Assembly (NCBI GenBank): GCA_903885555.1
Contig: CAISIV010000152.1
Coordinates: 1 to 51,381 of the forward strand
DNA length: 51,381 nt
Source: an uncultured Hyphomicrobiales bacterium
GTDB lineage: Bacteria > Pseudomonadota > Alphaproteobacteria > Rhizobiales > Xanthobacteraceae
Direction: 5' to 3'
A program made the position numbers and the translations under genes. Of this stretch, positions 1-51,381 are shown piece after piece. The first letter of the stretch is position 1; each line of letters opens with the position of its first letter. The notes beneath the pieces are model-generated. The model was given only the letters and a program-made list of their open reading frames with translations, did no database searches and was not told the DNA's origin.

Positions 1-175
1 CCAGCACGTGGTCTGAGTCGTAGCCGGTCAGGGTCGGCAGATCGAAGGCGACCGAGAGGCCGGTCTGGCCCTTGGAGAGATTCTTGCGATAAAGCGCGTT
101 CGAATCCTTGGCGGTCGAGTGACCGGCATAGGTCCGGAACATCCACGGCTTGTCGCGTTTTACGGTGTCGGCCAT
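1..175 (-). CDS. meaA: Ethylmalonyl-CoA mutase MeaA, N-terminal fragment
   Basis: Only the first 58 codons are present; the gene runs off the left edge. The ATG is at 175-173 and the protein begins [20 protein letters not shown], followed by the stretch [20 protein letters not shown]. This is the conserved start of the B12-dependent acyl-CoA mutase family. The short N-terminus fits MeaA, which converts ethylmalonyl-CoA to methylsuccinyl-CoA in the cytosolic ethylmalonyl-CoA pathway of acetate assimilation. The neighbours ccr and mcd encode the steps before and after it, which supports MeaA over methylmalonyl-CoA mutase. The catalytic barrel and cobalamin domain lie outside the window, so the choice between the two mutases rests on context and N-terminal similarity. 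An element shared with ccr lies 15 bp upstream of the start codon. Confidence 0.85.
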
Positions 176-190
176 TGGGACTACCTGTTA

Positions 191-223
191 CGGCAGTGTG
201 ACGTAACCTTTGCTGCAATGCAA
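191..223 (-). promoter_or_regulatory. Upstream element of meaA, shared with ccr
   Basis: Read on the minus strand, this 33-bp block has TTGC-N2-TGCA, then a CA, then TTACGTCACACT, then a CG two bases later. The block before ccr at 2802-2834 aligns to it without a gap at 25 of 33 positions, including all 12 bases of TTACGTCACACT. It ends 15 bp before the meaA start codon. On the plus strand the area also shows CTTTGC-N14-GCAAAG. It is probably a binding site for a regulator of the ethylmalonyl-CoA pathway; the regulator is not in the window. Confidence 0.6.
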
Positions 224-265
224 CATGGCAAAGCTTCCTTAAGACCCAGGTTTTACCGTCCGCTC

Positions 266-1261
266 ATGGACCTCACTCCGCAGCCCCGCCCGCGCTACAG
301 CATCGTCGTGCCCGTTTTCAACGAACAGGCCGTATTGCCGGTGCTGTTGCGCCGCCTCGACCTGATGATGGCCGGCCTCGACGGACCGACCGAGACCATT
401 TTCGTCGACGATGGCAGCAGCGATTGCAGCGCCATCATCCTGCGGGCCAAGGCTCGGGAAGATCCGCGCTACCGCTTTGTCGGCCTGTCGCGCAATTTCG
501 GCCATCAGGCTGCGATCACCGCCGGCATGGCCGCGGCGACCGGCGACGCCATCATCGTCATGGACGCCGACCTGCAGGACCCACCCGAAGTGGTCGGGCA
601 GATGATCGAGAAGTGGCAGGAAGGCTACGAGGTCGTCTATGGCCGCCGCCTGTCGCGCGAAGGCGACAGTGCCTTCAAGCAGGCGACCGCCAGCCTGTTC
701 TACAAATTCCTCGGCCGGCTCTCCTCGGTTGATATTCCGCGCGATGCCGGCGACTTCCGCCTGATCGACCGCAAGGTGCTTGAGGCCTTCCTGGCGATGC
801 CGGAGCAGGACCGCTTCGTGCGCGGCATGTTCGCTTGGCTCGGCTTCCGCCAGACCGAAGTCGCCTTCCATCGCCTGCCGCGGCTGGCGGGCGAAACCAA
901 ATATCCATTGCTGAAGATGCTGCGGCTGGCGTCACACGGCGTCGTCGGATTTTCGGACGCGCCGTTGCGGCTGGCGATCTGGTGCGGCTTTGCGGTGTCG
1001 GGTCTTGCCGCGCTCTATGCGCTATGGGTCGTCGGGCACTGGCTCGCGGGCGACACGAGCCTGGTGGCCGGCTGGGCCTCGACCATCATCATCGTATCGT
1101 TCCTGTCCGGCATGAACATGATCATGACCGGCATCATGGGACTCTACGTCGGTCGTATCCACGCCGAGGTCAAACGCCGCCCGCTCTATGTCGTGTCGGA
1201 AAAAGCCGGCTTCGATCGTGTGGCGCAGCCCCAATCGTCGCGGACGATCGACGCCGCTTAA
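266..1261 (+). CDS. Family 2 glycosyltransferase, DPM1/GtrB-like, with C-terminal membrane anchor
   Basis: The 331-residue protein has a GT-A fold. SIVVPVFNEQ lies near residues 12-21, the nucleotide-sugar motif VDDGSS near 47-52 and the metal-binding DADLQD at 100-105. Two hydrophobic helices occupy roughly residues 235-300, as in GtrB and other polyprenyl-phosphate hexose synthases. It probably transfers a sugar from a nucleotide donor to a polyprenyl phosphate at the inner membrane face. The reading frame is open further upstream, but a start at 119 would overlap meaA and adds sequence unlike the family, so the ATG at 266 (MDLTPQPRP) is preferred. It is convergent with the GT-C-like gene at 1268-2704, a likely user of the lipid-linked sugar. 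The exact sugar cannot be told. Confidence 0.85.
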   Translation: MDLTPQPRPRYSIVVPVFNEQAVLPVLLRRLDLMMAGLDGPTETIFVDDGSSDCSAIILRAKAREDPRYRFVGLSRNFGHQAAITAGMAAATGDAIIVMDADLQDPPEVVGQMIEKWQEGYEVVYGRRLSREGDSAFKQATASLFYKFLGRLSSVDIPRDAGDFRLIDRKVLEAFLAMPEQDRFVRGMFAWLGFRQTEVAFHRLPRLAGETKYPLLKMLRLASHGVVGFSDAPLRLAIWCGFAVSGLAALYALWVVGHWLAGDTSLVAGWASTIIIVSFLSGMNMIMTGIMGLYVGRIHAEVKRRPLYVVSEKAGFDRVAQPQSSRTIDAA

Positions 1262-1267
1262 GGCGCT

Positions 1268-2704
1268 TCAGCGCCGCACGTGCACCACGGCGATATCGTC
1301 GGCATAGACGCGCTTCCACTCCGGCAGACGATCCAGCAAGGCGACCGCGGGCGTCGATGGCGTCAGCAACGTCGCGCCGAACTTGTATTCATCCAGCATC
1401 GCCAGAAAATCCGGCAGATTCTGCAGGTCGAGCGCACGGCTGTGCCGCATAATGAATTTCATGCCGTAGAGTTCGGCGCGGCCATCGATAAAGGCCGGAA
1501 TACCAGCAAAATCGAGATAACCGCCGAAATCATAGGCGTTGAGGATGCGGCCGTTTTTGGCCGTATCGATCGATGTCAGCGCCTGCGCCGGCGTGATGTT
1601 GGCGGCGGGAGAAATGGCGCGCGTCGCTGCAACGCCGGTGATCGCGATCAGCGTCGTGATGGTGGCGGCCGGCAGCCAGGCGTTCAGGCGCGGCATCGTG
1701 CGATCGGCCACGAACGCTGCAAATTGTTCGGCCAGCGGCCGCGCCAGCAGCATCGGCGTCAGCAGGCCGAGCAACTCGGCGTGGCGCGATTGCGACAGGC
1801 TCAGGTGCAAAATGCCGAACACCAGCAGAATGCGCATCGGCGGCAGCTTGACGCCGCGATAAAGCGCAAAGGCGAAGGCGCCGAGCATGATCAGTTCGAA
1901 CGCACCAAGATGCGTGAAATCCTGTGAGCGCCATTCGGTGACGATGGTCAGCACTTCGCCCAGCGCAATCGTGCGCGCCGTCACCAGAATAGCCTCCGGG
2001 CCGTATGGGTTGATGCATGCGGCGGCGATTGCGAGGACGCCGAACAGCAGCCATTGCCGTGCGACGCGAAAGCGTTCATTCGCCGGCGCGTTCCACAAGG
2101 CGTCGCAGGCAATGCCGCCGGCAATCGCGATGCCGAAGGTGAAGCTGCCGTGCAGGTTCGCCCACAGGATCATCAGCGGCAGCATGCGCCATGGCGGCGC
2201 GCTTTGTTCGTCGGCGGAACGAATCAGTGCCGCAACCCAGGCGACGATCAGCGGCAGCGCCAGCACGTGCGGGCGCGCCAGAATATGCGGCGATACCAGA
2301 ACGAAGGCGGCGAGGACCGCGATCAGCGCCGGCGTTGGTTGCCAATGCCGCAACAAAAAATGCGTCAGCAATCCGAAGGCAACGGACGCAGCGGCGGCGG
2401 CGAGCGCGACAACGCCGGTCCAGCCGCCGAGCGACAGCGCTGTCGCGTAGACGACTTGCGACAACCATTCGAACGCGACCCAGTGTTCGCCGCGCAAGGT
2501 CAGCGACAGCGGATCGCCGGTCGGTACAGCGACGTGCGCTACGATCCAGCGGCCCATCGCGATGTGCGAATACGTGTCGGGATCGTTCAGCAGGCGCGGT
2601 CCGAGCAGCATCAGCAGAGCGTAGATTCCGGCCGCCACCAGCCATGGCAAGGCGGCCGTGGAAACGGCGAGACGATGGCTGCGCGCGATGGTCTGGTCGG
2701 ACAT
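1268..2704 (-). CDS. Polytopic membrane protein, GT-C glycosyltransferase-like
   Basis: This 478-residue protein has about ten hydrophobic segments and a soluble C-terminal part after about residue 365. The first periplasmic loop carries NDPDTYSHIAMGRWI at residues 40-54. An acidic Asp-Pro-Asp in that loop is typical of GT-C enzymes, which take sugars from polyprenyl-phosphate donors on the outer membrane face. I do not recognise a named family, so catalytic activity is inferred from topology and this motif. The gene ends 6 bp from the GT2 gene on the other strand. That GT2 resembles enzymes that make polyprenyl-phosphate sugars, which suggests a donor-acceptor pair in envelope glycosylation. 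A wholly different transport or scaffold role remains possible. Confidence 0.6.
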   Translation of the reverse strand: MSDQTIARSHRLAVSTAALPWLVAAGIYALLMLLGPRLLNDPDTYSHIAMGRWIVAHVAVPTGDPLSLTLRGEHWVAFEWLSQVVYATALSLGGWTGVVALAAAAASVAFGLLTHFLLRHWQPTPALIAVLAAFVLVSPHILARPHVLALPLIVAWVAALIRSADEQSAPPWRMLPLMILWANLHGSFTFGIAIAGGIACDALWNAPANERFRVARQWLLFGVLAIAAACINPYGPEAILVTARTIALGEVLTIVTEWRSQDFTHLGAFELIMLGAFAFALYRGVKLPPMRILLVFGILHLSLSQSRHAELLGLLTPMLLARPLAEQFAAFVADRTMPRLNAWLPAATITTLIAITGVAATRAISPAANITPAQALTSIDTAKNGRILNAYDFGGYLDFAGIPAFIDGRAELYGMKFIMRHSRALDLQNLPDFLAMLDEYKFGATLLTPSTPAVALLDRLPEWKRVYADDIAVVHVRR

Positions 2705-2801
2705 GCTGGCCCTGATTGCGAGCCTTCAACCTAGGTCGGGGGCCTTGTTAAACCCTTAAAAAGAAGGGGTTTTGGCCTATTCCACCGGTTTAACGACCTT
2801 A

Positions 2802-2834
2802 TTGCGCTGCAACATAATTTACGTCACACTAACG
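2802..2834 (+). promoter_or_regulatory. Upstream element of ccr, shared with meaA
   Basis: TTGC-N2-TGCA is followed after seven bases by TTACGTCACACT and then by CG. It matches the meaA element at 191-223 (minus strand) with identical internal spacing. It contains the inverted repeat TTGC-N3-GCAA and the -10-like hexamer CATAAT at 2813-2818. It ends 22 bp before the ccr start codon; the strong Shine-Dalgarno AAGGAGG is at 2844-2850. The closeness to the start suggests the site overlaps the promoter core or the first transcribed bases. Confidence 0.6.
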
Positions 2835-2856
2835 ACAGCTCTTAAGGAGGCTGCCG

Positions 2857-4140
2857 ATGCCGGCTGTTGCGCAGGTGAGGAGCGTTGCTCCTCATAAGGA
2901 CCTCTATGACATCGGCGAGATTCCGCCGCTTGGTCACGTGCCCGAAAAAATGCACGCTTGGGTTATTCGCCAGGACCGTCATGGGCCACCGGAAAAATCC
3001 ATGCTGCTGGAAGTCGTGCCGACCTGGCCGATCGGCGAGGAAGACGTGCTCGTCTTCGTGATGGCGGCGGGCGTGAACTACAACGGCATCTGGGCCGGCC
3101 TTGGTCAGCCGATCACGCCCTTCAACGTTCACAAGCAGCCGTTTCACATCGCGGGTTCGGACGCGTCCGGAATTGTCTGGGCCGTCGGTTCGAAGGTGAA
3201 GCGCTGGAAGGTTGGCGACGAAGTCATCGTCCATTGTAATCAAGACGACGGCGACGACGAGGACTGCAACGGCGGCGATCCGCTGCTGTCGCCTTCGCAG
3301 CGCATCTGGGGCTACGAGACGCCGGACGGTTCTTTCGCGCAGTTCTGCCGCGTGCAGTCGCGGCAACTGATGCAGAAGCCTGCGCATCTGAGTTGGGAAG
3401 AGTCCGCCTGCTACACACTGACGCTGGCCACCGCCTACCGCATGTTGTTCGGCCATCCGCCGCACACGCTCAAGCCCGGCGACAACGTCTTGGTCTGGGG
3501 CGCCTCCGGCGGTCTCGGCGTGTTCGGTCTGCAACTCGTCGCGGCGTCCGGCGCCAACGCCATCGCGGTCGTCTCCGACGAATCGAAGATGGAATACGTC
3601 TTCAATCTCGGCGCCAAGGGCGCCATCAACCGCAAGGAGTTCAAGTGCTGGGGCCAACTGCCTCAGGTGAATTCCGCCGAATACAACGACTGGAGCAAGG
3701 AAGCCCGGCGCTTCGGCAAGGCCATCTGGGACATTACCGGCAAACGCGACGTCGATATTGTGTTCGAACATCCGGGTGAGGCGACGTTCCCGGTGTCGTC
3801 GATGGTCGTCAAGCGCGGCGGCATGGTGGTGTTCTGCGCCGGCACCACCGGTTTCAACATTACCTTCGACGCGCGTTATGTCTGGATGCGGCAGAAGCGC
3901 ATCCAGGGTTCGCACTTCGCCCATCTCAAGCAGGCGTCGCAGGCGAACCGCTTTGTCATCGAGCGCCGTATCGATCCTTGCCTGTCGAAAACCTTCCCGT
4001 GGATGGAGATCCCCATGGCGCACACCATGATGTGGAAGAACCAGCATCCGCCCGGCAACATGGCGGTGCTGGTCAGCGCATCGCGCCCGGGCCTGAAGAA
4101 CTTCGAGGATACGCTCGAAGCGGTGGGTGCCGAAGCCTAA
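2857..4140 (+). CDS. ccr: Crotonyl-CoA carboxylase/reductase
   Basis: Ccr catalyses NADPH-dependent reductive carboxylation of crotonyl-CoA to (2S)-ethylmalonyl-CoA, the committed step of the ethylmalonyl-CoA pathway. The 427-residue length matches the family. The sequence is a medium-chain dehydrogenase/reductase with an N-terminal GroES-like part (AAGVNYNGIWAGLG, FHIAGSDASGIVWAVGS) and a Rossmann part with VWGASGGLG near residues 213-221. The Ccr-specific stretches PLLSPSQRIWGYETPDGSFA and MWKNQHPPGNMAVLV are present. The ATG at 2857 has an excellent ribosome site, AAGGAGG, seven bases upstream. The 3' end overlaps the convergent YihY-family gene by 4 bp. With meaA and mcd nearby, this organism very probably assimilates C2 units without a glyoxylate shunt or in addition to one. 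Confidence 0.96.
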   Translation: MPAVAQVRSVAPHKDLYDIGEIPPLGHVPEKMHAWVIRQDRHGPPEKSMLLEVVPTWPIGEEDVLVFVMAAGVNYNGIWAGLGQPITPFNVHKQPFHIAGSDASGIVWAVGSKVKRWKVGDEVIVHCNQDDGDDEDCNGGDPLLSPSQRIWGYETPDGSFAQFCRVQSRQLMQKPAHLSWEESACYTLTLATAYRMLFGHPPHTLKPGDNVLVWGASGGLGVFGLQLVAASGANAIAVVSDESKMEYVFNLGAKGAINRKEFKCWGQLPQVNSAEYNDWSKEARRFGKAIWDITGKRDVDIVFEHPGEATFPVSSMVVKRGGMVVFCAGTTGFNITFDARYVWMRQKRIQGSHFAHLKQASQANRFVIERRIDPCLSKTFPWMEIPMAHTMMWKNQHPPGNMAVLVSASRPGLKNFEDTLEAVGAEA

Positions 4141-5054
4141 GGCTTGCCGATTTCAGGCTGGAACGGATCGGATTCTGACGTCGAAGGTTGCGGCGCTTGC
4201 GTCCTGGCCGCGCGCCGCTTTTCCAGCCGCTTGGCGATGACCGAATTCAACTCGCCGCCATAGATGAAAATCGACGCGCAGACGTAAAGAAAGACCAGCG
4301 CGATCATGGCCGACGCCAGGCCGGCATACATCGAGATATAGGCGAAGGCGTAATTGGCGAGATAGCGGCCGAACGCCGTGCCGGCCACCAGCCACAGCAC
4401 CAGCGTTGCGACGATGCCCGGCGCGATCTCGCCGAAAGATCGCCGTCCGGCCGGCAGCCACGCGTGCACGATCAGCAGTGCGACCACCAGCACGACGATG
4501 GCGACGGCATAACGCGCGAACGTGACCAGGCTGCCCAAAGGTTCGAGCGTCGGAACATAATTGACCAGCTTGCCCCAGATGAACGGCGCCAGCACCACCA
4601 GGAACGAGAACGCCAGGATCGCCACCGCGGCCACCAGCACATAGGCGACCGACTCCAGCCGCAGCATCCACCAGGTGCGCGGCTCGTTCGTGTCGTAAGC
4701 GCGGTTGAGTCCGATACGCAGGCTCTCGACGCCGCTGGAGGCGAAGTAGAGCGCGAACAGGACGCCGAAGGTGAGTACGCCGCCGCGCGAGTCAGTCAGT
4801 ACGCCGGCGATATCGAGCGCAATCGGACCGGCAACTTCGCGCGGCCAGGCTTCCAGCAGAATGCGCGCGGCTTCGTCGGCCAGTTCCCGCGAACCGAAAA
4901 AGAAACCGGCGAGAGCCGTCACGACAATGAGGAAGGGGAACATCGCCATCAGCGTCGACAGCGCAATGTGGCTGGCGATGGCCCAGCCATCATCGGCCAG
5001 GAAATGCTGGAACGCGTCGTACACGATCCGCAGTGACGTTCTAAAGATGCGCAA
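4137..5054 (-). CDS. YihY/virulence factor BrkB family membrane protein
   Basis: From the TTG at 5054 the protein is 305 residues, the usual length for this family. It has about six transmembrane helices. The N-terminal signature FLADDGWAIASHIALSTLMA is followed by FPFLIVVTALAGFFFGS, and the C-terminal part contains AFAYISMYAGLASAMIALVF. The family sits in the inner membrane; its role is unknown despite the old ribonuclease BN label. The start is uncertain. The frame stays open into the neighbouring chemoreceptor gene, but there is no in-frame ATG in the gap. TTG at 5054 gives LRIFRTSLRIVYDAF as the first residues, and a GTG at 5024 is the alternative. A basic proline-rich tail of about 40 residues ends the protein. 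Confidence 0.85.
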   Translation of the reverse strand: MRIFRTSLRIVYDAFQHFLADDGWAIASHIALSTLMAMFPFLIVVTALAGFFFGSRELADEAARILLEAWPREVAGPIALDIAGVLTDSRGGVLTFGVLFALYFASSGVESLRIGLNRAYDTNEPRTWWMLRLESVAYVLVAAVAILAFSFLVVLAPFIWGKLVNYVPTLEPLGSLVTFARYAVAIVVLVVALLIVHAWLPAGRRSFGEIAPGIVATLVLWLVAGTAFGRYLANYAFAYISMYAGLASAMIALVFLYVCASIFIYGGELNSVIAKRLEKRRAARTQAPQPSTSESDPFQPEIGKP

Positions 5055-5157
5055 TGCGCTTGCCCCAGCCGGCCTTCCAGCCCGTTTGAGATTGGCGATT
5101 ACCGCGCGCTTTGCAAGTACCGGTGTTGCCGATGCGGGCTTTCGCCGCCGTTGGAAC

Positions 5158-7161
5158 TTAAGCCGCCTGTACGTTGGTGAGGAACCGGCGCACTTCGGCT
5201 TCCAGTCCTTCAGCCTCGACAGCGACCGCGTCGGCAAGGCCCTGGACGTCGGCGGCGGTCGCACGGGCGTCGGTGGTGACGCCGGCCACCCGGCCCATCG
5301 CCTCGGCGCCGTCGCGGGCCTCGCCGGACGCGCGGCTGACGCCCTCGGCAATCGAGGCCACGGCGGAATTCTGCTGATCGACAGTGGCGGCCACCATGGT
5401 TGCGATTGCCGCCATGTCGCGGATGATGTCGTTGACCTGCTCGATGGCCTGCGCCGCGCCGGCCGCGGCTGACTGGATCGAGCCGATCTGCAGCGCGATT
5501 TCTTCCGTCGCCTTCGCGGTTTGCCCGGCCAGCGATTTTACCTCGGACGCGACCACAGCGAAACCTCTGCCGGATTCGCCGGCGCGCGCCGCTTCGATGG
5601 TGGCGTTCAGCGCCAGCAGATTGGTCTGACCGGCGATCGCCTGGATCAGTCCGACCACCTCGCCGATGCGGGTGGCGGCCTTGCCCAGTTGCTGCATCGT
5701 GGTGACGGTGCGTTGCGCCTCCGAGACGGCGCGGCCTGCGACGTCGGTCGATTTGGCGGCCTGCGAAGCGATCTCGCCAATCGAGGCTGCCAGTTCTTCG
5801 ATCGCGCTTGCTGCCGCGGTCACGTTTTCGGCCGCTGCCTGGGCGCGCTGTTCGGCGGTGTGAGCTTCTAACGACACCGTATCGGCGGTCTTGTTGAGAT
5901 CGGACGAACTCATTTCCAGTTTCATTGATGCGGCGCGCAATTTGCCGAGCACGCCTTCGACCGAATGTTTGAATTCGCCGATGGTCTGCGAAATCGTATC
6001 GCTGCGCAATTCCTTGGCGCGGCTGTCCTGCGCCTGCGTCTGCGCCAGATTTTCACGCTCGATCATGGTGTCGCGGAACACGATCACGGTGCGCGCCATC
6101 TCGCCGATTTCATCGTGGGCTTGCGTTGCCGGGATCCTTGCAGTGGTATCGCCGGTGGCCAGCTTTTTCATGACGCCGGCGACGCCGTTGAGCGGCCGGG
6201 TGATGCTGCGTCCGATCAGCCAGCTCAAACCCAGTCCGAGCGCGACCATGGCGATGCCGACCGCGACGATGCCGTTGCGGGTTTGCCGTTGTGATACGGC
6301 CAGTTCCGCCGCCGCTTCCTCGGCATTCCGGCGTGCGCGGTCGATGATTTCGTCGGCGCGGGGCCGCATACGCTGGCTGTCGATATCGATAATCGCGCGC
6401 AGCGGATGGACGCGGTCATAAGCGTCTATCCATTGCTCGAAGGTGTCGGTGTAGTTCCTCACTTGTCCCTCGAGCGCGGCTTTCATCCCTGGCGTACCGT
6501 CGATCTGCTTGAAGGTGTCGGTGAAGCGTTGATACGCGGCGAAAAACTGCTGCCGGGACAATTCGGTTTGGGTCAGGCGGTAATCGGCTTCGTGGTGCCG
6601 CATGATCAGCAACGACATCATCAGCCTCGTCGCATCCAGCTCGGCAAGCCACGTCATGCTCTCGTTGATGATACGTTCGACCGCGTTGCTGGCATCGCGC
6701 AGATTGCGCCGCAGTCCCGATGAATCGTTGAAGCCCAGCGCGGTCTGCTCGCGCGCCAGGACGTTGAAATTCTCCAACAGCTCGGCGAGGTCCTTGCGCA
6801 GGTCCTCGATATTTTTGGCGCCCCGGCCCTCGATCGACTTGGCGAGGATATTAAGGGCGACGACGGCCGTGCCGTGGATGCGTTCGAAGTCCGCCACCAG
6901 TTCCTTGCTTGGTGAAGTCGCAAAGTCCTTGGCGATGATGCGCATGCTGGCGATGGCGCTTTTGAAATCGCGGCTGGCGTCGGTCAGCGTGCTGGACCGG
7001 TTGACGGTGGTAAAGGCGGAAGCGACGGCGTGCTCGCCGCTGAAATAGGTCAGCCCGTTGGCGAGAAACCCCACGACTGGAATAGCCGCCAGAACGACGA
7101 TGCGCGTGCGCACCGAAAATGAGGTGAGCAGGCGGCTCAGGCGGATCGGCGAGCGATTCAT
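5158..7161 (-). CDS. Methyl-accepting chemotaxis protein
   Basis: This 667-residue chemoreceptor has one transmembrane helix near residues 20-42 and a helical periplasmic domain of about 260 residues. A second transmembrane helix ([20 protein letters not shown]) follows, then a HAMP domain starting [20 protein letters not shown] and a long coiled-coil signalling domain. The kinase-contact hairpin tip is visible in [20 protein letters not shown] followed by [17 protein letters not shown]. It should pass an extracellular signal to CheA/CheW, but no che genes lie in the window. The ligand cannot be predicted. The ATG at 7161 gives [12 protein letters not shown]; an ATG at 7170 and a TTG at 7230 are alternatives and none has a clear ribosome site. 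It is transcribed away from mcd. Confidence 0.93.
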
Positions 7162-7319
7162 GAAGCGCATGCGGCCGGTTCGATGGCGCCGGTGAAGGGG
7201 CGATAGCGCAAAGGAGTACCGGGGTAGCAAAGCGGGAAATGGTTAATTTTGTGGGAATTTAACGTCGTACGGGCGTAAATCTGACGAAAAATCAGGCAAT
7301 TACAGTCGGGTTTGCTTTT

Positions 7320-7341
7320 GTGCACTGCACGCGTAATGTCA
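7320..7341 (+). promoter_or_regulatory. Degenerate version of the meaA/ccr element before mcd
   Basis: GTGCACTGCA at 7320-7329 matches TTGC-N2-TGCA at seven of eight fixed bases, and TAATGTCA at 7334-7341 matches TTACGTCA at six of eight. The spacing between the two halves is 4 bp instead of 7 bp, so this is much weaker than the meaA and ccr copies. It lies about 58 bp before the mcd start and may be chance. Confidence 0.2.
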
Positions 7342-7398
7342 TGGGCGCTGCCGGCACTGTTTGCTTCCGCCCGTATTCGAGGACCCCAAGAGGACAAC

Positions 7399-9072
7399 AT
7401 GCCGATCGCTGCTTCCCGCGCCTCCGAACCCGAACTGGTCGAACTTGCCCGTGAAGCCACCACGGCGCTGGATGCGCTGCTGGCCGATGCGGTCGCCAAG
7501 GTCCGCGAGAAGGTGGTGGTCGAAGGCCATCCCGTCAGCAAGCTGTTCGACCGCGAGCAGCGCGCCACGCACGGGTTGGCCTGGCTCGCCACTTACGTCG
7601 AATCGGTGCGCCAGCTCACGGCCTATACGCAGCGCATGATCGCTGACGGCACCTTCGGCGAAGTCGAAGAACACATCGTCCGCATCGGCCTTGGCGAATA
7701 TATCTCGCAGATCATTGGCGGCATTCCGATGAGCCAGGGCGAAGTCGTGCGCCCGAGCGATCTTGGCCTGTCGATGGCGCAAGTCGCTTCGCGCATCAAC
7801 CGTGCCTGCGAGAGCCTGATGGCGAGCGGCAATACGGTCGAGCGCCGCGCCCGTCTGGTCGAACTGATCCGCCAGGGTTTTCATGCGACCGTCGGCATCG
7901 CCGGTCTCGACGAGACGCTGGAATCGATCCGCGAAGAGATGCGCAAGTTTGCCGACGCCGAGGTGATCGATCGCGCGCAGGGCTGGCACCGCACCAACAG
8001 CTACATTCCGATGGAAGTCATCGCGCAGATGTCCGAGCTCGGCGTATTCGGCCTGACCATTCCGGAAGAATTCGGCGGCATGGGGCTCGGCAAAGAGTCG
8101 ATGTGCGTCGTCTCCGAAGAACTATCGCGCGGCTATATCGGCGTCGGCTCGCTCGGCACCCGCTCGGAAATCGCGGCCGAACTCATTCTCGGCGGCGGTA
8201 CACCGGAGCAGAAGGCAAAATGGCTGCCGAAGCTCGCGTCCGGCGAAGTGCTGCCGACCGCTGTGTTTACAGAGCCAAACACCGGTTCCGATCTGGCATC
8301 TCTGAAGACCCGCGCCGTGCGCGAAGGCGACGTCTACAAAGTCTACGGCAACAAGACCTGGATCACGCATCCGGTGCGCGCCGATCTGATGACGCTGCTG
8401 GTCCGCACCAATCCCAAGGAGCCGGGCCATTGCGGCCTGTCGATGCTGCTGGCCGAAAAGCCGCGCGGCACCGACGCCAATCCATTCCCCGCCAAGGGCA
8501 TGAGCGGCACCGAGATCGAAGTGCTCGGCTACCGCGGCATGAAGGAATACGAGATCGCCTTCGACGGCTTCGAAGTGAAAGCCGAAAACCTGCTCGGTGG
8601 CGTCGAGGGGCTCGGCTTCAAGCAGTTGATGCAGACCTTCGAGTCGGCCCGCATCCAGACAGCTGCCAGAGCGATTGGCGTGGCGCAGTCGGCCATGGAG
8701 CGCGCGATCGAATACGGCCAGAACCGCGTGCAGTTCAGCCGGCCGATCATCGAATTCCCGCGCGTCTCCGACAAGATCGCGATGATGGCGGTCGAAATCA
8801 TGATTGCCCGCCAGCTTACCTATCACGCCGCGCGTGAGAAAGATTCCGGCCGGCGCTGCGATCTGGAAGCCGGTATGGCGAAGCTGCTCGGCGCTCGCGT
8901 CGCCTGGGCCAATGCCGACAACGCGCTGCAGATCCACGGCGGCAACGGTTTTGCGCTGGAGTTCCCGGTGTCGCGCATCCTCTGCGACGCACGCATTCTC
9001 AACATTTTCGAGGGTGCGGCCGAAATCCAGGCTCAGGTCATCGCCCGCCGCCTGCTCGATGGTACGAACTAG
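7399..9072 (+). CDS. mcd: (2S)-methylsuccinyl-CoA dehydrogenase
   Basis: Mcd is an FAD enzyme that oxidises methylsuccinyl-CoA to mesaconyl-CoA, the step after MeaA. The 557-residue protein is longer than standard acyl-CoA dehydrogenases because of an N-terminal extension of about 160 residues (VSKLFDREQRATHGLAWLAT), a hallmark of Mcd. The dehydrogenase core follows: EFGGMGLGKESMCVVSEELS, the FAD-contacting TEPNTGSDLASLKTRA, and the C-terminal QIHGGNGFALEFPVSRILCD. FEGAAEIQ at 537-544 carries the usual acyl-CoA dehydrogenase glutamate (E538). The ATG at 7399 follows AGAGGA at 7390-7394; an ATG at 7336 upstream would add sequence unlike the family. Clustering with ccr and meaA makes the assignment strong. 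Confidence 0.93.
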   Translation: MPIAASRASEPELVELAREATTALDALLADAVAKVREKVVVEGHPVSKLFDREQRATHGLAWLATYVESVRQLTAYTQRMIADGTFGEVEEHIVRIGLGEYISQIIGGIPMSQGEVVRPSDLGLSMAQVASRINRACESLMASGNTVERRARLVELIRQGFHATVGIAGLDETLESIREEMRKFADAEVIDRAQGWHRTNSYIPMEVIAQMSELGVFGLTIPEEFGGMGLGKESMCVVSEELSRGYIGVGSLGTRSEIAAELILGGGTPEQKAKWLPKLASGEVLPTAVFTEPNTGSDLASLKTRAVREGDVYKVYGNKTWITHPVRADLMTLLVRTNPKEPGHCGLSMLLAEKPRGTDANPFPAKGMSGTEIEVLGYRGMKEYEIAFDGFEVKAENLLGGVEGLGFKQLMQTFESARIQTAARAIGVAQSAMERAIEYGQNRVQFSRPIIEFPRVSDKIAMMAVEIMIARQLTYHAAREKDSGRRCDLEAGMAKLLGARVAWANADNALQIHGGNGFALEFPVSRILCDARILNIFEGAAEIQAQVIARRLLDGTN

Positions 9073-9175
9073 CCGCTACAATCTCGCAACGAAATCGGTC
9101 CTCCCGGCGTTGATCTAGCGCAAATGGCGCCGTTGGTCCGGCGCTAGCATTGCCTAGCGATTAAGGAGACCGTTC

Positions 9176-9625
9176 ATGCTCGAATTGAAGATTCACCAAG
9201 GCGAATGGGTTGTCGTTTGCGATGGCGCCAAGGCGCTGATTTTGGAAAATATCGGCGACGCCAAATTTCCTAACCTCAAGATGGTTGAGGTGTTTGAACA
9301 TAAGAGTTTGGCCACCCGCGATCTCGGCACCGACAAGCCCGGCCGCAGCCATAGCTCGCTCGGCCACGGCAGCAGTTCGGTCGAGCAGACCGACTGGCAT
9401 GACCAGGAAGAACGCGCGTTTCTGCTGCAACTCATCAAGCATCTCGATGCGGCCGTCGGCGCCGGCAAGACCAAATCGCTGATCATCGCGGCGCCGCCGC
9501 GGGCGTTGGGTGTGCTCCGGCCGGCCTATACGCATCGGCTGCGTGACGCCATTAGTGCCGAGGTCGACAAGGACTTCGTCAAGCTTCCGGTGCACCAGAT
9601 CGAAAAGCAGCTTACCGGCACCTGA
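9176..9625 (+). CDS. Host attachment family protein (baeRF-like)
   Basis: This 149-residue protein matches the small family named after an Agrobacterium protein required for attachment to host cells. Visible features are the N-terminal WVVVCDGAKALILENIGD, a variable central part with EERAFLLQLIKHLDAAV, and the C-terminal core SLIIAAPPRALGVLRPAYTH with KDFVKLPVHQIEK. The fold is related to the archaeo-eukaryotic release factor eRF1 domain 2. The true role in free-living species is unknown. The ATG follows AAGGAGA at 9163-9169. It stands alone, 103 bp after mcd in the same direction, with no obvious terminator between them. Confidence 0.8.
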   Translation: MLELKIHQGEWVVVCDGAKALILENIGDAKFPNLKMVEVFEHKSLATRDLGTDKPGRSHSSLGHGSSSVEQTDWHDQEERAFLLQLIKHLDAAVGAGKTKSLIIAAPPRALGVLRPAYTHRLRDAISAEVDKDFVKLPVHQIEKQLTGT

Positions 9626-9736
9626 AAGTCTTAACGCTGCCGTCGCTGGGACCTGCGATTATGGCTGGCCCGCCGCGACGGCGGTGATATGTTCGCGGCG
9701 AATCTCCTGGCTAAAATCATCGAGGCTCGCGAGCGA

Positions 9737-10636
9737 ATGAACTGGTTTGGCGCTCCTGTTGCGCGCAGCGGCTTGATAGCCGTGGCTTTGCTGACTGCAT
9801 TTGGCGCGCACGCGCAGAATGCACCGCAAGGTGCGTCGCCCGCACCGCCGACCGTGACGCCGCCGCCCATTACTCTGGCCGTCCCCGGCTTCTGGGATCC
9901 GCGACGCCGCCCTGAGCGGCCCGACCTATCGCGCATTACCGTGATCCGCTTTCTCACCGAAACCGACTACCCGCCGTTCAATTATGCCGGACCGGACGGC
10001 GCGCCAGCGGGCTTCAATGTCGATCTCGCGCGCTTGATCTGCGAAGAGATCAAGGTTCAGTGCACCATCCAGATGCGGCGCTTCGATACGCTGGTCGCGG
10101 GCCTCAACACCAATACCGGCGACGCAGCGATCGCGTCGATGGCCGCGACTCCGGACATGCGCCGCCAGGTCGATTTCAGCGATCCTTATTACCGGACGCC
10201 GGCGCGTTTCGTGTCGCGCAAGGGCATCGATATCGATCAGGTGCGGCCCGAGGCGCTCGAAGGCAGGCGCGTCGCCGTGGTCGCCGGCACCGCGCATGAG
10301 GCCTATCTCAAGACCTTGTTCACCGAGGCCGAGCTACGGCCTTATCCCAATGAGGACGCCGCCCGCGCCGCACTGCGCAAAGGCGAAGTCGAATTGCTGT
10401 TCGGCGATGGCGTGTCGCTGGCGTTCTGGCTCAACGGCACCGATTCCGCCGGCTGCTGCGAATTTCGCGGCGGACCCTATATCGAAAGCCGCTTTTTCGG
10501 CGAGGGAGTCGGCATCGCAGTTCGCCGCGGTAACGATCTGATGCGGCAGGCCTTCAACTGGGCGCTGTTCCGGCTGTGGGAAAAGGGCCGCTTCACCGAC
10601 CTGTGGCTGCGCTATTTCCCGATCAGCCCTTACTGA
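9737..10636 (+). CDS. Periplasmic amino-acid-type solute-binding protein (family 3)
   Basis: This 299-residue protein has a signal peptide (LIAVALLTAFGAHA, cleavage expected after residue 25) and a proline-rich linker. The type II periplasmic binding domain begins IRFLTETDYPPFNYAGPDGA and continues through GFNVDLARLICEE and MAATPDMRRQVDFSDPYYRT. Such proteins deliver polar amino acids to ABC importers or act as sensors, but no permease or ATPase gene is adjacent, so the ligand and partner are unknown. A start at 9689 is also open, but the ATG at 9737 puts the signal peptide at the true N-terminus. The 3' end overlaps the convergent flavoprotein gene by 7 bp. Confidence 0.85.
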   Translation: MNWFGAPVARSGLIAVALLTAFGAHAQNAPQGASPAPPTVTPPPITLAVPGFWDPRRRPERPDLSRITVIRFLTETDYPPFNYAGPDGAPAGFNVDLARLICEEIKVQCTIQMRRFDTLVAGLNTNTGDAAIASMAATPDMRRQVDFSDPYYRTPARFVSRKGIDIDQVRPEALEGRRVAVVAGTAHEAYLKTLFTEAELRPYPNEDAARAALRKGEVELLFGDGVSLAFWLNGTDSAGCCEFRGGPYIESRFFGEGVGIAVRRGNDLMRQAFNWALFRLWEKGRFTDLWLRYFPISPY

Positions 10637-11889
10637 GCCTTTGGCGGCTGCAGCCAGGCGATCGCGCCGCGCGCCGCCGCGACGCCGGTGGCGAACGACG
10701 CCTGCAGCAGATAGCCGCCGGTCGGCGCGTCCCAATCGAGCATTTCGCCGGCGATGAAAATGCCGGGATAGCGCTTGAGCATGAAGCCTTCGTCGAGTTC
10801 GGCGAAGCTGACGCCACCCGCGGTCGAGATCGCGGTGGCGACCGGTTGAACGCCGTTGAGCTTTACCGGCGCCGCCTTGATCAAAGTTGCGAGTTTTTCC
10901 GTATTCAGCGTGGCCAGCGACAGACCTTTCGTCAGCGCCGCTTCACGCAGCAGTGCCAGCGACACAGCGGACAGATGCGTCGTCTTGCGCAGAAAATTCG
11001 ACAGCGATTGCTTGCCGCGCGATTTCGACAGCCGCTCGACAAGCTTGGCAGCGCCGACATCCGGCATCAGGTCGACCACGATGGTGGCCTTGCCGTCGCG
11101 CGAGATGGCCTCGCGGATCGGCGACGACAGCGCATAGATCGCGCCGCCTTCGATGCCTTCGCGCGTGATCATGGCTTCGCCGCGCACGCTGCGGCCTGCA
11201 AAGGTAATTCCGATATTCTTGAGGGGTTGGCCTTCGTGGGTGCGGAATACCTCGGACCACGCTGCGGTAAATCCGCAGTTGGCCGCGCGCAACGGCGCGA
11301 TCGCAATGTCTTCCGTGCCGAGAACATCCACCCAGCGTGCGTCGGAGCCGAGCTTCGGCCAGCTTGCGCCGCCAAGCGCGAGCACGGTGGCGTCGGGCTC
11401 GGCCGCCACTTCATGCCCTTCGGTCATGAATCGAAGTGAGCCTTCCTCGTCCCAGCCTTCCCAGCGGTGGCGCAATTTGAAAGTGACACCAAGATTGCCG
11501 AGTCGCAGCAGCCAGGTTCGCAGCAGCGGCGAGGTCTTCAACACGGTCGGGAATACCCGTCCGCTCGAGCCGATGAAGGTCGGCTGGCCGAGCGTGTCGC
11601 TCCAGGCCCGCAACGCCGCCGGTGGGTAAGCTTCGATTGCCGCGCGCAGCAGAGGATTGTCGTCGCCATAGCGGGTCAGGAATGTCTTGAGGTCTTCGCT
11701 ATGGGTCAGGTTCAGGCCGCCACGGCCAGCCATCAGGAATTTGCGGCCGAGCGAGGCCATCTGGTCGTAGACGGTGACGCGCGCGCCGGCCCGGGCCAGC
11801 AATTCGGCTGCGATCAGGCCGGCCGGTCCGCCGCCGATCACGGCGATGCTGCGGTTGGGCGACAGGCGCATTTCTTCGGGAGCAGTCAC
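10630..11889 (-). CDS. BaiN/HI0933-like NAD(P)/FAD-dependent oxidoreductase
   Basis: This 419-residue flavoprotein opens with the FAD-binding Rossmann motif IAVIGGGPAGLIAAELLARA at residues 15-34. LGRKFLMAGRGGLNLTHSE, the signature of the HI0933/BaiN family, follows. A second FAD contact lies in LDWDAPTGGYLLQASFATGV near the C-terminus. The alphaproteobacterial members are often labelled TIGR03862. The substrate is unknown; the family includes enoyl reductases acting on bile acids, but that role is not implied here. It is divergent from lysS across a 77-bp gap. No ribosome site stands out, but MTAPEEMRLSPN is the natural start because the Rossmann motif follows it directly. Confidence 0.85.
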   Translation of the reverse strand: MTAPEEMRLSPNRSIAVIGGGPAGLIAAELLARAGARVTVYDQMASLGRKFLMAGRGGLNLTHSEDLKTFLTRYGDDNPLLRAAIEAYPPAALRAWSDTLGQPTFIGSSGRVFPTVLKTSPLLRTWLLRLGNLGVTFKLRHRWEGWDEEGSLRFMTEGHEVAAEPDATVLALGGASWPKLGSDARWVDVLGTEDIAIAPLRAANCGFTAAWSEVFRTHEGQPLKNIGITFAGRSVRGEAMITREGIEGGAIYALSSPIREAISRDGKATIVVDLMPDVGAAKLVERLSKSRGKQSLSNFLRKTTHLSAVSLALLREAALTKGLSLATLNTEKLATLIKAAPVKLNGVQPVATAISTAGGVSFAELDEGFMLKRYPGIFIAGEMLDWDAPTGGYLLQASFATGVAAARGAIAWLQPPKAQ

Positions 11890-11966
11890 GTCGTTCCTTT
11901 CGCCGCTTTACCGCCTGATTTGACGGGGTAGGGCGGTTTCCTTATGTCTGCGCCCGGAGTTACACG

Positions 11967-13601
11967 ATGTCGATGACTACTGAAACCGCGCAAGATTTAC
12001 TCTCTCTCGCCGAACAGTCGAACGCCTGGCCGTTCGAGGAGGCGCGCAAGATCGTCGCGCGCCTGAAGAAGAAACCCAAGGACGAAGTCATCTTTGAGAC
12101 CGGCTACGGCCCCTCGGGCCTGCCGCATATCGGTACCTTCGGCGAAGTGGCGCGCACCACCATGGTGCGTCACGCCTTCCGCGTGCTGACCGATGACAAG
12201 ATCAAGACCCGGCTGATCGCCTTTTCCGACGATATGGACGGCCTGCGCAAGGTGCCGGACAACGTTCCGAACAAGGAGTTGCTGGAAAAGCATCTCGGCA
12301 AGCCGCTGACCAAGGTGCCAGATCCGTTCGGCACCCATCCGAGTTTCGGCGAGCATAACAATGCGCGCCTGCGCACTTTCCTCGACCATTTCGGCTTCGA
12401 CTACGAATTCATGTCGTCGACCGAATGCTACAAGTCCGGCCGCTTCGATGAAGCCCTGCTCAAGATGCTGGCGCGCTTCGACAACGTAATGGCGATCATG
12501 CTGCCGTCGCTGCGCGAGGAACGCGCCGCCACCTATTCGCCGTTTCTGCCGGTGTCGCCGCGTTCAGGGCAGGTGCTGCAGGTGCCGATTGTCTCGCACG
12601 ACGCCAAAAATGGCACGATCGCCTACGACGATCCGGAAACCGGCGAGCGTATGGTGACGCCCGTAACGCGCGGCATGTGCAAGCTGCAATGGAAGCCGGA
12701 CTGGGCGATGCGCTGGGTGGCGCTTGGCGTCGATTACGAAATGGCCGGCAAGGATCTCATCGACTCGGTGAAGCTGTCCGGCGAAATCTGCCGCGCGCTC
12801 GACGGCCTGCCGCCGGAAGGCTTCAACTACGAACTGTTCCTCGACGACAGGGGCCAGAAGATTTCCAAGTCGAAGGGCAACGGCCTGACGATCGACGAAT
12901 GGCTGCGCTATGCCAGCCCGGAAAGTCTGTCGCTGTTCATGTACCGCGAGCCAAAATCGGCCAAGCGCCTGTATTTTGATGTGATCCCGCGCCAGGTCGA
13001 CGACTACCAGCAATTTCTCGAAGGCTACGAGAAGCAGGAGACCAAGCACCGGCTCGGTAATCCGGTCTGGCACATCCATGCCGGCAAGCCGCCGAAGCCG
13101 GACATGCCGGTGACCTTCACCATGCTGCTGACGCTGGTGTCGTCGTCCAATGCCGAAAATGCCGAAACGCTGTGGGGCTTCATTGGCCGCTACCGGCCGG
13201 GCGTCACCGCGCTGACGCACCCCAAGCTCAACGCGATGGTCGGCTACGCCATCCATTATTTCCGGGACTTCGTGTTGCCGACCAAGAAATTCCGCCAGCC
13301 GACGGACAGCGAGCGCGTGGCGTTGAACGATCTGCGCGATGCGCTCGGCCAGTTGCCGGGCGAGGCGACGGCGGAACAGATTCAGGATGTGGTCTACGAA
13401 ATCGGCCGCCGCGAGCCGTTCCTCGACGAAAAGAAAAAGGCCAAGGACGGCAAGCCGGGCGTCTCGCTCGACTGGTTCAACATGCTGTACCAGGTGCTGC
13501 TCGGCCAGGAGAAGGGCCCGCGCTTTGGCTCCTTCGTCGCGGTCTATGGCCTCAAGAACACCGTCGATATGATCGATGGGGCGCTGGCGCGGAGCGCCTA
13601 A
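11967..13601 (+). CDS. lysS: Lysyl-tRNA synthetase, class I
   Basis: The enzyme activates lysine with ATP and charges tRNA(Lys). This is the class I form (also called LysK), found in archaea and alphaproteobacteria. The 544-residue protein carries the HIGH-type motif [13 protein letters not shown] at residues 48-60 and the KMSKS-type motif KISKSKGNG at 298-306. The C-terminal helical anticodon-binding part includes [20 protein letters not shown]. The ATG at 11967 follows GGAG at 11956-11959 with a 7-bp gap; a second ATG two codons later is possible. No class II lysS is visible in the window, so this is probably the housekeeping enzyme. The following terminator is oriented for the opposite strand. 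Confidence 0.97.
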
Positions 13602-13629
13602 AGTCTAAAAGGCAAGCAGCGCATAAAAA

Positions 13630-13657
13630 AAGCCCTCATCCCGAAGGATGAGGGCTT
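13630..13657 (-). terminator. Intrinsic terminator of the carbonic anhydrase-like gene
   Basis: A perfect 12-bp stem (AAGCCCTCATCC paired with its complement) closes a four-base loop. On the minus strand it is followed by a run of seven T residues, so it ends transcription of the gene at 13675-14235. On the plus strand there is no T tract, so it is at best a weak stop for lysS. Confidence 0.9.
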
Positions 13658-13674
13658 GATCGTTCGCTCAGCGT

Positions 13675-14235
13675 TTAGCTGAACATCTCCACCTTGCCGT
13701 TGACCGACATCAGGCCGAGTTCGACCTTCAGCGACGGCTGCTTTTCGGCGACCTGCTTCTTGAATTCCATCAGCGCGGCCTTGTGGGTCTCGGTCTCGAT
13801 CTTCGGATTGGCCACGGCGTCGGCGCCGTAAGCGATCTTGGCGGCGCCGCAGTCGCGATGGTTCATCGCGATCACTTTCGGGATGTGATGCAGCTGCATC
13901 GACGCGGCGAGGTTTTCCCAGAACGCGGGCGCCCAGGACTTGAAAGCAGGGGCGACGACGCCGATCGAAGCGCCGGCGAAGGTGAACTGGCTGTATTTGC
14001 CCACCATCTTGCGGTGCCGCATGTAATCGAGCGTCGGCTTCGGGAAGCGCGGATCGATGCAGGTCACCAGCATCGCTTCGTAGTTTCCGGTCGCGCCGAA
14101 GGCGAGCGACGGAATCGCGGCGACAGCACCGGCCACGGCCGAGATTTGCAGAAAACGCCGGCGATCGAAGCGCATGCGCAGCATGTCGCTGCAGCAGCTG
14201 CATCCGGTTGCATGTTCGATGGTATTGATTGTCAT
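13675..14235 (-). CDS. Tat-exported beta-carbonic anhydrase-like protein
   Basis: The 186-residue protein starts with a cysteine-containing leader and the twin-arginine motif DRRRFLQISAVAGA (residues 24-37). An AFGA cleavage region near residue 48 suggests a folded periplasmic product. The mature part keeps the beta-carbonic anhydrase zinc and catalytic residues: C59-x-D61-x-R63 in VTCIDPRFP, and H126-x-x-C129 in NHRDCGAAK. The core is shorter than typical beta enzymes (about 200-220 residues). It may hydrate CO2 in the periplasm, or it may have kept the metal site for another role. The start MTINTIEHATGCSCC contains three cysteines ahead of the Tat motif, which is unusual. A strong terminator follows. 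Confidence 0.8.
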   Translation of the reverse strand: MTINTIEHATGCSCCSDMLRMRFDRRRFLQISAVAGAVAAIPSLAFGATGNYEAMLVTCIDPRFPKPTLDYMRHRKMVGKYSQFTFAGASIGVVAPAFKSWAPAFWENLAASMQLHHIPKVIAMNHRDCGAAKIAYGADAVANPKIETETHKAALMEFKKQVAEKQPSLKVELGLMSVNGKVEMFS

Positions 14236-14318
14236 ATGTCCCCCGCCCGTTGATAAGGAACGGCGACATTAGACGCAGTTCGCGATTCCAGCCAGACGCG
14301 CCGGAACAATATTTTCGC

Positions 14319-14948
14319 TTACTGGCTGGCCCAGACGATGCGCGCCACCCAGACCACGTCGGACATCGCCAGGGTGCGGTCGCGGTGCTCGGCATTCAGG
14401 GATTTGAGCTCGACGCTCTTGGTGGTCTTGCGCTTGAGCTCTTTGACCATGACCTCGCCGTTCTTGGTCTTGACCACGACGCGGTCGCCCTTGCGCACGG
14501 GCGCGCCCGGAGACACCACGATAATGTCGCCGTCGCGATAGACCGGCTTCATCGAGTCGCCGGAAATCTCCAGCGCATAGGCGTGCTCGTCGGTGACCTG
14601 CGGGAAGGCGATATCTTCCCAGCCTTTGCCCACCGGGAACCCGCCATCGTCGAAATAGCCGCCGGTGCCGGCCTCGGCAAAGCCGATCAGCGGCACGTTC
14701 GAAATAGCGACCTTGCCGCTGTCGGTGATCAGTTTGACGAAGGTGTCGACCTTGGTGTTGGAGGCGGTCAAAGCCTTGGCCACCGACTCGGTCGACGGCC
14801 AGCGCGGTCGGCCTTCCGGGGTGATGCGCTTGGATTTGTTGAAGGTGGTCGGGTCGAGGCCGGCCTTCTTGGCGAGGCCCGACGCCGTCATGCCGGCGCG
14901 TTCGGCCAGGCGGTCGATAGCGGTCCAGATCTGGCTATGTGTCAGCAT
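14319..14948 (-). CDS. HTH repressor with S24 (LexA/CI-like) autopeptidase domain
   Basis: This 209-residue regulator has an N-terminal helix-turn-helix (AGMTASGLAKKAGLDPTTFN, residues 18-37) and a C-terminal S24 domain. The domain has a candidate Ala93-Gly94 cleavage site in FAEAGTGG, catalytic Ser132 in SGDSMKP and catalytic Lys169 in EVMVKEL. Such proteins repress target genes and either cleave themselves under RecA activation or use the fold only for dimerisation. All catalytic residues are present, so autocleavage is plausible. No phage genes are nearby, so this looks like a chromosomal stress regulator. A near-perfect palindrome 38 bp upstream of the start is a likely autoregulatory operator. 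The gene is divergent from pyrD. Confidence 0.88.
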   Translation of the reverse strand: MLTHSQIWTAIDRLAERAGMTASGLAKKAGLDPTTFNKSKRITPEGRPRWPSTESVAKALTASNTKVDTFVKLITDSGKVAISNVPLIGFAEAGTGGYFDDGGFPVGKGWEDIAFPQVTDEHAYALEISGDSMKPVYRDGDIIVVSPGAPVRKGDRVVVKTKNGEVMVKELKRKTTKSVELKSLNAEHRDRTLAMSDVVWVARIVWASQ

Positions 14949-14986
14949 GGCGAACCCCGGTCTGATGATGGACTGTGATTATGTGC

Positions 14987-15000
14987 AATTTCTAGGAATT
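14987..15000. promoter_or_regulatory. Candidate operator AATTTCTAGGAATT
   Basis: The 14-bp site is a palindrome with a single mismatched pair (12 of 14 bases symmetric), lying between the divergent S24 repressor and pyrD. Its AT-richness stands out in this GC-rich region. It is 38 bp from the repressor start codon, a fit for autorepression. Confidence 0.5.
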
Positions 15001-15106
15001 ATAGCCGTGAGTCGGGGCTTTGTCACAACGAATCGTATCGCCCGCCTTGAACATCCCCAAGCGGCGCCGATAGGGTCGAATTCAACGCGAACCCCGGAGT
15101 AGCCCC

Positions 15107-16204
15107 TTGCTGATCGGTCTGATCGACCGCCTGTCCCGCCCCTTCATGCGGGCGCTCGACCCGGAAGACGCGCATACCCTGGCGACCAAGGCCTTGCGGC
15201 TGCTGCCGTTGCCCGCGCCCGGGCCGGAAGCGCCCGAACTGGGCGTCCGTACCTTTGGGCTCAATTTCCCCAATCCACTGGGTCTGGCCGCCGGCTTCGA
15301 CAAGAACGCGCTGGCGCCGGACGCCATGCTTCGGCTGGGCTTCGGTTTCGTCGAGGTCGGTACGGTCACGCCGCGGGCGCAGAAGGGCAATCCGCGGCCG
15401 CGCGTGTTCCGGCTCGAAACCGACGAGGGCGTCATCAACCGGCTCGGCTTCAACAACGAAGGCAGTGCGGCCGTGCTGGCGCGTCTGGCCGGTCGGGCCG
15501 ACGCCGGCGGCCTTATCGGCGTCAATATCGGCGCCAACCGCGATACGGCCGACCGTGCCGAGGACTATGTTCGGTTGATTGATACGTTTGCTCCGGTGGC
15601 GAGCTATTTCACCGTCAATGTGTCGTCGCCCAATACACCGGGTCTGCGTGACCTGCAGCAGGCCAGCGCGCTCGACGATCTGCTCGGCCGCGTGATCGAG
15701 GCGCGCGAGCGGGTGCGCCTCAACGCCGGCCCGACGCCTGTGCTGTTGAAGATCGCGCCCGACCTGACGCTGCCGGATCTCGACGATGTGGTCGGTGTCG
15801 CTCGCAAGCATCGCGTCGACGGCATGATTGTCGGCAACACCACAATCTCGCGGCCGGGCTCGTTGCGCGAGCGCGATAAGGCCAAGGAGGCCGGCGGCCT
15901 GTCGGGCAAGCCGTTGTTCAAACTGTCGACTCGCATTCTGGCGGAGACCTATGTGCGCGCTGAAGGCGCGTTCCCGCTGATAGGCGCCGGCGGCATCGAT
16001 TCCGGCGCCGCCGCGATCGCCAAGATCAAAGCCGGTGCCACTCTGATCCAGCTCTACAGCGCGCTGGTCTATCGCGGCATCGGCCTGGTGCCGGAGATCA
16101 AGCGCGATCTGTTGGCGGCGATCAAACGCGGACAGCATCAATCGCTCGCTGCCATGGTCGGCAGCGATGCGGCGGATATGACGGCGGAGAGCTGGCCGAG
16201 CTGA
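15107..16204 (+). CDS. pyrD: Dihydroorotate dehydrogenase (quinone), class 2
   Basis: PyrD oxidises dihydroorotate to orotate and passes electrons to quinone at the inner membrane in pyrimidine synthesis. The 365-residue protein has the N-terminal membrane-contact helices (LIDRLSRPFMRALDPEDAHT). The FMN barrel begins FGLNFPNPLGLAAGFDKNA. The class 2 catalytic serine region is VNVSSPNTPGLRDLQ (S173/S174), and the C-terminal phosphate-binding stretch is PLIGAGGIDSGAAAIAKIKA. The start is a TTG at 15107 with GGAG seven bases upstream at 15096-15099; no in-frame ATG lies near. It is divergent from the S24 repressor gene and ends convergent with the small DUF6460-like gene, without overlap. Confidence 0.95.
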   Translation: MLIGLIDRLSRPFMRALDPEDAHTLATKALRLLPLPAPGPEAPELGVRTFGLNFPNPLGLAAGFDKNALAPDAMLRLGFGFVEVGTVTPRAQKGNPRPRVFRLETDEGVINRLGFNNEGSAAVLARLAGRADAGGLIGVNIGANRDTADRAEDYVRLIDTFAPVASYFTVNVSSPNTPGLRDLQQASALDDLLGRVIEARERVRLNAGPTPVLLKIAPDLTLPDLDDVVGVARKHRVDGMIVGNTTISRPGSLRERDKAKEAGGLSGKPLFKLSTRILAETYVRAEGAFPLIGAGGIDSGAAAIAKIKAGATLIQLYSALVYRGIGLVPEIKRDLLAAIKRGQHQSLAAMVGSDAADMTAESWPS

Positions 16205-16528
16205 TTATTTGCCGCGTGGCGCGTTGATCAGGCGCAGCAGCAGCCAGATCGGGATCACGATCACGGCGCCGAGCAACAGATAGCGCCACAGCCAGCGGAA
16301 TGCGTCGAAGCCCAGATTCCACAACGACTCGAAAAGCCGATGGATGCTGCGCACGATGTCGAACGGGTCGAGACCGAGCGCCGACAGCACCACGCCGACA
16401 AGGATCGACACCAGAATCAGGCGGCCGATGACGGCCAGCGGCGAGCCGCCGAAGAATCGGCTGACGGGGTCGGTGGCCATGGGTCGCTCCACAGGCTGAA
16501 GTTCGTTGGGCTTTAGTTCGTTTGACAT
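16205..16528 (-). CDS. Small membrane protein, DUF6460-like
   Basis: This 107-residue protein has a polar N-terminus, then DPVSRFFGGSPLAVIGRLIL, a hydrophobic helix at about residues 31-51 (LAVIGRLILVSILVGVVLSA), an amphipathic region with FDIVRSIHRLFESLWNLGFD, and a second hydrophobic helix near residues 81-99. This matches a small conserved family of rhizobial inner-membrane proteins of unknown function (DUF6460, from memory). The ATG at 16528 has AGGA nine bases upstream. A longer frame would start inside the repeat at 16539-16587 and is rejected. It ends next to pyrD on the opposite strand. Confidence 0.75.
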   Translation of the reverse strand: MSNELKPNELQPVERPMATDPVSRFFGGSPLAVIGRLILVSILVGVVLSALGLDPFDIVRSIHRLFESLWNLGFDAFRWLWRYLLLGAVIVIPIWLLLRLINAPRGK

Positions 16529-16538
16529 TTTTTGTCCT

Positions 16539-16587
16539 GCGCATGATCTCGTCCGAAAACCGGTACCCACTTTTCGGGATCATGCGC
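16539..16587. repeat. Palindromic dispersed repeat, copy A
   Basis: GCGCATGATC and GATCATGCGC form the outer arms, enclosing a core with CCGAAAACCGG and CCCACTTTTCGGG. Related copies lie at 31502-31548 (diverged) and 46046-46094. It sits just upstream of the small membrane protein gene and downstream of the ligase gene, both on the minus strand. Repeats of this type are frequent in Rhizobiales intergenic regions. Confidence 0.8.
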
Positions 16588-16616
16588 GCATACCTGACGC
16601 AAGTTGACGCGGCCGG

Positions 16617-18263
16617 TCAAGCCGCGCGTCCAACCTCAATCTTGACCAACATTTTCTCCAGCGTTTCCAGCCGGTCGGCGTCGCGTGGCGGCTTGTCCCA
16701 GCGCAACCGGCTGATGCGGGGAAAACGCATCGCCACGCCGGATTTATGCCGCGTCGAACGCTGCAAGCCTTCGAAGGCCACTTCCATCACCAGTCCGGTC
16801 GCGGCGTCATGTGTGACCTCCCGCACCGGGCCGAATTTGTTGACGGTATTGCGGCGGACAAAACAGTCGATCTCCTTCAGCTCCTCGTCGGTGAAGCCGA
16901 AATAAGCTTTGCCCACGGGCACCAGTTCGTTGTCGCCGTTCCAGACGCCGAAAGTGTAGTCCGAATAATATGACGAGCGCTTGCCGTGACCGCGCTGCGC
17001 ATACATCAGAACAGCGTCGATGATCATCGGGTCGCGCTTCCACTTCCACCACGGGCCTTTCGGTCGTCCGGGGACATAAACGGAATCGCGGCGCTTGAGC
17101 ATGACGCCTTCAACCGCCTCGGCGTCGAGCCCCGCGCCGCCTTCGGCCGGATTGGCGCGCGCTGCGATCAACTGGTCCCACGTTTCGAACGTGACCTGCG
17201 GCGACAGGTCGATGCGCGGGTCATCAAGCTGCGTGATGAATTTGTCGAGCCGTGCGCGACGCTCGGCGAACGAGAGTTCGCGCAAGTCCTCGCCGCCTTC
17301 GGCCAAAAGATCGTAGGCACGCAGATGCGCGGGGAATTCATTGAGCAGCTTCGGCGTCACGGCTTTGCGATTGAGCCGCTGCTGCAACACGTTGAAGGAC
17401 TGCACACGGCCTTCGCGCAAAATCAGCAATTCGCCGTCGATCGCGGCGGGCAGGCGCAGCGACGCCAGCAGATCGGGAAAGCTCTTGGAAATATCCTCGC
17501 CGGTGCGCGAGTACAGCCGCATCACGGGTTCGCCGTTCTCGTCGCGGCCGCTGACGGCCTGGATGCGGATGCCGTCCCATTTCCACTCTGCCGTAAAGTC
17601 CTCCGGATTGAGCGCGGCAAGATCGGTCTCTTCCAGCGCATGTGCCAGCATCGCCGGTCGGAACGGTGCGGCGTCGAGATTGTTCGGCTTGTCGCCGCGG
17701 CCTTCCAGCCAGGCGAACAGGTCGAGATAAGGCGGCGCCAGACCGGGCCAGATGATCTCGAGTTCGTCGGGCTCCTTGCCGCTGAGCGATGCCGCCGCCG
17801 TTTTGGCCAGCCGTGCCGACACGCCGATGCGCAGGCCGCCGGTGACGAGCTTCAGCAATGCCCAGCGTCCAGTTTCATCCAATGCATCGAGCCAGCGCGC
17901 AATCTGCGCCGGCAGTTGGGCTTTGCCGAGTGTCGACAGGGTTTCGACGACGTCAGTGAGCGAAGGTGTTTTGTTGGCGCGGTGGTTCGGATCGGCCGGC
18001 CACATCAGCGCGACGGTTTCCGACAAGTCGCCGACGTAATCGTAAGACAATGCGAATAGCGCCGGGTCGGTGCGCTCGGCGATCAGCGCGCGGATCATGC
18101 CGCCTTTGGCATGCTTGAAAGTCAGCGCGCCGGTCAGCGCCGCCAGCGCCCAGCCGCGCTCCGGGTCTTCCGTCTTGCGCAGGTAGTCGGCGATCAGCCG
18201 CAGCTTGTTGTTGCGCGCGGGCTCGTAGGACAGGCGGTCGAGCAGTTCGGCGAAGCGGTTCAT
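16617..18263 (-). CDS. ATP-dependent DNA ligase of the ligase-associated DNA damage response set
   Basis: This 548-residue ligase seals DNA nicks with ATP. The N-terminal DNA-binding domain (LDRLSYEPARNNKLRLIADY, residues 7-26) leads to the adenylation domain with the nucleotidyl-accepting lysine K228 in EWKWDGIRI. Further ligase motifs are AIDGELLI, EGVMLKRRDSVYVPGRPKG and WWKWKRDPMIIDAVLMYAQR. An OB-fold ends the protein. It belongs to the family annotated as a cisplatin damage response ligase (TIGR04120). The ATG at 18263 overlaps the stop of the exonuclease gene in an ATGA junction, so the two are translationally coupled. A longer upstream frame would lie inside the exonuclease gene and is rejected. 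Confidence 0.95.
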   Translation of the reverse strand: MNRFAELLDRLSYEPARNNKLRLIADYLRKTEDPERGWALAALTGALTFKHAKGGMIRALIAERTDPALFALSYDYVGDLSETVALMWPADPNHRANKTPSLTDVVETLSTLGKAQLPAQIARWLDALDETGRWALLKLVTGGLRIGVSARLAKTAAASLSGKEPDELEIIWPGLAPPYLDLFAWLEGRGDKPNNLDAAPFRPAMLAHALEETDLAALNPEDFTAEWKWDGIRIQAVSGRDENGEPVMRLYSRTGEDISKSFPDLLASLRLPAAIDGELLILREGRVQSFNVLQQRLNRKAVTPKLLNEFPAHLRAYDLLAEGGEDLRELSFAERRARLDKFITQLDDPRIDLSPQVTFETWDQLIAARANPAEGGAGLDAEAVEGVMLKRRDSVYVPGRPKGPWWKWKRDPMIIDAVLMYAQRGHGKRSSYYSDYTFGVWNGDNELVPVGKAYFGFTDEELKEIDCFVRRNTVNKFGPVREVTHDAATGLVMEVAFEGLQRSTRHKSGVAMRFPRISRLRWDKPPRDADRLETLEKMLVKIEVGRAA

Positions 18264-19288
18264 GCGCCTGCCTCGGCGGGTTCGCCTTCTTCCTCGTCGC
18301 CATAGCCGACGATGTCGAGCGGACGCGCTTTCAGCCCTTGCAGATGCGCCCAATGCACCAGCGCGTCTTCCTGGCCGTGCGTGACCCAGATTTCCGAGCA
18401 GCCGGTAGCGCTGATGGTTTTGGTCAGCCCGTCCCAGTCGGCGTGATCGGAAATCACCAGCGGCAGCGCGACGCCGCGTTGCCGGGCACGCGCCCGCACG
18501 CGCATCCAGCCCGAGGCGAAAGCCGCGACCGGATCGGGAAAGCGCCTGGACCACAAATCGGTCATCGCGCTCGGCGGGCAGATGGTGATGGTGCCGGCGA
18601 GTTCGCTCTTCTTGGCGCCGCTCACCAGTTCGACGTGACCGAGGTCGATGCCGCGCTCCTGATAATAAGCGGTGATTTTTTGCATTGCGCCGTGCAGGTA
18701 GATCGTCTTGTCGTAACCGGCCTTGCGCAGCAGCGCGATGATGCGCTGCGCCTTGCCGAGCGAGTAGGCGCCGACCAGATGCGCGCGCTCGGGAAACAGC
18801 TCAACCGAGTGCAGCAGCTTGGCGATCTCGCCATCAGCATTGTGATGTCTGAAAACGGGAAGCCCGAACGTCGCTTCGGTGATGAACACGTCGCACGGCA
18901 CCAGTTCAAACGGCGCGCAGGTCGGGTCAGGCACGTCCTTGTAGTCGCCTGAGACAACGATGCGCAGGCCGCCGCGCTCGACCCTGATCTGCGCCGAGCC
19001 GAGCACATGGCCGGCCGGGTGGAGGCTCACATTCACGCCGTCGAGCTTGATGGTCTCGCCATAGGCCACGGCCTGCGTCGACGTGGCAAAATTCTCGCCG
19101 TAGCGCAGGCGCATGATATCGAGCGTTTCCTGGGTTGCCAGCACCGCGCCGTGGCCGGCGCGCGCGTGGTCGGAGTGGCCATGCGTGATCAGCGCCTTGG
19201 CAACCGGCCGCGTCGGGTCGATATGGAACCCGCCGGCCTTGCAGCACACGCCGGACGGCGTCGGAACCAGGATATCTTCAGGGCTCAT
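18260..19288 (-). CDS. Ligase-associated DNA exonuclease (metallo-beta-lactamase/beta-CASP-like)
   Basis: This 342-residue nuclease has the metal-binding motif THGHSDHARAGH (H36, H38, D40, H41). Further metallo-beta-lactamase residues lie in HPAGHVLGSAQI, VVSGDYK and ISDHADWDGL. It matches the ligase-associated exonuclease family (TIGR04122), related to mRNA 3'-end processing nucleases and to SNM1/Pso2 repair nucleases. It probably trims damaged ends before the ligase acts. The gene is first in a two-gene operon with the ligase, joined by a 4-bp overlap. A long inverted repeat lies upstream, separating it from the divergent methyltransferase-helicase-pdeM operon. Confidence 0.93.
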   Translation of the reverse strand: MSPEDILVPTPSGVCCKAGGFHIDPTRPVAKALITHGHSDHARAGHGAVLATQETLDIMRLRYGENFATSTQAVAYGETIKLDGVNVSLHPAGHVLGSAQIRVERGGLRIVVSGDYKDVPDPTCAPFELVPCDVFITEATFGLPVFRHHNADGEIAKLLHSVELFPERAHLVGAYSLGKAQRIIALLRKAGYDKTIYLHGAMQKITAYYQERGIDLGHVELVSGAKKSELAGTITICPPSAMTDLWSRRFPDPVAAFASGWMRVRARARQRGVALPLVISDHADWDGLTKTISATGCSEIWVTHGQEDALVHWAHLQGLKARPLDIVGYGDEEEGEPAEAGA

Positions 19289-19335
19289 CGTGATTAGATA
19301 GGCGTTCTGTCGAAAACGTCGAGGTATCTCAACTC

Positions 19336-19421
19336 GTCATGCCCGGCCTTGTGCCGGGCATCCACGCCTTGCTTTGGTTGTTAAGAAAAACGTGGATGGC
19401 CGGGTCAAGCCCGGCCATGAC
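19336..19421. repeat. Long inverted repeat, dispersed type
   Basis: Two arms of about 31 bp, GTCATGCCCGG...ATCCACG and CGTGGATGGCC...CCATGAC, are near-complements and flank a 24-bp spacer. Each arm contains its own shorter hairpin. It lies between the divergent halves of the ligase-associated repair set, so promoters of both sides must fit around it. The same element type is common in Rhizobiales genomes. Confidence 0.85.
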
Positions 19422-19431
19422 AGGATAGGGC

Positions 19432-20346
19432 ATGGACGCGATCTTTCTTTCATCCGGCGACGTCATCGCCGACCGCCGTTTCGAGTGGGCACGCGATCTC
19501 GCCGACAAAGGCGATTTCGCAGCCGCGGCCGATCTGCTGGCGCAGACTTTGGAACTGGCGCCCGGCTACGCTTCCGCCTGGTTCACGCTGGGCGAGGTGC
19601 GGGAAAAGCTGGGTGAGCGCGATGGCGCGGTGGCGGCGTTCGAGAAGGCCGCCGGCGCCGATCCACAGGATCGCCACGGCGCCCAGCTGCATCTGATCCG
19701 GCTGGGCGCTTTGCCTGCCGCCGCGATGCCCGAAGGTTACGTCCGCACGCTGTTCGACGGCTATGCGCCGGGGTTCGACCACGCATTGACACAAGGCCTC
19801 GGCTATCGCGCGCCGAAGTTGCTGCTGAAAGCGGTGCAGGCGAGCGGCGCTTCAATGAAATTTACCAGTGCGTTGGACCTCGGCTGCGGTACGGGCTTGG
19901 GCGGCGCGGCGTTCAAACCGTTTTGCGGGTCGCTTACCGGCGTCGACCTGTCGCCGGCCATGCTGGCGCAAGCCAAAGCGAAAAACATCTACGACCGGCT
20001 GGCCGAAGGTGACGTGCTGGCCTTTCTTGCCGACGAAGCGGTGGCGAAGGCGCGCTACGACCTTGTGCTGGCCGCCGACGTCTACATGTATCTCGACGAT
20101 CTCCATCCGGTGCTGAAGGCCGCAGCCTCGGTGCTGGCGCCGGATGCTGCAGTCGCGTTCAGCGTCGAAACCCATGACGGCGAGGGCGTCACGTTGCGCG
20201 ACACGCTGCGTTTCGCCCACGGTGCGGCGCATGTGCGTGATGCGATTGCGACCGCCGGATTGACGCTGCTCAGCCTCGATTCCGCCTCGACCCGGACCGA
20301 GAAGGGATTGCCGGTGCCGGGCCTCATCGGCGTCGCCAGAAATTAG
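19432..20346 (+). CDS. TPR-containing class I SAM-dependent methyltransferase
   Basis: The 304-residue protein has two TPR-like helical repeats at the N-terminus (LADKGDFAAAADLLAQTLEL, GERDGAVAAFEKAAGADPQD). A methyltransferase domain follows, with SAM motif I ALDLGCGTGLGG near residues 144-155 and GVDLSPAMLAQAKAKNIYDR as motif II. YDLVLAADVYMYLDDL comes later. The target is unknown; members are predicted to act on small molecules or proteins. It ends 4 bp before the helicase start, so the two share an operon. Whether it works with the repair enzymes is open; close coupling favours a link but does not show one. GGATAGGGC just before the ATG serves as ribosome site. Confidence 0.85.
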   Translation: MDAIFLSSGDVIADRRFEWARDLADKGDFAAAADLLAQTLELAPGYASAWFTLGEVREKLGERDGAVAAFEKAAGADPQDRHGAQLHLIRLGALPAAAMPEGYVRTLFDGYAPGFDHALTQGLGYRAPKLLLKAVQASGASMKFTSALDLGCGTGLGGAAFKPFCGSLTGVDLSPAMLAQAKAKNIYDRLAEGDVLAFLADEAVAKARYDLVLAADVYMYLDDLHPVLKAAASVLAPDAAVAFSVETHDGEGVTLRDTLRFAHGAAHVRDAIATAGLTLLSLDSASTRTEKGLPVPGLIGVARN

Positions 20347-20350
20347 ACCG

Positions 20351-22891
20351 ATGCAAGCCGCGCTCGACATCACTCACGCTCCGCTGCTGCCCGACAGCTT
20401 CGTCCGCTGGTTCGCGCAGCGCGGCTGGACGCCGCGCGCGCATCAGCTCGACTTGCTGGCGAAAGCGCGCGACGGGCGATCGTCGCTGCTGATCGCGCCG
20501 ACCGGCGGCGGCAAGACGCTGGCCGGCTTTTTGCCGACGCTGGTCGAACTGAGCGAGCGCAATGCTCCGCCGAAGAAACTGCAGTCCACCGGCCGCAGCG
20601 TCGCGCGCAGCCAGGGCCTGCACACGCTCTATATCTCGCCGCTGAAAGCGCTCGCGGTGGACATCGCGCGTAACCTGGAAACACCGGTGCGCGAGATGGC
20701 GCTGCCGATCCGGCTGGAGACGCGCACCGGAGACACGCCGGCCTCCAAGCGCATGCGCCAGCGCCGCGATCCGCCAGACATTCTGCTCACCACGCCGGAG
20801 CAACTGGCGCTGCTGCTCGCCACCGCCGACGCGCCTTATCTGTTCGGAACGCTCAAACGCGTCATTCTCGACGAACTGCATTCGCTGGTGACGTCGAAAC
20901 GGGGAGATCTGCTGTCGCTCGGTATGGCGCGGCTGTTCAAGCTGGCGCCCAATCTGTCCACCGTCGGACTGTCGGCCACCGTCGCCGAGCCGGACGAACT
21001 GTGCCGCTATCTGGTGCCGCAGCCGCTTGAAGGGACGGCAATGGCCGATTTGGTCGTCGCACAGGCCGGTGCGCAGCCGAAGATAACGATGCTGGATACG
21101 CAAGCCCGGCTGCCCTGGGCCGGTCATTCCGCGCGCCACGCGCTTAATGAAATCTACGATCTCATCAAGCAGCACAAAACCACGCTGGTCTTCGTCAACA
21201 CCCGCAGCCAGGCCGAATTCCTGTTTCAGGAATTGTGGGGCGTCAACGACGACAACCTGGCTATCGCTTTGCACCACGGTTCGCTGGATGTGGCGCAGCG
21301 CCGCAAGGTCGAGGACGCCATGACTGCCGGCAAGTTGCGCGCGGTGGTCTGCACCTCGTCGCTCGATCTCGGCGTCGACTGGGGCGATGTCGATCTGGTC
21401 GTCAATGTCGGCGCGCCGAAAGGCTCGTCGCGGCTGATGCAGCGCGTCGGCCGCTCCAATCACCGCTGGGACGAGCCGTCGAAAGCAGTGCTGGTGCCGG
21501 CCAACCGCTTCGAAGTGCTGGAGTGCCGCGCCGCCATCGATGCGGTCGCCGACAACGCGCAGGATACGCCGCCGCTTCGAACCGGCGCGCTCGACGTGCT
21601 GTGCCAGCATGTGCTCGGCCGCGCCTGCGGCGAGCCGTTCCTCAGCGACGAGCTGTTTGCCGAAGTCCGCGCGGCCGCGCCTTACGCCACGCTCACGCGC
21701 GGCGATTTCGACGCCGCGGTCGATTTCGTCGCTACCGGCGGCTATGCGCTCAAGGCCTATGAGCGTTTTGCGAAAATACGTCAGGGCAAGGACGGCAAAT
21801 GGCGCGTCACCCATCCTCGCGTGGCGCAGCGCTACCGTATGAACATCGGCACCATCGTCGAAGCCGACATGCTGAAGGTGCGGCTGATGCGCTCGCGGCG
21901 TGGCGGCGCCCACATTCCGCGCGGCGGGCGAATGCTCGGCCAGGTCGAGGAATATTTCATCGAGATGCTGTCGGTCGGCGACAGCTTTGTCTTTGCCGGC
22001 GAAGTCCTGAAATACGAGGCGCTGGTTGAGGACGAAGTCTATGTCTCGCGTTCCAGCGCGACTGACCCGAAAGTGCCGTCCTATGAAGGCGGCAAGTTTC
22101 CGCTGTCGACTTATCTCGCCGCCCGCGTGCGCGGCATTCTCGCCGACTCGGATGCATGGCGCGCGTTGCCGGCGCAGGTGCGCGAGTGGCTCGAAATCCA
22201 GCAATGGCGTTCGATGTTGCCGCCGGCCGGCGATCTGCTGGTCGAGACTTTTCCGCGCGGCGAAAAATTCTATCTGGTCTGCTATCCGTTCGAAGGCCGG
22301 CTCGCGCACCAGACCCTCGGCATGTTGCTGACACGGCGGCTGGAGCGCGCGGGCGCAAAGCCGCTCGGCTTCGTCGCCAATGAATATGCGTTGACCGTGT
22401 GGGGCCTCGGCGACCTCGGTGTGCGCATTACGCGCGGCGACCTGTCGCTGGCGGAACTTTTCGGCGAGGACATGCTGGGCGACGATCTCGAGGAATGGCT
22501 CGCGGAATCGGCGCTGATGAAGCGCACCTTCCGCTCCTGCGCCATTATTGCGGGCTTGATTGAGCGCCGGTTCCCGGGCGAGGAGAAAACCCGCCGCCAG
22601 CTCACGATATCCACCGACCTCGTCTACGACGTGTTGCGCAAGCATCAGCCGGATCACATTCTGCTGCGGGCGGCGCGCGCCGACGCCGCTACCGGGCTGC
22701 TCGACATTAAGCGGCTTGGCGAAATGCTCTCGCGCGTGAAGGGCCGAATCGTCCATAAGGCGCTGGACCACGTCTCGCCGCTGGCGGTTCCGGTGATGCT
22801 GGAGATCGGCCGCGAGACGGTCTATGGCGAAGCGTCGGATGCGTTGCTGGCCGAAGCCGCGGACGAACTGATCAAGGAAGCGATGAATTGA
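20351..22891 (+). CDS. Ligase-associated DEXH-box helicase (Lhr-like)
   Basis: The 846-residue superfamily 2 helicase has Walker A APTGGGKTLAG (residues 49-59) and the DELH box at 174-177 in RVILDELHSL. GLSATV and FVNTRSQAEFLFQELWG follow, and motif VI is in LMQRVGRSNHRWDEPS. A winged-helix and Lhr-core C-terminal region follows, including RRGGAHIPRGGRMLG. This matches the ligase-associated family (TIGR04121), shorter than full Lhr (about 1,500 residues). It probably unwinds or translocates along damaged DNA or RNA-DNA hybrids for the partner ligase and nucleases. It begins 4 bp after the methyltransferase stop and overlaps pdeM by 4 bp. Confidence 0.95.
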   Translation: MQAALDITHAPLLPDSFVRWFAQRGWTPRAHQLDLLAKARDGRSSLLIAPTGGGKTLAGFLPTLVELSERNAPPKKLQSTGRSVARSQGLHTLYISPLKALAVDIARNLETPVREMALPIRLETRTGDTPASKRMRQRRDPPDILLTTPEQLALLLATADAPYLFGTLKRVILDELHSLVTSKRGDLLSLGMARLFKLAPNLSTVGLSATVAEPDELCRYLVPQPLEGTAMADLVVAQAGAQPKITMLDTQARLPWAGHSARHALNEIYDLIKQHKTTLVFVNTRSQAEFLFQELWGVNDDNLAIALHHGSLDVAQRRKVEDAMTAGKLRAVVCTSSLDLGVDWGDVDLVVNVGAPKGSSRLMQRVGRSNHRWDEPSKAVLVPANRFEVLECRAAIDAVADNAQDTPPLRTGALDVLCQHVLGRACGEPFLSDELFAEVRAAAPYATLTRGDFDAAVDFVATGGYALKAYERFAKIRQGKDGKWRVTHPRVAQRYRMNIGTIVEADMLKVRLMRSRRGGAHIPRGGRMLGQVEEYFIEMLSVGDSFVFAGEVLKYEALVEDEVYVSRSSATDPKVPSYEGGKFPLSTYLAARVRGILADSDAWRALPAQVREWLEIQQWRSMLPPAGDLLVETFPRGEKFYLVCYPFEGRLAHQTLGMLLTRRLERAGAKPLGFVANEYALTVWGLGDLGVRITRGDLSLAELFGEDMLGDDLEEWLAESALMKRTFRSCAIIAGLIERRFPGEEKTRRQLTISTDLVYDVLRKHQPDHILLRAARADAATGLLDIKRLGEMLSRVKGRIVHKALDHVSPLAVPVMLEIGRETVYGEASDALLAEAADELIKEAMN

Positions 22892-23595
22892 AAATTGCGA
22901 TGCAGAGCGTGGCGGCGGGGCAGGGCGACATCGCCGTGGCTGGCGTTGCGTTGATCGCAGATCCCGCTGGCGCGCTGTATTGGCCCGAGCACGGCGTGCT
23001 TGTTGTCGCCGACCTGCATCTGGAAAAAGGCTCGAGCTACGCCACGCGCGGCCAGTTCCTGCCGCCGTATGACACGGCCGCCACGTTGGCGCGGCTGGCG
23101 CGTCTGATCGCGCATTACGCGCCGCGCTCTGTGATCGCGCTCGGCGACAGTTTCCATGACGGCGGCGGTCCGGCGCGGTTGCAAACTGGCGATCGCGCAA
23201 GTCTGTCCGCCTTGCAGCGTGGCCGCGACTGGATCTGGATCACCGGCAACCACGATCCCGAACCCGCCGAGAATATTGGCGGCACGTTCCACGAAACGCT
23301 ACGCCTTGGTGTGCTGACTTTCCGTCATTTGCCGACCGGCGCGGTAAACGAAGTCTGCGGGCACTTGCACCCAGTGGCGCGGGTGTCGCATCGCGGCCGC
23401 GCCGTGAGCCGCCGTTGCTTTGCCGCCGATGCAACCCGCATGGTGATGCCGGCCTTCGGTGCGTTTACGGGCGGACTGAACGTGCGCGATGCCGCGTTCG
23501 CCGATCTGTTCGGCACGCTGGCTTTCACCGCGCATATGTTGGGCGAGGATAGGCTCTACGCCTTCGCGGCGAAGCGGTGTCTGCCGGACTACTAA
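22888..23595 (+). CDS. pdeM: Ligase-associated endonuclease PdeM (metallophosphoesterase)
   Basis: The 235-residue calcineurin-like phosphoesterase shows the metal-ligand blocks in order: ADLHLEKG (D42, H44), ALGDSFHD (86-91), TGNHD (120-123) and CGHLHP. It matches the ligase-associated endonuclease family (TIGR04123) and completes the four-protein set with helicase, ligase and exonuclease. The start is a TTG at 22888 that overlaps the helicase stop (TTGA), with AAGGAAG at 22874-22880 as ribosome site. The ATG at 22900 has no such site and is less likely. The 3' end overlaps the convergent TIGR02186 gene by 4 bp. Confidence 0.92.
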   Translation: MKIAMQSVAAGQGDIAVAGVALIADPAGALYWPEHGVLVVADLHLEKGSSYATRGQFLPPYDTAATLARLARLIAHYAPRSVIALGDSFHDGGGPARLQTGDRASLSALQRGRDWIWITGNHDPEPAENIGGTFHETLRLGVLTFRHLPTGAVNEVCGHLHPVARVSHRGRAVSRRCFAADATRMVMPAFGAFTGGLNVRDAAFADLFGTLAFTAHMLGEDRLYAFAAKRCLPDY

Positions 23596-24371
23596 TCGCG
23601 CCGGAACACCACACTGCCGAACCAGCCGATGAACAGCGCCATGAAGGCGGTCACCAGGCCGTAGAGCAGGCCGCGGTCGCGCGCGGCGTCTGCGACATAT
23701 TGCTCAAAGCCGGCCTTGATTACTTCCAGCGCAGTGCTCGTGCGCGTCATCAGCGCGCCGCCGGCAAACAGTTTGACGTCGACGTTGTAATTGCCGGTCG
23801 GTACGTTCGACGGGATCGGCACCGCAGCGCGGAACACCGTCGGCGTCAGGAATGTCACCGCGGTGCTCTCCTGGCGGTAGAGGCCGTATTGCAATTCCAG
23901 CCGCACGAACGCCGCGCGGAATGGGTCGTCCGGCACGGTGTCGGCGAAATCGGCGCCGACGCGTTGCGTGAGCTGATAGTTGTCGAGACCGAGCTGCAGG
24001 CGGCGCGACGTATCCGGCGACGCGATGGTCTCGACCGGCCGGTTGCTCAGAATGGCGAGATACGACGGCACGCGCAGGAACTCGCGTGAGTCGACGTTCA
24101 CCCAGATGCCGGCAACGCGTTCCTTGCGTCGCGTCTTCAACGTCTGGTTCGGTCCGGTAACGGTGACGACAAGATCGTAGTCCCTCCGCGTCAGCGTTTT
24201 GCCGGCGTCGGGTTCGATGGTGCCGAACAGCACCAGGTCGTCGCCGACGAAGCTCGAGGTGATGGCGATGCGATGGTTCGACAGCGACACCACCAGCCGC
24301 TCGGCCGCGGCGGGCGCGATACTGCAGGCCGTCAGAACCGCCACGAGGATGAGGGTGCGGGTTCGCATCAT
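23592..24371 (-). CDS. TIGR02186-family membrane-anchored periplasmic protein
   Basis: The 259-residue protein has a signal peptide (LILVAVLTACSIAPAAA). A periplasmic part rich in beta-strand patterns follows (RLVVSLSNHRIAITSSFVGD, VFRAAVPIPSNVPTGNYNVD). One C-terminal transmembrane helix (LYGLVTAFMALFIGWFGSVV) ends it, so the bulk should sit outside the cytoplasm and be held by the tail. This is a conserved alphaproteobacterial family of unknown function. The gene overlaps the TSUP transporter gene upstream by 4 bp (ATGA), and this pairing suggests the two work together, perhaps as a periplasmic accessory to sulfur-compound export. That role is inferred. Confidence 0.8.
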   Translation of the reverse strand: MMRTRTLILVAVLTACSIAPAAAERLVVSLSNHRIAITSSFVGDDLVLFGTIEPDAGKTLTRRDYDLVVTVTGPNQTLKTRRKERVAGIWVNVDSREFLRVPSYLAILSNRPVETIASPDTSRRLQLGLDNYQLTQRVGADFADTVPDDPFRAAFVRLELQYGLYRQESTAVTFLTPTVFRAAVPIPSNVPTGNYNVDVKLFAGGALMTRTSTALEVIKAGFEQYVADAARDRGLLYGLVTAFMALFIGWFGSVVFRRD

Positions 24372-25291
24372 TCCATCCCCACCAGGCGCAGGGAGTAGAG
24401 GTCGTCGGGCTGCACGACGAGCTGATAGGCGAACCGCAAGCCCACGGCGAACACCAGCAAGCCGAGCAGCAGGCGCAGCCGTTCGCCACGCATGGCCTGT
24501 CCGGTACGCACGCCGAACTGTGCGCCGATCACGCCGCCGACCATCAGGATCAGCGCCAGCACGGAGTCGACCAGATGGTTGGTGGCCGCGTGCATCACCG
24601 TCGCCGACGCCATCGTGATCAGCGTGAGCACCATCGAAGTGCCGATCACGGTCGCGGTTGGCACCCGGAGGAAGTAGATCAGCATCGGCACCAGCAGGAA
24701 GCCGCCGCCGATGCCCATGATGGCGCCGACGAAGCCGATGATGAAGCCGATGGCCCAGACCGGAATGGCCGAGACGTAAATCTTGGAGCGCTTGAAGCGC
24801 ATCTTCAGCGGCAGGCCATGCAGCCAGGTATGGCTGCCGGGCCGGCGCAGCGTCGCCGGCATGCCCTGGCGTGTGCGCATCTCAGCCTTGATGCTCTCGT
24901 AGATCATCATGCTGCCGACGCCGGTCAGCAGCGTCACGTAGGACAGCCCGATCATCAGATCGAGCTGATCCATCTCGCGCAGCTTGGTGAACAGCCAGAC
25001 GCCGGCCGCGGTTCCGAGAATGCCGGCGCTCAGCAGCATCATGCCGAGCGGCAGGTCGAGCGCACGCCGACGCCAGTAATTGATGGCGCCGGTAAAGGAC
25101 GATGCGGCGATGTGGCTCGCCACGCTCGCCACCGCGACGGCGGGCGAGATGCCGATGAAAATCAGCAGAGGCGTCATCAGGAAGCCGCCGCCGATGCCGA
25201 ACATGCCGGAGATGAAGCCGACCGCGAGCCCCATCCCGAGAACCAGGAAGATGTTAACGGGCAGATCTGCGATCGGCAGGTAAATTTGCAA
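24368..25291 (-). CDS. TSUP/TauE-SafE family transporter
   Basis: The 307-residue permease has about eight transmembrane helices and the repeated family motifs FISGMFGIGGGFLMTPLLIF near the N-terminus and GFVGAIMGIGGGFLLVPMLI in the second half. TSUP proteins move small sulfur-containing anions such as sulfite, sulfoacetate or thiosulfate across the inner membrane. The start is a TTG at 25291 (then QIYLPIADLPVNIF), which fits the family; an upstream in-frame start at 25405 would add a polar stretch and is unlikely. The 188-bp gap upstream holds small hairpins (GGTGA-N4-TCACC and CACCG-N4-CGGTG) that could be promoter or operator parts. It is the first gene of a pair with the TIGR02186 gene. 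Confidence 0.88.
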   Translation of the reverse strand: MQIYLPIADLPVNIFLVLGMGLAVGFISGMFGIGGGFLMTPLLIFIGISPAVAVASVASHIAASSFTGAINYWRRRALDLPLGMMLLSAGILGTAAGVWLFTKLREMDQLDLMIGLSYVTLLTGVGSMMIYESIKAEMRTRQGMPATLRRPGSHTWLHGLPLKMRFKRSKIYVSAIPVWAIGFIIGFVGAIMGIGGGFLLVPMLIYFLRVPTATVIGTSMVLTLITMASATVMHAATNHLVDSVLALILMVGGVIGAQFGVRTGQAMRGERLRLLLGLLVFAVGLRFAYQLVVQPDDLYSLRLVGME

Positions 25292-25479
25292 ACGGCATCG
25301 TCCGGGGTTCGAGGCCAAAGCTGTGAAGACTGGGGCCCCGGGGGCCGGCGCGTGCCGCCGACCGTCATCGTCTAGTGTTAACACCATCGCGCGGTGAATC
25401 GTCACCGATACCGGTGCACAATCTCACCGGCAGCGACTTTTGCAAATTAAAGTTTCGAGTGGCCTTAACGCCCGCTGTT

Positions 25480-28400
25480 CTAGCGGGTCTGCAGCGAACC
25501 GAGCGACAGCGGCCCGACCTGACGTGGCTTGGGCGCCGGCGCGCTGGTGACGCCGTCCCAGCCGCCGGCCGGTTCGGGCACCGAGGTGGCTTCCGACGGC
25601 TGCGGCTCGATGGCGAAGTTCTGCACGGCGCGCTGGGCGGCCGCGAGGGTGTCATCATCCATCTGGGTGGCGATTTCGTCGCGCTTCTTGGCGGATTCCT
25701 TGTCGCCCTGCGCTGCCGCCAGCGCGAACCATTGATAGGACTCGGCCGGGTTCTTTTCGGTGCCGAGGCCGCGGGCGCAGAGAACGCCGAGATTGTACTG
25801 GCTGTCAGCGATGCCGCGCTGCGCCGCCTTGCGGAACCACTGTGCGGCGTTGACGTAGTCCGGCTTGCCGTCGGCGCCTTCGGCGTAGAGCACGGCGAGG
25901 TTATGCATCGCCTTGCCGTTCCCTTTGCCGGCGGCGGCGAGATAGAGCCTGCGGGCCTGAACCATGTCCTTTTTCACGCCCTGCCCTTTTTCCAGCAGGC
26001 TGGCGTAACGGAACTGGGCCGGGACGAGGCCCTTGCTTGCGGCGCGCTCGTACCAGCGGGCGGCTTCTTCCATGCTGACCGGAACGCCACGGCCTTCGGC
26101 GAAGCGGATCGCGACTTCGTAAGCCGCGGCGGCATCGCCGGCGATGGCGGCGCTGCGCAACCGGTTGCCGCCGATCGCGGCCGGCAGGCGCTCGGCCGTG
26201 GGCTGGCTGGGCAATACGGGCGCTGCAGTCTGAGGCCGGGTGAGGTTCGGCGTCGGGATCGAGCCGGTGACGTCGGTGGTCGATGCACTCGGCGTCACGG
26301 GCCGCGAATTTGCGGCTGGTGAATTAATGGCGGCCGGATTGAGCAGCGACGGCATGGTCGGCGATGCGATTCCGTAGTCGAGCGGAATGGAGGACTGCTT
26401 CGGCGTCGCCAGCGGGCTGGTGACATTCCTGACCGGCGCGGCAGGCTTGACCGTCGAGGCCGTCGTGATGGTGTCGTCGGCGTTGCGCGCGGTCTTGGCG
26501 TCGTCGGATTTGCCGAATTCGAAAATGGAGCCGGCAATCTGGATCGAGCCGACCACGACGGCAACGATGCTGGCGGCAATGAACAGCGATTTGACCCGCT
26601 TCATCATCTTGCTGCGCAGCGATGGTGCGTCGGGATCTTCCAGTTCGAGAACGTCGGGCGCCTGCGGCGGTGGCGGCGGCGCGCGATCGGCGGTGTTCTG
26701 CACCGCGGCATTGGCGGCGCGGCGGGCGGCGGCGATGAAGCCGGATTTGCTGCCGGTGGCAGCGGCATTCGCGCCGGAGCTGCCGAGCGCGGCTTCGGAC
26801 ATGGCAATGCGCGCCCCGGGATTGGCGCGGAACTTCGGCGGACCGGAGCCGGGCTCAAGCGGTTGATCGGGCGGCAGATCGGGATTGATCGGCAGGTTGT
26901 GGGCCTGCGGCAAGCGCTTCTGAACGGGTTCGGCTGCCGGCGGTTGTGGCTGCGGCGCAGCCTGACGCGGGGCAGGTTGCGCTTGCGGCTCGATGTACTG
27001 TTGCGGAGCGGGCGTAGGGGAAGGCGGCGGCGCCTGTGGCGGCCGGGCGGCGGGCTGGGGATCGATCACGGCACGGGCCGCGACCTTGCCGATCGGCTGG
27101 CGTGCCTCGTTGAACTCTTCGACGCTGACCGGGCGCTTGCGGCTTTCCGGCATGGATGGTGCGCGATGTTCGGCGGGTGCGTGGACCTGCGCAGCCGCAG
27201 GGGCCGTGCGCATGCCGCTTTCGAGCATCGTCAGCCGGTCGACCAGCGTGCCCAGCGTGCCGTTGACCTGCTGCAACGCATCCTGCGTGCGCGCCATGTC
27301 GTGCTTAAGTTCGTCAACCACCGGCGAAGCATCGGCGCGAATGCCGCCGCTGTTCTTGTTGGAGCGCATCTCTTCGATGTGCACCAGGAGATCGGCGAGG
27401 CCGCGCTCAACCGCTTCGAGATGGCCGAGCCGTGAATCCGAGGCGTCGAGGCGCTGCACCAGCGCAACGATCTGATCTTCTAGATGGCTCGAGGCAATGC
27501 TGTCGCCGCGCGACTGCTGGATCAGCTCGATCTTGTCCGAGAGCGACTGCACCAGCGATTCCAGCATCGGCGGCACATTGCCGCCGCGCTCGGACCGTTC
27601 CGCCAATGCGTCGGCCAGCGCCGAAATGCGGTGTTCGAGATTGTTGAGCGCATCGCTGCCGGTGTTGGATGCGGCGAGATGTTCGACGCGATCGGCGAGT
27701 TGTTCGACGTGCAGCGCCAGGCCCGTCACGGCGTCGGTCGATGCCACATGGCTCGCCATATCGCGCAGCGTGGTGATGGCGTGTTCGAGCTGATGCAGCG
27801 TCTCGGGGTTCTTGTCGGCGACGATCAGATCGATCTTGTGCGCCAGCCCTGCGACCGCGTCGTTGAAGCCGACCAGGTTTTCCGCCGGGGTGAGGCCGCG
27901 CAGCGCGTCGCGCACTTCGGCGAGGCCGTGTTCGACCCCGTTCAGCGCGCCGGCATCGATGCCGGCCTGTTTGCCTTCGGCGATGCGGTGGGTGAGGCCC
28001 TGAATCTGTTGCTCGATGGTGTCGATCGCCTGGCGCGGCATTGCATCGGTCAGCGCGCGGGCGATGTCGCCGAGTTCGGCGCGCAGCGCATTGATCGCTT
28101 CCTCGACGCCCGGCTTGCGCAGGGTTTCGATCTGATTGGTGATGGTGCGCAGCTGATCTTCCAGGCCCGACAGGTCCTGGGTCGGCATCGGCATGAACAC
28201 CGGCGCCGGCTGCGGCATAGCCGCCTGTTGACGTTGCGGCGCGGGCGTGGCGGCCAAAGCGGGCTGGCCATTCAGCGCACGCTGGCGCGCTGCGATTTCG
28301 GCAACGGCGATATCCAGTGCCGGCGGCATGCGCACGGCGGGCACGTTCGGCAAAGCCTGCTGGAAACCTTGCTGTGGCATCATCTGCGGATGCATCGCAG

Positions 28401-28779
28401 GCTGGATCGGCGGCGAAGCCACCGGACGCGACTGGCTAACGAACTGGTCGAGCCGCCGGTCGAGGCGATTGATCAGTTCAGCGATCTGGCTGTTGTCGTC
28501 GCGCTCGCGGGTTTTCGGCGCATATGCCGCGGGGCCGCCGACGCGGGCAAATTGTTCGATGCGCCGGGAGAGATCGTCGAGCTTCTGATTGACGGCGGAG
28601 AGTTCGCGGCCGTCGACTTCGTCATCGTCGTAGTCGGAGCCGTCCTCGGCTGCCTGATGCAGGATGACGGTGTTCAGCCATTCGCCCAAAGACATGCCGG
28701 ACCGGCGCGCCGCTTCCCTTGCGGTCTCGCGCGCTTCCGGCCGAATTCCTTTTACACTCCACGGCACGCCAAGTTTCAT
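25480..28779 (-). CDS. PodJ-like polar organising protein with coiled coils and Sel1 repeats
   Basis: This 1,099-residue protein has the conserved N-terminus MKLGVPWSVKGIRPEARETA followed by REAARRSGMSLGEWLN. Long coiled-coil segments fill roughly residues 40-520, with a proline/alanine-rich linker after that. One transmembrane helix (LFIAASIVAVVVGSIQIAGS) lies near residues 733-752. The periplasmic part contains at least four Sel1/TPR-like repeats (ARWYERAASKGLVPAQFRYA, AQWFRKAAQRGIADSQYNLG). This is the layout of PodJ, which sets up the flagellar/pilus pole in Caulobacter and localises in rhizobia. The C-terminal peptidoglycan-binding domain of Caulobacter PodJ is not visible; the protein ends in a proline/serine-rich tail. 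The ATG at 28779 is preferred over a GTG at 28791. Confidence 0.85.
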   Translation of the reverse strand: MKLGVPWSVKGIRPEARETAREAARRSGMSLGEWLNTVILHQAAEDGSDYDDDEVDGRELSAVNQKLDDLSRRIEQFARVGGPAAYAPKTRERDDNSQIAELINRLDRRLDQFVSQSRPVASPPIQPAMHPQMMPQQGFQQALPNVPAVRMPPALDIAVAEIAARQRALNGQPALAATPAPQRQQAAMPQPAPVFMPMPTQDLSGLEDQLRTITNQIETLRKPGVEEAINALRAELGDIARALTDAMPRQAIDTIEQQIQGLTHRIAEGKQAGIDAGALNGVEHGLAEVRDALRGLTPAENLVGFNDAVAGLAHKIDLIVADKNPETLHQLEHAITTLRDMASHVASTDAVTGLALHVEQLADRVEHLAASNTGSDALNNLEHRISALADALAERSERGGNVPPMLESLVQSLSDKIELIQQSRGDSIASSHLEDQIVALVQRLDASDSRLGHLEAVERGLADLLVHIEEMRSNKNSGGIRADASPVVDELKHDMARTQDALQQVNGTLGTLVDRLTMLESGMRTAPAAAQVHAPAEHRAPSMPESRKRPVSVEEFNEARQPIGKVAARAVIDPQPAARPPQAPPPSPTPAPQQYIEPQAQPAPRQAAPQPQPPAAEPVQKRLPQAHNLPINPDLPPDQPLEPGSGPPKFRANPGARIAMSEAALGSSGANAAATGSKSGFIAAARRAANAAVQNTADRAPPPPPQAPDVLELEDPDAPSLRSKMMKRVKSLFIAASIVAVVVGSIQIAGSIFEFGKSDDAKTARNADDTITTASTVKPAAPVRNVTSPLATPKQSSIPLDYGIASPTMPSLLNPAAINSPAANSRPVTPSASTTDVTGSIPTPNLTRPQTAAPVLPSQPTAERLPAAIGGNRLRSAAIAGDAAAAYEVAIRFAEGRGVPVSMEEAARWYERAASKGLVPAQFRYASLLEKGQGVKKDMVQARRLYLAAAGKGNGKAMHNLAVLYAEGADGKPDYVNAAQWFRKAAQRGIADSQYNLGVLCARGLGTEKNPAESYQWFALAAAQGDKESAKKRDEIATQMDDDTLAAAQRAVQNFAIEPQPSEATSVPEPAGGWDGVTSAPAPKPRQVGPLSLGSLQTR

Positions 28780-29138
28780 GCTCACGTCCACAATCGAGGT
28801 GGAGACGCTAAGAGCCTGGATCGACCCTCTGGAACCGGCGCGCGTTAAGGGCAGGTGGATACGCGCGCGGTTCTCAGTCCACGCACCGACTTTTTGCCGA
28901 GCACGGTAAACAGGCCGTTAACTTTTGGCCGAAGTGCCGGATTTTAACGGGAATTTCCCTAAACCGGCCTGGCGGAGGCAGCCCTTAACGCGGCTGTAAG
29001 CCGCGGGCCCCATGCTCAACTTGAAGTGGGGGAAACGCAGGCCGATCTTTAATCGGTCGCATCCGATCCTTAGTTAACGAATCGTTAACGGCGCTATCCT
29101 GCAGGCAGCGCCAGGGGCAAAAATATCCGGGAGGGACT
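28780..29138. other. Divergent intergenic region between the PodJ-like and acyl-CoA dehydrogenase genes
   Basis: No open frame here looks like a gene. The region contains a stem-loop at about 28990-29004 (GCGGCT-N3-AGCCGC) and several TTAAC half-sites. A full TTAA-N7-TTAA site lies at 29074-29088. It must hold promoters for both flanking genes; the start of the acyl-CoA dehydrogenase gene has the ribosome site GGGAGG just before its ATG. Confidence 0.7.
29074..29089. promoter_or_regulatory. CtrA-type box with internal GANTC site
   Basis: TTAACGAATCGTTAAC is a full TTAA-N7-TTAA site, the CtrA consensus of alphaproteobacteria. One base further out it becomes an 8-1-8 perfect inverted repeat. 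The middle holds GAATC, a CcrM methylation site. It lies 50 bp before the acyl-CoA dehydrogenase start and about 295 bp before the PodJ-like start. Binding is inferred from the match only. Confidence 0.6.
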
Positions 29139-30926
29139 ATGCCGACATATAAAGCGCCGGTGGACGACACGCTGTTTCTGCTCAACGACGTTCTCCACAT
29201 CGAACGCTATGGCAATTTGCCGGGCTTTGCCGATGCCTCGCCCGACGTGGTCGAAGCGATCCTCGGCGAAGCGGCCAAGTTCTCCGAGGAAGTCCTCACT
29301 CCGCTCAACCGGGTCGGCGACAAGGAAGGCTGCAAGCGCCATCCCGATGGCAAGGTGACGACGCCCAAGGGCTTCAAGGAAGCCTACAAGCAGATCATTG
29401 AGGGCGGCTGGATCGGCATCTCGGTGCCTGACGAATTCGGCGGCCAGGCGTTGCCGGCGACCATGACCGTCGCGGTCAACGAATATTTCTGCTCCGCCAA
29501 CATGGCCTTCGCGATGTATCCGGGCCTGACGCAAGGCGCGATCGCCGCGCTGCTCACGCACGCCTCGCAGGAGATCAAAACCAAATATCTGCCGAAGATG
29601 GTCCAGGGTGTTTGGACCGGCACCATGAACCTGACTGAGCCGCATTGCGGCACGGACCTCGGTCTGCTGCGCACCAAGGCGGTGCCGCAGGGCGACGGCA
29701 GCTACAAGATTTCCGGCACCAAGATTTTCATCTCGGCCGGCGAACACGACATGTCGGACAACATCATCCATCTGGTGCTGGCGCGCATCGAAGGCGCACC
29801 GGCCGGCACCAAGGGTATTTCGTTATTCGTCGTGCCGAAGTTCATGGTCAAGGATGACGGCTCCCTCGGCGCGCCGAACGGCGCGACCTGCGGCTCCATC
29901 GAAGAGAAGATGGGCATTCACGGAAATTCGACCTGCGTCATGAATTATGACGGCGCCATCGGTTGGCTGGTCGGCATCGAGAACCGTGGTCTGCCGGCGA
30001 TGTTCACGATGATGAACGAGGCAAGGCTTGGCGTCGGCGTACAGGGCCTCGCGCAATCCGAGGTCGCCTATCAGAACGCCGCGATCTACGCCAAGGAACG
30101 TCTGCAGGGTCGCGCCATTACCGGCGCGAAATTTCCCGACAAGGCGGCCGATCCGATCATCGTTCACCCCGACGTTCGCCGTACGCTGCTGACGATCCGC
30201 GCCTTCAACGAAGCGGCGCGCGCGCTGGTACTGTATACCGCGCTCAAGGGCGACATTGCGCACCGCTCGCCGGACGAAAAGGAACGCCAGAGCGCCGACG
30301 ATTTCATGGGGCTGCTGACCCCGGTGGTCAAAGGCGTTTGCACCGACACCGGCTTTGCCAACACCGTCATGGCGCAGCAGATGTTCGGTGGCCACGGCTA
30401 CATCGCCGAGCACGGCATGGAGCAGTTCGTGCGTGACGCGCGTATTGCTCAAATTTATGAAGGCGCCAACGGCATCCAGGCGCTCGATCTGGTCGGCCGC
30501 AAGCTCGGCAAGGACGGCGGCCGCGCGTTGATGGCCTTCCTCGGCGAGGTCGGCGGCTACATCAAGGAAAAGTCGGCGGATGAAAAGCTGAAACCGCTGG
30601 TGACGCCACTCGGCGTCGCCGCAGGTCATCTGCAGCAGGCGTCGATGTGGTTTATGCAGAACGCCATGGCCAAGCCCGACAATGCCGGCGCCGGCGCCAC
30701 CGACTACATGCACATGTTCGGCCTCGTCGCGCTCGGCTACATGTGGTGCAGGATCGCAGAAGCCGCCAATGCCAAGCTCGGCAACGGCGCCGATCCGCGC
30801 TTTGCCGCCAAGCTCGTCACCGCGCGCTTCTTCATGGAGCGCATGCTGCCGGAGACGGCCGCGCATCTCGCGCGCATCCAGGCGGGCGCCGGCTCGATCA
30901 TGGAATTGCCGGCAGAGGCCTTTTAA
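29139..30926 (+). CDS. Acyl-CoA dehydrogenase, long form with extra C-terminal domain
   Basis: The 595-residue flavoprotein introduces the alpha-beta double bond into acyl-CoA. The length and the sequence after residue 460 show the additional C-terminal domain seen in some FadE-like and DmdC-like enzymes. The core motifs are EFGGQALPATMTVAVNEYFC, NLTEPHCGTDLGLLRTKAVP (FAD contact), QQMFGGHGYIAEHGMEQFVR and YEGANGIQ with catalytic Glu441. Related proteins are often labelled 3-methylmercaptopropionyl-CoA dehydrogenase, but the beta-oxidation genes downstream favour a fatty acyl substrate. The ATG follows GGGAGG. The 3' end overlaps the convergent PAS gene by 4 bp. A CtrA-type box lies in its upstream region. 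Confidence 0.92.
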   Translation: MPTYKAPVDDTLFLLNDVLHIERYGNLPGFADASPDVVEAILGEAAKFSEEVLTPLNRVGDKEGCKRHPDGKVTTPKGFKEAYKQIIEGGWIGISVPDEFGGQALPATMTVAVNEYFCSANMAFAMYPGLTQGAIAALLTHASQEIKTKYLPKMVQGVWTGTMNLTEPHCGTDLGLLRTKAVPQGDGSYKISGTKIFISAGEHDMSDNIIHLVLARIEGAPAGTKGISLFVVPKFMVKDDGSLGAPNGATCGSIEEKMGIHGNSTCVMNYDGAIGWLVGIENRGLPAMFTMMNEARLGVGVQGLAQSEVAYQNAAIYAKERLQGRAITGAKFPDKAADPIIVHPDVRRTLLTIRAFNEAARALVLYTALKGDIAHRSPDEKERQSADDFMGLLTPVVKGVCTDTGFANTVMAQQMFGGHGYIAEHGMEQFVRDARIAQIYEGANGIQALDLVGRKLGKDGGRALMAFLGEVGGYIKEKSADEKLKPLVTPLGVAAGHLQQASMWFMQNAMAKPDNAGAGATDYMHMFGLVALGYMWCRIAEAANAKLGNGADPRFAAKLVTARFFMERMLPETAAHLARIQAGAGSIMELPAEAF

Positions 30927-31483
30927 ACAGCAGCCTCTGCCTCGATCGTAGCGCAGAGCCGAAGCGTCAGCGCGCCGTTTTGCAGCCTGTGCAAGGCGGC
31001 GTCGTCGAACGCGCCGTCTTCGCAGATGAATTCGAACGCCGAGATAAGCCGTTCCACGCTCTCGCCGTCGCCGCCGAACGGCAAAATCAGCCGCTCGAAG
31101 TGGATCAGCCGGCCGTTTTTGTCGTTCACGTCCCAGATCGTATAAACCGGCTGTCGGGTACTGTAGGCCTGATAATAAGGCATCAGCCCGGTTGTGCGCC
31201 TGTCGCGCGGGACGATCTCGTCGAGAAAGCGGCCCCGGCAATCAGCCTCGCCATACACTTTCATGACGTTGACGCCGTACTGGCGAACCTGAAAGCGCTT
31301 CACCTCGTTGTCCCCGGTGACGTCGAGGAAACTGATGTTGTCTTGCACGCGGCTCAGATTTTCCGATTCGATGGCCTGCCAATGCGGAATTCCGGCCATG
31401 CCCCTGTGCCGTTTCCAGAATTTCAGCAGCCAACGCTGATTGATCGCCCGGACAGCATCCGGGCGTACAATTTTGAAGTCCAT
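30923..31483 (-). CDS. PAS-domain protein (PAS_5 type)
   Basis: This 186-residue protein matches the single-domain PAS_5 family of alphaproteobacteria. Typical stretches are RAINQRWLLKFWKRHRGMAG, ENLSRVQDNISFLDVTGDNE, FLDEIVPRDRRTTGLMPYYQ and HFERLILPFGGDGESVERLI. There is no output domain, membrane segment or kinase part, so it probably acts through partner proteins or as a simple sensor. The ligand is unknown. The gene ends against the acyl-CoA dehydrogenase gene. Its upstream gap holds a diverged dispersed repeat and a cluster of GANTC sites. Confidence 0.82.
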   Translation of the reverse strand: MDFKIVRPDAVRAINQRWLLKFWKRHRGMAGIPHWQAIESENLSRVQDNISFLDVTGDNEVKRFQVRQYGVNVMKVYGEADCRGRFLDEIVPRDRRTTGLMPYYQAYSTRQPVYTIWDVNDKNGRLIHFERLILPFGGDGESVERLISAFEFICEDGAFDDAALHRLQNGALTLRLCATIEAEAAV

Positions 31484-31501
31484 CGATAAAGCCCCCGCTT
31501 A

Positions 31502-31548
31502 GCGCACGTTCCCGAATGGGTGCCAGTTTTCGGATAGGTGTCGTGCGC
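31502..31548. repeat. Palindromic dispersed repeat, diverged copy B
   Basis: Outer arms GCGCAC and GTGCGC enclose a core with TTCCCGA and GTTTTCGGA, resembling the copies at 16539-16587 and 46046-46094 but with several changes. It lies about 20 bp upstream of the PAS gene start. It looks like an old, decaying member of the same repeat family. Confidence 0.55.
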
Positions 31549-31578
31549 TCGTTAGAATGAAATTAGTGCCCAAGAATA

Positions 31579-31614
31579 GCTCAAGCGAATCGCTCAAGAA
31601 TCGATTCGCTCAAG
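31579..31614. repeat. Triple GCTCAAG repeat with three GANTC sites
   Basis: GCTCAAG occurs at 31579, 31592 and 31608. Between them lie GAATC (31587), GAATC (31598) and GATTC (31603), the last two forming the palindrome GAATCGATTC. AGCGAATCG and CGATTCGCT also form a 9-bp inverted repeat. The cluster lies about 95 bp upstream of the PAS gene, in a gap of 208 bp that holds no gene. Confidence 0.7.
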
Positions 31615-31691
31615 CAATGTAGCAAAGCGTACACATCTGGCTATTCGCTTTATTGCGAATGGCCTCATGCAAACGCAATTGTGATCGAAGC

Positions 31692-32933
31692 TTAAGCGGT
31701 CCGCGCTTGCAGCGACCCGCCGCGCGCCCGGATCAGCAGCCACGACATGATTGTGACGTTGACCAGATTCCAGCCGATGCCGTTGAGGAAGGCCGCCTGA
31801 TAGGAGCCCGTCAGGTCGAAGATGACGCCCGACAGCCAGCCGCCCAGCGCCATGCCGAGCAGCGTTGCCATCAGGCAAAGGCCGACGCGGGTGCCGGCTT
31901 CCTTCGGCGAAAAATACTCGCGGACGATGATGGCGTAACTCGGCACGATGCCGCCCTGAAACAGTCCGAACAGCGCCGAAATCACGTAAAGCGATATCAG
32001 CCCGTCGAACATCAGATACATCACCAGCGCCGCGCCTTGCAGCACCGAGCCGAGCAGCAGCGTACGCACGCCGCCGATGCGGTCGGCGATGAAGCCGGAC
32101 GCCACGCGGCTGATGATGCCGAAGCCGAGCATCAGCGACAGCATCTCGGCGCCACGCGCCACGCCGTAACCGAGATCGCCGCAATAGGCGACGATGTGGA
32201 CCTGCGGCATCGACATCGCCACGCAGCAGGATACGCCTGCGATCAGTAACAATACCTGCAGTGTCATTGGCGAGAACGGCATCGACGCCTGGCGGCGCGC
32301 GAAATTGGCGCTGTCGGCAGCGCTATGATGATGCACGACGCGTTTGCGCAGCAGGAACACCAGCGGCAACATGGTGACCACCAGGAAAATCCCGAGCCCG
32401 GTATGGGTCGCGCGCCAGCCATGGCTGGCGATGAAATGCTGCACGATCGGGGGCCATAGCGTGCCGGCGAGATAGTTGCCGGAGGCAGCGATGGCGACCG
32501 CAATGCCGCGGCGGCGCACGAACCAGTGCGAGGTGTCGGCCATCAGCGGACCGAAGGTCGCCGAGCAGCCGAGCCCGATCAGCAGGCCATGCGCCAGCGC
32601 GACCTGCCACACGCTCGATGACAGGCCGACCGCGAGATAGCCGAGCGTCAGCAGCCCCGTTCCGAGCAGCAGTGGCACCGCGATGCCGAAATGGTCGGCG
32701 AGCTTGCCCATGAAGACGCCGCCGCAGGCAAAGCCGATCATCGCCAGCGTAAAGGGCAGGGAAGCTTCGCCCCGGCCGATGGCAAAATCTGCCTGGATGG
32801 CCGGCAGTGCCACCATGAACGACCACATGCCGACGCCGCCGAGCGTGCTCAAGCCCACGGCCACGGCCAGCCGCAGCCAGGCCCGGCTCGAGTCGGCTGT
32901 GCTGCTGGAATCGATATCCGCTTGCGATGTCAT
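31692..32933 (-). CDS. Major facilitator superfamily transporter
   Basis: The 413-residue protein has twelve predicted transmembrane helices. MFS signature sequences are visible: GGVFMGKLADHFGIAVPLLL between helices 2 and 3, and SGFIADRIGGVRTLLLGSVL at the matching place in the second half. A positively charged central loop is near HHHSAADSANFARRQ. The overall pattern resembles monocarboxylate/oxalate-formate type carriers, but the substrate cannot be assigned. It sits among beta-oxidation genes on the opposite strand and is divergent from the acyl-CoA dehydrogenase gene at 33053, which would fit uptake of a carboxylic acid degraded by them. That link is inferred from position only. Confidence 0.88.
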   Translation of the reverse strand: MTSQADIDSSSTADSSRAWLRLAVAVGLSTLGGVGMWSFMVALPAIQADFAIGRGEASLPFTLAMIGFACGGVFMGKLADHFGIAVPLLLGTGLLTLGYLAVGLSSSVWQVALAHGLLIGLGCSATFGPLMADTSHWFVRRRGIAVAIAASGNYLAGTLWPPIVQHFIASHGWRATHTGLGIFLVVTMLPLVFLLRKRVVHHHSAADSANFARRQASMPFSPMTLQVLLLIAGVSCCVAMSMPQVHIVAYCGDLGYGVARGAEMLSLMLGFGIISRVASGFIADRIGGVRTLLLGSVLQGAALVMYLMFDGLISLYVISALFGLFQGGIVPSYAIIVREYFSPKEAGTRVGLCLMATLLGMALGGWLSGVIFDLTGSYQAAFLNGIGWNLVNVTIMSWLLIRARGGSLQARTA

Positions 32934-33052
32934 GCTTTAAGCCCCGGCCCGCCGGTCGTAGCATTGGAGCCGAGGGGCGGCAAAGCCCTCGCGCGCCGCC
33001 GTCCGGCCCTCTATTGTGCCCCAAAGGCTGAGTCGCCCGGGAAACGCTCGCA

Positions 33053-34210
33053 ATGAATGCCCTCAACGTTCCGCGGCCGCCGTGGATGACCGAGGACCTC
33101 GTTCTGCTCGAAGAGCAGGCGCGGCGCTATATCGGCGACGAATATGCTCCCAACGTCGATCGCTGGCACGAGGCCGGAATGTACGAGCGCGACGTCTGGA
33201 CCAAGGCGGGCGCCGCCGGTCTGTTGTGTGCCTCGATGCCGGAAGAATACGGCGGCTCGGGCGGCAGCTTTGCCCATGAGGCGGTGATCAACCGCGAATT
33301 CAGTCTCGCCGGTTTCGATGACTTCGGCGCGCCACTGCATTCCGGCATCGTGGCGCCCTACATCCTGCACTACGGCACCGAGGAGCAGAAAAAGCGCTGG
33401 CTGCCCAAGCTCGCCACCGGCGAACTGGTCGGCGCCATCGCCATGACCGAGCCCGGCACCGGCTCGGATCTGCAGGGCGTGCGCACCAAGGCCGAAAAAT
33501 CCGGCAACGGCTACAAGCTCAACGGCGCCAAGACTTTCATCACCAACGGCCAGCACGCCAACCTGGTGATCGTCGTCGCCAAGACCGATCCGGCTGCCGG
33601 ATCGAAAGGCGTGTCGCTGCTGGTGGTCGAGACCGACGGCACCAACGGCTTCCGCCGCGGCCGCAAGCTCAAGAAGCTCGGCATGGATTCTGCCGACACC
33701 TCCGAATTATTTTTCGACGACGTCCAGCTTCCGGCGGAGAGCCTGCTCGGCACCGAGGAAGGCCAAGGCTTCTATCAGTTGATGAAGGAACTGCCGCAGG
33801 AGCGTCTGATCGTCGCGGTGCACGCGGTGGCGATGATGGAACGCGCGCTGGCGCTGACCATCGATTACACCAAGCAGCGCAAGGCTTTCGGCAAGGCCAT
33901 CATCGAGTTCCAGAATTCGGCTTTCGAGCTTGCCGAGTGCAAGACCGATACGACGATCGCCAAGGTGTTCCTCGACCACTGCATCGGCTTGCATCTCGAG
34001 GGTAAACTCGACACCGTGACCGCCTCGATGGCGAAATACCGCCTGACCGACACGCTTGCCAAGGTGGTCGACCGCTGTCTCCAGCTCTTTGGCGGCTACG
34101 GTTTTATGGACGAATATCCGATATCCCGCCTCTACCGCGATGCCCGTGTGCTGCGTATCTATGCCGGTACCAACGAGATCATGAAGCTGCTGATCGCGCG
34201 CAGCCTTTAA
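33053..34210 (+). CDS. Acyl-CoA dehydrogenase, short form
   Basis: This 385-residue flavoprotein has the standard acyl-CoA dehydrogenase layout: MPEEYGGSGGSFAHEAVINR, the FAD contact MTEPGTGSDLQGVRTKAEKS, TNGQHANLVIVVAKTD and LQLFGGYGFMDEYPISRLYR. The usual catalytic Glu in the YEGT position is Ala371 here (YAGTNEIM). The base is therefore probably Glu250 in PQERLIVAVHAV, as in isovaleryl-CoA and long-chain enzymes. It is 20 bp upstream of the thiolase gene and in the same direction, so they form an operon. Substrate length is not clear; branched or long-chain acyl-CoA is favoured by the position of the base. Confidence 0.93.
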   Translation: MNALNVPRPPWMTEDLVLLEEQARRYIGDEYAPNVDRWHEAGMYERDVWTKAGAAGLLCASMPEEYGGSGGSFAHEAVINREFSLAGFDDFGAPLHSGIVAPYILHYGTEEQKKRWLPKLATGELVGAIAMTEPGTGSDLQGVRTKAEKSGNGYKLNGAKTFITNGQHANLVIVVAKTDPAAGSKGVSLLVVETDGTNGFRRGRKLKKLGMDSADTSELFFDDVQLPAESLLGTEEGQGFYQLMKELPQERLIVAVHAVAMMERALALTIDYTKQRKAFGKAIIEFQNSAFELAECKTDTTIAKVFLDHCIGLHLEGKLDTVTASMAKYRLTDTLAKVVDRCLQLFGGYGFMDEYPISRLYRDARVLRIYAGTNEIMKLLIARSL

Positions 34211-34230
34211 GCCCTGCGCAGGAGAACAAA

Positions 34231-35439
34231 ATGGCCGACGCATTTATCTACGATCATGTCCGGACCCCGCGCGGACGCGGCAAAGCCGATGGCTCGCTGC
34301 ATGAAGTGACCGCGCTCAATCTCGCGGCGCAGACGCTGGCAGCGATCCGCGACCGTAACAAGCTGGACCCCAAGCAGATCGACGATGTCGTGCTGGGCTG
34401 CGTCGATCCGGTTGGCGAAGCGGGCGGCGACATTGCCCGCGCCGCGGCGCTGGTAGCGGGTCTCGGCGACAGCGTGCCGGGCATCCAGATCAACCGCTTC
34501 TGCGCCTCGGGTCTGGATGCGGTGAACTTTGCTTCGGCGCAGATCATGGCCGGCCAGCACGACATGGCGATCGGCGGCGGCGTCGAATCCATGAGCCGCG
34601 TCGGCATTGGCGCGGCCGGCGGCGCCTGGCCGGTCGATCCCTCCATCGCGGTCGAAACCTATTTCCTGCCGCAGGGTATCTCGGCCGATCTGATTGCGAC
34701 CAAATATGGCTTCTCGCGCGACGACGTCGATGCCTACGCGGTCGAGAGCCAGAAGCGCTCCGCCAAATCCTGGGAGGAAGGCCGCTTCAAGAATTCGGTG
34801 ATGACGGTGAGGGACGTCAACGGCCTCACCATCCTTGCCAAGGACGAGCACATGCGTCCGACGACGACGATGCAGACTCTTGCGTCGCTGCAGCCGTCTT
34901 TCGTGCAGATGGGCGAGATGGGCGGCTTCGACGCGGTCGCCGTGCAGCGCTATCCCGAGCTTGAATCAGTCAATCATGTTCATCACGCCGGTAATTCGTC
35001 GGGCATCGTTGACGGCGCCGCCGCTGTGCTGCTCGGCAGCGCGGAAGCGGGAAAGCGCAACGGCTTGAAGCCGCGCGCGCGCATCCGCGCCTTCGCCAAT
35101 ATCGGCTCCGAGCCGTCGATCATGCTGACCGGACCGGTCGACGTCACGGAAAAGGTTCTGAAAAAAGCCGGCATGTCGAAGTCGGACATCGACCTTTACG
35201 AACTCAACGAGGCCTTCGCCTCGGTGGTGCTGCGCTTCATGCAGGCCTTCGATATTCCGCACGACCAGATCAACGTCTGCGGCGGCGCCATCGCGATGGG
35301 TCATCCGCTCGGCGCCACCGGCGCCATGATCCTCGGCACCGTGCTCGACGAACTGGAACGCACGGGCAAGTCCACGGCGCTGATCACGCTCTGCATCGGC
35401 GCCGGCATGGGCACGGCGACGATCATCGAGCGCGTTTAA
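34231..35439 (+). CDS. Acetyl-CoA C-acyltransferase (thiolase)
   Basis: The 402-residue thiolase has the acyl-accepting Cys91 in [12 protein letters not shown], His358 in [11 protein letters not shown] and the second catalytic Cys388 in [10 protein letters not shown]. This complete triad supports an active enzyme that cleaves 3-ketoacyl-CoA with CoA, or condenses acetyl-CoA in the reverse direction. Neighbouring acyl-CoA dehydrogenase and hydratase/dehydrogenase genes favour beta-oxidation. The ATG follows AGGAG with a 7-bp gap. In the same direction the next metabolic genes are the cupin and the bifunctional enzyme, but the DUF559 element lies between them and this gene. Confidence 0.94.
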
Positions 35440-35473
35440 TTGGACTGGCATAGTCACATGCGCGGTGCATCGA

Positions 35474-35520
35474 TTCCCCTCCCCCCGCGAAGCGGTGGGG
35501 AGGGGTCAGGGGTGGGGGGC
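35474..35520 (+). repeat. Left REP-like repeat flanking the DUF559 gene
   Basis: TTCCCCTCCCCCCGCG pairs with GCGGTGGGGAGGGG to form a hairpin. A one-sided tail, TCAGGGGTGGGGGGC, points toward the DUF559 gene. The reverse complement of this sequence occurs at 35907-35962. Confidence 0.88.
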
Positions 35521-35523
35521 TTC

Positions 35524-35985
35524 TTGCTTCACCGCAGGAAACGGCAAACAAAAGCTGACACACGTGTGCCACGTGCACGCACGTTACGTCGTGCGATGAC
35601 GGATGCGGAGCGTAAGCTCTGGTGGCACCTCCGAGAGCTAAAGGTCGACGGCAGCCACTTCCGCCGTCAGGCGACGATTGGGCCCTTCTACGCCGACTTC
35701 GCCTGCCACGAGTGCAAGCTCGTCATTGACCTGGACGGCAGCGGCCACATGCACCCTGATCGCGTCGCAGCGGACGATGCGCGCACGCGTTTCTTGAAAT
35801 CGCAGGGCTATACCGTACTCCGGTTTTGGAACACGGACGTCCTGAGGGAAATCGAAGGTGTGATGACGATTATTCACGACGCCGCTCTTGGCGCTTTCGA
35901 AATAGCGCCCCCCACCCCTGACCCCTCCCCACCACGCGCAAGGGCGCGCGGGGGGAGGGGAAGGCAAACGCGCGGGGCCATGTAG
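35524..35985 (+). CDS. DUF559 endonuclease-like protein
   Basis: The protein (153 residues from the TTG at 35524) carries the DUF559 core: RARTLRRAMTDAERKLWWHL, FRRQATIGPFYADFACHECK, LVIDLDGSGHM, then RTRFLKSQGYTVLRFWNTDV. The acidic residue in ADF and the D-x-D-G-x-x-H pattern match the PD-(D/E)XK-type active site of Vsr-related nucleases. The start is uncertain: the frame is open from 35440, and GTG at 35566 is also possible. The last 25 codons run through the right repeat and encode a proline/arginine/glycine-rich tail. The gene lies between inverted copies of a G-rich palindrome, splitting a beta-oxidation gene series. Function is unknown; a repeat-associated nuclease is suggested. Confidence 0.8.
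   Translation: MLHRRKRQTKADTRVPRARTLRRAMTDAERKLWWHLRELKVDGSHFRRQATIGPFYADFACHECKLVIDLDGSGHMHPDRVAADDARTRFLKSQGYTVLRFWNTDVLREIEGVMTIIHDAALGAFEIAPPTPDPSPPRARARGGRGRQTRGAM
35907..35962 (-). repeat. Right REP-like repeat flanking the DUF559 gene
   Basis: This is the inverted counterpart of 35474-35520. GCCCCCCACCCCTGA and CCCCTCCCCAC match the left copy exactly after reverse complementing, as does the outer end GGGGGGAGGGGAA. The hairpin loop is about 9 bp longer than in the left copy. It encodes the C-terminal tail of the DUF559 protein and ends 25 bp before the cupin start. Confidence 0.88.
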
Positions 35986-35987
35986 CA

Positions 35988-36452
35988 ATGCCGAAGATCG
36001 ACATTGACAAGATCGCGCTCGATACCGCGACCAACTATCCGCCGCCGCATAACAAGGCGGTGGAAGGCCGGGCGCGCAAAAGACTTGCCCGCACTGCTGG
36101 GCTTACCCAGTTCGGCGTCAATATCTGTACGCTCAAGCCGGGCGCGGCATCGTCGCAGCGTCACTGGCACGAGAATGAAGACGAATTGGTCTATGTGCTC
36201 GAAGGCGAAGTGGTGCTGTGCGAGGACGACGGGGAGACCGTGCTGAGGGCCGGCGACTCGGCTGCCTGGCGCGCTGGTGTCGCCAATGGGCATTGCCTGA
36301 TCAATCGGTCCGATCGCGACGCCGTCTTCATCGAGGTCGGCACTCGTGCCACGACCGAGCGGGCGCATTATTCCGACATCGACATGATGGTCGTCCGCGA
36401 CGACAAGGGCTTTCGTTACACCAAGAAAAGCGGCGAGCCGTTTTCGCCATAG
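35988..36452 (+). CDS. Cupin-domain protein
   Basis: The 154-residue protein is a single cupin barrel. The metal-binding motifs are visible in SQRHWHENEDELVYVLEGEV (cupin motif 1, with two His and a Glu) and GDSAAWRAGVANGHCLINRS (motif 2, with a His). The family binds a metal or small molecule; the substrate is unknown. It lies 12 bp upstream of the bifunctional beta-oxidation gene and is probably cotranscribed with it. Its start is only 2 bp after the DUF559 stop, and the ribosome site is poor, so the inserted element may have altered its expression. Confidence 0.85.
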   Translation: MPKIDIDKIALDTATNYPPPHNKAVEGRARKRLARTAGLTQFGVNICTLKPGAASSQRHWHENEDELVYVLEGEVVLCEDDGETVLRAGDSAAWRAGVANGHCLINRSDRDAVFIEVGTRATTERAHYSDIDMMVVRDDKGFRYTKKSGEPFSP

Positions 36453-36464
36453 GAGCTGAAAGTT

Positions 36465-38681
36465 ATGGCCAATTTCAAACTTGACGTCGACGCCGACGGC
36501 ATTGCGCTGATCACCTGGGACACGCCCGGCCGCTCGATGAACGTTATCTCGATGGAGGTGATCGGCGAGTTGACTGAGGTCGTCGAAAAGGTCGCGACCG
36601 ACGCCGCCATCAAGGGCGCGGTCATCACCTCCGGCAAGGACGCCTTCTGCGGCGGCGCCGACCTGACGATGCTCGAGCGCATGGGTGCGATGTATGCCGG
36701 CATGATGAAGAACGAAGGCGCCGAAGCCGCTGCGTCCTTCGTGTTTGAGGAAAGCCGCAAGCTGTCGCTGCTGTACCGGCGCCTCGAGACCTCGGGCAAA
36801 CCTTGGGTCTGCGCCATCAACGGCACCGCGATGGGCGGCGGCTTCGAACTGGCGCTGGCCTGTCACCAGCGCATCGCTTCGGAAAATCCCAAGACCCGAC
36901 TCGGTCTGCCCGAAATCAAGATCGGCCTGTTTCCCGGCGCCGGCGGCACGCAGCGTATCGCGCGCATGATGCAGCCGGCCGACGCGCTGCAATTTCTGCT
37001 CAAGGGCGACCAGCTGTCGCTCGACCGCGCCAAGAACGCCAAGCTGATCGATGCGGTGGTGCCCGCCGCCGACCTCATCAAGGCCTCGAAGGAATGGATC
37101 AAGGCCGGCGGCAAGGCGGTCAAGCCGTGGGACGAGAAGGGCTTCAAGCTGCCTGGCGGCCCGGTCTATTCGAAGGCCGGCATGATGACCTTCCCGCCGG
37201 CCAACGCGATCTATCGTCGCGAGACCTACGACAACTACCCGGCGGCGCGCGCCATTTTGCAGGTCGTCTATGAAGGCCTGCAGGTCGACATGAACACGGC
37301 GCTGCGTATCGAGTCGCGCTGGTTTTCCAAGATCCTGCGCTCGCCGGAAGCAGCCGCCATGATCCGCTCGCTGTTCGTCTCGATGCAGGACCTGAACAAG
37401 GGCGCGCGGCGTCCCGCCAGCGAGCCCGCCACCAACATCAAGAAGATCGGCATCATTGGTGCCGGCTTCATGGGCGCCGGCATCGCGCAGGTCAGCGCTG
37501 CGGCGGGCTTGCAGGTCGTGCTGGTCGACCGCGATCAGGAGACCGCCGACAAGGGCAAGGCGGCGCTGCACAAGGCGCTGTCGGACCGCGTCATGAAAGG
37601 CCGCATGAAGGGGGCGGCGCGCGACGAACTGCTCGCCATGATCACGCCGAGCGCCGACTACGCCGCTCTGAAGGATTGCGACCTCATCATCGAAGCCGTG
37701 TTCGAGGATCGCAAGATCAAGGCCGACGTCATCGCCAAGGTGCAGGCGGTGATCGGCGACAAGGCGATCTTTGCCTCCAACACCTCGACGCTGCCGATCA
37801 CCTCGCTCGCCACCGACTTCAAGGATCAGCCGCGCTTCATCGGCATCCACTTCTTCTCGCCGGTCGACCGCATGATGCTGGTCGAGATCATTCTCGGCAA
37901 GAACACCGGTGACAAGGCACTCGCCGTCGCGCTCGACTATGTGCGCGCGGTCAAGAAGACGCCGATCGTCGTCAACGACTCGCGCGGCTTCTACGCCAAC
38001 CGTTGCGTGCTGGCCTATATCCAGGAAGGCCACCTGATGTTGCTCGAAGGCATTCCGGCGGCGATGATCGAAAACACCGCGCGCATGGCCGGCATGCCGG
38101 TCGGCCCGCTGTCGCTCAATGACGAGACCGGTGTCGATCTGGGCCTGAAGATTCTCCGCGCCACCGAAGCTGACCTCGGTGCGGGTACCGTGCCGCCCGC
38201 GCAGAAGAAGCTGCTGGAAGACCTCGTCGAGAAAAACGGCCGCTTCGGCCGCAAGAACGGCAAGGGTTTCTACGACTATCCGCAAGGCGCGCCGAAGAAG
38301 TTGTGGCCGGGACTTTCCGACATCCTGCCGAAGAAACTCAGCAATGCGGAGATCGACGCCATCGACGTCGAGGAACTCAAGCAACGCTTCCTCGTCGCGC
38401 AGGCCGCGGAAGCGGCCCGCACCTTCGAGGAAAAAGTCGTCACCGATGTGCGCGAGGCCGATGTCGGTTCGATCCTCGGCTGGGGCTTTGCGCCCTTCAC
38501 CGGCGGCGCCTTGTCCTACATCGACATGATGGGGACGAAGAAGTTCGTCGAACTCGCCAAGAAGCTGGAAAAGAAATACGGCCCGCGCTTTGCGCCGAAC
38601 AAGTTGCTCATCGACCTCGCCGACAGCAACGACACGTTCTATCACCGCTTCGCGCCGCCGAAGAAGAAGGAAGCGGCGTAG
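36465..38681 (+). CDS. Bifunctional enoyl-CoA hydratase/3-hydroxyacyl-CoA dehydrogenase (FadJ-type)
   Basis: The 738-residue protein carries the hydratase/isomerase domain first (KDAFCGGADLTMLER, then GTAMGGGFELALACHQRIAS, and LPEIKIGLFPGAGGTQRIAR). An NAD-binding dehydrogenase domain follows, with KKIGIIGAGFMGAGIAQVSA near residues 325-344 and FIGIHFFSPVDRMMLVEIIL. The C-terminal dehydrogenase domain is near DSRGFYANRCVLAYIQEG. This is the FadB/FadJ alpha-subunit layout, carrying out steps two and three of beta-oxidation. The thiolase at 34231 is its natural partner. The ATG follows AGGAG. A hairpin-rich dispersed repeat lies just after the stop and may end transcription. Confidence 0.94.
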   Translation: MANFKLDVDADGIALITWDTPGRSMNVISMEVIGELTEVVEKVATDAAIKGAVITSGKDAFCGGADLTMLERMGAMYAGMMKNEGAEAAASFVFEESRKLSLLYRRLETSGKPWVCAINGTAMGGGFELALACHQRIASENPKTRLGLPEIKIGLFPGAGGTQRIARMMQPADALQFLLKGDQLSLDRAKNAKLIDAVVPAADLIKASKEWIKAGGKAVKPWDEKGFKLPGGPVYSKAGMMTFPPANAIYRRETYDNYPAARAILQVVYEGLQVDMNTALRIESRWFSKILRSPEAAAMIRSLFVSMQDLNKGARRPASEPATNIKKIGIIGAGFMGAGIAQVSAAAGLQVVLVDRDQETADKGKAALHKALSDRVMKGRMKGAARDELLAMITPSADYAALKDCDLIIEAVFEDRKIKADVIAKVQAVIGDKAIFASNTSTLPITSLATDFKDQPRFIGIHFFSPVDRMMLVEIILGKNTGDKALAVALDYVRAVKKTPIVVNDSRGFYANRCVLAYIQEGHLMLLEGIPAAMIENTARMAGMPVGPLSLNDETGVDLGLKILRATEADLGAGTVPPAQKKLLEDLVEKNGRFGRKNGKGFYDYPQGAPKKLWPGLSDILPKKLSNAEIDAIDVEELKQRFLVAQAAEAARTFEEKVVTDVREADVGSILGWGFAPFTGGALSYIDMMGTKKFVELAKKLEKKYGPRFAPNKLLIDLADSNDTFYHRFAPPKKKEAA

Positions 38682-38706
38682 TCCTTTCGCTACGCAATTT
38701 CCTGTC

Positions 38707-38770
38707 ATGCCCGCGAAGGCGGGCATCCAGTGATCGCCGGTGTTTACTGGGTCCCCGTTTTCGCGGGGAC
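38707..38770. repeat. Two-hairpin dispersed repeat after the FadJ-type gene
   Basis: The first hairpin pairs ATGCCCGC with GCGGGCAT around a four-base loop (38707-38726). The second pairs GTCCCCG with CGGGGAC around six bases (38751-38770). This two-part element is widespread in alphaproteobacteria. It lies between the convergent FadJ-type and RecD-like genes and may help terminate both. Confidence 0.75.
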
Positions 38771-38781
38771 GACACCAACGG

Positions 38782-39891
38782 CTACATCACAATCGTCAGC
38801 CGCTTCGCCGCCCTTGTGATGCCGGTATAGAGCCAGCGCTCGCGGCTCTCCTGAAACGCAAAACTCTCGTCGAACAACACGACGTCGTCCCACTGCGAGC
38901 CTTGCGCCTTGTGCACGGTGAGCACGTAGCCATAGTCGAATTCGTCGTAGGGCTTGCGGCGCTGCCAGTCGATCTGGTCGATGCCGCCGGTGAAGCATTC
39001 CGGCCGCACCGAAACCTTGACGCCGCGCGTCGCGGTCTCGTCGTCGGGCAACAGCCGCATCGTCATGATGCCGGTCTTCTTGCCGCCGCGCTCCTTCACC
39101 GACCACAGGCCGCCGTTGAACAGGCCCTTCTTGCGGTTGTTGCGCAGGCACACCAGCTTGTCGCCGGCTTCCGGCATCGTCTCGGTGAAGCCGCGCCGCA
39201 TGCGCATGCGCTGATTGTAGGAGCGCCGCGTCGCGTTGCGCCCGACCAGCACCTGATCGGCTTTCAGCACGCGCTCGGGATCGAGATCGGCCTTGAGCAC
39301 GACTTCGCTCTCGCCGTAGCGGCCGGGCTCGAGATATTCACCGGCGCGGATATCCATCGACAGCCGCACGATCGGATTGTCACGCGCCTGGCGATGCACC
39401 TCGGTCAGCATCACGTCGGGCTCGGCCTCGGTGAAAAATCCGCCGCCCTGGATCGGCGGCAATTGCGCCGGATCGCCGAGCACTAAAAGAGGGACTCCGA
39501 ACGACAGCAGATCGCGACCGAGTTCGGCGTCGACCATCGAGCATTCGTCGATGATGATCATCTCGGCCTTGGAGGCGGGGGCCTCGTCCCACAGATCGAA
39601 GCTCGGCAGTTCCTCGCCGCTCTCGCGCGCCCGGTAGATCAGGCTGTGAATGGTCGAGGCGCCGCGGCAGCCTTTGCCGCGCATGACGGAGGCCGCCTTG
39701 CCGGTGAAGGCCGCGAACTTGACCTCGCCGTCGATGCCCTCGGCGATGGTGTTGGCCAGCGTGGTCTTGCCGGTACCGGCAAAGCCGAACAGCCGGAACA
39801 CCTGCGGCGTATTCCCGGTGCCGGGCTTGGCCTTCATCCAGTCGGATACGGCTTTGAGGGCGTCGTCTTGGGTCGGCGTGAATTCGGGCAT
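38782..39891 (-). CDS. RecD-like ATP-dependent DNA helicase/AAA ATPase
   Basis: The 369-residue protein resembles RecD2/Pif1-type superfamily 1 helicases. Walker A is GFAGTGKTT (residues 36-44), Walker B is IIIDECSMVD, and motif III is LVLGDPAQLPPIQGGG. The C-terminal UvrD-like part contains YGYVLTVHKAQGSQWDDVVL and LYTGITRAAKRLTIVM. There is no RecB or RecC gene nearby, and it lacks the long N-terminal domain of RecD2, so it probably acts alone on DNA ends or replication intermediates. No regulatory signal is evident. It is convergent with the FadJ-type gene, with the two-hairpin repeat between them. Confidence 0.88.
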   Translation of the reverse strand: MPEFTPTQDDALKAVSDWMKAKPGTGNTPQVFRLFGFAGTGKTTLANTIAEGIDGEVKFAAFTGKAASVMRGKGCRGASTIHSLIYRARESGEELPSFDLWDEAPASKAEMIIIDECSMVDAELGRDLLSFGVPLLVLGDPAQLPPIQGGGFFTEAEPDVMLTEVHRQARDNPIVRLSMDIRAGEYLEPGRYGESEVVLKADLDPERVLKADQVLVGRNATRRSYNQRMRMRRGFTETMPEAGDKLVCLRNNRKKGLFNGGLWSVKERGGKKTGIMTMRLLPDDETATRGVKVSVRPECFTGGIDQIDWQRRKPYDEFDYGYVLTVHKAQGSQWDDVVLFDESFAFQESRERWLYTGITRAAKRLTIVM

Positions 39892-40059
39892 GGCGCCTTA
39901 TAGAGCGGGGGCTTTGGCAACGAAAGAACGAAAAATGAACATGACGGAAGGGCCTGTGTATGGCGGGTTTCCAAGGTTAGCCAAAAGTAAATTCTGCATC
40001 GCGAATTGCACGGAATTCCCGTGCCCTTCGGAAATACCTATTCACGTAAAACCCATGTT

Positions 40060-40086
40060 GAAGCGCGGGGGCGCTTCAGGGGAAGG
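40060..40086 (+). promoter_or_regulatory. Hairpin abutting the ribosome site of the diguanylate cyclase gene
   Basis: GAAGCGC (40060-40066) pairs with GCGCTTC (40071-40077) around a GGGG loop. The Shine-Dalgarno AGGGGAAGG follows directly at 40078-40086, two bases before the ATG. A second hairpin, GCACGG-N5-CCGTGC, lies at 40008-40024. The position would allow control of translation, but no switch is demonstrated. Confidence 0.4.
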
Positions 40087-40088
40087 CC

Positions 40089-41600
40089 ATGTCGAAACGT
40101 CATATTCCGGTTCAGAAGCGCGCGCCGATCAAACGATTAATCGCTGTCGGTCTGGCGGTGACTCTCAGCTTCATGGCGATCTGCGCATTCGTCATCTTGG
40201 GCATGGCCGACCGCGATTACGCGGACGTGAAGAAGTCGTCTGAAAATCTGGTCGCGACCTTGGCCGCCAACATCGGGCGCAACTTCGAAGTGCTCGATCT
40301 GTCCTTGCAGGCGGTCGCCGACGCCATAAAACTTCCGGAATTCGAGCGGATCGATCCGGTCATTCGCAACATGATCCTGTTCGACCGTTCCGCGACCGCG
40401 CAGGACGTCGGCTCCATCATGGTGCTGGATCGCGACGGCAATGTCGTCGCCGAGTCTCGCACGCTGACCCCGCGGAAAGCCAATTACGCGGAGCGCGAAT
40501 ATTTCAAGTATCACCAATCGAACGCAGACACCGGCGCCTATATCAGCCGGCCGTGGGTTACGAAGCCGGGCCTGCACGTTATCGGCATCAGCCGGCGGCT
40601 GACGGATAGCCACGGAGATTTCAGCGGCGTCGTCGTCGCTGTGCTCAAGATCAGCTATTTTCACAATTTGCTCAAAGACATCCGCATTTCGGACAACGAC
40701 AGCATAACCGTCGGGCGCTCTGATGGCACCGTTGTGCTGCGCATGCCGTTCGATATCAAGTCGATCGGCAGCAGTATTTCCAACGGGCGTATCTTCACCG
40801 AACTGAAGAAATCGCAGCAGGGGACGTTTGAAACGTTTTCCGTCAGCGATGGCGTCAAGCGGCTGGTCGCTTATCAGAAAGTCGGAAAATGGCCGGTCAA
40901 TGTCGGCATCGGCCGTTCGGTTGATGACATCTATGCGCCCTGGCGGGTTGAGGCATTGAGCCTCGGCTTGATCGTCTTAGCCTTATGCACTTTCAATCTC
41001 GCGATGGTGGGCTTTCTTGCTTACTCGCTGCAGCGCCGCGCTGCCGTCGAACGCGATCTCGCCGTGATGGCGACGACGGACAGCCTGACCGGTCTGTGCA
41101 ACCGCCGCCGCTTTGACGAAGTCCTCGATACCGAATGGCGCCGCGCAAAACGCAGCGGCGACAGCCTTGCCTTGCTGATGATCGATATCGATCATTTCAA
41201 GAAATATAACGATCAGTATGGCCATCATACGGGCGACGCCGTGCTTGTTTCCATCGCGCGCTGTATTGCCGCCACCACGCGGCGCGCGGGCGATCTGGCG
41301 GCGCGCTTTGGCGGCGAGGAATTCGCGGTCCTGTTGTCCGGCACTTCGGTACAAGACGCCTTCGAGCAGGCCGAACGCATCCGCGCTGCCGTCATGGCGC
41401 TGCCGCTTTGGAAGGGCGGTCCCGATACCAACCCAACCGTCAGCATCGGTGCCGCCACTGCTTTGCCGCGCCTGGGCTCGGTCCTCGGCGATCTGGTCAA
41501 GGCGTCCGATGCGGCGCTCTACGAAGCCAAGGCGGCCGGCCGCAATCGCTCGGTCCTGGCGCCCGTTGCCGCAGGCGAGGCGGCCAGGCTGGCGGCCTGA
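40089..41600 (+). CDS. Membrane diguanylate cyclase with periplasmic Cache-type sensor
   Basis: The 503-residue protein has an N-terminal transmembrane helix (LIAVGLAVTLSFMAICAFVI), a periplasmic sensor of about 240 residues with Cache-like sequence (SIMVLDRDGNVVAESRTLTP, HVIGISRRLTDSHGDFSGVV), and a second transmembrane helix near residue 300. The GGDEF domain has GGEEF at 408-412, and the product-inhibition site R399-x-x-D402 lies five residues before it. Both active site and inhibition site are intact, so it should make cyclic di-GMP with feedback control. The periplasmic ligand is unknown. It has no EAL domain. The hairpin at the ribosome site may modulate its translation. Confidence 0.93.
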   Translation: MSKRHIPVQKRAPIKRLIAVGLAVTLSFMAICAFVILGMADRDYADVKKSSENLVATLAANIGRNFEVLDLSLQAVADAIKLPEFERIDPVIRNMILFDRSATAQDVGSIMVLDRDGNVVAESRTLTPRKANYAEREYFKYHQSNADTGAYISRPWVTKPGLHVIGISRRLTDSHGDFSGVVVAVLKISYFHNLLKDIRISDNDSITVGRSDGTVVLRMPFDIKSIGSSISNGRIFTELKKSQQGTFETFSVSDGVKRLVAYQKVGKWPVNVGIGRSVDDIYAPWRVEALSLGLIVLALCTFNLAMVGFLAYSLQRRAAVERDLAVMATTDSLTGLCNRRRFDEVLDTEWRRAKRSGDSLALLMIDIDHFKKYNDQYGHHTGDAVLVSIARCIAATTRRAGDLAARFGGEEFAVLLSGTSVQDAFEQAERIRAAVMALPLWKGGPDTNPTVSIGAATALPRLGSVLGDLVKASDAALYEAKAAGRNRSVLAPVAAGEAARLAA

Positions 41601-41866
41601 GGTCTCGTCCAACGTCCATTTCCCCATCAATCAGCCTCGGCTGGCCTCCGTTCGGCACGCCATGGGACCCCGCACATCAGGTGTGCCTGGCACCGCTCAA
41701 ATAATGCTGGTGGCCATACTTGTCTGTGCCAATCCCACCCACAACTGACCGGCTGACCGTCGTGCATAAAACGCAACCCGCCCTGCATTGCCCTTTGCCG
41801 CGCCCCATGTTTAAGGTCGCGGCCCTTTTCGGCCCTATCCTCCGAAAATCCTGCCGGACCTTCTGA

Positions 41867-43237
41867 ATGGCTCGTGACCAGATCGATATGACGCCCATCG
41901 AGACGCGCGACGAACTCGTCGCGTGGTTCGAGGCCGGCAACAAGCCGAAGGCGCAGTTCCGCGTCGGCACCGAGCACGAGAAATTTCCCTTCACCGTCGA
42001 GGGCCACCGTCCGGTGCCTTACGCCGGGCCGCGCGGCATCCGCGCGCTTCTCGAAGGCATGCACGACCTGCTCGGCTGGGAGCCGATCATGGAAGGCGAC
42101 AACATCATCGGCATGTTCGACGTCACCGGCGGCGGCGCGATTTCGCTGGAGCCGGGCGGGCAGTTCGAATTGTCGGGCGCGCCGGTCGAGAACATTCATC
42201 AGACCGCGTCGGAATTGATGGCGCATCTGGCGCAGGTGCGCGAAGTGGCAAAGCCGCTCGGCATCGGCTTCCTCGGCCTCGGCATGACGCCGAACTGGTC
42301 GCGCGCCGAGATCCCGATGATGCCGAAGGGCCGCTACAAGATCATGACCGCTTACATGCCGAAGGTCGGCACGCTCGGTCTCGACATGATGTACCGCACC
42401 TGCACGGTGCAGGCGAACCTCGACTTCTCGTCCGAAGCCGACATGGTCAAGAAGCTGCGCGTCTCGCTGGCGTTGCAGCCGGTGGCGACTGCGCTGTTTG
42501 CCAATTCGCCGTTCACCGAAGGCAAGCCGAACGGTTTCCTGTCGTTCCGCTCGCACATCTGGACCGACACCGATAATCAGCGCGCCGGCATGCTGCCTTG
42601 GGCTTTCGACGACGGCATGGGCTTCGAGCGCTACACCGACTATGCGCTGAATGTGCCGATGTATTTCATCAAGCGCGGCGACAAATACATCGACGTGTCC
42701 GGCAAATCGTTCAAGGATTTTTTCGCCGGCAAGCTCGATGCGCTGCCGGGCGAGCGGCCCTGTATCTCCGACTGGGCCAATCACCTCTCGACGATTTTCC
42801 CCGAGGTGCGGCTCAAGCGGTATCTCGAAATGCGCGGCGCCGATTGCGGCCCATGGCGCCGGCTGCCGTCGTTCTCGGCCTACTGGGTCGGCCTGTTGTA
42901 CGACGACGACGTGCTCGACGCCTGCTGGGACATGGTCAAAGCCTGGACCGCCGAAGAGCGCCAGAAATTGCGCGACGACGTGCCCAAGCTCGGCTTCCAG
43001 GCGGAAATTCGCGGTCGCAACGTCTTCACGCTGGCGCAGGAAACGCTGCGGCTTGCGGCGCGCGGCCTGGTGAAGCGCAATCAGCTCGACCGCAACGGCC
43101 GCGACGAGACGCGTTATCTGCGCCCGCTTGAGGAAAGCATCGCGCGCGGCATTACGCCGGCCGAAGAATTGCTCGAAAAATTCCACGGCAAGTGGGACGG
43201 GTCGGTCGAGCCGATGTTCGACGAGTACGCGTACTAG
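41867..43237 (+). CDS. gshA: Glutamate-cysteine ligase (alphaproteobacterial/plant type)
   Basis: GshA joins glutamate and cysteine with ATP, the first step of glutathione synthesis. The 456-residue length and sequence fit the form shared by alphaproteobacteria and plants. Key stretches are FRVGTEHEKFPFTVEGHRPV, ISLEPGGQFELSGAPVENIH, GLGMTPNWSRAEIPMMPKGR, MMYRTCTVQANLDFSSEADM and SFRSHIWTDTDNQRAGMLPW. The ATG follows a gap of 266 bp after the diguanylate cyclase gene; I see no gene in that gap, only a short GCACA-N5-TGTGC hairpin. ybaK follows 21 bp later in the same direction, so they may share a transcript. Confidence 0.95.
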   Translation: MARDQIDMTPIETRDELVAWFEAGNKPKAQFRVGTEHEKFPFTVEGHRPVPYAGPRGIRALLEGMHDLLGWEPIMEGDNIIGMFDVTGGGAISLEPGGQFELSGAPVENIHQTASELMAHLAQVREVAKPLGIGFLGLGMTPNWSRAEIPMMPKGRYKIMTAYMPKVGTLGLDMMYRTCTVQANLDFSSEADMVKKLRVSLALQPVATALFANSPFTEGKPNGFLSFRSHIWTDTDNQRAGMLPWAFDDGMGFERYTDYALNVPMYFIKRGDKYIDVSGKSFKDFFAGKLDALPGERPCISDWANHLSTIFPEVRLKRYLEMRGADCGPWRRLPSFSAYWVGLLYDDDVLDACWDMVKAWTAEERQKLRDDVPKLGFQAEIRGRNVFTLAQETLRLAARGLVKRNQLDRNGRDETRYLRPLEESIARGITPAEELLEKFHGKWDGSVEPMFDEYAY

Positions 43238-43258
43238 GCGCAGCCATTAGGTACGACC

Positions 43259-43729
43259 ATGGCGAAATCCACGCCAGCCACAGTCGCTCTCGAAAAAGCC
43301 GGCGTCGCCTTCACGCTTCACGAATATGATTACGACCCGAATGCGGCGCGCATCGGCATGCAGGCGGCCGAAGCGCTCGGCATCGAGCCGTCGCGGCTTC
43401 TGAAAACGCTGATGGCCAAGGCGGGTGACGCGGTGGTCTGCGTATTGGCGCCGTCCGACCGCGAAGTGAATCTGAAAAAACTTGCCGCTGCCGCCAAAAC
43501 CAAAAGCGCGGCTATGCTGGGCGCAGCCGAAGCCGAACGCATCACCGGCTATCACGTCGGCGGCATTTCGCCGTTCGGTCAGAAAAAGCGCGTGGCGGTG
43601 TTCATCGAACAATCGGCGCTGAGCTTCGAGCGCATCGTCATGAACGGCGGCCGGCGCGGATTGCAGGTTGAGCTCGCGCCCGCCGATGCGGTGCGGGTGC
43701 TCGGCGCGACGGTGGCGGAGATTTGTTGA
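43259..43729 (+). CDS. ybaK: Cys-tRNA(Pro)/Cys-tRNA(Cys) deacylase
   Basis: The 156-residue protein is a YbaK/EbsC deacylase, which removes cysteine wrongly attached to tRNA(Pro). Family features are LEKAGVAFTLHEYDYDPNAA, the substrate-pocket region EPSRLLKTLMAKAGDAVVCV, and VGGISPFGQKKRVAVFIEQS (with the conserved G-x-S-P-F-G). The C-terminal part reads VMNGGRRGLQVELAPADAVR. It follows gshA closely, linking two genes of cysteine biology, though such pairs may be only a shared operon. The stop codon lies 4 bp before a paired inverted repeat. Confidence 0.92.
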   Translation: MAKSTPATVALEKAGVAFTLHEYDYDPNAARIGMQAAEALGIEPSRLLKTLMAKAGDAVVCVLAPSDREVNLKKLAAAAKTKSAAMLGAAEAERITGYHVGGISPFGQKKRVAVFIEQSALSFERIVMNGGRRGLQVELAPADAVRVLGATVAEIC

Positions 43730-43733
43730 GTTC

Positions 43734-43875
43734 TTCCCTCGCCCCGCTTGCGGGGAGAGGGTGGCGAGCGAAGCGAGCCGGGTGAGGGGGAGTTGTCGCG
43801 GCGCCGTGCTCTGCCCCTCACCCGACATTCTCGCTTCGCTCGAATGTCGACCTCTCCCCGCATTGCGGGGAAAGG
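43734..43875. repeat. Paired inverted repeat with short spacer
   Basis: Two copies of a composite palindrome face each other across a spacer of about 23 bp. Each copy has a CCCCGC-N2-GCGGGG hairpin, an AGAGG link, a second palindrome around CGAGCGAAGCGAG, and the tail CGGGTGAGGGG. The arrangement resembles that of the DUF559-flanking repeats but has no gene inside. It lies between ybaK and the convergent LysR gene. Confidence 0.85.
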
Positions 43876-43882
43876 TAAAAGC

Positions 43883-44761
43883 TCACTCCGCCGCCTGCGC
43901 TTCCGACAGGTTATCCAGCGACGACACAATGTGCTCGGCCAGCGCATCGGCCAGCGATTTGCTTTCATGCGCGTTGCGTACCAGCCCAATGCGGCAGCTC
44001 GGCAGTTCGGGGAAGCCTTCGGCGGCGGTGAGCACGCGCATGCCGGGACGCAAACCGGACTCAGGCAGCACCGACACCGACAATCCGGCGAGCACGGCGG
44101 CGGCGACAGCGCCGGCGCTCGAGCTCGAATAGATCACGCGATAAGGCCGCCGCACCGATTCCAGTTTTTCGACGGCAATGCGCCGCCAGCTGCAGGTCGG
44201 ACGTCCGAGCGCGAGCGGCAGGCGTTCCTCGGTATGGGTCGAATGCCGCGCCGATGTCACCCACAGCAGCCGTTCGCGGCGAAAGGTTTCGGCGGCGCGC
44301 TTGGTCTCGCAGTTGGTGACGATCGCCAGATCGATCTCGTTGGCGTCGATGCGCTCCAGCAGATCGACCGACGGCTCGCAGATCACGCTCAGCTCGACGC
44401 CTGGATAGGCGCGCGAAAACCGCGCCATGATCTCCGGCAGATAACGGTCGGCGTAGTCATCCGGCACGCCAAGGCGAACGCGGCCCGACAATTCCGCATC
44501 GGAGAATGCGGCAATGGTTTCGACGTTGAGTTTGACGATGCGCCGCGCGTAGTCGAGCAGGCGCTGGCCGTCTTCTGTGAGCTTGGAGGCGCGGCCGTCG
44601 CGCGCGAAGACGGGGCGGGCGAGACGCTCTTCCAGCCGCTTCATCTGCATCGACACCGCGGACTGGGTCTTGTTCACGACCTCGGCGGCTTTGGTGAAGC
44701 TGCCGGTCTCGGCGATGGCGATAAAGCTGCGCAGTTGGTCGATGTCGAGCAGCGTGGTCAT
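43883..44761 (-). CDS. LysR-family transcriptional regulator
   Basis: The 292-residue regulator has an N-terminal winged helix-turn-helix (LDIDQLRSFIAIAETGSFTK, then AAEVVNKTQSAVSMQMKRLE). A two-lobed effector-binding domain follows (GRVRLGVPDDYADRYLPEIM, IDLAIVTNCETKRAAETFRR). LysR proteins usually autorepress and activate a divergent gene in response to a small molecule; here the divergent gene encodes a DUF1127 protein. The ATG at 44761 has AAGGA upstream; an upstream ATG at 44806 would add 15 residues unlike the family. A clear inverted repeat lies 66 bp upstream and is a likely operator. The effector is unknown. Confidence 0.92.
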   Translation of the reverse strand: MTTLLDIDQLRSFIAIAETGSFTKAAEVVNKTQSAVSMQMKRLEERLARPVFARDGRASKLTEDGQRLLDYARRIVKLNVETIAAFSDAELSGRVRLGVPDDYADRYLPEIMARFSRAYPGVELSVICEPSVDLLERIDANEIDLAIVTNCETKRAAETFRRERLLWVTSARHSTHTEERLPLALGRPTCSWRRIAVEKLESVRRPYRVIYSSSSAGAVAAAVLAGLSVSVLPESGLRPGMRVLTAAEGFPELPSCRIGLVRNAHESKSLADALAEHIVSSLDNLSEAQAAE

Positions 44762-44827
44762 GGTGGAAATCCTTGAAAAAGCGGCGGTATTTGCCCGCAG
44801 GTTCATATCATCCAGACTGATGGGTTA

Positions 44828-44853
44828 GATTAGAAACATTCGTTTTACTAATC
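44828..44853. promoter_or_regulatory. Candidate LysR operator GATTAG-N14-CTAATC
   Basis: Perfect 6-bp arms flank a 14-bp AT-rich spacer between the divergent LysR and DUF1127 genes. The total length fits a LysR recognition site. It lies 66 bp before the LysR start and 118 bp before the DUF1127 start. Confidence 0.55.
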
Positions 44854-44971
44854 AATCCCGCGGGTCCATTTATTCATTCGATCACAGGAATCGGGTGCCG
44901 GTTTCGGGTGGTTGCGATGGGCGGCGAAGATGATCTTCACGCCTCAAATCGCGAACTGGATGGAGGCTGAC

Positions 44972-45322
44972 ATGAGCATGAATATCCCCGTTTTGCCGAT
45001 CGGAGCCGGTGCGCTGTCGCGCGCTTTCGCGTCGCTGGTGGCTGTCGCTGGCCACTGGGCCAAAGTCGTGGCCAAGGCGAGCCGTAACCGCCGTGAGGCC
45101 CAGAAACTGGCCGGTCTCGATCGCCGCATGCTCGCCGACATCGGCATCACCCGCTCGGACGTCAACGACGCCTTCTCCGAGCCGTTCTGGGAAGACCCGA
45201 CTGCGCTGCTGCGCGAGCGGGCCATCGAGCGGAGGATGAATCGCGGTGTGTCACGCACGCAGCGCGGCGCTTACGTCGAATTCGGCGTGCGCCCCGTCGG
45301 GAAGCCGCGCCACGCCGTCTGA
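44972..45322 (+). CDS. DUF1127-domain small protein
   Basis: The 116-residue basic protein contains the DUF1127 motif in RREAQKLAGLDRRMLADIGI followed by TRSDVNDAFSEPFW (about residues 46-79). In alphaproteobacteria, members affect small-RNA turnover and phosphate or stress responses, possibly by binding RNA or regulators; the role here is not known. The ATG at 44972 has GGAGG six bases upstream, better than the ATG at 44912. The gene is divergent from a LysR regulator with a candidate operator between them, which may control it. Two hairpins follow the gene. Confidence 0.85.
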   Translation: MSMNIPVLPIGAGALSRAFASLVAVAGHWAKVVAKASRNRREAQKLAGLDRRMLADIGITRSDVNDAFSEPFWEDPTALLRERAIERRMNRGVSRTQRGAYVEFGVRPVGKPRHAV

Positions 45323-45336
45323 AGTTTAAAGCCAAA

Positions 45337-45359
45337 CGGCCGATCCCTCTCATCGGCCG
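45337..45359. other. Stem-loop after the DUF1127 gene
   Basis: CGGCCGAT pairs with ATCGGCCG across seven bases, 14 bp after the DUF1127 stop. There is no T tract. It may stabilise the 3' end of the transcript or assist the terminator at 45403. Confidence 0.5.
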
Positions 45360-45402
45360 CGATCCGAGACCTGCGAAAATCCCCTCTCGCGGAACGGATC
45401 AC

Positions 45403-45438
45403 GCGCCCGCCGGCCCCTCCGGCGGGCGCAAACTTTTT
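45403..45438 (+). terminator. Intrinsic terminator after the DUF1127 gene
   Basis: An 11-bp perfect GC-rich stem (GCGCCCGCCGG and its complement) with a five-base loop is followed by AAAC and TTTTT. This is a good rho-independent terminator shape on the plus strand, about 80 bp after the stop codon. Confidence 0.75.
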
Positions 45439-45509
45439 GCCCACACGGTTTGTTGCAACGACTTTTCGCCTTGCCCTGCGTTACCATGGCCTGAGGGAGC
45501 TCTCGGGAC

Positions 45510-46046
45510 ATGCGGTTACTGCTCGGTCTTATCGGCGCGCTGGCCGTGCTGGCACTTACAAGCGCCGCGCACGCGCAAGTCGGCTTCGATCGCCGCGGCG
45601 GCGACTACACATCGTTCACGATCCGCAATGGCGATCCGGAGCAATGCGCTGCGCGCTGCGAGCGCGACGGCCGCTGCCGCGCCTGGAGCTTTTCCTATCC
45701 GCGCACGGCGGCGACGGCCGCGACCTGCTGGCTGAAAAACAAAGTCACGCCGCGCAACGAGGATACCTGCTGCATCTCGGGCGTCCGCGGCGCCGGCATT
45801 GTCGAACCGCGCACGGGACCGGTGGAATTCTCCATCGACCGGCTTGGCGGGGATTATCGCGATTTTGACATCGCACCCGATGCGAATGGCGACGCCTGCA
45901 AGGCGGCCTGTGAGGCCGACAACAAATGCCGCGCCTGGACCTACGCGCGGCCCGGCTATGTCAGCGTGTCGCCGCGTTGCTATCTCAAGGAAAAAGTCAC
46001 AGCCCCGCGGCCCAAGCCGTGCTGCATTTCGGGGGTCGTGCGCTAG
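45510..46046 (+). CDS. Secreted protein with two PAN/Apple domains
   Basis: The 178-residue protein has a signal peptide ending AHA near residue 22 and two similar cysteine-rich repeats. The first runs from FDRRGGDYTSFTIRNGDPEQ through CAARCERDGRCRAWSFSYP to CWLKNKVTPRNEDTCCISGV. The second runs from IDRLGGDYRDFDIAPDANGD through CKAACEADNKCRAWTYARPG to CYLKEKVTAPRPKPCCISGV. Each repeat carries five cysteines in equivalent positions, expected to form disulfides in the periplasm. PAN domains bind proteins or carbohydrates; the target is unknown. The stop codon's last base is the first base of a dispersed repeat that separates it from the convergent lepB. Confidence 0.85.
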   Translation: MRLLLGLIGALAVLALTSAAHAQVGFDRRGGDYTSFTIRNGDPEQCAARCERDGRCRAWSFSYPRTAATAATCWLKNKVTPRNEDTCCISGVRGAGIVEPRTGPVEFSIDRLGGDYRDFDIAPDANGDACKAACEADNKCRAWTYARPGYVSVSPRCYLKEKVTAPRPKPCCISGVVR

Positions 46047-46094
46047 CGCGTGATCCCGAAAAGTGGGAACCGGTTTTCGGACAAGATCACGCGC
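46046..46094. repeat. Palindromic dispersed repeat, copy C
   Basis: Arms GCGCGTGATC and GATCACGCGC enclose CCCGAAAAGTGGG and CCGGTTTTCGG. It is the same family as 16539-16587 and 31502-31548. It begins in the stop codon of the PAN-domain gene and ends 9 bp before the lepB stop, so it could act as a two-way terminator. Confidence 0.85.
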
Positions 46095-46103
46095 AAAAGA
46101 GAA

Positions 46104-46868
46104 CTAATTCACGCTGGTGAAAAACCGTGACAGCCGCAGGCCCTTGGCCCAGGTCCACACCGGCTGGTTTTTCATGCCGAGATCCCACGAACCGACGATG
46201 CCATCGACGCGGCCGACCAGATTGGCAACCGGCAACATGCCGACGCCACCCTGATCGAGCGGCACGCGGCTGTCGGCCGAGTTGTCGCGGTTGTCGCCCA
46301 TGACGAACAGATGATCCGGCGGCACCGCGGTTTCCGGGATATTGTCGAGCGGCCCGACCTGCGTCAGCTTGAAGACCGGATGTTCGCGGTTTCCCGGCAG
46401 CGTCTCGATGAAACGCGCGGCCGGAATCTGCGAACCGTCTTCGATTTCTGACTGTCCGGTGCCATCCGGACGAATATCGACCGGCGTGCCATTGATGGAG
46501 ACACGGCCATCGCGCAATGAAACGCGGTCGCCGGGCAGGCCGATCACGCGCTTGACCCAGACCTGGCTACGGTCGCCCGGCCAGCGGAACACCACAACAT
46601 CGCCGCGCTTCGGCAGGGCGCCGAGATAGCGATCGTTGGTCGGCAACACGACGAAAGAGGGCAGAGACGCGGCGCTGTAACCGTAGGCAAATTTGGTCGC
46701 CAGCAATTCGTCGCCGATCATCAGCGTCGGCTCCATCGAGCCGGACGGCACGTAGAACGGCTCGGCGATCGCGGTCTTTGCCGCGGCGACAATCAGCAGA
46801 ATGGCGGCGAGTTCGGCGGCCGATTTCAGCAGCGAATATTTGCGCGGCGTGACGGTGGTGTCGGTCAT
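46104..46868 (-). CDS. lepB: Signal peptidase I
   Basis: LepB removes signal peptides from exported proteins at the periplasmic face. The 254-residue protein has one N-terminal transmembrane helix (AAELAAILLIVAAAKTAIAE), catalytic Ser44 in PSGSMEPTLMIGD and catalytic Lys106 in VWVKRVIGLPGDRV. The conserved VMGDNRDNSADSR box lies later. The ATG at 46868 overlaps the tldD stop by 4 bp, giving a coupled tldD-lepB pair. It might be an extra copy, since the main lepB in Rhizobiales usually sits with rnc and era, which are not here. That can be settled only from the whole genome. Confidence 0.93.
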   Translation of the reverse strand: MTDTTVTPRKYSLLKSAAELAAILLIVAAAKTAIAEPFYVPSGSMEPTLMIGDELLATKFAYGYSAASLPSFVVLPTNDRYLGALPKRGDVVVFRWPGDRSQVWVKRVIGLPGDRVSLRDGRVSINGTPVDIRPDGTGQSEIEDGSQIPAARFIETLPGNREHPVFKLTQVGPLDNIPETAVPPDHLFVMGDNRDNSADSRVPLDQGGVGMLPVANLVGRVDGIVGSWDLGMKNQPVWTWAKGLRLSRFFTSVN

Positions 46869-48286
46869 GCGGTGCCTCCGACCGTAATGCGATCCATGCG
46901 CAGGCTCGGCTGACCGACGCCAACGGGTACGCCCTGGCCGTTCTTGCCGCAGGTGCCGATACCGGGGTCGAGCGCGAAGTCGTTGCCGATCATCGAGATG
47001 CGATGCAGGTCGGTCGGGCCGTTGCCGATCAGCATGGCGCCTTTCACCGGCGCGGTGACCTTGCCGTTTTCGATCTTGTAGGCCTCGGTGCACTGGAACA
47101 CGTATTTGCCCGAGGTGATGTCAACCTGACCGCCGCCGAAGTTGACGGCGTAGAGCCCATTCTTCACCGAGGCGATGATCTCCTGCGGATCCTTGTCGCC
47201 GGCCAGCATCGCGGTGTTGGTCATGCGCGGCATCGGCACATGCGCGTGGCTTTCGCGCCGGCCGTTGCCGGTCGGCTTCATGTTCATCAGCCGCGCATTC
47301 TGGCGGTCCTGCATATAGCCGACGAGGATGCCGTCTTCGATCAGCACGGTGCGGCTGGTCGGCGTGCCTTCGTCGTCGATGGACAGCGAGCCGCGGCGCG
47401 ACGCAATCGTGCCGTCGTCGATGACGGTGACGCCCTTGGCGGCAACGCGTTGGCCCATCAGCCCTGCGAAGGCCGACGTCTTCTTGCGGTTGAAGTCGCC
47501 TTCTAGACCATGACCGACGGCCTCGTGCAGCATGACGCCGGGCCAGCCGGAGCCGAGCACGACATCCATTTCGCCGGCGGGGGCTGCGACCGCGCTGAGA
47601 TTGACCAGCGACTGGCGCAGCGCTTCGTCGACCGCCGATTGCCAGCTGTGGGTTTCGATGAAACGTTCGTAGCCTTCACGACCGCCGACGCCGTGGCTGC
47701 CGGATTCCTGCCGGTCGCCGTCACCGGTCACCACCGACACGTTGAGCCGCACCAGCGGGCGGATATCGCGATAGGTCTCGCCGTCGGCGCGCAGAATCTC
47801 GACTACCTGCCAGGTCGCGGCGATGCTGGCGGTCACCTGCCGCACGCGCGGATCCTTGGCGCGCGCATAGGCGTCGATGGTCTCGAGCAATTTCACCTTG
47901 GCTTCGAACGGCTGCGCCGCGAGCGGATTGTCGTCGCCATAAAGCTTGCGGTTGGTGCGGCCGGGCGCGTCGGCATAGGTGCCGGTGTGGCCGCTTTTCA
48001 CCGCGCGTACGGCTTCGGCGGCGCGTGCCAGCGCGCCTTCCGACAGATCGGAGGCATGCGCATAGCCGACCGCTTCGCCTTTGACGGCGCGCAGTCCGAA
48101 ACCTTGCGAGGTGTCGTAGGTCGCCTGCTTGAGCCGGCCGTTGTCGAAGGCCATGACCTCGGACTGGCGGTATTCGAGGAACAATTCGCCATCGTCGGCG
48201 CCTTCGAGACCGCGCCCGATCAACTGCTTGACCTTGGATTTGTCCAAGCCTGCGCGATCGATCAACGAGGAAATATTGTCGTCCAT
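46865..48286 (-). CDS. tldD: Metalloprotease TldD
   Basis: TldD pairs with TldE/PmbA to form a zinc protease that matures modified peptides and degrades unfolded peptides. The 473-residue protein has the zinc motif HEAVGHGLEGD, with H254, E255 and H259. Conserved blocks are FLEYRQSEVMAFDNGRLKQA near the N-terminus, then EGTPTSRTVLIEDGILVGYM, RMTNTAMLAGDKDPQEIIAS and MLIGNGPTDLHRISMIGNDF near the C-terminus. Its partner gene is not in the window. It is the first gene of a two-gene unit with lepB and is divergent from the enoyl-CoA hydratase gene. A perfect palindrome lies 26 bp before its start codon. Confidence 0.95.
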   Translation of the reverse strand: MDDNISSLIDRAGLDKSKVKQLIGRGLEGADDGELFLEYRQSEVMAFDNGRLKQATYDTSQGFGLRAVKGEAVGYAHASDLSEGALARAAEAVRAVKSGHTGTYADAPGRTNRKLYGDDNPLAAQPFEAKVKLLETIDAYARAKDPRVRQVTASIAATWQVVEILRADGETYRDIRPLVRLNVSVVTGDGDRQESGSHGVGGREGYERFIETHSWQSAVDEALRQSLVNLSAVAAPAGEMDVVLGSGWPGVMLHEAVGHGLEGDFNRKKTSAFAGLMGQRVAAKGVTVIDDGTIASRRGSLSIDDEGTPTSRTVLIEDGILVGYMQDRQNARLMNMKPTGNGRRESHAHVPMPRMTNTAMLAGDKDPQEIIASVKNGLYAVNFGGGQVDITSGKYVFQCTEAYKIENGKVTAPVKGAMLIGNGPTDLHRISMIGNDFALDPGIGTCGKNGQGVPVGVGQPSLRMDRITVGGTA

Positions 48287-48312
48287 AGCTCATGCTCCGG
48301 TGGCGGCCCTGA

Positions 48313-48327
48313 ACCTATCAGATAGGT
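48313..48327. promoter_or_regulatory. Perfect palindrome ACCTATCAGATAGGT
   Basis: Seven-base arms flank one central base in the 142-bp gap between divergent tldD and the hydratase/ligase operon. It is 26 bp from the tldD start and 101 bp from the hydratase start. It looks like a repressor operator of the TetR or GntR type, but no regulator gene adjoins it. Confidence 0.45.
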
Positions 48328-48428
48328 CGTCTGTGGTGATTTGGCGAGGGCCGGGAAGGCGGCCTTCCGGCCCGGTTTGGCGGGCGGCCCGCATTGTTCG
48401 GCTCTTTCCTGCTTGCTAGCGTCCGGCC

Positions 48429-49247
48429 ATGACCGGGACTTTCCAGACCATCGAACTGCATTCCGGCGGGCCCGTCGCGGTGCTGACGCTGAACCGGCCG
48501 CAACGGCTCAACGCCATCAACAAGCAGATGCTGGGCGAGCTGCAGGCTGCGCTCGATATCGTCGAGGGCGAGGAGGCAGTACGCGTGCTTGTGGTGAAGG
48601 GCGCTGGCGGCAATTTCTCGTCCGGCTTCGACCTGAAAGAGCAAATGGAGGCGCAGCCCTCCGGCACAGAACAGTGGCGCGAAATTCTCGACCGCGATTT
48701 CCAGGCGGTGAAGCGCTTCTGGTCGCTGAAGAAGCCGACCATCGCGGCGGTCAATGGATATTGCCTCGCCGGCGGCTGCGAACTGGCGCTGTGTTGCGAC
48801 ATCACGATTGCAGCCGACGATGCCACCTTCGGCGAGCCGGAACTGAAATTCGGCGCCGGTATCGTCGTGATGATTTTGCCGTGGCTGGTGGGACCGAAAC
48901 GCGCCAAGGAAATTTTGCTGACTGGCGCGGACCGCATTCCGGCCAAGGAGGCGCTCGATATCGGCCTCATCAATCGCGTCGTGCCGGCGGCCGACGTCGA
49001 AGCGACCGCGATGGCGATGGCGCGGCACATTGCCGTTATCGATCCGGACCTCGTTCAGAAAACGAAACGCGCCATCAATCGCCAGTTCGAGATCATGGGC
49101 CTGACCGAAGCGCTCGATGAAGCGCTCGATATAGATCTGTCGATTGAAGGCGAGGGCAGCGCCGACAAGAAGCGCTTCATGGAGATCGCGCGCAAGGACG
49201 GCCTACGCGCCGCCATCGCCTGGCGCGACGCGCGTTTCGCGCAATGA
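48429..49247 (+). CDS. Enoyl-CoA hydratase/isomerase family protein
   Basis: The 272-residue protein is a crotonase-fold enzyme. Typical stretches are VAVLTLNRPQRLNAINKQML, the oxyanion-hole region NFSSGFDLKEQM, and VNGYCLAGGCELALCCDITI. TFGEPELKFGAGIVVMILPW has the hydratase-type Glu in the loop GEPELKFG. The C-terminal part contains RFMEIARKDGLRAAIAWRDA. It could hydrate an enoyl-CoA or isomerise a double bond. The gene overlaps the following acyl-CoA ligase gene by 4 bp (ATGA), so the two enzymes probably act on the same acid after CoA activation. The acid is unknown. Confidence 0.92.
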   Translation: MTGTFQTIELHSGGPVAVLTLNRPQRLNAINKQMLGELQAALDIVEGEEAVRVLVVKGAGGNFSSGFDLKEQMEAQPSGTEQWREILDRDFQAVKRFWSLKKPTIAAVNGYCLAGGCELALCCDITIAADDATFGEPELKFGAGIVVMILPWLVGPKRAKEILLTGADRIPAKEALDIGLINRVVPAADVEATAMAMARHIAVIDPDLVQKTKRAINRQFEIMGLTEALDEALDIDLSIEGEGSADKKRFMEIARKDGLRAAIAWRDARFAQ

Positions 49248-50674
49248 GTTTAAGGCTCGACGCGCTGCTGTTGGAGGCCTGCGCCAAATTCGGTGGCGCG
49301 CCAGCGCTTGAGGATACGCAGCAGCCTCTCAGCTACACTGAACTCGCGTCCGCCGCGCGTGCTGTCGCTGAAAACCTGCGCGGGCAGGGTATTCGCGCGG
49401 ATGAGCCGGTGCTGGTGGCCATATCCAACGCACCACAGAACATCGCCGACTTTCTCGGTGTCTGGGCCGCCGGTGGCGTCGTCGTTCCGGTCAGCCGCGA
49501 CGCGCCTGCGGTGGCCATCGAAGCCACACGCGCCGCGGCCAAGGCGCGGTTGATGGTGCGTGAAGCGGAAGCGGTGCGCCTTGGCGATCATCCGCCGCCG
49601 GACCGTCCGCTACTGAAGGATGCGGCGCTCGTCATCTTCACCTCCGGTTCAACCGGCACGCCCAAAGGTGTCGTCATCGGCCACGACGCCTTCGCGCGGA
49701 AGCTTCTGGAGATCGACAGCAATCTCAACTTCTCACCAGACACCCGCGCGCTGCTGGTGCTGCAGATCACCTTCATTTTTGGCATCTGGTTCACGCTGCT
49801 GACGCTTCTCAAGGGCGGCAGCGTCTTCATGTGTCAACGCTTCGACGCCGCGATGCTCGTCGACGATCTCGTTACAAAACGCATTACCGATGCCGCCTTC
49901 GTGCCGACCATGTTGCGTAAGCTGCTGGCGACCGACGCGGCGCTGAACTCACCGCTGCGCACCAGTCTTGCTCTCAGGGACGTGCGTACCGGCGGCGAAC
50001 CGTTCAGCCCGGCGCTGGGCCAGCGCGTCGGCGAACTTTTTCCAACGGCGTCGATCACCGATATTTACGGGCTGACCGAAACCGCCAGCTCTGATTTCTT
50101 TCTGGCCTCGCCGAAGGGCGCCGACTTCCCGAGTGGCATCGGCCGCATCTCGCAGAGCGAGCGCTTCCGTATCGCCGACGCGCAAGGCCGCGAAGTGCCC
50201 ACGGGTGAGGCGGGTGAACTTCAAATTCTCACGCCCTTCATCATGAACGGCTATCTCGATCAGCCCGAGCTGACGCGCGCCGCCTTTGCCGATGGCTATT
50301 TCCGCACCGGCGATATGGCCCGCCTAAAACCCGACGGCACGCCGGAACTGGTCGGCCGCAGCAAGGATCTGATCGTTCGCGGCGGCGCCAAGGTATCGCC
50401 GCTCGAACTCGACGGTGTGCTGGCGCAGCACCCGGCGATTGCTGCTGCGCTCACGGTGGGTGTCGCCGACGACATCGCTGGCGAACGCATTCATGTGCTG
50501 ATCGTGCCACGAGCCGAACCGATTGACGAAAAAGAATTGCGCCGCTGGGTCGCCGAACGAGTCGAGGCCTACAAGCGTCCGGACGTCTATCACTTCGGTG
50601 CTGAATTGCCGCTTGGCCGCACCGGCAAGGTCGATCGCGACGCCTTGCGGCGAAGCCTCAATAAGAAGCGCTAG
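49244..50674 (+). CDS. Acyl/aryl-CoA ligase (class I adenylate-forming enzyme)
   Basis: The 476-residue enzyme has the AMP-binding P-loop VIFTSGSTGTPKGVVIGHDA, the adenine motif IYGLTETASSDFFLA, and the hinge region GDMARLKPDGTPELVGRSKD leading to LIVRGGAKVSPLELDG. The C-terminal catalytic lysine is in LGRTGKVDRDALRR. It activates a carboxylic acid as acyl-AMP and then forms the CoA thioester. It is shorter than long-chain acyl-CoA ligases (about 540-560 residues) and resembles short-chain or aromatic acid ligases, but substrate is not predictable. It is coupled to the enoyl-CoA hydratase gene upstream and overlaps the convergent spermidine synthase-like gene by 4 bp. Confidence 0.92.
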   Translation: MSLRLDALLLEACAKFGGAPALEDTQQPLSYTELASAARAVAENLRGQGIRADEPVLVAISNAPQNIADFLGVWAAGGVVVPVSRDAPAVAIEATRAAAKARLMVREAEAVRLGDHPPPDRPLLKDAALVIFTSGSTGTPKGVVIGHDAFARKLLEIDSNLNFSPDTRALLVLQITFIFGIWFTLLTLLKGGSVFMCQRFDAAMLVDDLVTKRITDAAFVPTMLRKLLATDAALNSPLRTSLALRDVRTGGEPFSPALGQRVGELFPTASITDIYGLTETASSDFFLASPKGADFPSGIGRISQSERFRIADAQGREVPTGEAGELQILTPFIMNGYLDQPELTRAAFADGYFRTGDMARLKPDGTPELVGRSKDLIVRGGAKVSPLELDGVLAQHPAIAAALTVGVADDIAGERIHVLIVPRAEPIDEKELRRWVAERVEAYKRPDVYHFGAELPLGRTGKVDRDALRRSLNKKR

Positions 50675-51300
50675 CGTTTCGCCCGCGTCGCGGTCCAGAT
50701 CAGATGCTGGGCGCCGCCGCGCGGGCCCTTGGCGCGTGCGGCGATTTCCTTCACCGCGAATTTCGTCTTGCGCAGCCGCGCGGCGAATTCCGCGTGCGGC
50801 GCCGACGACCAGATCGCCAGCACACCGCCGGGCTTGAGCGCCGCATGCGCCGCGCGCAATCCCTTGTCGTCGTACAGCGCGTCGTTGGCGATACGGCTCA
50901 GCCCCTCGGGTCCGTTGTCGACGTCGAGCAGAATGGCGTCGTATTCCAGCCGCGCGGCGCGGATCAGTTCGCCGACATCCTTCACATGAATTTTCGTGCG
51001 TGGATCGTCGAGACAGCCTTCGAAGATTTCCGCCATCGGGCCGCGTGCCCATTTCACGACCTCGGGCACGAGTTCGGCGACCTCAATGCGCGCCTGCGGT
51101 CCCATGATCTTGAGCGCCGCACGCAGCGTGAAGCCCATGCCGAGTCCGCCGATCAGAATTTTCGGCGCCTTGGCGCTGCGCAGGCTGTCGCAGGCCATGG
51201 TCGCCAGCGCCTGCTCGGTGGCGCTGAGCCGGTTGCTCATGAGCTGATTGTCGCCGAGCGCAATGACGAATTCGGTGCCGCGCTGCTTCAGCGTCAGCAC
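50671..51300 (-). CDS. Spermidine synthase-like methyltransferase-fold protein, N-terminus interrupted
   Basis: From the GTG at 51300 the protein is 209 residues. It has a spermidine synthase-like Rossmann fold: ILIGGLGMGFTLRAALKIMG (nucleotide-binding loop), RIEVAELVPEVVKWARGPMA, DPRTKIHVKDVGELIRAARL, YDAILLDVDNGPEG and LKPGGVLAIWSSAPH. Family members called spermidine synthase-like often have no proven aminopropyl transfer. The frame extends upstream through a TAA at 51306-51304 to an ATG at 51351 that encodes MIPWKILDAAKVPDG, the start I expect for the family. Either translation begins at the GTG (AGAGG lies directly upstream) or the gene is damaged. Confidence 0.75.
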   Translation of the reverse strand: MLTLKQRGTEFVIALGDNQLMSNRLSATEQALATMACDSLRSAKAPKILIGGLGMGFTLRAALKIMGPQARIEVAELVPEVVKWARGPMAEIFEGCLDDPRTKIHVKDVGELIRAARLEYDAILLDVDNGPEGLSRIANDALYDDKGLRAAHAALKPGGVLAIWSSAPHAEFAARLRKTKFAVKEIAARAKGPRGGAQHLIWTATRAKR

Positions 51301-51351
51301 CTCTTAGCCGTCGGGCACTTTCGCTGCGTCGAGAATTTTCCACGGAATCAT
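51301..51351 (-). other. Lost N-terminal segment of the spermidine synthase-like gene, with in-frame stop
   Basis: On the minus strand, ATG at 51351 opens a frame of 15 codons (MIPWKILDAAKVPDG), followed by TAA, GAG and then the GTG start of the main frame. TAA is one transition (C to T) away from CAA. The segment is in frame with the downstream gene, so one base restores a 226-residue protein. Confidence 0.65.
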
Positions 51352-51381
51352 GGCGCCCCTGTCGCAGCTTGCCATCGCCGC

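Follow-up and report, generated by a model that had tools for sequence, protein, structure and literature searches.

PhaR-type palindromes upstream of ccr, meaA and mcd point to probable control of the ethylmalonyl-CoA pathway by the PHB-responsive regulator PhaR

A palindrome of the type bound by PhaR is found upstream of three ethylmalonyl-CoA pathway genes (ccr, meaA and mcd) in a window of 51,381 nucleotides, which is the whole stretch of DNA that was analysed. The motif is conserved at these genes in relatives, and this genome, which encodes PhaR itself, carries it at PHB genes as well. Taken together, these data make PhaR a probable repressor of ccr, meaA and mcd, one that would occupy their promoters until titrated off by granules of the storage polymer PHB; occupation of the three sites by PhaR, the repressing sign and the promoter assignment are predictions from sequence.

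Many alphaproteobacteria use the ethylmalonyl-CoA pathway in place of the glyoxylate cycle, and to our knowledge its core genes have few described direct regulators. A literature search, with key subscription papers outside its reach, found no paper tying PhaR to ccr, meaA or mcd. Placing these genes under the PHB sensor PhaR would give a simple, testable account of how acetyl-CoA is split between storage and growth, with a bearing on the engineering of acetate and methanol users.

Table 1. Positions of genes, palindromes and putative promoters in the window
Feature	Position	Strand	Basis
meaA, N-terminal 58 codons, remainder beyond the window	1..175	-	full-length relative at locus L018
Putative meaA promoter: -35 TTGCAT (223-218), 17-bp spacer, -10 CACACT (200-195)	195..223	-	predicted
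CTTTGC-N14-GCAAAG inverted repeat	208..233	+	not conserved, probably incidental
PhaR-type palindrome GTTGCATTGCAGCAA, core TGCATTGCA, upstream of meaA	210..224	-	motif match
PhaR-type palindrome ATTGCGCTGCAACAT, core TGCGCTGCA, upstream of ccr	2801..2815	+	motif match
Putative ccr promoter: -35 TTGCGC (2802-2807), 17-bp spacer, -10 CACACT (2825-2830)	2802..2830	+	predicted
ccr, crotonyl-CoA carboxylase/reductase	2857..4140	+	TIGR01751, 610 bits, cut-off 378.55
PhaR-type palindrome TTGTGCACTGCACGCG, core TGCACTGCA (7321-7329), upstream of mcd	7318..7333	+	motif match
mcd, (2S)-methylsuccinyl-CoA dehydrogenase	7399..9072	+	likeness to 6es9 and 8ciw; domains

Shared block and gene assignment

The starting point was an earlier note that had described one 33-bp site shared by meaA and ccr. 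The likeness is real: positions 223-191 (minus strand) and 2802-2834 (plus strand) form an ungapped alignment with 25 identities over 33 positions, including an exact common 12-mer, and the blocks end 15 bp (meaA) and 22 bp (ccr) from the ATG. None of 100 dinucleotide shuffles contained two matches to TTGCNNTGCA-N7-TTACGTCACACT; the window itself contains two, even when up to 3 mismatches are allowed. The 26-base form (ending in TTACGTCAC) matches exactly at two places in the whole genome; the next-best match has 2 mismatches and falls inside an open reading frame.

The block is better read as two parts, a palindromic operator (left half) fused to a promoter (right half). The left half contains the palindrome core TGC-N3-GCA, which matches the footprinted PhaR/AniA operator. 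In the right half, close relatives keep mainly CAxACT, located on the gene side 17 bp past TTGCNN, as is expected of a -10 hexamer. The block is thus not a single 33-bp site, since relatives retain the palindrome and CAxACT and not the 12-mer. Compared with the Bradyrhizobium diazoefficiens PhaR consensus TGCRNYGCASMA given in the text of PMC6201568, the meaA palindrome is an exact fit over its 12-mer TGCATTGCAGCA, and the ccr palindrome is one position off.

The identities given to ccr and meaA in the earlier note hold, the former by its TIGR01751 match. The mutase at locus L018, a full-length relative of the truncated window gene, belongs to the methylmalonyl-CoA mutase class and scores 547.6 bits, under the methylmalonyl-CoA mutase equivalog cut-off of 876, which fits meaA. 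We take meaA to be the ethylmalonyl-CoA mutase gene, so that the "meaA" and "ecm" of the earlier note are one gene. A third pathway gene of the window, mcd, had been missed. Its product is an acyl-CoA dehydrogenase with a long N-terminal extension, aligning with 6es9 at 730.9 bits (residues 11-554 of 557 of the query) and with 8ciw, named (2S)-methylsuccinyl-CoA dehydrogenase, at 252.7 bits. On its minus strand (TGCAGTGCACAA), the palindrome upstream of mcd agrees with TGCRNYGCASMA at every position, and a -10-like TAATGT (7334-7339) comes directly after it.

Conservation in relatives

The comparison of upstream regions proposed in the earlier note recovered the element at ccr and meaA, and the palindrome also at mcd. 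TGCRNYGCA was present upstream of ccr in 45 of 79 relatives and upstream of meaA in 30 of 61, versus 103 of 4,251 control windows; relatives are non-independent samples, and the ccr loci were the closest 80 of at least 596 found. For mcd, the palindrome core was present in 27 of 34 relatives versus 35 of 1,350 control windows (34 of the 35 loci with a match being used, one having been dropped for its late alignment start). Of 45 composites in 30 loci of the genus, 43 were upstream of ccr or meaA; among 43 genomes from this genus, 8 had no composite. Outside the genus, the ccr palindrome was found in none of 8 Methylosinus/Methylocystis and neither of 2 Bradyrhizobium, and in 4 of 13 sampled Methylobacteriaceae, most being without it.

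The proposal of an element common to ethylmalonyl-CoA genes therefore stands insofar as it is conserved at the same genes, with the palindrome extending to mcd. Its restriction to the pathway does not, as the same palindrome is found at PHB genes and gltA while the pathway gene mch has none in this genome. PF19315 was considered as a marker for mch and proved too broad; the gene was named by its likeness to 8hgn.

PhaR and PHB genes in the same genome

PhaR is encoded by one gene, at C10, beside and divergent from phaA (TIGR01848 equivalog, 146.5 bits versus a cut-off of 109.45; PF07879, E value 8.5e-30, single match). Of the four phasin genes in this genome, two carry the palindrome, as do bdhA, gltA and the gap between phaA and phaB, where there are two copies. 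Phasin upstream regions carried it at 28 of 33 loci versus 11 of 256 control windows, the loci being the best match of 29 other genomes (61 genomes searched) and all 4 genes of this one; these palindromes are often paired, flanking TTGAC. For gltA, it was found at 26 of 30 loci versus 7 of 264 control windows (39 genomes had a match, of which 30 were used, this one included).

Profiles R1 and R2 and the logo were built from 27 sites picked by eye for a downstream CAxACT-like element, so CAxACT appears invariant in the logo partly by choice. Sites left out for lacking the element included L045, L092 and L033 (ccr) and L076, L075 and L041 (meaA), and two sites identical to others (L021 ccr, L020 meaA) were removed as duplicates. 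In a scan of this genome, R1, built only from ccr and meaA sites of relatives, ranked the two window sites first (E values 1.2e-5 and 1.8e-5) and the bdhA site third (1.8e-4). Some profile matches in this genome lie inside coding frames or are unassigned. A third composite match, at C130:6993 upstream of gltA, was rejected as a composite promoter: it consists of two adjacent palindromes, the second of which gives CACACT. Several palindromes with one mismatch sit within coding frames.

Promoter assignment

The ccr/meaA element may be described as a sigma-70-type promoter with a built-in candidate PhaR operator. In relatives, CANANT was found on the gene side, 17 bp from TTGCNN, at 29 of 58 palindromes (25 of them CANACT), which is an unselected count with common sites entered once from each gene; on the opposite side it was found at 10 palindromes, all accounted for by the partner gene's own site. 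The TTGCNN-17-CANANT hexamers at ccr and meaA are weak, CACACT being a weak -10, and the putative meaA promoter is absent from the list returned by a consensus promoter scan. At ccr the same scan prefers TTAACG-17-CATAAT (2790-2818). This candidate was set aside, TTAACG being present in 1 of 14 close relatives and CATAAT in none of the 14; CATAAA or TATAAA occupies the CATAAT position in 4 of 14.

In the window, the palindrome positions fit the putative promoters, covering the -35 of ccr and meaA and abutting the -10 of mcd. For other genera, a placement of the palindrome just downstream of a -10-like TANNNT was withdrawn. The initial figure (16 of 49 versus 6.8%) was discounted because the palindrome's own AT-rich arm makes such hexamers; with the arm excluded, TANNNT was found next to the palindrome in 4 of 48 cases versus 4.8% at random, and in 7 on the mirror side. 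This failure lowered our odds on repression and on the PHB granule as a sensor, and raised those on activation.

Regulatory model and alternatives

In the proposed mechanism, PhaR would bind TGC-N3-GCA, which overlaps the putative -35 of ccr and meaA and abuts that of the -10 type at mcd, and the bound protein would exclude RNA polymerase from the genes for three successive steps of the ethylmalonyl-CoA pathway. As PHB granules form, PhaR would move from the DNA to the polymer, relieving the three genes together with those for phasins, bdhA and probably gltA. The pathway would thus probably be switched on as the carbon store fills. In other species, according to published work, PhaR binds this motif and PHB takes it off the DNA. 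We lean, with a good deal of reserve, towards a wider reading for Pseudolabrys-like and many other Hyphomicrobiales, in which the PHB granule would serve as sensor for the whole acetyl-CoA branch point, PhaR acting jointly on gltA (entry to the TCA cycle), ccr/meaA/mcd and phasins/bdhA/phaB; the store would fill first, after which assimilation would open, and in some species a single palindrome would take in the -35 of each promoter of a divergent ccr-meaA pair.

PhaR could also bind the same sites as an activator, the pathway then being active at low PHB, which we consider rather unlikely. In B. diazoefficiens some genes appear to be activated by PhaR: certain genes with PhaR-like sites, pckA, pdhA and phbB2 among them, have lower expression in the phaR mutant (text of PMC6201568). 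However, the candidate sites lie within putative core promoters (-35 of ccr and meaA, -10 of mcd), the usual place for repressors, and in Sinorhizobium meliloti the motif is enriched in repressed module 1 and occurs at only seven activated genes, according to the text of PMC12542648.

Another dimeric regulator with a TGC-N3-GCA-like site, such as a CcrR-like TetR protein, would make the likeness to PhaR convergent. For Methylobacterium extorquens, PMC4207312 cites CcrR as a TetR-family activator of a gene of this pathway. This explanation is nevertheless very improbable: the motif matches footprinted PhaR sites, the genome has one PhaR, and the profiles built from ccr and meaA sites also recover bdhA and, weakly, phasin sites. 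Even less credit is given to a block that is common promoter sequence only, with no regulator. The position of CAxACT at 17 bp from TTGCNN would account for the fixed distance, but the palindrome persists in other genera without such a promoter, and in relatives the inverted repeat is conserved past TTGC.

Control by an ScfR-family regulator (RamB/PccR type) acting on CTTTGC-N14-GCAAAG and related sequence, towards which the earlier note had pointed, is largely refuted and keeps next to no probability: the repeat does exist, and in Paracoccus and Rhodobacter related pathways are under ScfR-type regulators (text of PMC10370305), but its single copy in the window is absent at ccr and mcd, at least 3 mismatches separate it from each of 61 relatives' meaA upstream regions, and PF09856 (ScfRs) gave no match at E values up to 0.001 in this genome, rated 95% complete (the profile matched in 2 of 14 control genomes).

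Comparison with known systems

RamB and PccR likewise exert transcriptional control of acetyl-CoA or propionyl-CoA assimilation (text of PMC10370305), through another protein family, which was not detected in this genome. CcrR of M. extorquens, cited for a gene of the same pathway, differs in being a TetR-family activator, and the Methylorubrum record L052 has no palindrome at ccr. In B. diazoefficiens, footprinted PhaR sites include one overlapping a -35, and phasin operators share with the present sites the palindrome core and the placement at or beside the -35, putative in the present case. The targets named in the text of PMC6201568 are phasins, depolymerases, cyo, exo and carbon genes; the words "crotonyl" and "ccr" do not occur in its main text.

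For S. meliloti PhaR (AniA), the text of PMC12542648 gives the consensus WNWD2NYGCRNYGCRNH2WNW and reports that shifts are lost when the palindromes are altered. The regulon shares with the present case the motif, a PHB-titrated regulator, and phasins and gltA as targets, gltA being a predicted direct one. The words "ethylmalonyl" and "crotonyl" are absent from the main text of that paper. Unlike in the S. meliloti regulon as described there, the motif here extends to ccr, meaA and mcd.

Shared block upstream of meaA and ccr

The two 33-bp blocks upstream of meaA (ethylmalonyl-CoA mutase) and ccr (crotonyl-CoA carboxylase/reductase) are identical at 25 of 33 positions, as the earlier note had claimed. 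The pattern TTGCNNTGCA-N7-TTACGTCACACT has exactly two matches in the window, both of them these blocks, even with 3 mismatches allowed, and two matches were reached in 0 of 100 shuffles. A search of the whole genome, which comprises 320 contigs with 4.27 Mb and is 95% complete, gave 2 exact matches to the 26-base form; the next best, with 2 mismatches, lies inside an open reading frame. Because of these window, shuffle and whole-genome counts, the shared block is genuine and chance is ruled out. Both gene identities were upheld, ccr by TIGR01751 (610 bits) and the mutase by a full-length relative in a fetched locus (L018), which is of the methylmalonyl-CoA mutase class.

Coordinates of the sites and genes in the window and elsewhere in the same genome (C, contig; L, fetched locus)
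Feature	Location	Strand	Remark
33-bp block, meaA	window 223-191	-	
33-bp block, ccr	window 2802-2834	+	
TGCRNYGCAVHA match, mcd	window 7318-7329		directly 5' of mcd
mcd	window 7399-9072		557 aa
Extra TGCRNYGCAVHA match	window 27269-27280	-	no meaning assigned
Two PhaR-type palindromes	C10, L278:1445-1474		fill the phaA-phaB gap
Tandem palindromes, gltA	C130, L274; L244:1501-1529		in L274, about 190-170 bp before domain start
Imperfect palindromes, pckA	C63:35431 (L118)		5' of gene
Near-perfect palindrome	C207:8370-8388 (L103)		5' of small reading frame
Near-perfect palindrome	C262:11775-11793 (L105)		5' of small reading frame

Conservation in relatives

At least 596 loci encode Ccr relatives, and upstream regions were taken from the closest 80 of them (usable for ccr, n = 79; for meaA, n = 61). 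Two separate parts are conserved, a palindrome with a consensus of roughly ATGTTGCANTGCAACAT and, among close relatives, a CAxACT at a fixed 17 bp 3' of TTGCNN; the 12-mer previously put forward as a unit is not kept, relatives having TTGCGTCAGACT, TTGCGGCAGACT and similar sequences instead. The core TGCRNYGCA was found in 45/79 ccr and 30/61 meaA upstream regions, versus 103/4251 control windows of the same loci. In an unselected count of 58 palindromes, 29 had CANANT at the 17-bp distance towards the gene (as CANACT in 25 of these) and 10 had it on the far side. Of these 10, 8 stem from four loci (L016, L019, L020, L021) that enter the count twice, once per gene, and 2 are the partner gene's own site. 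Since this polarity matches that of a -10 hexamer, CAxACT would be the -10 and TTGCNN within the palindrome the -35 of candidate promoters. Against this reading, CACACT is a weak -10, and a consensus scan favours another ccr promoter, little kept in relatives.

In the same four loci, divergent ccr and meaA share one palindrome with a -10-like CAxACT equally spaced on both sides. In the window the two genes are separated by two others, and each has its own palindrome copy.

The composite TTGCRNYGCANNA-N10-CANACT, derived from relatives of the same group so that its presence is partly circular and its placement at ccr and meaA less so, is present in 35 of 43 genomes of the genus and lacking in 8, some of them incomplete. 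In total, the 43 genomes gave 61 matches versus 1 for the pattern read backwards. Among 45 composites in 30 fetched loci, 43 precede ccr (24) or meaA (19); of the two exceptions, one is a double palindrome 5' of gltA in the genome under study and the other a site in genome G082.

A third gene of the pathway

Scanning the window for TGCRNYGCAVHA (chance expectation about 1.9 matches) recovered the meaA and ccr sites, which match on either strand, and added two further matches. One precedes an acyl-CoA dehydrogenase gene whose product, extended by a long N-terminal stretch, aligns with 6es9 over almost its full length (730.9 bits) and also matches 8ciw (252.7 bits), an entry named (2S)-methylsuccinyl-CoA dehydrogenase. 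We take 6es9 to be the Paracoccus methylsuccinyl-CoA dehydrogenase, and the gene is therefore mcd. The core is present upstream of mcd in 27/34 loci, versus 35/1350 size-matched control windows from those loci. In the window the palindrome is flanked on one side by a possible TTGCTT and on the other by a TAATGT-like -10. With the mcd site joining those of ccr and meaA, the palindrome thus stands on three consecutive steps. The next pathway gene, mch (L211; its match to 8hgn, 'beta-methylmalyl-CoA dehydratase', scores 529 bits), has no palindrome within about 1.2 kb upstream.

Probable assignment of the palindrome to PhaR

From its sequence, the TGC-N3-GCA palindrome is predicted to be the operator of PhaR (AniA), a PHB-binding regulator. 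In B. diazoefficiens, PhaR footprints gave the consensus TGCRNYGCASMA, a -35 is overlapped by one of the sites, and binding is almost abolished by PHB (PMC6201568). This consensus is matched exactly by the meaA site, TGCATTGCAGCA, and by the minus-strand reading of the mcd site, TGCAGTGCACAA, and the ccr site TGCGCTGCAACA is one position off. For S. meliloti, excerpts of PMC12542648 give the motif as WNWD2NYGCRNYGCRNH2WNW, with shifts abolished by altered palindromes, and report data consistent with PhaR titration by PHB granules. The genome under study has one PhaR gene (PF07879, E 8.5e-30; TIGR01848 equivalog, 146.5 bits), divergent from phaA. The ScfR/RamB-type reading first suggested fails, as no PF09856 protein was detected in the genome and the inverted repeat is not conserved in relatives. 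Counting against the PhaR assignment, the palindrome at ccr was found in 0/8 Methylosinus/Methylocystis, 0/2 Bradyrhizobium and only 4/13 Methylobacteriaceae sampled, and some other groups also lack it.

PhaR operators as such are established; none is described at ccr, meaA or mcd in the literature searched. That search covered open-licence PubMed Central text and found no paper linking PhaR to these genes; an earlier report in subscription journals is possible. A M. extorquens phaR study concerns acetyl-CoA partitioning, and 'ccr' is absent from the portion of its text searched (PMC6520949).

Sign of regulation

The window sites lie over the putative -35 (ccr, meaA) and against the putative -10 (mcd). 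Because they occupy these core promoters, repression is favoured, since a protein seated there would more readily block transcription than activate it. The motif distribution in S. meliloti points the same way, with enrichment in repressed module 1 and only seven activated genes carrying the motif (PMC12542648, in part). Some site-bearing genes of B. diazoefficiens, however, drop in a phaR mutant (PMC6201568, in part), so the repressive sign is inferred. In a further test, the palindrome appeared to follow a TANNNT box in other genera in 16/49 cases; with the palindrome's own arm excluded this became 4/48, versus 4.8% at random, and the result, undone by that arm, was withdrawn and the odds of repression lowered.

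Other sites in the genome

In this genome, a profile built solely from relatives' ccr and meaA sites (R1) put the two window sites at the top (E 1.2e-5 and 1.8e-5), followed in third place by a site 5' of the 3-hydroxybutyrate dehydrogenase gene (bdhA; E 1.8e-4). The palindrome-only profile (R2) gave weak matches in the gap separating two phasin genes (E 1.3 to 6.8) and 5' of pckA (E 9.4), and also lists sites in coding frames and others besides. Some shift of the B. diazoefficiens pckA promoter by PhaR is reported (PMC6201568, in part). Imperfect palindromes lie 5' of pckA here.

The paired palindromes between phaA and phaB (TIGR01829) lie beside phaR, and another phasin gene of this genome is preceded by a palindrome pair around a TTGACT box. 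Phasin loci, 29 of them from the family and 4 from this genome, had the core upstream in 28 of 33 cases versus 11/256 control windows; among the 4 own genes, the scan caught one, a double site on contig C293 lies just beyond the scan window, and two are without a site. For gltA (citrate synthase; TIGR01798), which is also predicted to be under direct PhaR control in S. meliloti (PMC12542648, in part), the core is present in 26/30 genomes of the genus versus 7/264 control windows. The two near-perfect palindromes on C207 and C262, which precede small reading frames without family match, are possible further PhaR targets.
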